From NCBI GenBank assembly GCA_009692605.1, contig SHYV01000007.1, positions 1 to 40,687 of the forward strand: DNA of 40,687 nucleotides, read 5' to 3'. Shown here piece by piece: positions 1 through 40,687 of this stretch. How positions within the stretch are numbered: position 1 is the first letter of the stretch; every line of letters begins with the position of its first letter. The translations under genes were made by a program, and so were the position numbers. This stretch comes from Myxococcales bacterium. GTDB lineage: Bacteria; Myxococcota_A; UBA796; SXON01. Below the pieces are notes generated by a model. That model searched no databases. It saw only the letters and a list, made by a program, of their open reading frames with translations, and had not been told where the DNA came from.

Positions 1-1184
1 ACCCGCGCCACCAACTGCGAGAGCCGGCCGGTCACCCAGGCGATGCCCGGCTCGTCGTCGGCCTGGATCAGGGTCTCGAGATGCACTCCTACGCGGACGC
101 GGCGCATCCCGAGCCCGGTCGCGGGGTTCATGCCCCAGATTTCGGTCGTTCCTTCGGAATTGGTCCAGATGTTTCCGTCGGCGTCCATGTCGCCGAGCCC
201 GCTGTTCTTGCCCGTGGAAAATGACGGCCCCGCCTCGTTGAGATCGGCGTCGAAGGTCCGGGCGACCCCCCAGTTCGGTCCCGCCTCGGCGGACGTGCCG
301 ATGCGGTCGAGGATCACCACGCCGGCTCCGTACGGGAACGCCCCTTTGTTTTCGATGCCAATCGCGCGCTCGACGCTGGTCCCGCCGTCGCATCGGGCCT
401 GGCCGATCCCGGCGTCGTGGGGGAGTATGTAGCGCCCATCAGCGATCTGGGTGATGGTGATGCCGCTCGAGTTCGCCGGGCAGGTGGTGAGGACCTCAAG
501 CGTCGTCGGGTCGAGCACCTCGACCACGCTGGTCTCCCGATCAAGCGTCTCCAATACCGCGACGTGGGCCCCATCGTCGGCGCTGGTCGCCGCGACGGCG
601 GGTCCGCTCAGCGGGGCGCGGGTCAGGACCGCTCCGTCCCCATCGACCCGCACGGCCCAGTCGCCGTTGTCGGTGCCGACGCCGGTCAGCACGGCGCCGT
701 CGTCCTGAGCGACCACGGTCGCGATGCGGACCAGCCCGACGTCCGCCCGGTCAGCGTGGCCGGTTGTCCCCCTGAGCATGGCCAGGTAGGCTAAGCCCGA
801 CATGAACACCGTCCCGGCGCCATCCACGGAGGTCTCGGGCAGCTCGGGGTTGTTGTCGGCGACGGTCCAGGCTCCGATGAAGGTGTCCGTGGCCAGATCC
901 ACGGCGGCCACCGTGGGGGCGATGAGGCTGACCACATACGCGAGGCCGCGGGCCCGGTCCACGCTGACGTGGTGCGGCAGCAGCAGGTTGGCCACGCCGT
1001 CGTCGAGGAAGTGGGCCTCAACGATGGTCCCCCCGGAGTCGTCGCTGTCGCCCCAGGTGTCCGTGGTGTCCACGGTGTCCTGGCCGGTCGAGTCGGAGTC
1101 CTGAACGTCCGAATGTCCCCGGGTGCACGCCGTCAGCAGGCACAAGAGGACGAGGCCGCGGCGGGCGGGAAGGCTGTCATGCAT
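1..1184 (-). CDS. Putative surface lipoprotein, beta-propeller-like (3' end beyond window)
   Basis: An uninterrupted minus-strand frame runs from an ATG at 1184 off the left edge, giving about 394 residues with no stop. The N-terminus is a lipoprotein signal (RR, hydrophobic core, lipobox LTAC with Cys20), followed by an Asp/Thr-rich linker. The rest has repeated short beta-like blocks such as VSVDRARGLAYVV, VDGAGTVFMSGLAYL and GDMDADGNIWTNSEG, which resemble the blades of YVTN/NHL-type propellers; this fold is inferred from pattern only. It lies 60 bp downstream of the phosphodiesterase lipoprotein and is probably in the same transcript. The ribosome-binding site is weak. No catalytic motif is visible, so a binding or cell-surface role is only a guess. 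Confidence 0.8.
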   Translation of the reverse strand, partial: MHDSLPARRGLVLLCLLTACTRGHSDVQDSDSTGQDTVDTTDTWGDSDDSGGTIVEAHFLDDGVANLLLPHHVSVDRARGLAYVVSLIAPTVAAVDLATDTFIGAWTVADNNPELPETSVDGAGTVFMSGLAYLAMLRGTTGHADRADVGLVRIATVVAQDDGAVLTGVGTDNGDWAVRVDGDGAVLTRAPLSGPAVAATSADDGAHVAVLETLDRETSVVEVLDPTTLEVLTTCPANSSGITITQIADGRYILPHDAGIGQARCDGGTSVERAIGIENKGAFPYGAGVVILDRIGTSAEAGPNWGVARTFDADLNEAGPSFSTGKNSGLGDMDADGNIWTNSEGTTEIWGMNPATGLGMRRVRVGVHLETLIQADDEPGIAWVTGRLSQLVAR

Positions 1185-1244
1185 TCGAGGGGCAACCCTT
1201 GGATGGGGAATGAATACCGTACGCTCGTCGCTTCCGCTATGTCT

Positions 1245-3527
1245 TCACCAGATGACCGGCTCGAGCACCCAGTCGCCTGCCGCTGAGTCAAGGCTGGCCT
1301 GCACGCCCCCCGACCCGTCGCGGCTAAAGCCCATGATTCCGCTTCGGCCGGTATCGAGGCAGTCCGCGGTACCGCCGGCGGTCCATCGGCACGCTTCGAC
1401 CGTGGCGCCGCCGGTGAGCCGCGCCCAGTAGAGCGCGCCGTCGATCCAGCGTGGCGGCAGGTGGCCGAGCACCCGGCCGCTGGTGTCGATCCGCTCCATC
1501 GGCGACCAGTTGACCCCCTGATCGTCGCTGGTAATGGTGAGGATCGCGTTGTCATCTTCGTTGTAGGCGAGGAACCCCACCGTGACGCTCCCGCCGGCGT
1601 CCACCATGATCGCGGGCGACTCCATGCGGCCCCAGGCGACGCCGTCGGTGTCGAGGCTCACCTCGCTCGCGTCCCACGGGCAGTCCGCCGCGACGGGGCA
1701 GGCGGCGTTGGTATTTCGGTACACCTGCGACCAGCCCTGCGTCGTCTCCCAGTTGACCCGGCTGACATTGATGTGTCGGGAATATCGCCCGGGGCTGGTC
1801 GACTCGCCCTCTCCGAGGTCGCTGCCCGCGTAGGCCACGTAGACGCTGCCGTCCGCCGCCGTGCTGCTCGCGACAGAGGGGTTGCCGGGGAAGAGCGTCT
1901 GCCCTGCGCTGTCGTCCATGCCCTCCCACCCCGCCCCCTCGCTCCATCGGAGCAACTTGACCTGGGCCGGGTTGACCGTGTTCCAGTAGGTCGATGAGTA
2001 CTCGTTGTCGGCGTACGCGAACAGGACGCGACCGGCGGTGTCGGTCACCATCTCCGGCTTCCAAAGGGTGGAGACCGAGGGGAGCGGGAATTGCATGTCG
2101 TCCCACACTCCGGCGGCTTGACCGGACCGCAGCCGGGTGCGGCACTGCGCGAGCCACGGCCAGTCGACCTCCGAGCTGTCGATCAGCAGAGACAGCTCAC
2201 GCCAGCAGACGGTGTCCCGGTCTCCGTCGGAGTAGATGCTGGGCTGTTCGGCGTGGATAGCTCCGGGGGTAGAGAGGGTCTCCCCGTCGACGACGATCAG
2301 GCTCTGGGCTGCGTAGTCGTCGGTGTATTGTTCCCAGACCGTCAGGGTGTCGGTGGCATCCGGCCAGACCTTGCCTTGTCGCTGGGGCTCCGTGGGCGGG
2401 GCGTCAAAGATGTCGTTCATCACCAGCCCGGTCGAGTAAGGCAGCTCGACACCGAGGATGCGCGCGACGGTGCGGCCGACGTCCTCTTGCGTGTGAGGCG
2501 TCAGGATCGTCGCGCCCTGCTTGATGCCGGGTCCGATGAGGAACATCGGGATCTCGCGGCATCCCCGGCATTGATCGCCGTGGTTGCGGTAGTCTGGCTG
2601 CTGGCTCTCCGGCTGGCCCTCCAGCCGGGTCTCGGCTTCAGCCCCCCAGCGGTGTCGGCCGTGGTCCGAGATGACGACGAGCACGGTGTCGTCCTTCATC
2701 CCGCCGCTCTGGTCGCTCTGGATCCAGGTCCACAGGTCGGCGATCGGCCGGTCCATGTCCTCCACCTTCTTCGCGTAGGCGAGCGGATCGTTGTTGTAGT
2801 GGCCGGCTCGGTCCATCCCATGCAGGTTGACCAGCAGCAGCTTCGGGTGCTGGGCCTCGAGCGTGGCGAGCACGGCGTCGGCCACCGGCGGATCGGACTC
2901 CGACGGGCTCCCGTCGTCGCCGGTGACTAGCGCGTACTGTGCACCAAAGGCGGCCCCGGCACCGGGGTAGAGACTGTAGTTGAGCGACTCGATGTGGTCG
3001 GTATTGCCCATCAGTACGAGCTCATCGTGCTCCGGGGCGAGCTGCTGGCCGATCGCCTCGAAGAGCGTGGGCAGCTCTGTCCGGTACATCCCCGCGCCGT
3101 CCGGGGTGGCGAAGTGGCCGAAGCCCTGCCGGACGCCGGAGAGCAACGTGGCGTGCCCTGGGCCGGTGATGGTGATGCCGGTGCAATACCCTGGCCGGAT
3201 CAGCGTGCCGTAGGGGAGCAGGCTGGCGCGCATCGCTGGCACGAGATCGGCGGTGTTGGCCTCGGCGGCGTCGGAGTACCCTCCCAGCGCGTCAAGCTCG
3301 GGCGTGCCAAAGGTCTCGTCCACCCGTGCGCCATCCATGACGACGATGACGGCGTGGTGCGCGTAGGGGGCGAGCGGCGCTGACGTCCCAGTGTCGGTGT
3401 CGCGGGAGTCGGTGGTGTCGTCGGCCGGCACGTCGTCGGGGCTGACGCGGGGGCAACCTAGGCCGACGAGTCCGAGGACCGCGAGGGGGGAGCCGAGGCG
3501 GAAAAATGCCGAGGTGGGTACCTGCAT
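1245..3527 (-). CDS. Lipoprotein type I phosphodiesterase / alkaline-phosphatase superfamily protein with BNR-like propeller
   Basis: 760 residues. A signal peptide ends near Cys25 (GLGC, an imperfect lipobox), followed by an Asp/Thr-rich spacer. Residues about 58-360 carry alkaline-phosphatase-superfamily metal motifs: VVMDGARVD (Asp65), ITGPGHATLLSG with likely nucleophile Thr121, DRAGHYN, VISDHGRH and a later RNHGD. This matches nucleotide pyrophosphatase/phosphodiesterase-type enzymes that cleave phosphate esters or diesters using two zinc ions. Residues about 450-760 look like a sialidase/BNR propeller (DNEYSSTYWN, ITSDDQGVNWSPMERI). The protein is probably anchored at the cell surface or in the periplasm. 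The substrate cannot be told from sequence. It lies between two other lipoprotein genes on the same strand. A sulfatase-like activity is less likely because no CxPxR motif is seen. Confidence 0.85.
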   Translation of the reverse strand: MQVPTSAFFRLGSPLAVLGLVGLGCPRVSPDDVPADDTTDSRDTDTGTSAPLAPYAHHAVIVVMDGARVDETFGTPELDALGGYSDAAEANTADLVPAMRASLLPYGTLIRPGYCTGITITGPGHATLLSGVRQGFGHFATPDGAGMYRTELPTLFEAIGQQLAPEHDELVLMGNTDHIESLNYSLYPGAGAAFGAQYALVTGDDGSPSESDPPVADAVLATLEAQHPKLLLVNLHGMDRAGHYNNDPLAYAKKVEDMDRPIADLWTWIQSDQSGGMKDDTVLVVISDHGRHRWGAEAETRLEGQPESQQPDYRNHGDQCRGCREIPMFLIGPGIKQGATILTPHTQEDVGRTVARILGVELPYSTGLVMNDIFDAPPTEPQRQGKVWPDATDTLTVWEQYTDDYAAQSLIVVDGETLSTPGAIHAEQPSIYSDGDRDTVCWRELSLLIDSSEVDWPWLAQCRTRLRSGQAAGVWDDMQFPLPSVSTLWKPEMVTDTAGRVLFAYADNEYSSTYWNTVNPAQVKLLRWSEGAGWEGMDDSAGQTLFPGNPSVASSTAADGSVYVAYAGSDLGEGESTSPGRYSRHINVSRVNWETTQGWSQVYRNTNAACPVAADCPWDASEVSLDTDGVAWGRMESPAIMVDAGGSVTVGFLAYNEDDNAILTITSDDQGVNWSPMERIDTSGRVLGHLPPRWIDGALYWARLTGGATVEACRWTAGGTADCLDTGRSGIMGFSRDGSGGVQASLDSAAGDWVLEPVIW

Positions 3528-3575
3528 GATGGTCTGGATATGGGGTTCGACCTTACCCGTCCGGAGGCGGAGTCG

Positions 3576-4364
3576 CTACTGGCCCGGCTTTCCTGCCGCG
3601 GGCTTTCCCGCGCTGGCCGTCTCGTCGGCAGCTGCTTTTGCCTTGCTCCCCGGCGCGATGGTTAGGTCGAGCTCCATTTTGGCGTAGTCCCCATCGGGGT
3701 CTGTCGCCGCGATGACGATGTGGTAGGCCCCACCCGGTTCCATCTCCGTGCCCTTGTAGTGCAACCTGCCGTTTCCCTCGACGCTCATGCCGGCCGGCCC
3801 ACCCCGGAGTGACCAGACGATCACCCCACCGTCCGGGTCGTGGGCGCGCAATAAGACATTGTCGAAGCTATGGATCTGCCTGGGCGAGGTGTCCAGAATG
3901 GGAGGCACGCCACGAAGCGTGACCTCTCCCCGCACGGACTTGGAGTCCTGTGCGTCGTCGTGGGCGATGACCTCGACCGCGAGCACATCGCCTCGATGCA
4001 GCGATTTCGTGTCGAAGTCGGCGCCGTGCTGCGAGAGGTCGTCCGTTCCGTTCACCGACCAGGTGTACCGGTAGGTGGGGGTGACTTGCTCGGGGTCCGA
4101 CCCCTCGGCCGTGGCGGTCACCGCCTGGCCGACCTTTGGCTGGACCGGGCTGATCCGCAGGCGCTTGACGGTTGGGGGAAGGTTGGCCACCGCCGGGGGA
4201 TCGTGTGGGACGATGGGGTTCTTTATTCCCTCACTGGGCGCCGCGGGTGGTGGACCAGGAGGGGGTGCCTCGGTGGCGCATCCGACCCCGAGGAGCGCGA
4301 TCAGGGGCAGGCCTGCGAGGGTCGTTTTCAGAGGGCAGGGGACCTTCGAGCTGAACCGCGACAT
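3576..4364 (-). CDS. Putative lipoprotein with Ig/cadherin-like domains
   Basis: 262 residues from the ATG at 4364, chosen because GGAG lies just upstream and a lipoprotein signal follows (LLGVGC, Cys29). A Pro-rich spacer leads to two beta-sandwich-like segments: PKVGQAVTATAEGSDPEQ...YRYTWSVNG and later DVLAVEVIAHD, then LRAHDPDGGVIVWSL and IVIAATDPDGDYAKMELDLTI, which look like cadherin/PKD-type repeats (DPDG calcium-type turns). The C-terminus is an Ala/Lys-rich tail. It is first in a minus-strand run of three surface lipoproteins, 48 bp before the next. Longer starts up to 4415 would overlap the divergent promoter region and lack a signal peptide. Function unknown; probably an envelope adhesion or structural protein. 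Confidence 0.75.
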   Translation of the reverse strand: MSRFSSKVPCPLKTTLAGLPLIALLGVGCATEAPPPGPPPAAPSEGIKNPIVPHDPPAVANLPPTVKRLRISPVQPKVGQAVTATAEGSDPEQVTPTYRYTWSVNGTDDLSQHGADFDTKSLHRGDVLAVEVIAHDDAQDSKSVRGEVTLRGVPPILDTSPRQIHSFDNVLLRAHDPDGGVIVWSLRGGPAGMSVEGNGRLHYKGTEMEPGGAYHIVIAATDPDGDYAKMELDLTIAPGSKAKAAADETASAGKPAAGKPGQ

Positions 4365-4374
4365 GAACGCTCCG

Positions 4375-4402
4375 TAGACGACGTCAACAGCGTGAGTATA
4401 AG
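4375..4402 (+). promoter_or_regulatory. Candidate sigma-70-type promoter, near-leaderless
   Basis: TAGACG (4375-4380), a 16-bp spacer and TATAAG (4397-4402) precede the ATG at 4415. The expected start of transcription would leave a leader of only about six bases, and no Shine-Dalgarno sequence is seen, so leaderless translation is plausible. Inferred from consensus matching only. Confidence 0.4.
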
Positions 4403-4414
4403 CAACTGCACACA

Positions 4415-4963
4415 ATGCCCCTAACCCTCTCCTTTCTCGGCCGATGCGGCGATCGCTGGCGAGTTCGCGTCGACACCGCTGCCGGCTTGCGCCCGCAGGG
4501 GCTGACCGTGGGGCTGGTCAGCGGGAGGCGGCCCTTGGGGCCCGCGGTGGTCGGGCCTACAGAGTTTGAGAGTTGGATCGCCGAGCTTCGGGGCCCATGC
4601 CAACTTCCGGCCGACGCAGTTGTACGGGCGACCATGGCGGCTCAGGACGGCGAACTCCTGGAAGAGACCGTCCCTGCCCACGCCCCCCGAGGGGTTCACG
4701 CATGGCTACGGGCAGCCCACCGCCTGCCGCTGGCGGCGCGTCCCCAGCCCGCCTCGTTGAGCCGTAAGGAGACCCTCGATCTGGCGCGGGTGTTCGATTG
4801 GTTGGCTTGTCCCCAGCCTCCAGCGGCGGCGGTGCGGGACCCGGGCGCTGCGGTGCACCTGAATGGCTGCACCGAGGAGCTCGCGAGCCTGCTCGCTGAG
4901 TTCGACGTTGAGGGAGCCGAGCTCGACGCAGACCTGATCGAGAAGCTGAGTCGGTCGGTCTGA
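4415..4963 (+). CDS. Hypothetical protein (182 aa)
   Basis: I do not recognise this protein. It is soluble in appearance, with no signal peptide or membrane segment. The first half is rich in short beta-like stretches (LTLSFLGRCGDRWRVRVD, GLTVGLVSG), the middle has a Pro/Ala-rich linker, and the C-terminus is an acidic amphipathic helix pair (EELASLLAEFDVEGAELDADLIEKLSRSV). It is transcribed divergently from the lipoprotein run at 1-4364 and convergently with the LpxL-like gene, with a hairpin between. Codon use matches the neighbours, which supports it as a real gene. Start: the ATG at 4415 has no ribosome-binding site but has a good -10 element 12 bp upstream. Confidence 0.65.
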   Translation: MPLTLSFLGRCGDRWRVRVDTAAGLRPQGLTVGLVSGRRPLGPAVVGPTEFESWIAELRGPCQLPADAVVRATMAAQDGELLEETVPAHAPRGVHAWLRAAHRLPLAARPQPASLSRKETLDLARVFDWLACPQPPAAAVRDPGAAVHLNGCTEELASLLAEFDVEGAELDADLIEKLSRSV

Positions 4964-4983
4964 TCGCTCCCCGCTTTGCGCCC

Positions 4984-5005
4984 TAGGGCGCGCTGCGGCG
5001 CCCTA
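4984..5005. terminator. Hairpin between convergent genes
   Basis: An 8-bp perfect stem TAGGGCGC/GCGCCCTA with a 6-base loop lies 20 bp after the stop of the 182-aa gene and includes the stop codon of the minus-strand LpxL-like gene. A third GCGCCCTA copy at 4978-4985 allows an alternative pairing. No T-run follows, so it may act as a weak or factor-assisted terminator for either strand. Confidence 0.45.
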
Positions 5006-5974
5006 TAGTGGGGGCCGGCGCATCCTTTGGTCCACCAGAGTCATCGCGTAGTGCCCTGGCCGCCGACGGACATCGTCCTCGAGTAGCCCGAGCGTGGCGA
5101 TGGGATCCAGCGCGCCGTCTTCTGGCTGTCGGGCCGGCTGGGCGAGGCGCACCAAGTGTGTCTTGTCGCGCAGCCTGCCGACCTGCAGGAGCGAGGTTGG
5201 GTGTTTGGCGGCGAGGGCCCAGGGCAGCACCGCCAGATCAGCTTCCCTTCCGAAGAGCCTGCCCGCCCTGCGCTCGGCGAGTCCCTGATCGTCCACGGCC
5301 ACCAGCGCGAGGCCTCCCCGGTCCAGGTGCGCTTCGAGCGCGGCTTCGTCCCCCAGCCAGCGGATCGGCATGCTGTCTTCGTCCGCGAGTCGCCCGACGC
5401 TCTCCCGCTCGTTGAGCCAACTCCTGCGTGCCGCCCCCTTTCCCGCCGGAGGTAGCCCCCGTCGGCCGAACACCCCGACCCAGTCCCGTGGCTTGCCCAC
5501 GGTCGCTCCGGCTGCGGAGAGCCCCCACGCGGCCATCTTCCGGTTCCCCGCCGAGAGATGCAGGAGCAGCCCTCGATCGGGCAGCTCGCCATCCAGGCGC
5601 ACCCAGTCTGAGACGTGGGCTCGCCCCGCCCCCGCCCCCGCTTCAGGCGCGCTCCTGGCGGGTGCCCCGGCGGACATCGCCCGGGACAGGACGACGTCCT
5701 CGAGCCGGGTTTGCATCCAGAGGTCCCACGCCTCGCGGGCGGCTGCGTCCGCCGCCCGCCGGTTCAGCCCGAAGGTGGCCTGCAGCTCCTCGACCATCCA
5801 CGCGGTCCGTCCGCTCGCAAGCGTTGCTTCAAAGTGCCATCCGATCGCGGCGAGCAACCTCACGATCTCGGGTTCGTCCGCTGGGAGGGCCTGTCGGAAC
5901 ACCGCGAAAAACAGGGACCGCGCTGCGTCCATCGCGAACTGCGCACGCGGGGCGTGGAGCGTACGCCCGGTCAC
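5003..5974 (-). CDS. LpxL/HtrB-like acyltransferase homologue with degenerate active site
   Basis: 323 residues. The overall layout resembles lipid A late acyltransferases: an N-terminal segment (SLFFAVFRQALP), a helical region (MVEELQATFGLNRRAADAAAREAW), the core strand GLLLHLSAGNRKMAAWGLSAAG, and a C-terminal block (LGLLEDDVRRRPGHYAM...QRMRRPP) like the LpxL ending. In LpxL the core strand carries the catalytic H-x4-D/E (HFGNWE). The aligned stretch here reads SAGNRK, lacking both the His and the acidic residue. It may be inactive or have another role. The annotated start is GTG 5974; ATG 5932 is an alternative. Divergent from the dehydrogenase at 6046. Family assignment is moderate. Confidence 0.55.
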   Translation of the reverse strand: MTGRTLHAPRAQFAMDAARSLFFAVFRQALPADEPEIVRLLAAIGWHFEATLASGRTAWMVEELQATFGLNRRAADAAAREAWDLWMQTRLEDVVLSRAMSAGAPARSAPEAGAGAGRAHVSDWVRLDGELPDRGLLLHLSAGNRKMAAWGLSAAGATVGKPRDWVGVFGRRGLPPAGKGAARRSWLNERESVGRLADEDSMPIRWLGDEAALEAHLDRGGLALVAVDDQGLAERRAGRLFGREADLAVLPWALAAKHPTSLLQVGRLRDKTHLVRLAQPARQPEDGALDPIATLGLLEDDVRRRPGHYAMTLVDQRMRRPPL

Positions 5975-6045
5975 CGCGCCGCCCCACCGTGGAGCGCACG
6001 CCGACGTCGTTTCCGGTTAGGTCTGCGGTCCCTTCCGGAGCCCGC

Positions 6046-7203
6046 ATGTCCACGACGATGACCGCGCTCACCTTCGACCGCGAGCGTGATGGCTGGGAGC
6101 GGTCCACCGGCCTCGTCAAGGAGCAGGTTCCCCTGCCGACCTTGTCGTCGCCGGACGAGGTGCTGATCCGGGTCAAGTACGCTGGATTCTGCGGCTCGGA
6201 CCGAGGGATCTGGTGGCGTAAGGCCTTCGGGGACATGATCTTGGGGAGCCTCGCCGAGGAGCAGAAGACCCGGCGCATCGTTGGGCACGAGCTGCTGGGC
6301 GAGGTGGTCGAGGTGGGGCATGAGGCGGCTGTCCGCTTTGGCTATCGCCCCGGTGACGTCGTCTCTACTGAGTCGCACATCATCTGCGGTGTGTGCTACC
6401 AGTGTCAGGCGGGTGACGTGCATGTCTGCGCGAAGGACAAGATCATCGGGATCTCGCTCGACGGCTGCTTCGCCGAGTACCTTAAGTTGCCGGCGAAGAG
6501 CCTATGGAAGACGGACCTCTCGAAGATCCGGCCCGAGGTCGCAGCGGTGCAAGAGCCCTTCGGCAACGCGGTCCACGCCTGTCAGGCGACCGATCTGCGT
6601 GGGAAGAGCGTGGCGATCGTGGGCTGCGGGACAATCGGCCTGTTCGCGATCCTCATCGCGCGTGGCATGGGCGCACGACAGGTGATCGGGGTCGAGGTGG
6701 ACCCCCATCACGCTGAGCTCGCGAGGACGCTTGGGTGTGACGTGGTGCTGACTCCAGCAGCGTCGTCGCCTGACCGTCCGTTCGCTAGCGACCCGGACTT
6801 GCGGGCGAAGGTTCGGGACCTCACCGGCGGTGTGGGCGTGGACGTGGCGATGGAGATGGCTGGGTTCAACTCGTCCCTCAACAACGCCATCCGGCTGACC
6901 CGGCGGGGCGGGCACGTGGTCCTGTTTGGAGTCAAGAACGGCGATGGCGTGATCGAGGACCTGCACCGGGTGGTGATGGACGGGTTGCAGCTCCACGGCG
7001 TTGTCGGACGCCAGATCTTTGGGACGTGGGAGATCACCAAGCGGCTGCTGGAGGACCGCTCGAACGGGATTCAGGACGCGGTGTACTCCACGATCCTGAA
7101 CGGCGGAAACGGGACCATCGTGGACATCGGGACCTGGGAGAAGGCTGGCTTCGAGGAGGTGATAAAGCACCACCCGAAGGCGATCATCCGGTTTGCTGGC
7201 TGA
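6046..7203 (+). CDS. Zinc-dependent medium-chain dehydrogenase, L-threonine 3-dehydrogenase-like
   Basis: 385 residues from the ATG at 6046, with GGAG five bases upstream. It has the GroES-like catalytic half with Cys49 (FCGSD) and His81-Glu82 (GHE), a structural zinc site C-x2-C-x2-C-x7-C (CGVCYQCQAGDVHVC), and a Rossmann half with GCGTIG. The segment EPFGNAVHACQATDLRGKSV closely resembles the Tdh block around the nucleotide-binding junction. Tdh oxidises L-threonine to 2-amino-3-ketobutyrate with NAD+, usually coupled to a CoA-dependent lyase (Kbl). No kbl is nearby, and the Tdh hallmark GTDVHIY is replaced by GSDRGIW, so another polyol or amino alcohol substrate is possible. Its stop overlaps the slyX start (TGATG). 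Confidence 0.8.
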   Translation: MSTTMTALTFDRERDGWERSTGLVKEQVPLPTLSSPDEVLIRVKYAGFCGSDRGIWWRKAFGDMILGSLAEEQKTRRIVGHELLGEVVEVGHEAAVRFGYRPGDVVSTESHIICGVCYQCQAGDVHVCAKDKIIGISLDGCFAEYLKLPAKSLWKTDLSKIRPEVAAVQEPFGNAVHACQATDLRGKSVAIVGCGTIGLFAILIARGMGARQVIGVEVDPHHAELARTLGCDVVLTPAASSPDRPFASDPDLRAKVRDLTGGVGVDVAMEMAGFNSSLNNAIRLTRRGGHVVLFGVKNGDGVIEDLHRVVMDGLQLHGVVGRQIFGTWEITKRLLEDRSNGIQDAVYSTILNGGNGTIVDIGTWEKAGFEEVIKHHPKAIIRFAG

Positions 7204-7415
7204 TGGAAGCTTCAGACCTGCGCCTCGAGGAGCTCGAAGTGAAGGTTTCGTACCTCGAACACCAGCTCGCGGAGCTGGATGGGCTGGTGCGCGAGCTGTT
7301 CGCGGCGAACCTCGAGCTTCGGCGTGAGCTGGTAGGCGTGAAGGAGGCTCGCGAAGAGGGCTCCATCACGTTCGGTGAGGGTGGGGTCGTGGTGGAGAAG
7401 CCTCCGCACTACTGA
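7203..7415 (+). CDS. slyX: SlyX family protein
   Basis: 70 residues. The start ATG at 7203 shares its first base with the TGA of the dehydrogenase, so the two are translationally coupled. The protein is a short coiled coil (LRLEELEVKVSYLEHQLAELDGLVRELFAANLELRRELV) ending in PPHY, the C-terminal signature of SlyX proteins. The biochemical role of SlyX is not established. A longer upstream frame exists but would lie inside the dehydrogenase. A hairpin follows the stop. Confidence 0.85.
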   Translation: MEASDLRLEELEVKVSYLEHQLAELDGLVRELFAANLELRRELVGVKEAREEGSITFGEGGVVVEKPPHY

Positions 7416-7424
7416 ACAATCCGG

Positions 7425-8990
7425 TCAGCAAGGCGAGCGATGAACGATCGCTCGTATCCAGCTTGCCGGGCCACGACTGGACTCCTCAACCAGCCCCGCG
7501 CTCGCGGCGTTCTCAACGGTCTCCACACGCTCGACGAGGGCTCCGGGCTCCTCCTCCAACATCAAGGCGAGGATGCTGCCGGCGACCCGGTGCGGCAGTA
7601 CGCGACAGGACACGGCCAGCTCGCCGAGGCGCCGCGCCGATCCCTCGCCCGAGAACCAGCCTACGGCGACCAGCCCATGCGCGGTGAGCCGGTCGCGCAC
7701 GTGGGCAACGTAGACGCGCGCGCCCGGGTCGATGGTGACCAGACCGGTGAGGCGGAGCTGGTGGGTGCGAAGCAGCAACTCTTCAATCCGCGAAGCGTCG
7801 GCCTCTGTCGCCCGTCGGACCTCGACGACCAGCTCCAGGCTGCCCAGAAAGTCGGTGAGCGCAGCATCGCCCGCGGCTGCGGCGTCCAGCGCCTCCGAGC
7901 CACTCCTCCAGGACCCAGCCCTCAGCCCGGCTGCCTCGGTGCGAGCCCAAGGAAAGAACCCAGGGCCGGTGAGCAGCGTCTCGCGAAAGCCTGCGACGTC
8001 GCCACCGAGCACACGCACGCCCGGGGCGTTGGCCTCGACCTCCGCTCGTTCGACCGGACTGTCATCCAGAAAAGTCAGGGAGTCCAGCGCCACGCCGAGG
8101 CGTCGGGCGATGCGTCGGCACGCCGCCGACTTTGGGCCGAAGCCCACCTCCACTACATCGAAGCTGTCGAGGTCGCAGAGGTCCTCGCGCAGCTCTGGAC
8201 GGAGGCGGAACCGGGCCCGCACCAACGCGGGGTCGTTGCGACTGCACAGGGCCAGCGCGATGCCCCGCGACCTGCACACCCGCAACGCGTCGTGCAGGCC
8301 TCGCGGGGCGGCCCAGAACGCGGTGTCGGCATCGATGGCGCTCTCGGTAGACCAGGCGGGGTTCACTCGGGCGAAGTCGGGGGCGGCGATCTCGCCATGG
8401 ATGAGGGTGTCGTCCAGATCGACCACGATCGCCTTGATCAGGGGCCCTCGCCGCGAAGCCAGCCAGGCGAGGACGGCGGCGGCCTCCACGCGGTCCGCCT
8501 GACCAGCCCCGAGCCGGCTCTCACCCCGCTCGCCAAGCTCGGGTTCGCCGTGGCCGACCCCGAAGCGGACCGCGTCCTGAACGATGCCGTGCCGCGCCCA
8601 CAGGCCGGCCACGTCGATCACCCGCCTCCCCTGCAGCAGCGTCTCGGCCGCGCTCCACGCCGTCATCGCCGTCAATGGGATGCCCTCCAGCCCGCCCGAG
8701 CCGGCCGGCGGCCAGCGTACGCCCCTCAGCACCAGCGGGAAGCGTTCCAGCGCCGCCAGCTCCGCTCGCGCGAGCGCGAGACCTTCCGTGGGAGCCCCGC
8801 CGCCACCGAGAGCGGCGTTCCAGCTCGCGCGCATCCACTCGCGGTCGAAGATGTCGGCGTACACCAGCTCCGGGTGGAGCGCTTCGATGGCGCCGGGATT
8901 CGTACCCGGCAAGACCGCGACGACCTCCCCGCTGCTTCGCAGAGCTTTGGCCAGCCGCTCCAGACCGCATCGCCCCACGAGCACGATCAT
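7425..8990 (-). CDS. FkbH-like HAD-superfamily protein (HAD-IIIC) with GNAT-like C-terminus
   Basis: 521 residues from the ATG at 8990, which overlaps the stop of the upstream gene (ATGA) and has a GGTGGCTGGG site before it. The HAD core has VVDLDDTLIHG (Asp191, Asp193), ALCSRNDP and FLDDSPVERAEVE. The C-terminal third (VRRATEADASRIEELLLRTHQLRLTG ... LAVSCRVLPHRVAG) matches the GNAT-like tail of FkbH proteins. The N-terminal ~170 residues resemble an SGNH-like leader but lack clear catalytic residues. FkbH enzymes load glycerate from 1,3-bisphosphoglycerate onto a carrier protein, but many homologues have other roles. No carrier protein is adjacent. Upstream frames up to 9173 are unlikely because they are Arg-rich overlap. 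Confidence 0.8.
   Translation of the reverse strand: MIVLVGRCGLERLAKALRSSGEVVAVLPGTNPGAIEALHPELVYADIFDREWMRASWNAALGGGGAPTEGLALARAELAALERFPLVLRGVRWPPAGSGGLEGIPLTAMTAWSAAETLLQGRRVIDVAGLWARHGIVQDAVRFGVGHGEPELGERGESRLGAGQADRVEAAAVLAWLASRRGPLIKAIVVDLDDTLIHGEIAAPDFARVNPAWSTESAIDADTAFWAAPRGLHDALRVCRSRGIALALCSRNDPALVRARFRLRPELREDLCDLDSFDVVEVGFGPKSAACRRIARRLGVALDSLTFLDDSPVERAEVEANAPGVRVLGGDVAGFRETLLTGPGFFPWARTEAAGLRAGSWRSGSEALDAAAAGDAALTDFLGSLELVVEVRRATEADASRIEELLLRTHQLRLTGLVTIDPGARVYVAHVRDRLTAHGLVAVGWFSGEGSARRLGELAVSCRVLPHRVAGSILALMLEEEPGALVERVETVENAASAGLVEESSRGPASWIRAIVHRSPC
7434..7454 (+). terminator. Hairpin after slyX
   Basis: An 8-bp perfect inverted repeat CGAGCGAT/ATCGCTCG with a 5-base loop begins 18 bases after the slyX stop. 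It lies inside the last codons of the convergent FkbH-like gene. No T-run follows, so its strength as a terminator is uncertain. Confidence 0.45.
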
Positions 8991-10126
8991 CCCAGCCACC
9001 ACCCCGACAGGGTCCACCGTCGCCGTGATGGCGGCTCGACCGCGTGCCAGGTGCTGGCGGTGGGCGCAAAAATCAGCACGTCGCCGAGGTGCGGAAGCCA
9101 ACGTGATCGTACGTGAAGGCCGTCGGGTCCGGGATCGCCGAACGCGATGGCGCCGCCGTCTGCGGCGCTCCACGCCTCGTTCAGCCCCACCACCAGGGTC
9201 CCTGCGTAGCGCCCGCCGTCAGGATGCACCGCCATGCGCTGGCCGGGGTCCAACGACCACGCGTTGAGCGTCAAGCCAAGCTTCAGCGCACGGCCCACCG
9301 CGGCCCCCAGCGCGGCGCGTGCCTCGGGCGCGTCGAACAGGCCGCGCACGGCCGCCAACGCGCCGCCAATCTCGTCGTTGACCACCGCGCGGCGACCGCT
9401 GACCACCCGAGTCTCCAACGGCGACATCGGCAGCTCGGCGGCCTGATGTGCGGCGGCCGTCGCCAGGGCCCCCGGGAGCAGTCCGGGCAGGCACAGCGGG
9501 CCGCCGCAGGAGCGTCCCGTTTCCAGAAGGCGACGCCAGCGCTCGCCCTGCCGCCACTCCGGGCCCCAGCCGAGGGAGGCGACCGAGGCGGCGAGCGCCC
9601 CACAATCGAGGGCCTCCACGGTAGGCGCGACCGGCTCCGGTCGCAGGCGCGCATACCAGGCCGCGCGGCGTAGAGCATCCGCCTCGGCGCCGGCGCACAG
9701 GGAGCGGGCATCGAGCGCTGCGAGCGCGACAGGATCGGACGCATCGAGCAATGCGACCATCTCGGCGTCGAGATGGGTCAAGCGGTCGAAGAGCGGGTCG
9801 AGCAGATCCAGACCCCCGTCACCGCGGGGCTCCACCATGACTTCGGGACGCAGCTTCCAGCGTGACACCGGGATCGCCGTCAGCGCTCGTGCGGCGCGGG
9901 GCCGCCAGAGAGGACCCGTTCGATCAACCTTGGCATCGGCAACGCCATGCGAACCTCGTTGGGACGTCGTATCCACGACCTCGCGGGTCAGCCAGCGAAG
10001 TCGGGACACCGACGATCGCATCGCGATCTTCGGCCTGAACCTACCGATCTGCGCGCATCGTCGAGCGTGCGGCGGAGAACGGTGGGTCAGGTCATAGCGG
10101 GGACGGGCGGACGTGGGGGCATACAC
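8987..10126 (-). CDS. 2-oxoglutarate/Fe(II) oxygenase-like protein
   Basis: Up to 379 residues; the start is uncertain. The C-terminal third has a prolyl-4-hydroxylase-like jelly-roll pattern: H301-P-D303 (MAVHPDGG), GTLVVGLNEAW, GGAIAFGDP, LGDVLIFAP and a distal His361 followed by RRRW, where the Arg would bind 2-oxoglutarate. The middle is Ala/Leu-rich and helical with no clear family. A segment RPEVMVEPRGDGGLDLLDPLFDRLTHLD near residues 100-125 looks like a PqqD-like winged helix. Start candidates are GTG 10126 and ATG 10021; the first 35 residues look like non-coding translation. It is coupled to the FkbH-like gene by an ATGA overlap, so the two products probably act together. Substrate unknown. 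Confidence 0.65.
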   Translation of the reverse strand: MYAPTSARPRYDLTHRSPPHARRCAQIGRFRPKIAMRSSVSRLRWLTREVVDTTSQRGSHGVADAKVDRTGPLWRPRAARALTAIPVSRWKLRPEVMVEPRGDGGLDLLDPLFDRLTHLDAEMVALLDASDPVALAALDARSLCAGAEADALRRAAWYARLRPEPVAPTVEALDCGALAASVASLGWGPEWRQGERWRRLLETGRSCGGPLCLPGLLPGALATAAAHQAAELPMSPLETRVVSGRRAVVNDEIGGALAAVRGLFDAPEARAALGAAVGRALKLGLTLNAWSLDPGQRMAVHPDGGRYAGTLVVGLNEAWSAADGGAIAFGDPGPDGLHVRSRWLPHLGDVLIFAPTASTWHAVEPPSRRRWTLSGWWLG

Positions 10127-10306
10127 GCGACGATCTGGAGGTTTCTCTGACCAGTCGAGACTAGGCGGGTGTACTTATAAAGAGCCATTTTTTGGCCTTG
10201 TCATATAGTCATGCGTAGCGTAGCTTGTCCCCATGTCCTCCCTCGCCACCGACTTCGAGTCTGACGGTCTCCCTCCGCGCGGTGCAGCCCCGGTGCTGGG
10301 CGTGAA
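10127..10306. promoter_or_regulatory. AT-richer divergent intergenic region upstream of the imuB-dnaE2 fusion
   Basis: This gap is visibly richer in A/T than its surroundings and contains TATAAA (10176-10181) and TATAGT (10204-10209), both plausible -10 elements without convincing -35 partners. I looked for CTGT-N8-ACAG and GAAC-N4-GTTC type LexA operators and did not find a clear one. It contains the 25-codon ORF at 10233-10310. Confidence 0.4.
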
Positions 10307-10310
10307 GTGA
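10233..10310 (+). CDS. Possible 25-aa leader peptide overlapping the fusion start
   Basis: ATG 10233 opens 25 codons (MSSLATDFESDGLPPRGAAPV, then LGVK) whose TGA overlaps the GTG start of the fusion gene (GTGA at 10307-10310). The overlap suggests translational coupling. It does not resemble ImuA or RecA and has no clear ribosome-binding site, so it could also be chance. Confidence 0.3.
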   Translation: MSSLATDFESDGLPPRGAAPVLGVK

Positions 10311-13300
10311 CCGGTTTCCTCGCCGCCTTCCTCCCCCGGTTCCGTCTGGATCGGTGTGGTATCGACACCGAGCGGCAGGCGGCTGTGCTGGTGGCGGTCG
10401 CGCAGGGGGGGGAGCGTGTGTTGACGGTGACGCCGCTCGCATACAGCGAGAACGTGCGAGTGGGGATGACGCTGGCAGAGGCTCGGAGCCACTGTCCACA
10501 GGTCGTCGTCGAACGGTTGGACGCCGAGGCGGAGGTGCGCGACCGGGAGGGGCTCGCTGCGTGCCTCAAGCGCTTCTCGCCGGATGTCCGGGTCGCTCCG
10601 CCGGACGCGGTCCTGTTGCATGGGAGAGCCGACCTGCTCGCGCCGGTCCGGCAGGCGCTCGTGGATCTGGGCCACGCGGCGCGCCTGGTGTGGGCGCCCC
10701 TGCGTGAGGTCGCGCTGGTGCTGGCCCGGCACAGTCCGCGGGACAGGGTGTTGCGGGTTGAGGACCAGAGATCGGCTGTCGGGGAACTCTCCATCAGCGT
10801 CATGGCGCGGAGGGACCCGCGCCTGTTCGGGCTCGAAGAGCACCTGCCGATCCTCGAAGTGAACGCGGTGCAGACGCTGACCTCCGCCGGTATTCGTACA
10901 CTTGCTTCGCTTGGCTCGCTGCCGGCGTCGTCGCTGACTGGACGGTTCGGTAGGCAGATCCTACCTGCCTGGGCGTTGGCCCGAGGGGCAGCGAGCTCTG
11001 GAGATGCGACAGAGAGCGTCGCAGTGCTGCCAAAGGCGCCTGCGGAGCGGCAGGTTGAGTGTGAGTTTCCTGAGCCGGTGGACAACCTCGATGCGCTGAT
11101 GTTCGTCCTGCATGGTCTCTTGCGGGACGTCGCGGCGAGCCTCGAGGAGCGGGGGGAGGCTGTCACGCGGCTCATAGTGCGCCTGCGCCTCGAGCAGGGA
11201 GCGCTGGTCGTCCCGGTGCGGCTCGGGACACCCGGCCGAAGCCCGGACCGGGTATTCAAGCTCCTCCGCCTGCGGTTCGAGCGGGTGCGGCTGGAGTCGC
11301 CCGTGGTGGCGATTGGCGTCGAGGTGGCGGAGACGTGTGTGTGGCGACCGGGGCAGGGTGGGCTGTTCGATCGCGCGGACCGTGAGGAGCCGCTCGCCGA
11401 CCTGATCGCGCGCTTGCAGGATGCGCTTGGCAAGGAGGCGGTGGTGCGGCCGGTGCTCGCCAACCGTCACCGGCCCGAGGCAGCCTGGACGGCTGTGCCG
11501 GAGGGTGACGCCGCGCCGAAGCCCATCGTGCCGCCGAAGCGCGACCCGGCGATGGCGCACGAACCCGGCGGGGAGGAGGGGCAGGCCGCCCGGCCTCGCC
11601 CCACGCTGCTCCTGCCCGAGCCGCTGCCTGTCCGGGTGATCGCGACGCCGTCCGGTCGCCCACGCGCGCTTGGGGGGCTGATCGCTCCGGCGGGCATACC
11701 GGGCGGGACCCGGGAGTGGGTCCCGGTGACAGGGGCGAACGGTCCGGAGCGGCTGAGCGGGGAGTGGTGGATGCCCGCTGGGGTTTCGAGGGACTACTGG
11801 GTTTGTACGCTGGAAGATGGTCGTATCGCTTGGGTGTACAGGGACGGTGATTCGGACCGCTGGCTCCTGCACGGGTGGTTCGATGGGGGGAGGGAGGTCC
11901 AGTCCGGACCACGCGTCCGTTCGGGGAACGGCGCGGGATCCTCGGGATCGGCTGGCGTGCGGTCCGCGGGCGCCCCGCTCTACGCCGAGCTGATCTGCCG
12001 ATCAAACTTCTCTTTCTGCGAGGGGGCGTCGTTTCCGGCGGAGCTCGTCGAGCAGGCGAAGGCGCTCGGGCTGGCAGGTCTCGCGCTCACGGACCGCGAC
12101 GGGCTGTATGGAGCGGTGCAGGCCCACCGCGCGGCGAAGAAAGCGGGGTTCCCGCTCACCCATGGCGCGTTGCTGACCGTGCGGGAGGGCGATGCGCGGC
12201 GATCGGTGGCTGTGTTGGTGCAAAACCGCAAGGGCTGGTCCAGCCTGTGTAGGCTGCTGACGGCGGGCAGGTTCGAGGGGCACGACACCGCGCTGTTCAA
12301 CGCCCCGCGGAGGGTGGACGGACCCGGCGGGACGATCCAACCAGCGGGCTCTGACGCGGGCAGTGATCCCGAGCCGCTCGGTTACCGGCCGGACAAGGTG
12401 TGGGCCGAGCTCCCGTTCGAGCGGCTGCTGTCCGGCAATGAGGGGCTCGTCGTGATGCTGCGGGGTCGCTGGCCGGGGGCTGTGGTGGGCCGGCTGCAGG
12501 ATTCGTGCGGGGATCGGCTGTACCAGGCCGTGAGCCGGAGGCTCGACCCGGATGAGGCGGGCTGGATCGAGCAGCTCCGGGCAGGGGAGGTGCCGTGCGT
12601 CGCCACCAACGACGTGCTGATGCACACACGCGAGAGGGGTCGGCTGCAGGATGTGCTGACCTGCATCCGGCTCGGTGTCACCCTGCCTAACCTGGGACAG
12701 CGCGCCCAGCCCAACACAGAGCGTGCCTTGATCGAGCCGCGACGGATGCTCGCCCGCTTCGCGGCATGGCCGGACATGATCGAGCGCACGCTGGAGATCC
12801 AGGCACGTTGCACCTTCTCCTTGGATGAGCTGAAGTACCAGTACCCGCGGGAGGTGGTCCCCGCCGGCTACACTGCCCAGCAGTGGCTCGAAGAATTGAC
12901 CCGGCGCGGCATGCACCAACGGTACCGTGGGCAGGCGCCGGAGGAGGTGAAAGCTCAGGTGGTCCATGAACTCGACATCATCGGCCGTCTGAACTTCGCC
13001 TCCTACTTCCTGACGGTGCATGACATGGTCCGCTTTGCCCGCACGCGCGACATTCTGTGCCAGGGCCGGGGGAGCGCGGCCAACTCGGCCGTCTGCTACG
13101 TGCTCGGCGTCACGCCCGTGGACCCAGCCCGTCAGAAGCTACTCTTTGAGCGGTTCATCTCGGAGGAGCGGGGTGAGCCGCCTGACATCGACATCGACTT
13201 CGAGCACGAGCGGCGCGAGGAGGTGCTGCAGTACGTCTACAACAAGTATGGACGGGACCGGGCTGCGATGGTCAACGAGGTGATCGCATGGCGCGGGAAG

Positions 13301-15376
13301 ATGGCCGTTCGCGACGTGGGGAAGGCGCTGGGCTTCGGGCCGGACGCGGTGGACCAGCTCGCGAAGACCATGGGCCACTTTGACGTCCTCTCGGCGGAGG
13401 AGGCTGGCGGCACCGGCGTCGGCACCGCGCCGCTGCAGAATGGGCCGCTGCAGAATGGGCCGCTGCAGAATGGGCCGCTGCAGAATGGGCCGGTGCACGA
13501 GCCCGCTCCGCCCCGAACATTCGAGCCCGTGCACGGCCCCGGTGGCTCAAAACCGCGCCCGCGCGACAACGCTGACGCTCCGGACCCGAAGCCGCCGGGC
13601 TGGGCGCTGCGTCTGCGCGAGGCGGGCGTGGACCTTGGTGACTCCAGCGTTGAACACCTGATCCAGCTGGCAACCCAGATCCAGGGGTTTCCGCGACACA
13701 CCTCGATCCACGTCGGTGGGTTCGTGATCTCGGATGACCCGCTGATTGACACCGCACCTATCGAGCCCGCCAGAATGGACGCGAGAACCGTGCTTCAGTG
13801 GGATAAGAACGACATCGACGATCTTGGTTTTGTGAAGGTCGACATGCTGGCGCTCGGCATGTTGACGGCGATTCGGAAGGCGTTCCGGATGATCCAGTCA
13901 TGGCACGGCCGCGTGTTGGACCTCACCAACATCCCTACAGAAGACCCGTCAGTCTACACCATGCTCGGACACGCGGACTCGATCGGGGTCTTCCAGATCG
14001 AGAGTCGGGCGCAACAGTCCATGCTCCCGCGTCTTCGCCCGCGCAACTTCTACGATCTGGTCGTTGAGACCGCGATCGTGCGGCCGGGTCCGATCCAGGG
14101 GGGCATGGTCCACCCCTATCTGCGGCGCCGCTCGGGCGAAGAGCCGATCACCTACGCAGACGAGCGTCTGCGCCCGATCCTCGAGCGGACCATGGGGGTG
14201 CCGATCTTCCAGGAGCAGGTGATGGCCATGGCGGTCGCGGTGGGCGGGTTCACGCCTGGTGAGGCCGACCAGCTCCGGCGTGCGATGGGCGCGTGGCGTA
14301 AACGCGGCGGGCTCCACGAGATTGGCGAGCGGCTCATGGACGGGATGCGCAAGAATGGGATCACCCCCGAGTACGCCGAGCAGATCTTCAAGCAGATTCA
14401 GGGGTTCGCGGAGTATGGATTTCCGGAGTCCCACGCGGCCAGCTTTGCACATCTGGTCTATGTGTCATCGTGGTTGCGTTGTCACTACCCGGCGGCGTTT
14501 ACGGCAGCGCTGATCAACAGTCAGCCGATGGGCTTCTACGCGCCGCGATCCCTGATCGCCGATTCGGAGCGGCACGGCGTGACAGCGCGAGAGGTGGACG
14601 TGACGGTGTCCTGCTGGGACTGCACGATGGAGGGAGGGGTCGGGCAAGCGCCGGACCTGCGGCTGGGCTTGCGCCTCATCCGGGGATTTCGCGTGGAGTC
14701 GGCGGAGAGGCTCGTGCAGGCACGGCGGGAGGCCGCGTTCACCTCGCTGGCGGACCTCCGTCGGCGGGCTGGGCTTGGCGAGGGTGAGCTTGGCCTTCTG
14801 GCTCGGGCCGACGCACTGCGGACGCTGCTGGGTGGGGCAGATCGTCGAGCGGCGTCCTGGGCGGTGTCAGGGCTCTGGCCCGGCCTGTTCGCGCCGCTCG
14901 GCCGCAAGGAGGAGTGTGAGCTCCCGGCGGCGGCCCCGACGGATGAGGTGCTCGATGACTACGCGAGCACTGGTCTCTCGCTGCGCCAGCACCCGGTCGG
15001 CCTGATGCGCCCCCAACTGGCAAGGAGGGGATTCACGACGCTGGGGCGATTGCCCGAAATAGCGCAGGCCACCGTAGTGCGGGTAGCTGGGCTGGTGTCC
15101 CATCGCCAGCGGCCGGCGACCGCGTCGGGCGTCGTATTCCTGACACTCGAGGATGAGACCGGGAGCGGCAACATCGTCGTGTGGCCCAAGGTATACGACC
15201 GGCAGCGTAGTCTGGTCCGTGGCGCCCAGTTGGTGGAGGTCTACGGAAAGCTGGAGCGCACCCAGGGGTCGGGTGGGCCGGATGAGGTCGGCGATGTCCT
15301 CAACGTCATCGCGTGGAACTTCGCCCCGCTGAGCCTGGGAACCGCGGTGGCGGCATCGAGCCGGGATTTTCGATGA
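10307..15376 (+). CDS. dnaE2: ImuB-DnaE2 fusion: error-prone translesion DNA polymerase
   Basis: 1689 residues, GTG start. Residues 1-390 are a Y-family-like ImuB (FLAAFLPRFRLDRC, LTVTPLAYSENVRVGMTLAEA), with a beta-clamp motif QGGLF at 350-354. Residues about 430-530 are the ImuB C-terminal module (PERLSGEWWMPAG ... YWVCTLEDGRIAWVYR ... WLLHGWFDGG). After a Gly/Ser-rich joint, DnaE2 begins at Tyr559: a PHP domain reading YAELICRSNFSF, so the H-x-H metal site is lost; polymerase aspartates D962/D964 (PDIDIDFE) and D1179 (VKVDMLALG); and an OB fold near 1590-1660. ImuB normally recruits DnaE2 to the clamp during SOS mutagenesis; here they are one chain. Residues 1043-1062 are LQNGP x4. No imuA is adjacent. 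The frame is continuous across the joint with no stop. Confidence 0.93.
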   Translation: MTGFLAAFLPRFRLDRCGIDTERQAAVLVAVAQGGERVLTVTPLAYSENVRVGMTLAEARSHCPQVVVERLDAEAEVRDREGLAACLKRFSPDVRVAPPDAVLLHGRADLLAPVRQALVDLGHAARLVWAPLREVALVLARHSPRDRVLRVEDQRSAVGELSISVMARRDPRLFGLEEHLPILEVNAVQTLTSAGIRTLASLGSLPASSLTGRFGRQILPAWALARGAASSGDATESVAVLPKAPAERQVECEFPEPVDNLDALMFVLHGLLRDVAASLEERGEAVTRLIVRLRLEQGALVVPVRLGTPGRSPDRVFKLLRLRFERVRLESPVVAIGVEVAETCVWRPGQGGLFDRADREEPLADLIARLQDALGKEAVVRPVLANRHRPEAAWTAVPEGDAAPKPIVPPKRDPAMAHEPGGEEGQAARPRPTLLLPEPLPVRVIATPSGRPRALGGLIAPAGIPGGTREWVPVTGANGPERLSGEWWMPAGVSRDYWVCTLEDGRIAWVYRDGDSDRWLLHGWFDGGREVQSGPRVRSGNGAGSSGSAGVRSAGAPLYAELICRSNFSFCEGASFPAELVEQAKALGLAGLALTDRDGLYGAVQAHRAAKKAGFPLTHGALLTVREGDARRSVAVLVQNRKGWSSLCRLLTAGRFEGHDTALFNAPRRVDGPGGTIQPAGSDAGSDPEPLGYRPDKVWAELPFERLLSGNEGLVVMLRGRWPGAVVGRLQDSCGDRLYQAVSRRLDPDEAGWIEQLRAGEVPCVATNDVLMHTRERGRLQDVLTCIRLGVTLPNLGQRAQPNTERALIEPRRMLARFAAWPDMIERTLEIQARCTFSLDELKYQYPREVVPAGYTAQQWLEELTRRGMHQRYRGQAPEEVKAQVVHELDIIGRLNFASYFLTVHDMVRFARTRDILCQGRGSAANSAVCYVLGVTPVDPARQKLLFERFISEERGEPPDIDIDFEHERREEVLQYVYNKYGRDRAAMVNEVIAWRGKMAVRDVGKALGFGPDAVDQLAKTMGHFDVLSAEEAGGTGVGTAPLQNGPLQNGPLQNGPLQNGPVHEPAPPRTFEPVHGPGGSKPRPRDNADAPDPKPPGWALRLREAGVDLGDSSVEHLIQLATQIQGFPRHTSIHVGGFVISDDPLIDTAPIEPARMDARTVLQWDKNDIDDLGFVKVDMLALGMLTAIRKAFRMIQSWHGRVLDLTNIPTEDPSVYTMLGHADSIGVFQIESRAQQSMLPRLRPRNFYDLVVETAIVRPGPIQGGMVHPYLRRRSGEEPITYADERLRPILERTMGVPIFQEQVMAMAVAVGGFTPGEADQLRRAMGAWRKRGGLHEIGERLMDGMRKNGITPEYAEQIFKQIQGFAEYGFPESHAASFAHLVYVSSWLRCHYPAAFTAALINSQPMGFYAPRSLIADSERHGVTAREVDVTVSCWDCTMEGGVGQAPDLRLGLRLIRGFRVESAERLVQARREAAFTSLADLRRRAGLGEGELGLLARADALRTLLGGADRRAASWAVSGLWPGLFAPLGRKEECELPAAAPTDEVLDDYASTGLSLRQHPVGLMRPQLARRGFTTLGRLPEIAQATVVRVAGLVSHRQRPATASGVVFLTLEDETGSGNIVVWPKVYDRQRSLVRGAQLVEVYGKLERTQGSGGPDEVGDVLNVIAWNFAPLSLGTAVAASSRDFR
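13433..13492 (+). repeat. Four perfect 15-bp tandem repeats inside dnaE2
   Basis: The unit ctgcagaatgggccg occurs four times in a row, in frame, encoding LQNGP four times (residues 1043-1062). It lies in a Pro/Gly-rich insertion between the PDIDIDFE strand and the GFPRHTSIHVGG block, a place where DnaE2 proteins vary. Copy number is likely to change by slippage without shifting the frame. Confidence 0.95.
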
Positions 15377-15399
15377 ACCGGAGCACGGGCCTGCTGGGC

Positions 15400-16932
15400 C
15401 TACTCGACCTGTGCGCCGCGTATGTCGCCCGGATCCACGACGGGGTGCTTACGCGCGTATTCGACCGCCACGTCGAAGTCCGTGTACCCGAGGGGCTCGA
15501 GGTCCTGCGGCTGGGCCTCCCCTCCGAGGTGCTTCTGCCACTGCTCGGTGACATAGCTGGAGGCGACGAGGGTGTACATCCGCGTAAGATGGAGGGGTTG
15601 TCCACCCACGAGGGCGGTGACGAGCTCCGGTGCGCCAACGTTGCGGCGCCAGGTCCAGGTGAGGCCGGAGGTAGACAAGAACCCGCGCTTCTCGTCTGCG
15701 TCCGCCGCGATGTTCTGCAGGACGAGGCCCAGCACCTGCTGGCCGGTGAGGCGAAACTGCATGACGGGATTCTGGAACGGGAAACACTGGAAGAGCACGA
15801 GCCGGGTCACTGGCCCCTCGGCAAGGTCCGCCCGCAGGCCTCCTCCGTTGTAGAGCGCGATGTCTGCTCCAGAGCGGTCCCGCAAGGCGTCGGTGATCCA
15901 CCGGCCGAGCGCGCTCTCGTGGTTGTAGGACCGCCCGAGGAGCCCGGTCGCCTCGGAGACCCGCTCTCCATAGACTCGATCGACCGAGGCCTTGTAGGTC
16001 GCGACGAGCCCCTGAATCTCCGGGTCGGGGGCAACGGTGGCCGTGTTGGGGAGCAGGTCACGGAGCTCGTAGCGGAATTCGGTGATGCGATCGTCCTGCT
16101 CGACGAGATCGACGATGCCGAGCGAGCGGTTGTGGCTGCCCGCCTGTACGACGTAAGTGTCACCGATGCGGAGCGCGCTCGTCAAACGGGTGTGGGAGTG
16201 CGCCCCGACGATGAGGTCGATGCCGCTGACCTCGCTGGCGAGCGTCTGGTCACGCTCGACCCCGATGTGCGACAGGACGACGATGAGGTCCGTTTGTGGG
16301 TCCAGAAGGTCGACCTCGGCCTGGACGGCCTGAGCCTCGGGCAGCAGCGTGAGCAGCGCGAAGTCACCCTTGTTCATCAGGCCGGCGAGGCGGTCGGTGG
16401 TGACGCCAATCACGCCCACGCGCATCCCGGCAATGTCGAAAATATGGGACTTCTCCTGCTGCGGGAGCAGAGGGGTCGCGCTGCCGGGCTTGAGCAGGTT
16501 GCTGGACAACGGCAGGGTCGGGTGGTTCTGCACGTACCGCGAGATGTTCTCGAGGCCTTTGTCGAACTCATGGTTGCCGATGACCCAGGCGTCGTAGCCG
16601 ACCTCGTCGAACAGAGCGTGCATTGCTCCACCAAAGCTGCCTTCAACCTCGATCTCCGTGATCGGAGTTCCAGTGAGCTGGTCCCCGCCGTCGAGGGTCA
16701 GCGTATGGTCTTTCCCACGCGCGGCTCGCAAGGTGCGAACCTCCTGCTCAAGGCGAACGAAGCCGCCGATCGCAGGGCGGCCGTCGAGCCACTCTGCGGG
16801 CTCTGGCTCGAAGTGGGCATGGATGTCGTTGGTGTGCAGCACGGTGAGCGCGTGGGGCCCATCCTGAACGGCAGGGGGCGGCTTGGGAGCACACGCCACG
16901 ACAAGGAGCAGCGCCCCGAGTCGGGCGGTCAC
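15400..16932 (-). CDS. 5'-nucleotidase / 2',3'-cyclic phosphodiesterase family lipoprotein
   Basis: 510 residues. A short lipoprotein signal (LVVAC, Cys14) precedes a calcineurin-like metallophosphatase domain with HTNDIHAH, GGDQLTGT, GNHEFDKG, SHIGVERD and GAHSHTRL, and a C-terminal 5'-nucleotidase domain (ALYNGGGLRADLAEGPVTRL ... FPFQNPVMQFRLTG). Such enzymes hydrolyse extracellular nucleotides with two metal ions, releasing nucleoside and phosphate. The start is GTG 16932, overlapping the TGA of the thioredoxin-like gene (GTGA). It is third in the rel-tlpA-nucleotidase run. It ends 23 bp from the convergent dnaE2 fusion. A second family member lies at 34893. Confidence 0.9.
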   Translation of the reverse strand: MTARLGALLLVVACAPKPPPAVQDGPHALTVLHTNDIHAHFEPEPAEWLDGRPAIGGFVRLEQEVRTLRAARGKDHTLTLDGGDQLTGTPITEIEVEGSFGGAMHALFDEVGYDAWVIGNHEFDKGLENISRYVQNHPTLPLSSNLLKPGSATPLLPQQEKSHIFDIAGMRVGVIGVTTDRLAGLMNKGDFALLTLLPEAQAVQAEVDLLDPQTDLIVVLSHIGVERDQTLASEVSGIDLIVGAHSHTRLTSALRIGDTYVVQAGSHNRSLGIVDLVEQDDRITEFRYELRDLLPNTATVAPDPEIQGLVATYKASVDRVYGERVSEATGLLGRSYNHESALGRWITDALRDRSGADIALYNGGGLRADLAEGPVTRLVLFQCFPFQNPVMQFRLTGQQVLGLVLQNIAADADEKRGFLSTSGLTWTWRRNVGAPELVTALVGGQPLHLTRMYTLVASSYVTEQWQKHLGGEAQPQDLEPLGYTDFDVAVEYARKHPVVDPGDIRGAQVE

Positions 16933-17594
16933 GTGCTTCCGCCGGCTGCCTTCACTGCGGCGATGAGCGGGAAGACATCGTCGTCAGTAAGGATGCCCTC
17001 TTTGTGCCAGGCGACGGCGCCGTCCGGCGTGAGGACGAAGGTTTGGGGCACGACCTCGGCCGCCAATCCGCAGGCTTCGAACAGCTCCGCTGGGGTTCCG
17101 GTGTACAGGACCGATGCGAAGCCGACCCCGCTGGACGCGGCGACGCTGGCGACCTTCGCGGCGACCTTTGTCGGGACCCCCGGGTGGTCGAACAGATCCC
17201 AGCTCACCCCAATGAAGTCCGCTGTAGCCCCGATGCCCGCCGCGGCGCGGACAAGCCGAGGAAGCTCGTCTACGCACGAGTCGCACCAGGTGGCCCAATG
17301 ATTCACGACCAGCGGGCGTCCGGAGGGGACCAGCGCCGCCTTGAGCCCGATCAGGTCGACGGGGACGCACCCGTCAGCTGGTCGGGCGCTCTGGGCCGGT
17401 CTGGCCGGTGCGCCGGACGTCGGGCGCTCGCCGACCGACGCTGCGAGCACAGACGCTCGCTTGTCGGCGAGCGGGGCCATGCGCTCTGTCGGGGCTCGCT
17501 CACCCGGCTGTTCGAACAGCCCATCGGTGGCGACGCGCTTGCTGACGCCGGTGAGGAGGACTCGGGCGATTCGGGTGAGGGAGGATCGGATCAC
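16929..17594 (-). CDS. TlpA-like thioredoxin-fold protein
   Basis: 221 residues, GTG start. The C-terminal ~145 residues have the TlpA/ResA thioredoxin fold: VVNHWATWCDSCVDELPRLV with redox-active C-x-x-C (CDSC), the region SWDLFDHPGVP, the cis-Pro strand EVVPQTFVLTPDG, and the closing AWHKEGIL. The first ~75 residues are Ala/Pro-rich with only a weakly hydrophobic stretch (IARVLLTGV), so export is uncertain. It follows rel/spoT by 21 bp and overlaps the nucleotidase, so the three are probably one operon. It may reduce or oxidise disulfides in exported proteins such as its neighbour; this is inference. Confidence 0.82.
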   Translation of the reverse strand: MIRSSLTRIARVLLTGVSKRVATDGLFEQPGERAPTERMAPLADKRASVLAASVGERPTSGAPARPAQSARPADGCVPVDLIGLKAALVPSGRPLVVNHWATWCDSCVDELPRLVRAAAGIGATADFIGVSWDLFDHPGVPTKVAAKVASVAASSGVGFASVLYTGTPAELFEACGLAAEVVPQTFVLTPDGAVAWHKEGILTDDDVFPLIAAVKAAGGST

Positions 17595-17615
17595 GGGCCG
17601 GGAAATAGCGCGCGG

Positions 17616-19766
17616 TCAAGCGCGCGTCACGCTCAAGACCCCCTTCACGTTGCGGAGCTTGTTCATCAGCCGGTTGAGCTGGGTGACGTCCATCACGACC
17701 ACGCCGAGCTCGGATCGCGCCTTCCGGTCGTGCGTCGCCCGGACGTCCGCCTTCCAGAGGTTGATTTTGTACGTCGCGCAGAGCCCGGTGATCTCTGCCA
17801 GCATTCCAGGGCGATCCTCGCTCTCGACCACGAGGAGCCCCTGCTGCAGCGTAGACACGCGGTCATCCCAGGCGACCGCGACCTGCCGATCGAGGTCCAA
17901 CCCGCGCACCTCGGCGCAATCCTGCTTGTGGATGGACATGCCGCGGCCGCGGGTGATGTACCCGATGATGGCTTCGCCCTTCATCGGCCGGCAGCATCGG
18001 GCGTAGTCGACCAGGATGTCGCTCTCGCCATCGACGAGGATTGGGCTGTCCACCTGCCGCCGCACTCGCTGGAGGATCGACGCCATGACCCCCGGAGCGA
18101 CGACGCTCGTCGGTGGAGTCTCGGGAATGATGACGCGGGCAGCCTCCCCGGGGGAGATTCGCCCCTCCAGCAGGTCGGTGGCCAGCGCGTCGAGATCTTT
18201 GTACCCGCGAGCGGCCAGCTTTTCGGGGACTGTCTTGTCCTCCTCTGCGCGCTTGAGCGAGCCGCCGAGCTTACGCAGCGCGCCGTCAAGGAAGTCCCTC
18301 CCGCGGCCGAGCCCGCGGTCCTCCAGCAGGTCCTTGAGTCGCTTGCGCATCTTGCCGAGCGCGCGATGGCTGGTAGCCCAGGAGAGCCAGTCCCGAGTGG
18401 GGTTGGCGTCCGCCCGGGTCAGGATCTCGACGGTGTCACCTGTCTTGATGGGGTGCCTGAGCGGCACCATCCGCCCGTTGACCTTGGCGCCGCAGGCGTG
18501 ATGCCCCACCTCGGTGTGCACGTGGTAAGCAAAATCGAGTGCGGTCGCGCCGGTGGGCAGGAGAAAAACGTCCTTGTTCGGGGTGAAGACGTGGATATTG
18601 GCCGCGAGATCGTTTCGTGCGGCCTCCATGAAGTCGGCTGGGTCCTCCACGTCCCGCGCCAATTGGATGAAGCCGCGAAGGCGGGCGATGCGCTCGAGCT
18701 CCCCGTTGCTCACGGCGAGGCGCCCGTTCTTGTAGCGCCAATGGGCGGCGATGCCGTCATCCGCGATCCGGTGCATCTCGGGCGTTCGGATCTGGACCTC
18801 CATCGGCCGCCCGTCGGGCCCGACGACGGTGGTGTGGAGGGACTGGTACCCGTTCGGCTTGGGCACCGCGATGTAGTCCTTGAACCGTCCCTCCATGGGC
18901 ATGTAGAGCAGGTGGACGAACCCCAGCGCGATGTAGCAGGACTCGCGGTCGGCGACGAGCGCGCGGAACGCCAACAGGTCGTACAGCTCGGAGACGTCCT
19001 TTCCCGACTTCCTGATCTTGTTGTGGATGCTCCAGAGGTGTTTGGTCCGCCCGGTGACCTCGGCCGCGATGCCCCTCGACGCGAGCGCCTCCTTGACGGT
19101 CACGGCAGTGGTCTCAACGTACGCAGCACGCTCGGCAGCGTCGGTCTCGAGCTTGGTTACGACATCGAGATATTCAGCTGGATAAAGGTAGCGAAAGCAC
19201 AGGTCCTCCAGCTCGCTCTTGATGGTGTCGAACCCGAGGCGCCCGACCAGCGGGGCATAGATGTCGAGCGTTTCGCGGGCGATCGAGCGTTGCTTGGCCG
19301 GCGGCTGGTGTTCGAGGGTGCGCATGTTGTGCAGGCGGTCCGCGATCTTCACGATGATGACGCGCAGGTCCTTTCCGAACGCCAACACCAGCTTCCGGAA
19401 GTTCTCTGCCTGTTCTTCGGCCTTCCCGCGATACGCCAGCTTCGAGAGTTTGGTGACCCCGTCCACCATCTCCGCGACGTTCTTTCCGTAGCGTTGCTCG
19501 ATTTGCTCCTGTGTCGCGAGCGTGTCCTCGATGGTGTCGTGGAGCAGTCCGACCGCGATGGTCTCCACGTCCATCCGCAGATCGGCGAGGATTCCAGCTA
19601 CCGCGAGCGGGTGGATGAAGTAATCGTCCCCGCTCTTGCGTTTCTGATCGCGGTGGCAGAACGCCGCGTAGGTGTACGCGTCCAGCACCAGGCCGACGTC
19701 GGCGCCTGGGGCGTAGGTCTGGATTTTGTGGATGACCTCGTCGATCACGCAGTGGTACTCATCCAC
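17616..19766 (-). CDS. Bifunctional (p)ppGpp synthetase/hydrolase, Rel/SpoT family
   Basis: 716 residues, GTG start. The HD hydrolase domain is intact: His52 (FIHPLA), His76-Asp77 (LLHDTIEDT) and Glu80-Asp81. The synthetase domain has RFKDYIAVPKPNGYQSLHTTV, with the RFKD motif of bifunctional enzymes, and EVQIRTPEMHRIADDGIAAHW. A TGS domain (IHVFTPNKDVFLLPTGATALDFAYHVHTEVG), a Zn-finger-like Cys/His segment (DYARCCRPMKGEAIIGYITRGRGMSIHKQDCAEV) and a C-terminal ACT domain follow. It makes and degrades (p)ppGpp in the stringent response. It is divergent from the lipid synthase across a 147-bp gap and heads the operon with a TlpA-like protein and a nucleotidase. Confidence 0.96.
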   Translation of the reverse strand: MDEYHCVIDEVIHKIQTYAPGADVGLVLDAYTYAAFCHRDQKRKSGDDYFIHPLAVAGILADLRMDVETIAVGLLHDTIEDTLATQEQIEQRYGKNVAEMVDGVTKLSKLAYRGKAEEQAENFRKLVLAFGKDLRVIIVKIADRLHNMRTLEHQPPAKQRSIARETLDIYAPLVGRLGFDTIKSELEDLCFRYLYPAEYLDVVTKLETDAAERAAYVETTAVTVKEALASRGIAAEVTGRTKHLWSIHNKIRKSGKDVSELYDLLAFRALVADRESCYIALGFVHLLYMPMEGRFKDYIAVPKPNGYQSLHTTVVGPDGRPMEVQIRTPEMHRIADDGIAAHWRYKNGRLAVSNGELERIARLRGFIQLARDVEDPADFMEAARNDLAANIHVFTPNKDVFLLPTGATALDFAYHVHTEVGHHACGAKVNGRMVPLRHPIKTGDTVEILTRADANPTRDWLSWATSHRALGKMRKRLKDLLEDRGLGRGRDFLDGALRKLGGSLKRAEEDKTVPEKLAARGYKDLDALATDLLEGRISPGEAARVIIPETPPTSVVAPGVMASILQRVRRQVDSPILVDGESDILVDYARCCRPMKGEAIIGYITRGRGMSIHKQDCAEVRGLDLDRQVAVAWDDRVSTLQQGLLVVESEDRPGMLAEITGLCATYKINLWKADVRATHDRKARSELGVVVMDVTQLNRLMNKLRNVKGVLSVTRA

Positions 19767-19913
19767 TCAACGTGCGGTGCTCTCCGGTCTGTGTCAAGGC
19801 TTTCGCTCCACGACCGTGACGGCACCGTGACACCCGCGCTTCGCCCGGGAGGTACAACCGGCAGCCGTGCCCGCACCCGGGCTGGCCCGATCCCGATCCG
19901 CTGGAGTCCCTGC
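19767..19913. promoter_or_regulatory. Divergent intergenic region, rel/spoT and lipid synthase
   Basis: A 147-bp gap that must hold both promoters. It contains a direct repeat of ACCGTGAC at 19813-19820 and 19824-19831 (11-bp period, about one helical turn), the spacing seen in some response-regulator operators. A possible -10 TACAAC lies at 19853-19858. The ribosome-binding site ctggag precedes the synthase ATG. No known operator is recognised. Confidence 0.4.
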
Positions 19914-22900
19914 ATGTCGACCTTCTCGCCTATCGCCGTCGTTGGCCTTGGCTGCATCATGCCCGGAGCCCTAGACGTGCCATCGTTCTGGCGGAACACA
20001 CTCGAAAAGCGGGACTTGATCACCGATATCCCGCGTACGCACTGGTTGGTGGAGGACTACTACGATCCCAACCCGAAGGCCCCAGACAAGACCTACGCCC
20101 GCCGCGGCGCTTTCCTTCCGGACGTTCCGTTCGACGCGATGGGGTTCGGCATCCCTCCGAGCACCCTCCCGGCCACCGATACCAGCCAGCTGATCGCCCT
20201 GATCGTTGCGCAGATGGTGCTCGATGACGTATCCAGACTCGGCGCGAGGACGCTTGACCTCTCTCGAACCTCGGTCATCCTCGGCGTGACCGGCGCGCAG
20301 GAGCTGCTGTCCTCGTTGGTGTCGCGGCTACAGCGCCCGGTGTGGGAGCGTTCTTTGCGGCTTTCGGGGCTCGATGAGCAGACGGTGCAGGAGGCCTGCG
20401 ACCGCATCGCGAGTCATTACGTTGGCTGGCAGGAGGCGAGCTTTCCGGGGCTGCTGGGTAACGTCGTCGCCGGTCGCATCGCGAACCGCCTGGACACCGG
20501 CGGAACCAACTGCATCACCGACGCTGCGTGCGCGAGCGCGCTCACCGCAGTGCAGACGGCGATCTACGAGCTGCAGCTCGGGCACTCGGACATGGCGATC
20601 ACCGGCGGCTGCGACACGCTGAACGACATCTTCATGCACATGTGCTTCTCGAAGACGCCCGCCCTCTCGCCTACAGGCGACTGCCGCCCGTTCTCGGATG
20701 AGGCCGACGGCACGCTGCTCGGTGAGGGGCTGGGCATGCTCGCGCTGAAGCGCCTCGAGGACGCCGAGCGCGATGACGACCGCATCTACGCCGTGATCCG
20801 CGGCCTCGGGTCCAGCTCGGACGGCCGATCGAAGAGCGTCTATGCGCCGGTGAGCGAGGGGCAGGCCAAGGCGCTGAACCGGTGCTACGAGCAGGCCGGC
20901 TACTCACCCGCCACCGTGGACATGGTCGAGGGACACGGAACGGGCACCAAAGCTGGAGACGCCGCCGAGCTGAAGGGGCTGAACCTCGTTTTCCAGGGAA
21001 CGCGCGGGGATACGCGCTGGTGCGCGCTCGGGTCGGTCAAGAGCCAGTTGGGGCATACCAAGGCCGCTGCGGGCGCGGCGGGGCTGATGAAGGTGGTGCT
21101 CGCGCTCCACCACAAGGTGATCCCCCCGACGATCAAGGTCAAGAAGCCCAACACGCTCGTAGACTGGGCAAAGAGCCCGTTTTACCTCGCGACCGAGGCG
21201 CGTCCGTGGATCACGGGGCGCGGTCACGCCCGCCGGGCTTCGGTCTCGAGCTTCGGCTTTGGGGGGACAAATTTCCACGTGACGGTCGAGGAATACCTCG
21301 GTCCGGCCACTCATCCCGAGCGCATGGACCGGTGGGGTGCCGAGATCCTTCCGTTCTCCGGCGGTACCGTCGGTGAGGTGGAGGCGGCCTTGAACGAGGC
21401 GCTCGCAGTGGCCAGAGCGCTTCCGGCGGGCGCGAGCCTGATGGACAGGGCCGTCGCGCTCCTGACCAAGCAAGTGCAGGATCGGTTCGATGCCGCCGCG
21501 TCCACGAAGCCGGCGGTGCGCCTCAGCGTGCTGGTGACCGCGACCCCAACGGGTTGGGATCTCGCCGCAAAGCTGGGCGCCGCGCTCGATGCGCTACGCG
21601 GTGGGAAGTCGATGACCCGCGGCGGCGTCTGGTTCCAGCCCGGGGTCGACGCGGGCAAGGTCGCGTTCCTCTTTCCCGGGCAGGGCAGCCAGTACCTTGA
21701 AATGGGGAAGGGCCTCGCGATGGACGTCGCGGCGGCACGGGGCGCATGGGACGAGGCAGATGCGTGCTTTCCGGAGCATGACCGTCTCTCGTTCACGGTC
21801 TTTCCTCGCCCGAGCTTCACCGACGAGGATCAGCGCTCCGCGGAGCAACAATTGGTGCGCACCGAGTGGGCCCAGCCGGCGATCGGGGTGGCGAGCGTGG
21901 CGATGCTGCGTGTGCTCGCCACCCACGGGCTGACTCCCGATGTCTCCGCAGGCCACAGCTTCGGCGAGCTCACTGCGTTGTACGCGGCGGGTGCCCTTAG
22001 TTACCCGGACTACGTCCGGGCGAGCCGCCGCCGGGGAGAGTTGATGGCCGAGGCGGCCAAGGTGCCGGGCGCGATGGCTGCGGTGGTCGCCAAACCCGCG
22101 GACGTCGCGGAAGAGCTTCGGAGCCTCGCGAAGGCGGGCATCGAGGGCGTGGTGATCGCCAACTACAACAGCCCTGAGCAGACGGTGATCGCCGGGCCGA
22201 CTGGCGCTCTCGAGGCTGCTGTGAAGCACCTCGACTCCGCCGGCTACAAGGCGGTCCGCCTCTCGGTGGCCACCGCGTTCCACTCTCCGGTGGTCGCGCC
22301 CGCCGCCGATGCGTACGCCATCTGGCTGCGCGACCTCCCCTTCGCCGAGCCCAGGTTCCCGGTGTACAGCAACGCCACGGGCGTCGTACACGGAGCCGGC
22401 CCGCTTGCCGTGGCCCTCGGGGAGCATCTCCGCAGTCCGGTGCGCTTCGTCGACGAGGTCGAGGCCATGTACAACTCCGGGGTGCGCACCTTTATCGAGG
22501 TCGGACCCTCCGCAGTTCTGACCGGTCTGGTGGGTCGCTGCCTGCGTGGGCGTGGGCACGTTGCCTTCGCGACAGACGCGCGGAATACGGACTCCCGGGT
22601 CTCGCTGCTGTCGGCGTTGGGTCACGCCGCCGCGGTGGGCCTCCCGGTACGGTTCGCTCCGCTGTGGGCGGAGCGCCAGATCTCGGCCCTGCGGCCCCCG
22701 CCCAAGATGGCGGTGATGATCAACGGGTCGAACTACGGCAAGCCCTACCCGAGTGACCAGATGCTCCCTGTGCCGCCCAACCCACCGCGGCCATCAGGCG
22801 GCGGGGGGGGCTCCGGCCTGTCTTCGCCCTCCCGGCCCCCAAACGGCGTGCGACCCATGCCTACGTCCGATCTGGTTGTTCAGGTCGCGGCGCCTCCACT

Positions 22901-25900
22901 GGCAGCGAGCCCACAAGTGAATAGGCCGCCGCCGCCCCCCCCCGTGAGCCCGATGCCGCCTTCTGATCTTTCCTGGGTCGCCGCGTTCCTTGACAGCCAG
23001 AAGCAAGCCGCGAGCGTGCATGAGGGCTTCCAGCGCTCGATGACGGACGCCCACATCGCGTTCCTGCGATCCCACGAAGAGACCTCTCGCGTGGTCGTCG
23101 CTCTGGCGGCGGGCGTCCCGGCGACCTTCGCGTCGCCCGCCTTCGCGCCTCCCGCCTTTGCTCCCTCGCCCGTCGCGGTCGTCGTCGCCCCCCCGGTGGT
23201 CCTGGCTCCGGTCGCGCTCCAGCCGGTCCCGGTGGCCGCTCGGCCCGTCGCCGCTGCCACGCACGCGGTTGCTGTCGTGGCATCCTCCGCTCAGCCTGTG
23301 GGCGTAGCGGTCTCACGCGATCTCAACGCGCTGCTTTTGGCCGTGGTCTCCGAAAAGACAGGGTACCCCGTGGAGATGTTGAACCTGAGCATGGATCTTG
23401 AGGCGGATCTCGGGGTCGACAGCATCAAGCGGGTCGAAATCCTGTCGGCGATGCGCGAACGCGAGCCGTCGCTTCCTGAGGTGGACGCCGAGACCATGGG
23501 CGCGTTGAAGACGCTCGGACAGGTGGTGTCTGCGCTTGGCGCCGCCACCGGACCGACGCTCGCCAGCGGCCGGACGGCGCCCGAGACCGCCCGAGCTCCC
23601 GGGGCGGCAGGGGGGCGCGACCTGACTGCGCTCCTTCTCTCTGTGGTCTCTGAGAAAACTGGGTACCCCGCCGAGATGCTCAACCTCGCGATGGACCTGG
23701 AAGCAGATTTGGGCGTTGACAGCATCAAGCGCGTCGAGATCCTCTCTGCGATGCGAGAGCGGGAGCCCTCGCTCCCGGAGGTCGATGCCGAGACCATGGG
23801 CGCGCTCAAGACGCTCGCGCAGGTCGTCGGTGCGTTGGGCGCCGTTTCAGTCGGCGGTGAGGCGGAGCCCGTACGCTTGGCGGCTGTGTCGCCGGGAGGC
23901 GCTGTCGGCGTGGACCTCACGGCCCTGCTGTTGGCGGTGGTCGCTGAGAAGACCGGATATCCAGCCGAGATGCTGAACCTCGGCATGGATCTGGAGGCGG
24001 ATCTCGGCGTGGACAGCATCAAGCGAGTGGAGATCCTGTCGGCGATGCGGGAGCGGCAGCCGTCGCTCCCGGAGGTTGACGCCGAGACGATGGGGGCGTT
24101 GAAGACGTTGGGTCAGGTCGTCAGCGCGCTCGGCGCGGGTTCGGGAGCCGACGCAGGGGTCGCGAACGTTGCCACGAGCAGCCCATTGCCTGCGGGCGTG
24201 GACCTCACCACCCTGCTGCTCGCCGTGGTGGCGGAGAAGACCGGGTACCCGGCAGAGATGCTGAACCTTGGCATGGATTTGGAGGCCGATCTCGGCGTGG
24301 ACAGCATCAAGCGGGTGGAGATCCTGTCGGCGATGCGGGAGCGGGAGCCCTCGCTCCCCGAGGTCGATGCCGAGACCATGGGCGCTTTGAAGACCCTCGC
24401 GCAGGTCGTGGGGGCGCTGTGCGCTGTCTCCGGTGCTCTGTCACACGAGGGGGAGAGCCGCTCCACCCTTTCCGCGGGTCCGGCGTCCTCGGCGGCGGTT
24501 GATCCTATTGGCCGCTACGAATTGCAGTTGCTCCCGCTCGGCGCCGGAACGGCCCGAACCTCCGGAGCGATGGTGGTCGTGGGTGGCGGGGCGCTGGGCG
24601 CGGCGGTGGCCGTTAAGCTCCGCGAGGCCGGCGTTGACGCGCGCGAAGGGGACCCGGACGGTGCTGCCGGTGTGCTCTTCCTCGGGGGAGTCGGTGTGCA
24701 GGCCGTTGCGGGCGATGGCGCAGGCGGCGGGGCAGGCGGCGCCGACTTCGATCTGGCCGCCTCGGTGAGTCGGGCCGCGTTTGCGGCGGCGAAGAAGGCG
24801 AGACTGGACGGCGCGGGTGGCTTTGTCACCGTGACTGCTCTGGGTGGAGATTTTGGGTGTGAAGGGACGCTGGCTGGCCCGGCCATGCTGGGCGGGCTCG
24901 CCGGGTTGACCAAGACGGTCGCGCTGGAGCATCCGGCTGCGTTCGTGCGGCACATTGATCTGGCGCCTGCATCGGTTGAGATCCAGGCCAGCTGGATCGC
25001 CCAGGAGCTGCTCCGCACCGGTCCGATCGAGGTCGGCGTGTCCACGCGTGGCCGAGTGACCCCAGGGTCCTGGCTAGCGCTCGAGGCGACGGAGTCTGCG
25101 GTGCTGCCGCTTGGGCCGTCGGATGTTGTGGTCGTGTCGGGCGGGGCCCGAGGCGTGACTGCGGCGTGCATCGTGGCGCTGGTTGAGCGCACGAAGTGCA
25201 AGGTTGTGCTGCTCGGTCGCTCCCGCATCGACGTCGCGGAAGAGCCAGAAGTGGCGGCAGCGCTGGACGAAGCGGCCTTGAAGCGCGCGCTCTTCGGGCT
25301 CGACCGGACCCTGACCCCCGCTGCGGCTGGCAAGCAGGCTGCGGCGGTCCTCGCGGCTCGCGAAGCGCGCTCGAACATTACAAGGATGAAGGCCGCTGGC
25401 GCCGCAGTTCGCTACGTCGCGGTTAACGTTGCCGATGGCAAGGCGCTGAGCGCTGTGCTCGCCGACGTGCGGGCCCAATGGGGGCCGATCACCGGCGTGG
25501 TACACGGCGCTGGTGTTATCGCCGACAAGCGGCTGGTGGAGAAGTCCACCGCCCAGTTCGACGCCGTCTACGACACGAAAATCGAAGGAGCCCGCGCCCT
25601 GCTGGAGGCCACACGCGCCGACCCGCTCAAGGTTCTGTGCTTCTTCAGCTCCGTAGCGGGCCGCGCGGGCAACATCGGCCAATGCGACTACGCGCTGGCC
25701 AACGAGGCGCTCAACAAGCTCGCCGCTGCCGAGAAGCGCGCCCGCAGCGGCAGCGCCACTCCCACCGTGGTGAAGGCGATCGGGTGGGGTCCGTGGGAGG
25801 GTGGCATGGTGACGCCCGCGCTAAAGAAGCAGTTCGAAAATCTGGGTATTCCCTGCATCCCGTTGGCGCGTGGCGCCGAGATCTTCGTGGGCGAGCTCAG

Positions 25901-26786
25901 CGGCTTCAGCGACGCCACCGAGATTGTGGTGGGTGGAGCGCCCGGTCCGCTGTCCGCGCCTCCGCCCCACCGGTCTATCGTGGTCCGGACGGTCGCGTCG
26001 TCGTCCCATTCCTACCTGCGAGACCACACCGTCGACGACCGGCCGGTCCTGCCGGTGGTGATGGCGCTGGAGTGGTTCGTGCAGCGCGCAGGCGAGCTGC
26101 GGCCCGGGATGGCGGTGACCGTGGAGGACGTCAAGGTCCTTAAGGGCGTGGTGCTCGACCACTTTGACAACGGAGGCGACCGATTCGAAGTCATCGCCAC
26201 TGCGACCGGGGCGGATCGGTGGACCATGGAGCTGCGAAGCGCGAAGGCCGTGCACTATCGGGGCGAGGTGTCGGTGCAGGCCGTCGCGTCACCACCTGGC
26301 GCCCCCGAGCGCATCGCTCACGAACAGTTTCCCCACAGCGTGAAAGAGGTCTACGACCGCATGCTGTTTCACGGCCCCGACTTTCACGTGATCCGCGGGA
26401 TCAGCGGGATGTCTGCGGGCGGGATGGAGGCCGAGCTTCACGGAGTGGTGGACGCCGCTAACTGGCCGGGAGAGGGGTGGTCGACCGACGTGGCCGCGCT
26501 CGACGGGGGGCTGCAGCTCGTCGTCCTGTTCACCCAGCTGATGACGAAGCGGGCTGCGCTTCCCACCGGGATTGGCAGCTTCCGGACGTTCGGCCTGCCC
26601 AAGGGCGGCAAGCTCTCGGCGGTGCTGTCGGCCCGCCGTACCAACGCGCACAACACGGTGACCGACGTGGCGCTGATGGACTCCGCCGGGCGGGTGGTCG
26701 CGGAGCTCCGGGGTGTGGAGGCCCACGCTCTTCCGGGCGGGACGTACCCGGTGATCGCCACACGGACCGCGGCGTTGGCCAAGTAG
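19914..26786 (+). CDS. Pfa-type (PfaA-like) iterative polyketide/lipid synthase, KS-MAT-ACP4-KR-DH
   Basis: 2290 residues from the ATG at 19914 (GGAG upstream). The ketosynthase has Cys206 (DAACAS), His341 (GHGTGT) and His381 (GHTKAAAG), with a PfaA-like MCFSKTPALSPTGDCRPFSDEADG block. A malonyl/acyl transferase follows (FPGQGSQ near 590; Ser682 in GHSFGE). A Pro/Ala/Val-rich linker leads to four acyl carrier proteins with phosphopantetheine sites Ser1170, 1270, 1368 and 1464. A ketoreductase has SGGARG at 1742 and Tyr1926 (YALAN). A C-terminal hotdog DH has His2038 (RDHTVDDRPVLP; the usual Gly is Asp). This order matches PfaA of PUFA synthases or related secondary-lipid synthases (HglE). No ER, CLF or other Pfa partner and no phosphopantetheinyl transferase is in the window. 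It probably makes a long-chain or hydroxylated fatty acid. Confidence 0.92.
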   Translation: MSTFSPIAVVGLGCIMPGALDVPSFWRNTLEKRDLITDIPRTHWLVEDYYDPNPKAPDKTYARRGAFLPDVPFDAMGFGIPPSTLPATDTSQLIALIVAQMVLDDVSRLGARTLDLSRTSVILGVTGAQELLSSLVSRLQRPVWERSLRLSGLDEQTVQEACDRIASHYVGWQEASFPGLLGNVVAGRIANRLDTGGTNCITDAACASALTAVQTAIYELQLGHSDMAITGGCDTLNDIFMHMCFSKTPALSPTGDCRPFSDEADGTLLGEGLGMLALKRLEDAERDDDRIYAVIRGLGSSSDGRSKSVYAPVSEGQAKALNRCYEQAGYSPATVDMVEGHGTGTKAGDAAELKGLNLVFQGTRGDTRWCALGSVKSQLGHTKAAAGAAGLMKVVLALHHKVIPPTIKVKKPNTLVDWAKSPFYLATEARPWITGRGHARRASVSSFGFGGTNFHVTVEEYLGPATHPERMDRWGAEILPFSGGTVGEVEAALNEALAVARALPAGASLMDRAVALLTKQVQDRFDAAASTKPAVRLSVLVTATPTGWDLAAKLGAALDALRGGKSMTRGGVWFQPGVDAGKVAFLFPGQGSQYLEMGKGLAMDVAAARGAWDEADACFPEHDRLSFTVFPRPSFTDEDQRSAEQQLVRTEWAQPAIGVASVAMLRVLATHGLTPDVSAGHSFGELTALYAAGALSYPDYVRASRRRGELMAEAAKVPGAMAAVVAKPADVAEELRSLAKAGIEGVVIANYNSPEQTVIAGPTGALEAAVKHLDSAGYKAVRLSVATAFHSPVVAPAADAYAIWLRDLPFAEPRFPVYSNATGVVHGAGPLAVALGEHLRSPVRFVDEVEAMYNSGVRTFIEVGPSAVLTGLVGRCLRGRGHVAFATDARNTDSRVSLLSALGHAAAVGLPVRFAPLWAERQISALRPPPKMAVMINGSNYGKPYPSDQMLPVPPNPPRPSGGGGGSGLSSPSRPPNGVRPMPTSDLVVQVAAPPLAASPQVNRPPPPPPVSPMPPSDLSWVAAFLDSQKQAASVHEGFQRSMTDAHIAFLRSHEETSRVVVALAAGVPATFASPAFAPPAFAPSPVAVVVAPPVVLAPVALQPVPVAARPVAAATHAVAVVASSAQPVGVAVSRDLNALLLAVVSEKTGYPVEMLNLSMDLEADLGVDSIKRVEILSAMREREPSLPEVDAETMGALKTLGQVVSALGAATGPTLASGRTAPETARAPGAAGGRDLTALLLSVVSEKTGYPAEMLNLAMDLEADLGVDSIKRVEILSAMREREPSLPEVDAETMGALKTLAQVVGALGAVSVGGEAEPVRLAAVSPGGAVGVDLTALLLAVVAEKTGYPAEMLNLGMDLEADLGVDSIKRVEILSAMRERQPSLPEVDAETMGALKTLGQVVSALGAGSGADAGVANVATSSPLPAGVDLTTLLLAVVAEKTGYPAEMLNLGMDLEADLGVDSIKRVEILSAMREREPSLPEVDAETMGALKTLAQVVGALCAVSGALSHEGESRSTLSAGPASSAAVDPIGRYELQLLPLGAGTARTSGAMVVVGGGALGAAVAVKLREAGVDAREGDPDGAAGVLFLGGVGVQAVAGDGAGGGAGGADFDLAASVSRAAFAAAKKARLDGAGGFVTVTALGGDFGCEGTLAGPAMLGGLAGLTKTVALEHPAAFVRHIDLAPASVEIQASWIAQELLRTGPIEVGVSTRGRVTPGSWLALEATESAVLPLGPSDVVVVSGGARGVTAACIVALVERTKCKVVLLGRSRIDVAEEPEVAAALDEAALKRALFGLDRTLTPAAAGKQAAAVLAAREARSNITRMKAAGAAVRYVAVNVADGKALSAVLADVRAQWGPITGVVHGAGVIADKRLVEKSTAQFDAVYDTKIEGARALLEATRADPLKVLCFFSSVAGRAGNIGQCDYALANEALNKLAAAEKRARSGSATPTVVKAIGWGPWEGGMVTPALKKQFENLGIPCIPLARGAEIFVGELSGFSDATEIVVGGAPGPLSAPPPHRSIVVRTVASSSHSYLRDHTVDDRPVLPVVMALEWFVQRAGELRPGMAVTVEDVKVLKGVVLDHFDNGGDRFEVIATATGADRWTMELRSAKAVHYRGEVSVQAVASPPGAPERIAHEQFPHSVKEVYDRMLFHGPDFHVIRGISGMSAGGMEAELHGVVDAANWPGEGWSTDVAALDGGLQLVVLFTQLMTKRAALPTGIGSFRTFGLPKGGKLSAVLSARRTNAHNTVTDVALMDSAGRVVAELRGVEAHALPGGTYPVIATRTAALAK
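23316..24425 (+). repeat. Four tandem acyl carrier protein repeats
   Basis: Four copies at 23316-23543, 23616-23843, 23910-24137 and 24198-24425, each about 76 residues with DLEADLGVDSIKRVEILSAM. The N-terminal halves pair copies 1+2 (VVSEKTGYP) and 3+4 (VVAEKTGYP). The C-terminal halves pair 1+3 (LGQVVSALGA) and 2+4 (LAQVVGAL). Copies 3 and 4 share a nearly identical stretch of about 55 bases around the phosphopantetheine site, while other parts differ at many silent positions. Confidence 0.95.
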
Positions 26787-26842
26787 GGGCGGAGAGCGCT
26801 CGTCTCAGGCCCAGGTGAAGGGGCGCGCCGAGCGGCCCCGCC

Positions 26843-27910
26843 TCAGGCCCTCGTGACGCTGCGGATCCCCTCAACGGTGGCTGGAACGATGCCCCGCTCG
26901 GTGATGATCGCCGTGACCAGATCGGCGGGAGTGACGTCAAAGGCGGGATTTTTTGCGGTCGAGCCGGCTGGGGCGGTGCGGACGCGGATGAAGCGGCCGT
27001 CGTCGGACCAGCCCCAAACGTAGAGCACCTCGTCGCCGCTGCGCTCCTCGATGGGGATGTCGGCGCCGGTGGCGGTGTGCGCGGCGATGGTGGTGGTGGG
27101 CGCCGCCACGTAGAACGGGACGCCGGCAGCCCGCGCCGCCAGAGCGGAGGTGTAGGTGCCGATCTTGTTCGCGACGTCGCCGTTGGCCGCGATGCGATCG
27201 GAGCCGACGATTACCATGTCGATCTCGCCTGCCTTGAGGTAGTGGCCCGTGGCGTTGTCGGCGATGATCGCGTGCCGGACGCCCTCCTGGCCAAGCTCCC
27301 ACGCGGTGAGCTGCGAGCCTTGTTGGCGCGGGCGCGTCTCGTCGACGAAGACAAACGGGTCCGCACCGCCACGGTGCGCAGCGTAAATTGGGGAGAGCGC
27401 GCTGCCCCAGTCGACGAAGGCCAGCCATCCGGCGTTGCAGTGCGTTGAGACACGAGGTTTGGCAGCGACGATGGGTGCGCCGAGCTCGCCGATCCGACGA
27501 CAGCTCTCGGCGTCGTCGTCACAAAAGGCGTTCGCAGCTGCGATCGCGGCGGCGCGGGCGCGCGGGATGTTGTCTGCTTCGGCTTCGATGGCCTTGAGGA
27601 CGTAGTCGATGCCGGCGAACAAGTTCTGGGCGGTTGGGCGGGTCGCGCGGAGGTGGTTTGCGGCCTCGGTCACGAAGCCGTGGAACCCCCGATCGGGGGC
27701 CTCGTTCGCTGCTTGGGCGACCCCCAACGCTCCGGTGGCCCCGATCGCGCCGGCACCACGGACCGTCATGTCGCTGATCGCGGTGGCGGTCTCCCGGTAG
27801 GTCGGAAGGTCGACGAGCACGAAGCGATGGGGCAGCTTCGGCTGATCGATCATCCGGATGCTGCCCGACTCCCACCAAAGAGTCCTCGTGTGGACGTTGT
27901 CTACGCGCAT
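26843..27910 (-). CDS. mtnA: S-methyl-5-thioribose-1-phosphate isomerase
   Basis: 355 residues from ATG 27910, with AGAGGAG upstream. Family signatures are RGAGAIG (usually RGAPAIG), THCNAG with catalytic Cys158, DETRPRQQGSQLTAWEL, and VGSDRIAANGDVANKIGTY with catalytic Asp238. It converts methylthioribose-1-phosphate to methylthioribulose-1-phosphate in the methionine salvage pathway, recycling methylthioadenosine from polyamine or other SAM reactions. The Pro to Gly change in RGAPAIG is a minor departure. It is convergent with the lipid synthase (56-bp gap) and follows the OB-like lipoprotein gene upstream by 98 bp in the reverse direction of the cluster (27952). No other mtn gene is in the window. 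eIF2B-like relatives are excluded by the catalytic pair. Confidence 0.93.
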   Translation of the reverse strand: MRVDNVHTRTLWWESGSIRMIDQPKLPHRFVLVDLPTYRETATAISDMTVRGAGAIGATGALGVAQAANEAPDRGFHGFVTEAANHLRATRPTAQNLFAGIDYVLKAIEAEADNIPRARAAAIAAANAFCDDDAESCRRIGELGAPIVAAKPRVSTHCNAGWLAFVDWGSALSPIYAAHRGGADPFVFVDETRPRQQGSQLTAWELGQEGVRHAIIADNATGHYLKAGEIDMVIVGSDRIAANGDVANKIGTYTSALAARAAGVPFYVAAPTTTIAAHTATGADIPIEERSGDEVLYVWGWSDDGRFIRVRTAPAGSTAKNPAFDVTPADLVTAIITERGIVPATVEGIRSVTRA

Positions 27911-27951
27911 TTCAGGCTCCTCTCAGCGGGTCACCGGACCGGACGGGTGGC

Positions 27952-29208
27952 TCAGTGCAGGTCGGAGGCTTCGCGGGGCTCGACCTTCCAGATGGCGTAC
28001 GAGTAGGTCATCGGCCCGGTGACCGTGTCCCAGTGGTCGCCGCTGGCCGCGTCGAAGGCGTAGAACGTGTCGTCGACCGAAACACCCCACGAGGTGGTCA
28101 CCTCACCGTAGGACTCGTCGCTGGTCACATCGACATCGGTCAGGGTGACCAGGCAGCTCTCCCAGGACTCGTAGTCGGTAGCGATTTCGGCGATCACGGT
28201 CGAAACCGGCGTGCTGGAGCCGGTGACTTCGATGTCGTCGGCGCTCGCGAGGACCAATTGGGTAAGGCCAAAGACCTCGGTGGTCGTCCCGGTGGCGCTG
28301 ATGGTATCGCCGATGTGGACGTCAGGGGTGCCGCTCGACACCACCACCGTGAGCCCGGTCCACTCCCCGCCACCCTCGTCCTGCACGAAGAAGTGCTCGC
28401 CGTCGTCGTCGCTCCAGGTCTCGCTCGTGACGACCACATCGGACACCGAGACAGCCCCGCAGACGCCGGTCTGGATGTCGGAGCAGGTGGCGTCCACGAG
28501 GGCGCCGAGCTCGTGCGTGGACAGGTCGGAGGCGTCGCGCGGGTTGATCGAGTAGGCGGAGTACGAGAAGAACACTACGCCGGTGATGCTCGGGTAGGTG
28601 CCGCCGCACGTGGCGTCGTAGTCGTAAAACCCGTTGTCGAGCGCGAACGGCGCGTCGGGGTTCGTGGTGGCGGGCGACAGGGTGCCGGTACCGTACTCAT
28701 TGATTGAGGACACGGTCTGCCCGGAGAGGGTGATGAGCACGCTCTCGTAGGGGTCCCAGTCGGTGACCGCGGAGCCGTCGCCGAGGTCGACGGGAGCGGG
28801 GATCGTCCCCGTCCCGGTGATCTCGACGGATTCGACCGCGAACTCGGTCCAGCCGTAGAAGTCGGTCGGCGTGCCCGTGATGGTCACCTCGTCCCCGGGC
28901 TCGGCGAAGATGTCGCCAACGCCGTCGTAGGACCACACGTAGATGCCCGAGTTCGCGCCGCCGCCCGCGTCCTGAACGAAGAATCCTTCGTCGCCCTGGG
29001 TGTGAGGAGATGTCACGATGACGTGCTCAATCGTCACCTGGGCGCCGAGGGGCGCCGCCCCGCTCCGGATGTCGGCGATGGTGGCGTCAGATCCGCTCGG
29101 GCTGTCGCCGGTGTCGTCCCCGGTCGTGGAGTCGTCGGTGACGGGCTTGCCGCCAAGGTTGCAAGCGAGCGCGAGGGGCAGGGAAAGCAGGAAGGTCGAG
29201 CGGATCAT
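27952..29208 (-). CDS. Lipoprotein with two tandem OB-fold-like repeats
   Basis: 418 residues from ATG 29208. The signal ends in LALAC (Cys16), followed by an Asp/Thr-rich spacer. Two repeats of about 190 residues follow, each starting with a Cys/Ile-rich strand and FFVQD-G-GG (EGFFVQDAGGGANSGIYVW; EHFFVQDEGGGEWTGLTVV), then GD-x-(I/V)-x(2)-TGT, a YESWESCLVTL-like strand (DPYESVLITL), and ending in YSYAIWKVEPREASDLH or FSYSAYSINPRDASDLS. The pattern resembles the OB-fold found in YhcR-type and DUF5689-like surface proteins. A related single domain occurs in the protein at 36540. Longer upstream frames lack a signal peptide. Function unknown; perhaps nucleic acid or carbohydrate binding. Confidence 0.8.
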   Translation of the reverse strand: MIRSTFLLSLPLALACNLGGKPVTDDSTTGDDTGDSPSGSDATIADIRSGAAPLGAQVTIEHVIVTSPHTQGDEGFFVQDAGGGANSGIYVWSYDGVGDIFAEPGDEVTITGTPTDFYGWTEFAVESVEITGTGTIPAPVDLGDGSAVTDWDPYESVLITLSGQTVSSINEYGTGTLSPATTNPDAPFALDNGFYDYDATCGGTYPSITGVVFFSYSAYSINPRDASDLSTHELGALVDATCSDIQTGVCGAVSVSDVVVTSETWSDDDGEHFFVQDEGGGEWTGLTVVVSSGTPDVHIGDTISATGTTTEVFGLTQLVLASADDIEVTGSSTPVSTVIAEIATDYESWESCLVTLTDVDVTSDESYGEVTTSWGVSVDDTFYAFDAASGDHWDTVTGPMTYSYAIWKVEPREASDLH

Positions 29209-29307
29209 GGGGACTCTGGAAGCGCGCGGCGTATACACGGTGGGGGCGGGAATGTCCACTCGCGCGTCGGGGTGGCCCGAGCTAATCGCCGCGCTTGTGG
29301 AGGTCTT

Positions 29308-30267
29308 ATGGCACCTGGCCAACCGGCGCCGCTTGACGTGATCCCGAGCGCGTTGCGCGTCCGCGGACTCGAGCGGCGCTATGCTGGAAAATCCGTGGTT
29401 CGCGGGTTGGATCTGGACGTAAAGGTCGGCGACCTGTACGGGTTCCTCGGCCCCAATGGTGCAGGAAAGACCACGGCGATCCGCTGCATGCTCGGGCTCA
29501 TTCGGAAGGACGCTGGCGAGGTCGAGATCCTCGGCGAGGCCAATCCGGTGCGGCAACGAGCGGGGGTCGGCTCGATGGTCGAGACGCCGAGGTTCCATGA
29601 GTGGCTGTCCGGCCGGGCGAACCTGCAGCTCGCCTGTGCCTACGCTGGGAATGCCTCTGGCGTGGACGAGGCGTTGACCAGAGTGGGGCTCTCCGAGCGC
29701 GCGGACGACGCGGTGCGCGGGTACTCGCTCGGCATGAAGCAGCGCCTGGGCATCGCCCGTGCGCTGGTCGGCAGCCCGAAGGTGCTGATCCTCGACGAGC
29801 CCACCAACGGGCTGGATCCTCGTGGCATGCGCGAGATCCGGGACTTGTTGATGGAGCTGGTGCGCCGGGATCGGCTCACCGTGTTCGTGAGCTCCCACCT
29901 CCTCGCTGAAGTGGAGGCGATGTGCAATCGAGTCGGGATCATCGATCGCGGGGTGTTGAAGGCGGAGGGGCGCGTAGTCGACCTCCTCGCTGGACGGGGG
30001 GATGTCACCGAGGTCGAGGTCGGCGTATCGGACCGGGCCCTCGCGCTCGCCGTGATCGACGCGACCGACGGGCGTGCCCGAATCATCGGAGAGGGGGAAG
30101 ACGGCAGGCTGCTCGTCGGCCTCACCGCGCTGGACGTTTCGGCGTTCAACCAGCGGCTGGTGGAGGCTGGCGTCGGGGTGACCGCGCTGGTGCCGCGAAA
30201 CCGGTCGCTGGAGGACCTGTTCCTCGAAGTTACCTCGGTGGAAGACGATCTTAGGAGGAAGTCATGA
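29308..30267 (+). CDS. ABC transporter ATP-binding protein (ABC-2 export type)
   Basis: 319 residues from ATG 29308 (TGGAGG upstream). The nucleotide-binding domain has Walker A GPNGAGKTT (48-56), signature YSLGMKQRLG, Walker B VLILDEPTNGLDP and the switch His in VSSHLL. The C-terminal ~90 residues (VEVGVSDRALALAVI ... ALVPRNRSLEDLFLEVT) match the accessory domain of ABC-2/bacitracin-type exporters. Its stop overlaps the permease start (ATGA), so the two form one transporter. Divergent from the OB-like lipoprotein across 99 bp. Substrate unknown; such systems export drugs, lipids or peptides. Confidence 0.93.
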   Translation: MAPGQPAPLDVIPSALRVRGLERRYAGKSVVRGLDLDVKVGDLYGFLGPNGAGKTTAIRCMLGLIRKDAGEVEILGEANPVRQRAGVGSMVETPRFHEWLSGRANLQLACAYAGNASGVDEALTRVGLSERADDAVRGYSLGMKQRLGIARALVGSPKVLILDEPTNGLDPRGMREIRDLLMELVRRDRLTVFVSSHLLAEVEAMCNRVGIIDRGVLKAEGRVVDLLAGRGDVTEVEVGVSDRALALAVIDATDGRARIIGEGEDGRLLVGLTALDVSAFNQRLVEAGVGVTALVPRNRSLEDLFLEVTSVEDDLRRKS

Positions 30268-31091
30268 TCCCGACGCATTTCCCATGGATGGTGTGGGCGG
30301 AGCTGCGCAAGGTCTACACGCGCGGCAGCGGGGTCGGGGCCATCGTCATCGCCGCGGTGGTGGGCCTCGGTGCGGTGGGGATCATGTACGAGGCGGGCCA
30401 CAATGACACCGCGCAGATTAACGGGGCCACGCTCGCCGACATCGTCAAGCTCAACGCCGTGGAGTGCAGCGGCTGGGCGCTCTCGGCGCGGAACTTCTTC
30501 GTGCTGCCGCTTTTCTTGCTGCTCGCGGCTTCAAGCTCCGTCGCGGGAGAGCTGGGGGAGCGCACGCTGAGGGAGGACCTCGTGAGGCCCATCCCGCGCT
30601 GGTCGGCGCTCGCCTCACGAATGATCGCGACCTCGTCCTTGGCGGGGGTCACGCTGCTGATCACCGGGGCGCTCTCGTTCCTGCCGGCGTTGCTGCTGTT
30701 CGGGTTGCCGGCGGCCGACGCGGTGCCCGTCGACTATCCGACCGTGGGTCGGCTCGCGCTCGGCTACCTGGCCGCTTTTGCGTCGGACGTCGGCCTCATC
30801 GCGATCGCGATGCTGCTGTCGTTGATGGTGCAGTCGGTCGGAGGAGTGGTCGTCACTCTGGTGTTGATCCTGATGGCGGACCTCGCGGTCCGGGGGGTGC
30901 TCAACCTGATGAACATGGCGTCGATCGCGATCGCTGCGCAGTTGTTGCCATGGACCCTCGGGAACGCGCTTGGATGCTGGCAAGGCTGGTCGAGCGCGTT
31001 CGAGCCCATGCGGTTCTTAGCGCTCGGCATCGTCACCGCCGTCGCGACGGGGATGGCCATGGTGCGGCTGTCTCGGATGGACGTACCCTAG
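30264..31091 (+). CDS. ABC-2 type permease
   Basis: 275 residues, starting at the ATG within the ATPase stop (ATGA), with AGGAGGA upstream. About six hydrophobic segments are visible, including GAIVIAAVVGLGAVGIMY, FFVLPLFLLLAASSSVAG, GVTLLITGALSFLPALLLFG, LALGYLAAFASDVGLIAIAML and GVVVTLVLILMADLAV. The cytoplasmic loop GELGERTLREDLVRPIPRWSALASRM is typical of ABC-2 permeases. It forms the membrane part of the exporter with the preceding ATPase. Convergent with rsmG. Confidence 0.88.
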   Translation: MIPTHFPWMVWAELRKVYTRGSGVGAIVIAAVVGLGAVGIMYEAGHNDTAQINGATLADIVKLNAVECSGWALSARNFFVLPLFLLLAASSSVAGELGERTLREDLVRPIPRWSALASRMIATSSLAGVTLLITGALSFLPALLLFGLPAADAVPVDYPTVGRLALGYLAAFASDVGLIAIAMLLSLMVQSVGGVVVTLVLILMADLAVRGVLNLMNMASIAIAAQLLPWTLGNALGCWQGWSSAFEPMRFLALGIVTAVATGMAMVRLSRMDVP

Positions 31092-31124
31092 GCCACCTCG
31101 GTCTGCGGGTGAACCCCATTCGGC

Positions 31125-31703
31125 CTACACGCGGAGCCACACCACTGCCCGCCGGCTCTTGCCCTCGATCGCGTACCGGTGCACGTGGCACTCGGCGAAG
31201 CCCTCGGCCAGCTCAACCTCGTCCTTCGCCAGCAGCAAGACCAGCTTTCCGCCCGGCCGGAGCAGCCCACGGGCCAGGGTGACTACCTCTCGCGGGGCGC
31301 GAAACGCCCGGCTGATCAGCCCGTCCCAGCCGGCATCCCGGCCGGGATCAGCGCGGTCGACCTGATCGGCGTCGCCGCAGTGTACGGTAGCGTTCTTCAG
31401 CCCCGCCTCCCCGAGCACGACCTCCAGAAACGCAGCTCGTTTTTGACGACGTTCGACCAGTGTTACCCGCGCCTCGGGATACCATGCTGCGAGCGCGATC
31501 CCGGGAAAGCCGGCGCCGGAGCCGACGTCCAACCAGCTCCCAGCGGCGTTTAAGGTCCGGACCGCCTCATCGGCGTCGTCGAAGTGGGGGTCGAGCGGCC
31601 CCGGCCCGACCAGATCCATCGACCCGCGCCATCGCTCGAGCACACGCCGGTGTGCCGCGAGCCCCGGTGGTCGCTTCAGGTTGGGCTGTGTGGGCCGAGT
31701 CAG
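31125..31703 (-). CDS. rsmG: 16S rRNA (guanine-N7) methyltransferase RsmG-like (start uncertain)
   Basis: About 192 residues if CTG 31703 is used. The SAM site is LDVGSGAGFPGIALA, followed by VTLVERRQKRAAFLEVVL, LISRAFRAPREVV and GGKLVLLLAKDE, all RsmG-like. The N-terminal helix VLERWRGSMDLVGPG fits the family's WNRRMNLVG pattern. RsmG methylates G527 of 16S rRNA. No ATG lies at the expected start: the options are CTG 31703, overlapping the TGA of the upstream membrane-protein gene, or GTG 31643, which gives 172 residues. The frame is open upstream to 32006, but that part overlaps the neighbour and looks non-coding. Coupling to the upstream gene is likely. Confidence 0.78.
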   Translation of the reverse strand: MTRPTQPNLKRPPGLAAHRRVLERWRGSMDLVGPGPLDPHFDDADEAVRTLNAAGSWLDVGSGAGFPGIALAAWYPEARVTLVERRQKRAAFLEVVLGEAGLKNATVHCGDADQVDRADPGRDAGWDGLISRAFRAPREVVTLARGLLRPGGKLVLLLAKDEVELAEGFAECHVHRYAIEGKSRRAVVWLRV

Positions 31704-32080
31704 ATCCCGTAGGCCCGACGCACCGGCGCCCGCGCGAACCCCACGATCATCAGAGCGCCGAACGGGAAGCAGCAGCTTGGCAGGTAGAGCACGGCGAGCA
31801 CCATCCCGGCGTACCAGGCCCACTTTGATCCGTTCGCGAGTGAATTCACCACGATGAAGTTCACCATCGACAAAAACGCGAAGCCCCCGAAGATGCAGAA
31901 CCCGAGCACGACCGAGAGCCATTCCGGCCCGTCCGGCAGGCCGGTCGACCCGAAGTTGTAGCCCAACAGGCACCCGAGGATCAGGTACATGAACCCGCTG
32001 AACCACATGAACCCGCGGGCAGCACCCAGCAGACCGTCGTTGTTGATGATCGTGAGCCGTTCGTACTCGTACTCGTCCAT
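31700..32080 (-). CDS. Small membrane protein, three hydrophobic segments
   Basis: 126 residues from ATG 32080. An acidic N-terminus (MDEYEYERL) precedes hydrophobic segments at about 24-44 (FMWFSGFMYLILGCLLGY), 54-82 (WLSVVLGFCIFGGFAFLSMVNF) and 88-116 (WAWYAGMVLAVLYLPSCCFPF). I do not recognise the family. It has a plausible promoter upstream and its stop overlaps the likely start of rsmG. A longer frame to 32314 would run over the gyrA start and is not supported. Confidence 0.7.
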   Translation of the reverse strand: MDEYEYERLTIINNDGLLGAARGFMWFSGFMYLILGCLLGYNFGSTGLPDGPEWLSVVLGFCIFGGFAFLSMVNFIVVNSLANGSKWAWYAGMVLAVLYLPSCCFPFGALMIVGFARAPVRRAYGI

Positions 32081-32101
32081 GTTCAGTGACCTTGAACGCC
32101 G

Positions 32102-32129
32102 CCTATAGCCCGCTATTTGCGCTCCGCAA
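32102..32129 (-). promoter_or_regulatory. Candidate promoter for the small membrane protein and rsmG
   Basis: On the minus strand, TTGCGG (32129-32124), a 16-bp spacer and TATAGG (32107-32102) precede the ATG at 32080 by 21 bp. AAGG lies upstream of the start as a ribosome-binding site. Inferred from consensus only. Confidence 0.45.
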
Positions 32130-32226
32130 TGCCGCGGGGCCGGGTCGCAGTTTCGGGACCCGAAACCCACAGAAAAGGCTCGATCTGCAGGTGCCGCTGG
32201 GATAGAACGACCCCTTCCTGCGGTGC

Positions 32227-34803
32227 GTGTTCTTGCCTGAATTCGACTTTGCAAAAAGCGTGACCCCGATCGGTATCGATCAGGAACTTCGCTCGTCATA
32301 CCTTGACTATTCAATGTCAGTCATCGTCGGGCGCGCCCTGCCCGACGTGAGGGACGGGCTGAAGCCCGTGCACCGGCGCGTACTGTACGCGATGTTGCGG
32401 GAAGGACTGGCGTCGAACCGGCGCTATTCCAAGTGCGCCGGCGTGGTCGGTGAGGTGCTGAAGAAATACCATCCGCACGGCGACGCGTCCGTATACGACG
32501 CCCTGGTCCGGATGGCCCAGCCCTGGAACATGCGGTACCTGCTGGTCGACGGGCAAGGGAATTTCGGAAGTGTGGACGGGGACAACGCCGCCGCCTACCG
32601 CTACACCGAATGCCGGATGACGCGCGCGGCGGAGGAGCTGCTCGGCGACATCGATGAAGAAACCGTCAACTTCCAGCCCAATTTCGATGGGCAGACCGAG
32701 GAGCCGGAGGTGCTCCCCGCGGCGTACCCCAACCTGCTGGTCAACGGCGCGGAGGGCATCGCCGTTGGCATGGCGACGAAGATCCCGCCGCACAACCTCG
32801 TCGAGGTGGTCAACGCGGTGCTCGCGCTGATCGACAACCGGGCGATCACCTTGCCCGAGCTGATGCAGTTCATCCCGGGGCCCGATTTCCCCACCGGGGG
32901 GATCATCCAGGGGAGAGACGGGATCTTCGAGGCCTACTCCACGGGGCGCGGGCGCATCGTAGTTCGCGCGAAGGTCGAGTTCGAGGAGGTGCACAATCGC
33001 GAGGCGATCATCATCTCCGAGCTGCCGTATCAGGTGAACAAGGCGCGCCTTCAGGAGGACATCGCCGGTCTGGTCCGGGACAAGAAGGTCGACGGCATCC
33101 ATACGATCCGCGATGAGTCGGACCGGCGAGGAATGCGCGTGGTGATCGAGCTGAAGCACGACGCCGTTCGCGAGGTCGTCCTCAATCACCTTTGGAAGCA
33201 TACGCAGCTCCAAAGCACGTTCGGCGTCATCCTGCTGGCGATCGTCCAGCAGCGGCCACGCGTGCTGACGCTGAAGGAGATGATTGAGTTCTACGTGGCC
33301 CATCGCCGCGAAGTCATCCTTCGGCGGACGCGCTACCGATTGCGAAAGGCCACCGATCGCGCGCACATCCTCGAGGGGTTCCGGCTGGCGCTGGACAACA
33401 TCGACGAGGTGATCCGGATCATCCGTGCCGCCGGCACGGTGGACGCGGCTCGTGAAGGGCTGATCGCCCGGTTCGGCTTCAGCCAGATCCAGGCGCAGGC
33501 CATCCTCGACATGCGGCTGCAGCGGCTCACGGGCATGGAGCGCGAGAAGATCGATGAGGAGTACGCGACCCTTCAACGTGACATTGAGTGGCTGACCAGC
33601 GTCCTGAAGAGCGAAGCCATCCTCTCCGGGGTGATCAAGGAGGAGCTGATCGCGGTCCGTGATCGGCTGGGCGACGTGCGCCGCACCCAGATCGTCGAGC
33701 GCGCCGGGGACGTCTCCCTGCTCGACCTGATCGCCGAGGAGGATCAGGCGGTCACCCTGTCGAACTCGAACTACATAAAGCGAACCTCGATGACCGAGTA
33801 CCGCATGCAGAAGCGCGGCGGGACCGGGAAGCGCGGCATGGCGACCCGGGATGAGGACTTCGTTCGCGACCTCTTCATCGCCAACACGCACGGCAAGCTG
33901 CTGATCTTCACCAACCTCGGGAGGCTGTACCAGCTTGGCGTGGTCGAGGTCCCTGAGGGGACGGCCACTGGAAAGGGGCGCAACCTGGCCAACCTGGTCA
34001 ACATGCCGGACGGTGAAAAGCCGGCGAGGGTGTTGCCGATTCAGGCGTTCTCAGATGGCGGAGACCTGCTGTTCATCAGCAAGAAGGGGATGATCAAGCG
34101 GACGGAGCTGGCCGACTATGCGCGCGCACGCTCAAACGGGCTGAACGCCGTCGACATCCGGGAGGGGGATGAGCTGCTGACGGTGACGCGCACCGACCGG
34201 GAGCACGACATCATGATGCTCACCCGCAACGGGCGGGCTGCCCGGTTCGGCGGCGGGTCCGTGCGCCCGATGGGGCGTGGGGCCAGGGGCGTGCGCGGAA
34301 TGAACTTCAATCACCGGAAGATGGAGAACGACCACGTCGTTGACGTCGTGGTGATCGATGCGCAGCCCCACCTTCTGACGGTGACGGAGCGCGGGTACGG
34401 CAAGCGGACGCCCATCACGGCGTACTCGAAGAAGGGCCGTGGCGGGATGGGGGTTCGCGACGTTGCGACGGATGAGCGCAATGGGCCGGTGGTAGGGGCC
34501 GTCGCTGTAGACGACGCCGACCAGCTGCTGCTGATCACCGACACCGGACGGCTGATCCGCATCAACGTGAAGGAGGTGCGCGAGTGCGGCCGCGGCTCGA
34601 AGGGGGTCCGGCTGATGCGGCTCGATGACGGCGAACGCGTTGTCGCGATCACCCGGGCCGACGCCGAGGACGGGGAGGAGATCACTCACATCGTAGAGGA
34701 CCCGGAGGACGCCGCTGCGGCCGACGAGGTCGTGGAGGATGATGAGGACGACGGGAGTGACGGGGGCGACGAAGAAGCCGGGGACCCGGCGAGCGACACG
34801 TAG
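32227..34803 (+). CDS. gyrA: DNA gyrase subunit A
   Basis: 858 residues, GTG start. The catalytic domain is clear: SYLDYSMSVIVGRALPDVRDGLKPVHRR, the quinolone-region motif HPHGDASVYD (84-91; position equivalent to E. coli Ser83 is Ala87, Asp87 equivalent is Asp91), and catalytic Tyr126 in YRYTE. The GyrA box is near residue 528 (QKRGGTG), which favours GyrA over ParC. C-terminal beta-pinwheel blades (GRAARFGGGSVRPMGRGARGVRGM) follow, and the tail is strongly acidic (DPEDAAAADEVVEDDEDDGSD). With GyrB it introduces negative supercoils. A hairpin follows the stop. Confidence 0.97.
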   Translation: MFLPEFDFAKSVTPIGIDQELRSSYLDYSMSVIVGRALPDVRDGLKPVHRRVLYAMLREGLASNRRYSKCAGVVGEVLKKYHPHGDASVYDALVRMAQPWNMRYLLVDGQGNFGSVDGDNAAAYRYTECRMTRAAEELLGDIDEETVNFQPNFDGQTEEPEVLPAAYPNLLVNGAEGIAVGMATKIPPHNLVEVVNAVLALIDNRAITLPELMQFIPGPDFPTGGIIQGRDGIFEAYSTGRGRIVVRAKVEFEEVHNREAIIISELPYQVNKARLQEDIAGLVRDKKVDGIHTIRDESDRRGMRVVIELKHDAVREVVLNHLWKHTQLQSTFGVILLAIVQQRPRVLTLKEMIEFYVAHRREVILRRTRYRLRKATDRAHILEGFRLALDNIDEVIRIIRAAGTVDAAREGLIARFGFSQIQAQAILDMRLQRLTGMEREKIDEEYATLQRDIEWLTSVLKSEAILSGVIKEELIAVRDRLGDVRRTQIVERAGDVSLLDLIAEEDQAVTLSNSNYIKRTSMTEYRMQKRGGTGKRGMATRDEDFVRDLFIANTHGKLLIFTNLGRLYQLGVVEVPEGTATGKGRNLANLVNMPDGEKPARVLPIQAFSDGGDLLFISKKGMIKRTELADYARARSNGLNAVDIREGDELLTVTRTDREHDIMMLTRNGRAARFGGGSVRPMGRGARGVRGMNFNHRKMENDHVVDVVVIDAQPHLLTVTERGYGKRTPITAYSKKGRGGMGVRDVATDERNGPVVGAVAVDDADQLLLITDTGRLIRINVKEVRECGRGSKGVRLMRLDDGERVVAITRADAEDGEEITHIVEDPEDAAAADEVVEDDEDDGSDGGDEEAGDPASDT

Positions 34804-34820
34804 ATCCGGTAGACGTATTT

Positions 34821-34848
34821 GGGCAAGTCCGGCCTCGCCTCCTTGCCC
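34821..34848 (+). terminator. Hairpin after gyrA
   Basis: A 7-bp inverted repeat GGGCAAG/CTTGCCC with a 14-base loop starts 17 bases after the gyrA stop. No T-run follows. It overlaps the candidate -35 element of the next gene. Confidence 0.4.
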
Positions 34849-34869
34849 GTTCCGCCCCACCCCTATAAA
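34843..34869 (+). promoter_or_regulatory. Candidate promoter for the nucleotidase operon
   Basis: TTGCCC (34843-34848), a 15-bp spacer and TATAAA (34864-34869) precede the GTG at 34893, with CGGGAG as ribosome-binding site. The spacer is short, so this is a moderate call. Confidence 0.45.
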
Positions 34870-34892
34870 CGCCGCACCTTCCGGGAGCCGCC

Positions 34893-36539
34893 GTGCTCGG
34901 TTCTGTGAGCCGTCTCCATCCCGCGACGCTGCTCGCGCTGTGTGCTTTGGGCTCGTGCCTGCCTGCCTGCATCCCCATCGCCATCGACGGTGGGGATCCG
35001 GATCTGACGGGGAAGACCGTCCGTGTCACGTTCCTCCATACGTCGGATATCCACGCCCGCACTTTTCCCTACAACTTCGACCCGTCGTTCACCGACAATG
35101 GGCTCGGCCTGGAGGATGAGGTGGGCCCCTATGGGGGGCTGGCGCGAATGGCGACCATCCTCAAGGAGCAACGCGCCAAATCGGGTCGTGTGCTTCACCT
35201 CGATTCCGGAGACAGCTTTCAGGGCTCGGTCACCTTCAACTACTTTGACGGAGAGGCTGAGTTTCGGGCGCTCTCGGCGATGGGGCTCGATGGCGCGGTC
35301 ATCGCCAACCACGAGTTCGACGACGGCGCGGTCAATCTGGCCGACCAAGCCGTCCAGTGGGCGACGTTCCCCCTGCTCGCCGCCAATTACCAGTGGGAGG
35401 ACCCGGCCGAGCCCTGGGCCTCGGCGCTGGGGCAGATCGCTCAACCTACGGCGATGTACGATCTGGACGGGTTCAGGATCGGGGTCATCGGCATGGCCAA
35501 CTTTTCGTCGCTGAACTCGATTGACGAGGAGAACAACTCACTTGGCATCAAGACGATCGACGAGGGTGACGTCATCCCCCACTACTCGGAGCTCCTACGG
35601 GCGCAGGGCGCGGACATCATCGTCCTGCTCTCTCACATGGGCGTCACCGAAGACGAGTACCTCGCCGAGACCTACCCGCAGATCGACCTGATCCTCGGCG
35701 GACACAACCACGTCGCGCTCGATCCGCCCATCGTGATCACCAACGCGGTCACCGGGAAGCGGATCCCTCTCGTTGATTCCGGGGCGTTCGCCAAGTTCGT
35801 CGGCCGACTGGACATCGCGGTGAGGGACGGAGAGATCCTCTCCACCAGCTACTCGCTCTTCCCGATCGATGGAAACGTGGCTGACGACCCCGAGATCACC
35901 GGGTTGTTGCAGGAGTATCAGGATTTGCTCGATGATGAGCTGAACACCTCGCAGGTGCTCGGGTACGCGGAGTCACAGCTCAACCGGTATGGCACGACCG
36001 GCGGCGACTCGATGCTCGGCAACTTCACGGCAGAGGCGATGCGCGCTTTCCCCGGCGTCGAGACTGAGATTGCGCTCACCAATACGCTCGGCATCCGTTC
36101 CGACGTCCCGGCGGGGAACATCACCATCGATACGCTGTTCAATACGATGCCGTTCGACAACACCATCACCACGATGTTCTTGAGTGGCCGGGAGGTGCAG
36201 GAGACGCTCGACTTCTCGACTGCGCGCTCCTCGGAGCGGGGCTGCCAGTCGCAGATCCAAGTGGCCGGCATCGCGTTCACGATGGACTGCAACGCGCAGG
36301 TCGCCAGCGACATCCTGATCAACGGCGTTCCTCTCGAAGAGAACGGCGTCTATGAGATGGCGACGAACAACTACATCGCCCACGGCGGCTCTGGGTTTGA
36401 GGTGCTGCAGCGCAACACGACTCAGGTTGACACCGGCATCTCGATCCGTGACGTCGTCCAAAACGAGATCATCCTCCGCTCCACGCTGCCGCAGGCAGGT
36501 GTGGCGTCGGAAGATGGTCGAATCAACGCGGTGTACTGA
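34893..36539 (+). CDS. 5'-nucleotidase family lipoprotein
   Basis: 548 residues, GTG start with GGAG upstream. A lipoprotein signal ends in LPAC (Cys26). The metallophosphatase domain has LHTSDIHARTFPY, DSGDSFQGS, IANHEFDDG, LSHMGVTEDEY and GGHNHVALD. The C-terminal 5'-nucleotidase domain contains ALTNTLGIRSDVPAGNITIDTLFNTMPFDNTITTMFLSG. It probably hydrolyses nucleotides at the cell surface or in the periplasm. It heads a run with an OB-like lipoprotein (stop and start directly adjacent, TGAATG) and an outer-membrane barrel. It is distinct from the nucleotidase at 15400. Confidence 0.9.
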   Translation: MLGSVSRLHPATLLALCALGSCLPACIPIAIDGGDPDLTGKTVRVTFLHTSDIHARTFPYNFDPSFTDNGLGLEDEVGPYGGLARMATILKEQRAKSGRVLHLDSGDSFQGSVTFNYFDGEAEFRALSAMGLDGAVIANHEFDDGAVNLADQAVQWATFPLLAANYQWEDPAEPWASALGQIAQPTAMYDLDGFRIGVIGMANFSSLNSIDEENNSLGIKTIDEGDVIPHYSELLRAQGADIIVLLSHMGVTEDEYLAETYPQIDLILGGHNHVALDPPIVITNAVTGKRIPLVDSGAFAKFVGRLDIAVRDGEILSTSYSLFPIDGNVADDPEITGLLQEYQDLLDDELNTSQVLGYAESQLNRYGTTGGDSMLGNFTAEAMRAFPGVETEIALTNTLGIRSDVPAGNITIDTLFNTMPFDNTITTMFLSGREVQETLDFSTARSSERGCQSQIQVAGIAFTMDCNAQVASDILINGVPLEENGVYEMATNNYIAHGGSGFEVLQRNTTQVDTGISIRDVVQNEIILRSTLPQAGVASEDGRINAVY

Positions 36540-37709
36540 ATGCGCCGATCCTCCTCGCTCCTGACGCTGGGCGCCCTATTCGGGCTGCTGTCGGCCTGCA
36601 CGCCCCCTGCGCGCGTACGAATCGAGCCGAGCTTTGTCGACGTGGTGATCACCTCGGGCGACCTCGGCACGCAGGAGGCCCCGATCGCCTTCGGCGCGGA
36701 CCCCGTCAGCTACGGGATCACGGTGACCACCAGCGACGTCAACGGCTCGGCCTACCCCTTCGACGGGGACCTCACGCTTCAGGTTCGGCCTGGAAAGCTC
36801 TCTCAGGATGATGTGATCTCGCTCGTCGATGGCGCGTGGTCCGGCACGGTGCAGTTCGAAGACGGCTTCGGTCCTACGCGGATCTGGGCCACCGACGAGG
36901 GTGATCGCTCCACCGATTCGACCCGGGTCCCGGGCTTCGCCGCCGGGGTGAGCGAGGTCATCCAGTTCGGCTTCCCCACGATCGCCGAGATGCAGGCGAC
37001 GGACGACCACGAGACAAACCAGCTGGATGGCGAATACGCGGAGCTCCGCGTGCTGGACCGTGAGGTCGTGATCATCGCCCGTGACGCTGCCGGGTTCTGG
37101 GTTCAGGACGTCGCGGATGCCCCAGCCAGCGGCGGTTCGCTCTACGTCTACACGTTCTCGCGGCCGGATGACAGCCTGGCGGTTGGCGCCCAGATCGCTG
37201 TGCTCAACGGGATCGATCAGGAGTACCTGGCCTCGACGCAGTTCTCCTACCCGACGACTGGCGTGACGGGCGCGACGCTCGACGTCCCCGAGGCGTTTGA
37301 ACTGACCGGTTGTGACGATGCGGAGATGGAGCTGGTCGAGGCCGGGCGGGTGTCGGTCACCAACGGCCTGATCCCTGCCGCGTTTATCGAGGGCAGCGAG
37401 GACTACATCGACTACCTCGAGTACGGCCAGTGGCCGCTGTCGTTTGGATCGTGCACGGTCTACGTCGAGAGCGCCAGCACGGTGCCGGACTTCTTCCCGA
37501 CCGAACACGTAGGCGAGACCGTCGCCTACACCACTGGCATGGTCAAGGAGATCTACGGCAAGTGGATCATCGTGGTGGTGGACGAAGCCGACATCGTCGC
37601 TGGACCCAGCCCGCCGCCCACCCGGCGTGCCACGCGCAGACCCGGGCGAAATCCGGTCCGCGACCCCAATAAATCATCTCGCCGCCAGTACTATCCGGAG
37701 TTTCCATGA
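36540..37709 (+). CDS. Lipoprotein with OB-like domain
   Basis: 389 residues, starting at the ATG directly after the nucleotidase stop. The signal ends in LLSAC (Cys20). Residues about 25-130 are beta-rich (ITVTTSDVNGSAYPFDGDLTLQVRPG). Residues about 150-300 resemble the OB-like repeats of the protein at 27952: ELRVLDREVVIIARDAAGFWVQDVA, GAQIAVLNGIDQEY. The last ~35 residues (PSPPPTRRATRRPGRNPVRDPN and on) are Pro/Arg-rich and unlike the rest. The stop overlaps the barrel start (ATGA). B. subtilis YhcR joins OB folds with a 5'-nucleotidase in one chain; here they are neighbours. Confidence 0.78.
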   Translation: MRRSSSLLTLGALFGLLSACTPPARVRIEPSFVDVVITSGDLGTQEAPIAFGADPVSYGITVTTSDVNGSAYPFDGDLTLQVRPGKLSQDDVISLVDGAWSGTVQFEDGFGPTRIWATDEGDRSTDSTRVPGFAAGVSEVIQFGFPTIAEMQATDDHETNQLDGEYAELRVLDREVVIIARDAAGFWVQDVADAPASGGSLYVYTFSRPDDSLAVGAQIAVLNGIDQEYLASTQFSYPTTGVTGATLDVPEAFELTGCDDAEMELVEAGRVSVTNGLIPAAFIEGSEDYIDYLEYGQWPLSFGSCTVYVESASTVPDFFPTEHVGETVAYTTGMVKEIYGKWIIVVVDEADIVAGPSPPPTRRATRRPGRNPVRDPNKSSRRQYYPEFP

Positions 37710-39220
37710 TTCCCATCCTCGCACTGATCGCGCCCGTGCTGCCTGCGCTCGTGCTGTCCGCGCTCGTGCCGGCCGCCCGCGCTGGCGACTTCATGGACGT
37801 ATGGGTGACCACCGCGTTCGAGGACAAGAACGTCGCCGCCGGCCCGAGCGACGACGACGAAGCGCCCAACTTCGTCCTGCGTGGGAACTCGACCTTCTTC
37901 GACAACTATGAGTCGAGGTATACCAGCGACATCTCTCAGTCGCGGCTGGTGCTCTATCGGAAGGATGATGGGTTTAACCCACATATCTTCACCGAGGCCG
38001 CCATGGTCCTCCGGTTCGCGCCGTACATCGACGGCGACAGCTCCAAGCCCGGCGTCAACATCGCCGATGACGGCAGCTACGTCCGCATCGGGTACAAGTT
38101 CAGCGAGCGTGAAGACCACAACCTCTCGCTCACCGGCTACGCGGTGGACGCCGACCGCTTCCGCCTCGGGTACAGCTACGATCTGACCTGGGGTGGCCGC
38201 AGCGCGTTTGTATTCGACCCCAGCGCGGCGCCCGGCGCCCGGCTCCAGTACCAGAACGGTGCGTTCTACGCCTTTGCCGGTCTTAAGACCGCGATCGGCC
38301 AGTTCAACACCGACGACAGCGAGTACACGCCCAGCCAGGCCTATTACGGCTCGCTGTACGGCCTTGGCGGTGAGCTTGGCGACCACCTCCGGGTTGAAGC
38401 AGGCTTCGGTGCGATCCAACAGGGTCAGCTCGACAGCGTCACCGACGCCTCCAGCCCGCTCTACCACTCGATGATCAACGCCATGGGCGGGTGCGCTCAG
38501 CTCAGCGTCCGCAGCAGCGACTCGATCGACTACATCGTGTCCAACGAGCTCAAGCTCTACCGCAACGCGCCTGACTTCGTAGTGGACAGCTACATCTCGC
38601 ATCGTCAGGTCGATGGGCTCGGGGTGCTCGTGCAGACCGAGGCCAACATGCTCGCCCACAACCTGCTGGACCCCGCAGCGACCGGGTCGAGCCTCGTGGA
38701 GACCGCCGCTGCCGGTGACCTGCAGGCGCTGGTGGTAGCGGGGGGCACCGAGCTTGGCGTGGATCTGGTGTTCAAGGACCTCGCTTACATCGTATTCAAC
38801 GTGCCTGGCATCACCAGCCAGGTCGGGATTCCGAAGGACATGGAGACCTCGCCCCAGATGTATATTCGCGGCAAGGTGTCCCATTACTTCGAGGAGGCCC
38901 GACTCACCCCCTCGCTGGGCGTCGGGTACATGAAGCCCGCCAGCTACAACACCGGCAGCGCCTGGTACGTGCAGTACGACGCGGCGACCGTGCGCCACGT
39001 CCCTGACGGACAGACCCCCGCCGACATCATGTCCGGCGTGCTGGGCGTCCAGTGGGATGTGTCGAGGAGCGTCGTGGGTGTTGGACAGCTCATGTACACG
39101 CTCGACAACAACGAGTCGGTCTCGGTGGCTGGCGATGACGGTGCGAACACCTACGCCTCGGCTGACCCTCTGGTTCGCAACCGCCTCGGGTTCAACCTCA
39201 TGATGCGGGCGAGGTTCTAG
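37706..39220 (+). CDS. Putative outer-membrane beta-barrel protein
   Basis: 504 residues. A signal peptide (ALIAPVLPALVLSALVPAARA, cut before GDF) leads to a chain of alternating amphipathic strands with aromatic girdles (SYVRIGYKFSEREDHNLSLTGYAV, RFRLGYSYDLTW, LRVEAGFGAIQ, VVGVGQLMYTLDN) and ends in Phe (FNLMMRARF), a common last residue of outer-membrane proteins. The start overlaps the OB-like gene stop (ATGA), with CGGAG upstream. It probably sits in the outer membrane beside the nucleotidase and OB-like lipoprotein and could serve as their channel or anchor. Family not identified. Confidence 0.72.
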   Translation: MIPILALIAPVLPALVLSALVPAARAGDFMDVWVTTAFEDKNVAAGPSDDDEAPNFVLRGNSTFFDNYESRYTSDISQSRLVLYRKDDGFNPHIFTEAAMVLRFAPYIDGDSSKPGVNIADDGSYVRIGYKFSEREDHNLSLTGYAVDADRFRLGYSYDLTWGGRSAFVFDPSAAPGARLQYQNGAFYAFAGLKTAIGQFNTDDSEYTPSQAYYGSLYGLGGELGDHLRVEAGFGAIQQGQLDSVTDASSPLYHSMINAMGGCAQLSVRSSDSIDYIVSNELKLYRNAPDFVVDSYISHRQVDGLGVLVQTEANMLAHNLLDPAATGSSLVETAAAGDLQALVVAGGTELGVDLVFKDLAYIVFNVPGITSQVGIPKDMETSPQMYIRGKVSHYFEEARLTPSLGVGYMKPASYNTGSAWYVQYDAATVRHVPDGQTPADIMSGVLGVQWDVSRSVVGVGQLMYTLDNNESVSVAGDDGANTYASADPLVRNRLGFNLMMRARF

Positions 39221-39272
39221 GACCCTGCGGCGCGCATGCCTTCTCCTGCCCTGGCTGGCGCCCTCCGCCAGC

Positions 39273-39851
39273 TTGCTTTGGGCTGGCATGCTGTGTGCCG
39301 GTCTGGTGGGTGCCAGCGTTGGCTGCGCGCGCTCCGGCAGCCCCGCCCAACGGTACGCTGCGGCCCTGTCGGAGGCCGATTACGCACGGGCGTTCGCGCT
39401 CTGCGAAGGCATCGGCGGTATGGAGATCGACTGCCAGAACGCGGTGATTGATCGATTCGGCCGCTACGTCGACTGCGACCGACTCCGGGACCCGGACGAG
39501 TGTCATTTCCTTCACGCGGAGCACCTCGCCCGAGTGGTGGGCGACATTCCTGCGGGGGTGCGCGAGTGCCGGCAGGCTGGACGGTTCACTATCGACTGCA
39601 ATGAGCATCTCATCGGCGTCCTCGCGATGGGCGGCGACACCATCGCCGACGCATCGCGCAACTTCGATGAGGTGGAGAAGGACCTCGCGATGAAGTCCGC
39701 CCGGGGGCACTTCTTCCGGGGGTGGTTCCACGAGCGGCACCGCCGCGGGATCAGCCCCGACATCGAGGAGTGCCCAGATTTGATCTGCAAGAACGCAGGG
39801 CGGTACGAAGCCCGACTCGCTGAGAAGGCAGGCTCGCAGATCGCGCCGTGA
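39273..39851 (+). CDS. Putative Cys-rich lipoprotein, unknown
   Basis: 192 residues with a TTG start at 39273, or 187 residues from ATG 39288. The N-terminus looks like a short lipoprotein signal (LVGASVGC). The mature part is rich in Cys (FALCEGIGGMEIDCQN, YVDCDRLRDPDECHF, ECRQAGRFTIDCNEHL, ECPDLICKN), suggesting disulfides, and in His/acidic residues. No family recognised. It follows the barrel by about 50 bp on the same strand. No good ribosome-binding site is visible before either start. Confidence 0.55.
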   Translation: MLWAGMLCAGLVGASVGCARSGSPAQRYAAALSEADYARAFALCEGIGGMEIDCQNAVIDRFGRYVDCDRLRDPDECHFLHAEHLARVVGDIPAGVRECRQAGRFTIDCNEHLIGVLAMGGDTIADASRNFDEVEKDLAMKSARGHFFRGWFHERHRRGISPDIEECPDLICKNAGRYEARLAEKAGSQIAP

Positions 39852-39881
39852 ACTCGGCCGGTTTCTTGATACCCGGGGTGG

Positions 39882-40687
39882 ATGCGCAAGAGCCTTGTGG
39901 ACATTCTCGCCTGCCCCGCCTGTGGGGACGGGCAGTTCGATCTTGTCGTTCACGCCGCGAGGGACCGCCGGCGGTGGGCTGCAGAGGTGGGGGGCGAAGG
40001 CACGGTCCCGGACGTTGAAAAGGGGGAGCTTCACTGCACAACCTGCCGGGCGTCGTTCCTGATCACGGCAGGTGTTCCCCGGTTGCTGCCTCCCGGGGTG
40101 CCGGACGGGCCGTCGACAGGGCACCGCCTCACCACCTTCGAAGGTGCAGTTCCCGAGCACGAAGAGAACTTCCGCGACCTGCTCGGCAACGTGGCGCCCG
40201 CGGTGCAGTCGGTTGAGTCCAACGGCGCGTTTCTCGGTAGGCGCGTGCTCGACGCTGGCTGCGGTTTTGGCCGTCATGCTGCTGTTGCGGCACGATGGGG
40301 TGCGGACGTCGTCGCGATGGACTCCTCGACGGAGGCGGTTGAGAGCGCGGCCAAGAACCTGATGCCGGATGACATCGCCGCTGCAGCCGACGTCGTTCAG
40401 GGTGACGTGCGCAAGCCCCCTTTTCGCCGGGAGAGCTTCGACCACGTCTACAGCTTCGGTGTGCTCCACCACGTGGCGGAGCCCGCGACGGCGTTCGCGG
40501 CGCTGCACGCGCTGGTTCGACCGGGTGGGCGGTTGTCGCTGTGGGTCTATGGTCCTCGGCAGGGACTGACTCGCGTCGCCACCGGAGCGCTCCGCGGGGC
40601 GACCACCAACATGGGGTCGGAGTCCCTCTACCGGTTTTGTATCGGACTCTCGGGCTTCCTACGGGTGTTCTCGCACACGCCGCACCG
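39882..40687 (+). CDS. SAM-dependent methyltransferase with N-terminal Trm112-like zinc ribbon (3' end beyond window)
   Basis: An open frame from ATG 39882 runs to the right edge, 268 codons without a stop. The N-terminus has a Trm112-like zinc ribbon (LVDILACPACGD ... GELHCTTCRASFLITAGVPRLLP, four Cys). A class I methyltransferase follows: motif I VLDAGCGFGRHAA, motif II DVVAMDSS, motif with VQGDVRKPPFRRESFDHVYSFGVLHHV and LVRPGGRLSLWVYG. Substrate unknown; related two-part proteins act on small molecules, lipids or glycans. Preceded by a 30-bp gap. The C-terminal part is outside the window. Confidence 0.85.
   Translation, partial: MRKSLVDILACPACGDGQFDLVVHAARDRRRWAAEVGGEGTVPDVEKGELHCTTCRASFLITAGVPRLLPPGVPDGPSTGHRLTTFEGAVPEHEENFRDLLGNVAPAVQSVESNGAFLGRRVLDAGCGFGRHAAVAARWGADVVAMDSSTEAVESAAKNLMPDDIAAAADVVQGDVRKPPFRRESFDHVYSFGVLHHVAEPATAFAALHALVRPGGRLSLWVYGPRQGLTRVATGALRGATTNMGSESLYRFCIGLSGFLRVFSHTPH

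Follow-up and report, generated by a model that had tools for sequence, protein, structure and literature searches.

Does an open frame that begins as ImuB and ends as DnaE2 encode a true fusion of two mutasome proteins and, if it does, what would such a protein do? The question is raised by a 40,687-nucleotide stretch of DNA, hereafter the window, from a metagenome-assembled Myxococcales bacterium (GCA_009692605.1, contig SHYV01000007.1).

One frame, two proteins

A single frame runs from GTG 10307 to a stop at 15374–15376 on the forward strand and specifies 1689 residues, with a computed mass of ~184.6 kDa for the imuB::dnaE2 product. Pfam domains follow one another in the order IMS (residues 28–104), PHP, DNA_pol3_alpha, finger, HHH_6 and OB fold, with an IMS_C match at 251–342 that lies below the Pfam cut-off (Table 1). 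An earlier note, made from the letters of this DNA, had proposed that the frame stays open from an ImuB start through to a complete DnaE2; the 1689-codon frame and its Pfam and NCBIfam domains bear this out.

Table 1. Features of the imuB::dnaE2 locus, in window positions.
Feature	Position	Strand	Basis and remarks
Promoter block (putative)	10184..10226	+	Element GCCATTTTTTGGCCTTG; putative -35 TTGTCA (10198-10203), 17 nt, putative -10 TAGCTT; -35/-10 assigned by eye
imuA stub	10233..10310	+	25-codon ORF, starts MSSLA like the imuA of genus mates; its TGA overlaps the fusion's GTG (GTGA)
imuB::dnaE2 fusion gene	10307..15376	+	1689 aa, GTG start; open frame, domain matches; joint in 20/22 family genomes
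ImuB half, residues 1-525	10307..11881	+	Inactive Y-family region, clamp motif, RecA-NT-like motif, ImuB-C; Pfam IMS, weak IMS_C
Beta-clamp-binding motif QGGLF (predicted), residues 350-354	11354..11368	+	Position in translation; family alignment
RecA-NT-like motif EPLADLIARLQDALGKEAV, residues about 361-379	11387..11443	+	20-member alignment judged by eye
ImuB-C domain, residues about 437-525	11615..11881	+	Alignment to separate ImuB proteins
Linker ImuB-C/PHP, residues 526-558	11882..11980	+	Fast-evolving; length, stop count, pN/pS 0.59-0.97
DnaE2 half, residues 559-1689	11981..15373	+	PHP, palm, fingers, HhH, OB
15-bp tandem repeat, 4.6 copies	13429..13497	+	Codes PLQNG units within the DnaE2 insertion

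The ImuB half has a Y-family fold (Pfam IMS, E 1.4e-7), and an ImuB profile (A4) matches DNA polymerase IV 7yll at 7.5e-31; queried against solved structures as a single sequence, the same half gave no match at E 0.01. Aligning the profile with DNA polymerase IV structures places the catalytic Asp–Glu pair of DinB on P99–D100 of the fusion, which predicts an ImuB half incapable of DNA synthesis. In a by-eye alignment FLPRFRL stands where the N-terminal catalytic Asp region would be. The catalytic carboxylates of ImuB are lost, and the proposal of an inactive Y-family ImuB fused to DnaE2 holds, conserved through the family. The predicted clamp motif lies at the very residues first proposed for it, and Q-x-x-L-[F/L] is found in 19 of the 20 aligned family members, the remaining one (G007) having SLGLW. 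Judged by eye, the RecA-NT-like stretch is conserved across the 20-member family alignment, and the ImuB-C of the fusion aligns with that of separate ImuBs; by these sequence criteria the clamp motif, the RecA-NT-like motif and ImuB-C are all present. The RecA-NT motif has been described previously (PMC6511836, PMC11791113), and in mycobacteria a clamp-motif mutation in ImuB is reported to abolish mutasome function (PMC10421592), with ImuA' binding mediated by RecA-NT (PMC11791113).

The polymerase half scores as DnaE2, not as replicative DnaE1: NCBIfam PRK05672 (error-prone DNA polymerase) yields 1305 bits (cut-off 939), none of the DnaE1 equivalog models reaches its cut-off, and the broad superfamily model TIGR00594 passes (547 against a cut-off of 434). 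Alignment with DnaE structures shows that PDIDIDF (959–965) and FVKVD (1175–1179) are kept, motifs of the form PDxDxDF and xVKxD whose aspartates we take to be catalytic. The PHP domain, whose metal site may be disrupted, reads AELICRSNFS where the DnaE1 structure 2hpi has AHLHQHTQFS; the first His residues are gone in this stretch, the only part of the domain that was mapped.

Comparison with four genus mates gave pN/pS values of 0.22–0.34 for ImuB, 0.59–0.97 for the linker and 0.11–0.27 for DnaE2 without its insertion (0.18–0.27 for residues 558–1030 and 0.11–0.18 for 1101–1689, with 0.34–0.84 for the insertion at 1031–1100), all at a partly saturated pS of 0.51–0.72. The pattern is that of two constrained modules and an apparently free tether. 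The linker from ImuB-C to PHP spans 21–88 residues across 20 family genomes, and its 976 codons in those genomes hold no in-frame stop, against a shuffle mean of 9.9 (0 of 5000 shuffles were stop-free); the other two frames of the same real linkers contain 4 and 8 stops, a sign that stop codons are scarce in such GC-rich DNA. A Gly/Ser-rich joint near residues 535–555, as the earlier note had described it, is present in the window's protein (539–550), but this make-up is not conserved: relatives are often Pro/Ala/Arg-rich over their 21–88 residues.

A family trait with few parallels

Relatives were searched in 58 genomes drawn from the window's genus, family and order, and later in all 22 genomes of the family (f1 within its class), whose members are fragmented or metagenome-assembled genomes. 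The joint is in frame in 20 of the 22, including all five of the genus, and the DNA was re-read in all 20; the call for same-architecture relatives in several genomes is thereby answered. Fifteen of the 20 frames are complete, four are cut by contig ends (G010, G012, G016, G018) and one, in G009, is frameshifted within ImuB at a G-run some 1.2 kb upstream of the joint, which is likely an indel error. The two remaining genomes gave only matches of DnaE1-like strength (G014, whose match was inspected, and G020, judged on strength). No member with ImuB and DnaE2 encoded separately was found among the 22 family genomes, although other families do have them, and an ImuB-C profile found a single match in each of the 16 family genomes that it matched.

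On a wider scale, six short peptide patterns were scanned against 84,980 species genomes, returning at least 594 stretches and at least 588 relatives, of which the best 80 loci were kept. Four of these 80 are fused (L034, L035, L036 and L074, separately deposited records that belong to this same family); the other 76 comprise 53 whose ImuB match lies outside the frame of DnaE2 and 23 that lack an ImuB match. Five long DnaE2 frames (L092, L093, L095, L098, L100) were rejected as fusions, having no ImuB match in the DnaE2 frame. Within the class (71 genomes, of which 55 gave a match at E 1e-12) f1 was the one family in which a fusion was seen; the longest frames of the others were inspected, those of 1106–1255 aa being taken as too short for both parts. 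Among the candidates set aside, G064 and G031 encode ImuB in a frame other than that of DnaE2, and in G058 the two parts share a frame but are separated by a single TGA, which an automatic open-frame figure of 1564 had spanned.

At phylum level, the ImuB-C profile matched 172 of 235 genomes sampled from the window's phylum, and among the matches listed, where frames outside f1 measure 95–922 aa, there was no fusion outside the family. Two further phyla were sampled, one containing a Stenotrophomonas record (115 of 299 genomes matching) and one containing a record with the label Planctomycetota (49 of 199); in neither sample was a fusion seen. Long frames in the phylum samples (G437, G722, G644) were inspected and are not fusions. 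Plasmids contributed four records with short partial matches, and phage records none; of 15 relatives in a viral collection, the sole one inspected (L165) has the two genes in frame with each other but separated by a stop.

Elsewhere in the class the two genes are neighbours. Three loci from other families (L130, L131, L147) carry separate, abutting imuB and dnaE2, and a fourth (L146) has them in the same frame with one TGA between, an arrangement that recurs in other phyla (L038, L039, L040, L043 and others). Abutting, separate genes are probably the ancestral state. Since same-frame neighbours with an intervening stop occur in several phyla, fusion is only a short mutational step, yet it is rarely seen. 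In a quick DnaE2 tree of 50 rows, all 19 f1 rows fall in one clade (SH-aLRT 100). Myxococcota are among the closest named rows beyond the class, which probably puts the organism close to that phylum. The fusion is most simply read as having a single origin.

imuA and its promoter

In 17 family loci an ImuA gene of 201–300 residues sits upstream of the fusion or close to it, and all 17 have arginine in place of the Walker A lysine. The gene shares 4 bases with the fusion in L034, L035 and L036 and stands one to three kb off in L126 and L129; L122, L124 and L128 end too soon for it to be placed. The window itself carries only the stub listed in Table 1, which suggested loss of ImuA from this genome. 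That idea was rejected, as imuA is present on another contig, C45 (NCBIfam ImuA E 5e-20, 72 bits, below the cut-off of 150); its core is intact, its old stop is lost and the frame runs on. The genome therefore still encodes ImuA, and what it has lost is the operon linkage. Neither the stub nor the separation of imuA from the fusion figures in the earlier note.

Ninety-six nucleotides of the window (10178–10273) share 82% DNA identity with the promoter and 5' end of imuA on C45. An isochorismatase-family gene lies upstream of imuA both on C45 and in G002 (no match in G003 or G004, and a weak match elsewhere only in G001), and the genes 3' of the fusion in the window match those of genus mates. 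This 5' copy, the shared neighbour in G002 and the common 3' genes point to a probable break of the operon between imuA and the fusion, preceded by duplication of the promoter and the initial codons.

The promoter block itself is putative. The pattern GNCATTTTTTGGNNTTG occurs once per genome in four genus mates (reversed control, 0) and exactly twice in the window's genome (79% complete), before imuA and before the fusion; a strict consensus promoter and terminator scan found none. LexA-like boxes, CTGAAC(A/G)TACGTTCAG, lie upstream of imuA in L074, L119 and L121, with one mismatch by eye to the Myxococcus consensus CTRHAMRYBYGTTCAGS (PMC9705874). No LexA-type box was recognised by eye upstream of the window's gene or in the genus.

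Alternative readings

An assembly or sequencing error that merged two genes would be a natural suspicion in a metagenome-assembled genome as fragmented as this one (3.89 Mb, 79% complete, 186 contigs), the more so when the relative G009 carries a likely indel error in its G-run. It is nevertheless next to impossible: the joint recurs in 20 genomes with linkers that differ in sequence and length, the four separately deposited records among them, and this recurrence rules out an artefact. Neither of the findings that the earlier note had named against itself, a frameshift or assembly error near 11930–11985 or relatives that always encode two proteins, was encountered, the joint being in frame in 20 family genomes. 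The conserved gene fusion is real. Whether the gene is decaying in the window's own species is a separate matter, for which one could cite the imuA remnant at 10233–10310 and the relocated imuA that has run past its old stop. We consider decay very unlikely, as C45 holds the intact imuA core behind a copy of the same promoter, and the fusion has no internal stop, with pN/pS of 0.11–0.34 in both halves, the DnaE2 insertion apart.

A subtler reading accepts the fused frame but supposes that free DnaE2 arises alongside the fusion, or even as the main form, through a translation start within the linker or by linker proteolysis, so that the joint is no permanent tether. We compared the 40 codons before PHP in fused and unfused genes (54 unfused loci entered, 4 without a usable start; two genomes counted twice). 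Of the 20 fused genes, 1 has an in-frame ATG there, 0 have an in-frame stop and 14 have an ATG, GTG or TTG; of the 50 unfused genes the corresponding counts are 42, 33 and 47. The usual DnaE2 start is thus gone in nearly all fused genes, and weak internal starts may remain. Those 14 genes with a potential start lend the idea some substance, as do linkers that are long in many members and fast-evolving, and the Shine–Dalgarno enrichment reported within the iRadA-PPB2 fusions of another mutasome (PMC11791011). Against it, six of the 20 have no start codon at all, start positions in the linker are not conserved, and a start preceded by a Shine–Dalgarno-like core occurs in 1 of 20 fused genes, though such cores are also scarce in unfused ones (11 of 50) and separate the two groups weakly. 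Release of free DnaE2 is, on balance, improbable.

Proposed working of the fusion

We favour, with a probability of roughly 0.88, an error-prone translesion polymerase made up of ImuA and ImuB::DnaE2 with a covalent scaffold, in which the ImuB half is inactive and ImuA stays a separate protein. The ImuB half would attach to the beta clamp by way of QGGLF and to ImuA (or RecA) by way of the RecA-NT-like motif, and the DnaE2 half would act as the error-prone polymerase. AlphaFold models of separate proteins give ImuB-C on the PHP domain of DnaE2 as the most extensive contact, with the ImuB thumb on the HhH region (PMC12926913). Because these models place ImuB-C on PHP, and the linker joins exactly these two domains, the fusion plausibly makes an existing contact permanent. 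From its sequence we infer a single translated product at a fixed 1:1 ratio, with clamp and ImuA binding, damage induction and translesion synthesis. The gains suggested at the outset, a 1:1 ratio and easier assembly with one step fewer, would fit this anatomy.

It is likely that this represents a two-polypeptide mutasome, a further type beyond the 11 described, with the Y-family scaffold turned into a polymerase domain; clamp recruitment would then be intrinsic rather than controlled by assembly. Should the tether persist in vivo, an entire family does without assembly control. The notion that ImuB brings DnaE2 to the clamp has its basis in two-hybrid data, co-localised foci and AlphaFold models (PMC10421592, PMC11791113, PMC12926913); a natural fusion of ImuB-C to PHP supports the modelled contact between those two domains and hints at which mutasome parts need to be adjacent. 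It also provides one chain on which structures could be determined and subunit assembly tested as a control point of mutagenesis.

Comparison with known mutasomes

A survey of more than 3000 species with complete genomes distinguishes 11 mutasome types (PMC12926913); in the parts of that paper open to us an ImuB–DnaE2 fusion is not described, the word 'fused' appearing twice, for other proteins. Nor did we find one in the accessible portions of PMC6511836, PMC3919608, PMC3765255, PMC3901139, PMC10421592, PMC11791113, PMC5285347 and PMC12288472, in a search that mostly did not extend to subscription papers.

The ImuA–ImuB–DnaE2 mutasome of Mycobacterium, Caulobacter, Pseudomonas and Myxococcus shares with the present system a RecA-like ImuA, a dead Y-family ImuB and a C-family DnaE2, and its ImuB has the same clamp motif, RecA-NT motif and ImuB-C. 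There, however, the three are separate polypeptides, whereas here ImuB and DnaE2 form one in 20 of 22 family genomes; imuA is usually in an operon, whereas in the window's genome it sits behind a promoter copy of its own on a different contig. The abutting imuB and dnaE2 of the class (L130, L131, L147, L146) are homologous genes in the same order that, unlike the fusion, keep a stop codon and a separate dnaE2 start. Varied gene architectures for these modules are known from DnaE2X-iPolY-ImuB-C-RecA and other variants (PMC12926913), but in that system ImuB is split into iPolY and ImuB-C, whereas the present fusion takes the merging of modules further, into DnaE2. The nearest precedent is found in the PolB2 mutasome, whose iRadA-PPB2 and PPB2-PolB2 fusions (PMC11791011) likewise join an accessory subunit, once to the polymerase itself, although with a B-family polymerase and unrelated accessory proteins. 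ImuB::DnaE2 is thus a new form of a known mutasome.

Separation of imuA from the fusion gene

The imuB::dnaE2 fusion is preceded by an imuA stub, and an intact imuA core lies elsewhere in the same genome, at locus L144 on contig C45. One promoter is present in two copies, before the stub at the fusion and before imuA of contig C45; a pattern search for its element, GNCATTTTTTGGNNTTG, found two sites in this genome versus one per genome in four other members of the genus. The stub, the imuA elsewhere and their common promoter indicate that the operon was probably split through rearrangement. The old stop is gone from the relocated imuA, whose frame runs on antisense to a YkuD-domain gene.

Coordinates of features in the window and at locus L144
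Feature	Sequence	Position	Strand	Remark
Promoter element	window	10184-10200		GNCATTTTTTGGNNTTG
imuA stub	window	10233-10310		before fusion
15-bp tandem repeat	window	13429-13497		encodes PLQNG units
Large multidomain synthase	window	17004-26786	+	
imuA	L144 (contig C45)	12127-12777	-	
imuA frame, extended	L144	11302-12777	-	491 codons

The synthase resembles those that make polyunsaturated fatty acids or polyketides; a domain search of window 20004-26783 identified a ketoacyl synthase, an acyltransferase, four ACPs, KR and a dehydratase.

Variation within and beyond the family

The PLQNG repeat sits in a fast-evolving DnaE2 insertion and could be a variable-number repeat. Long DnaE2 frames (1411-1691 codons), with N-terminal frame extensions, occur at loci L093, L095, L098 and L100, where gaps within the DnaE2 match suggest large insertions.

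Two family genomes, G014 and G020 (92% and 91% complete), have no match of DnaE2 strength, and a profile search of G014 gave no ImuB-C match either; both are possible losses of the system. The ImuB of a third, G009, is frameshifted at a G-run (locus L119, near 6165), probably through an assembly indel. DNA of this family also appears under the record title Bifidobacterium breve (L035), a label that is evidently wrong.

Outside the family, imuB and dnaE2 share a frame and are separated by a stop at a sister-family locus (L146, near 9121), on a viral-collection contig (L165, near 3205) and in several other bacteria (among them L038, L039, L040 and L043).
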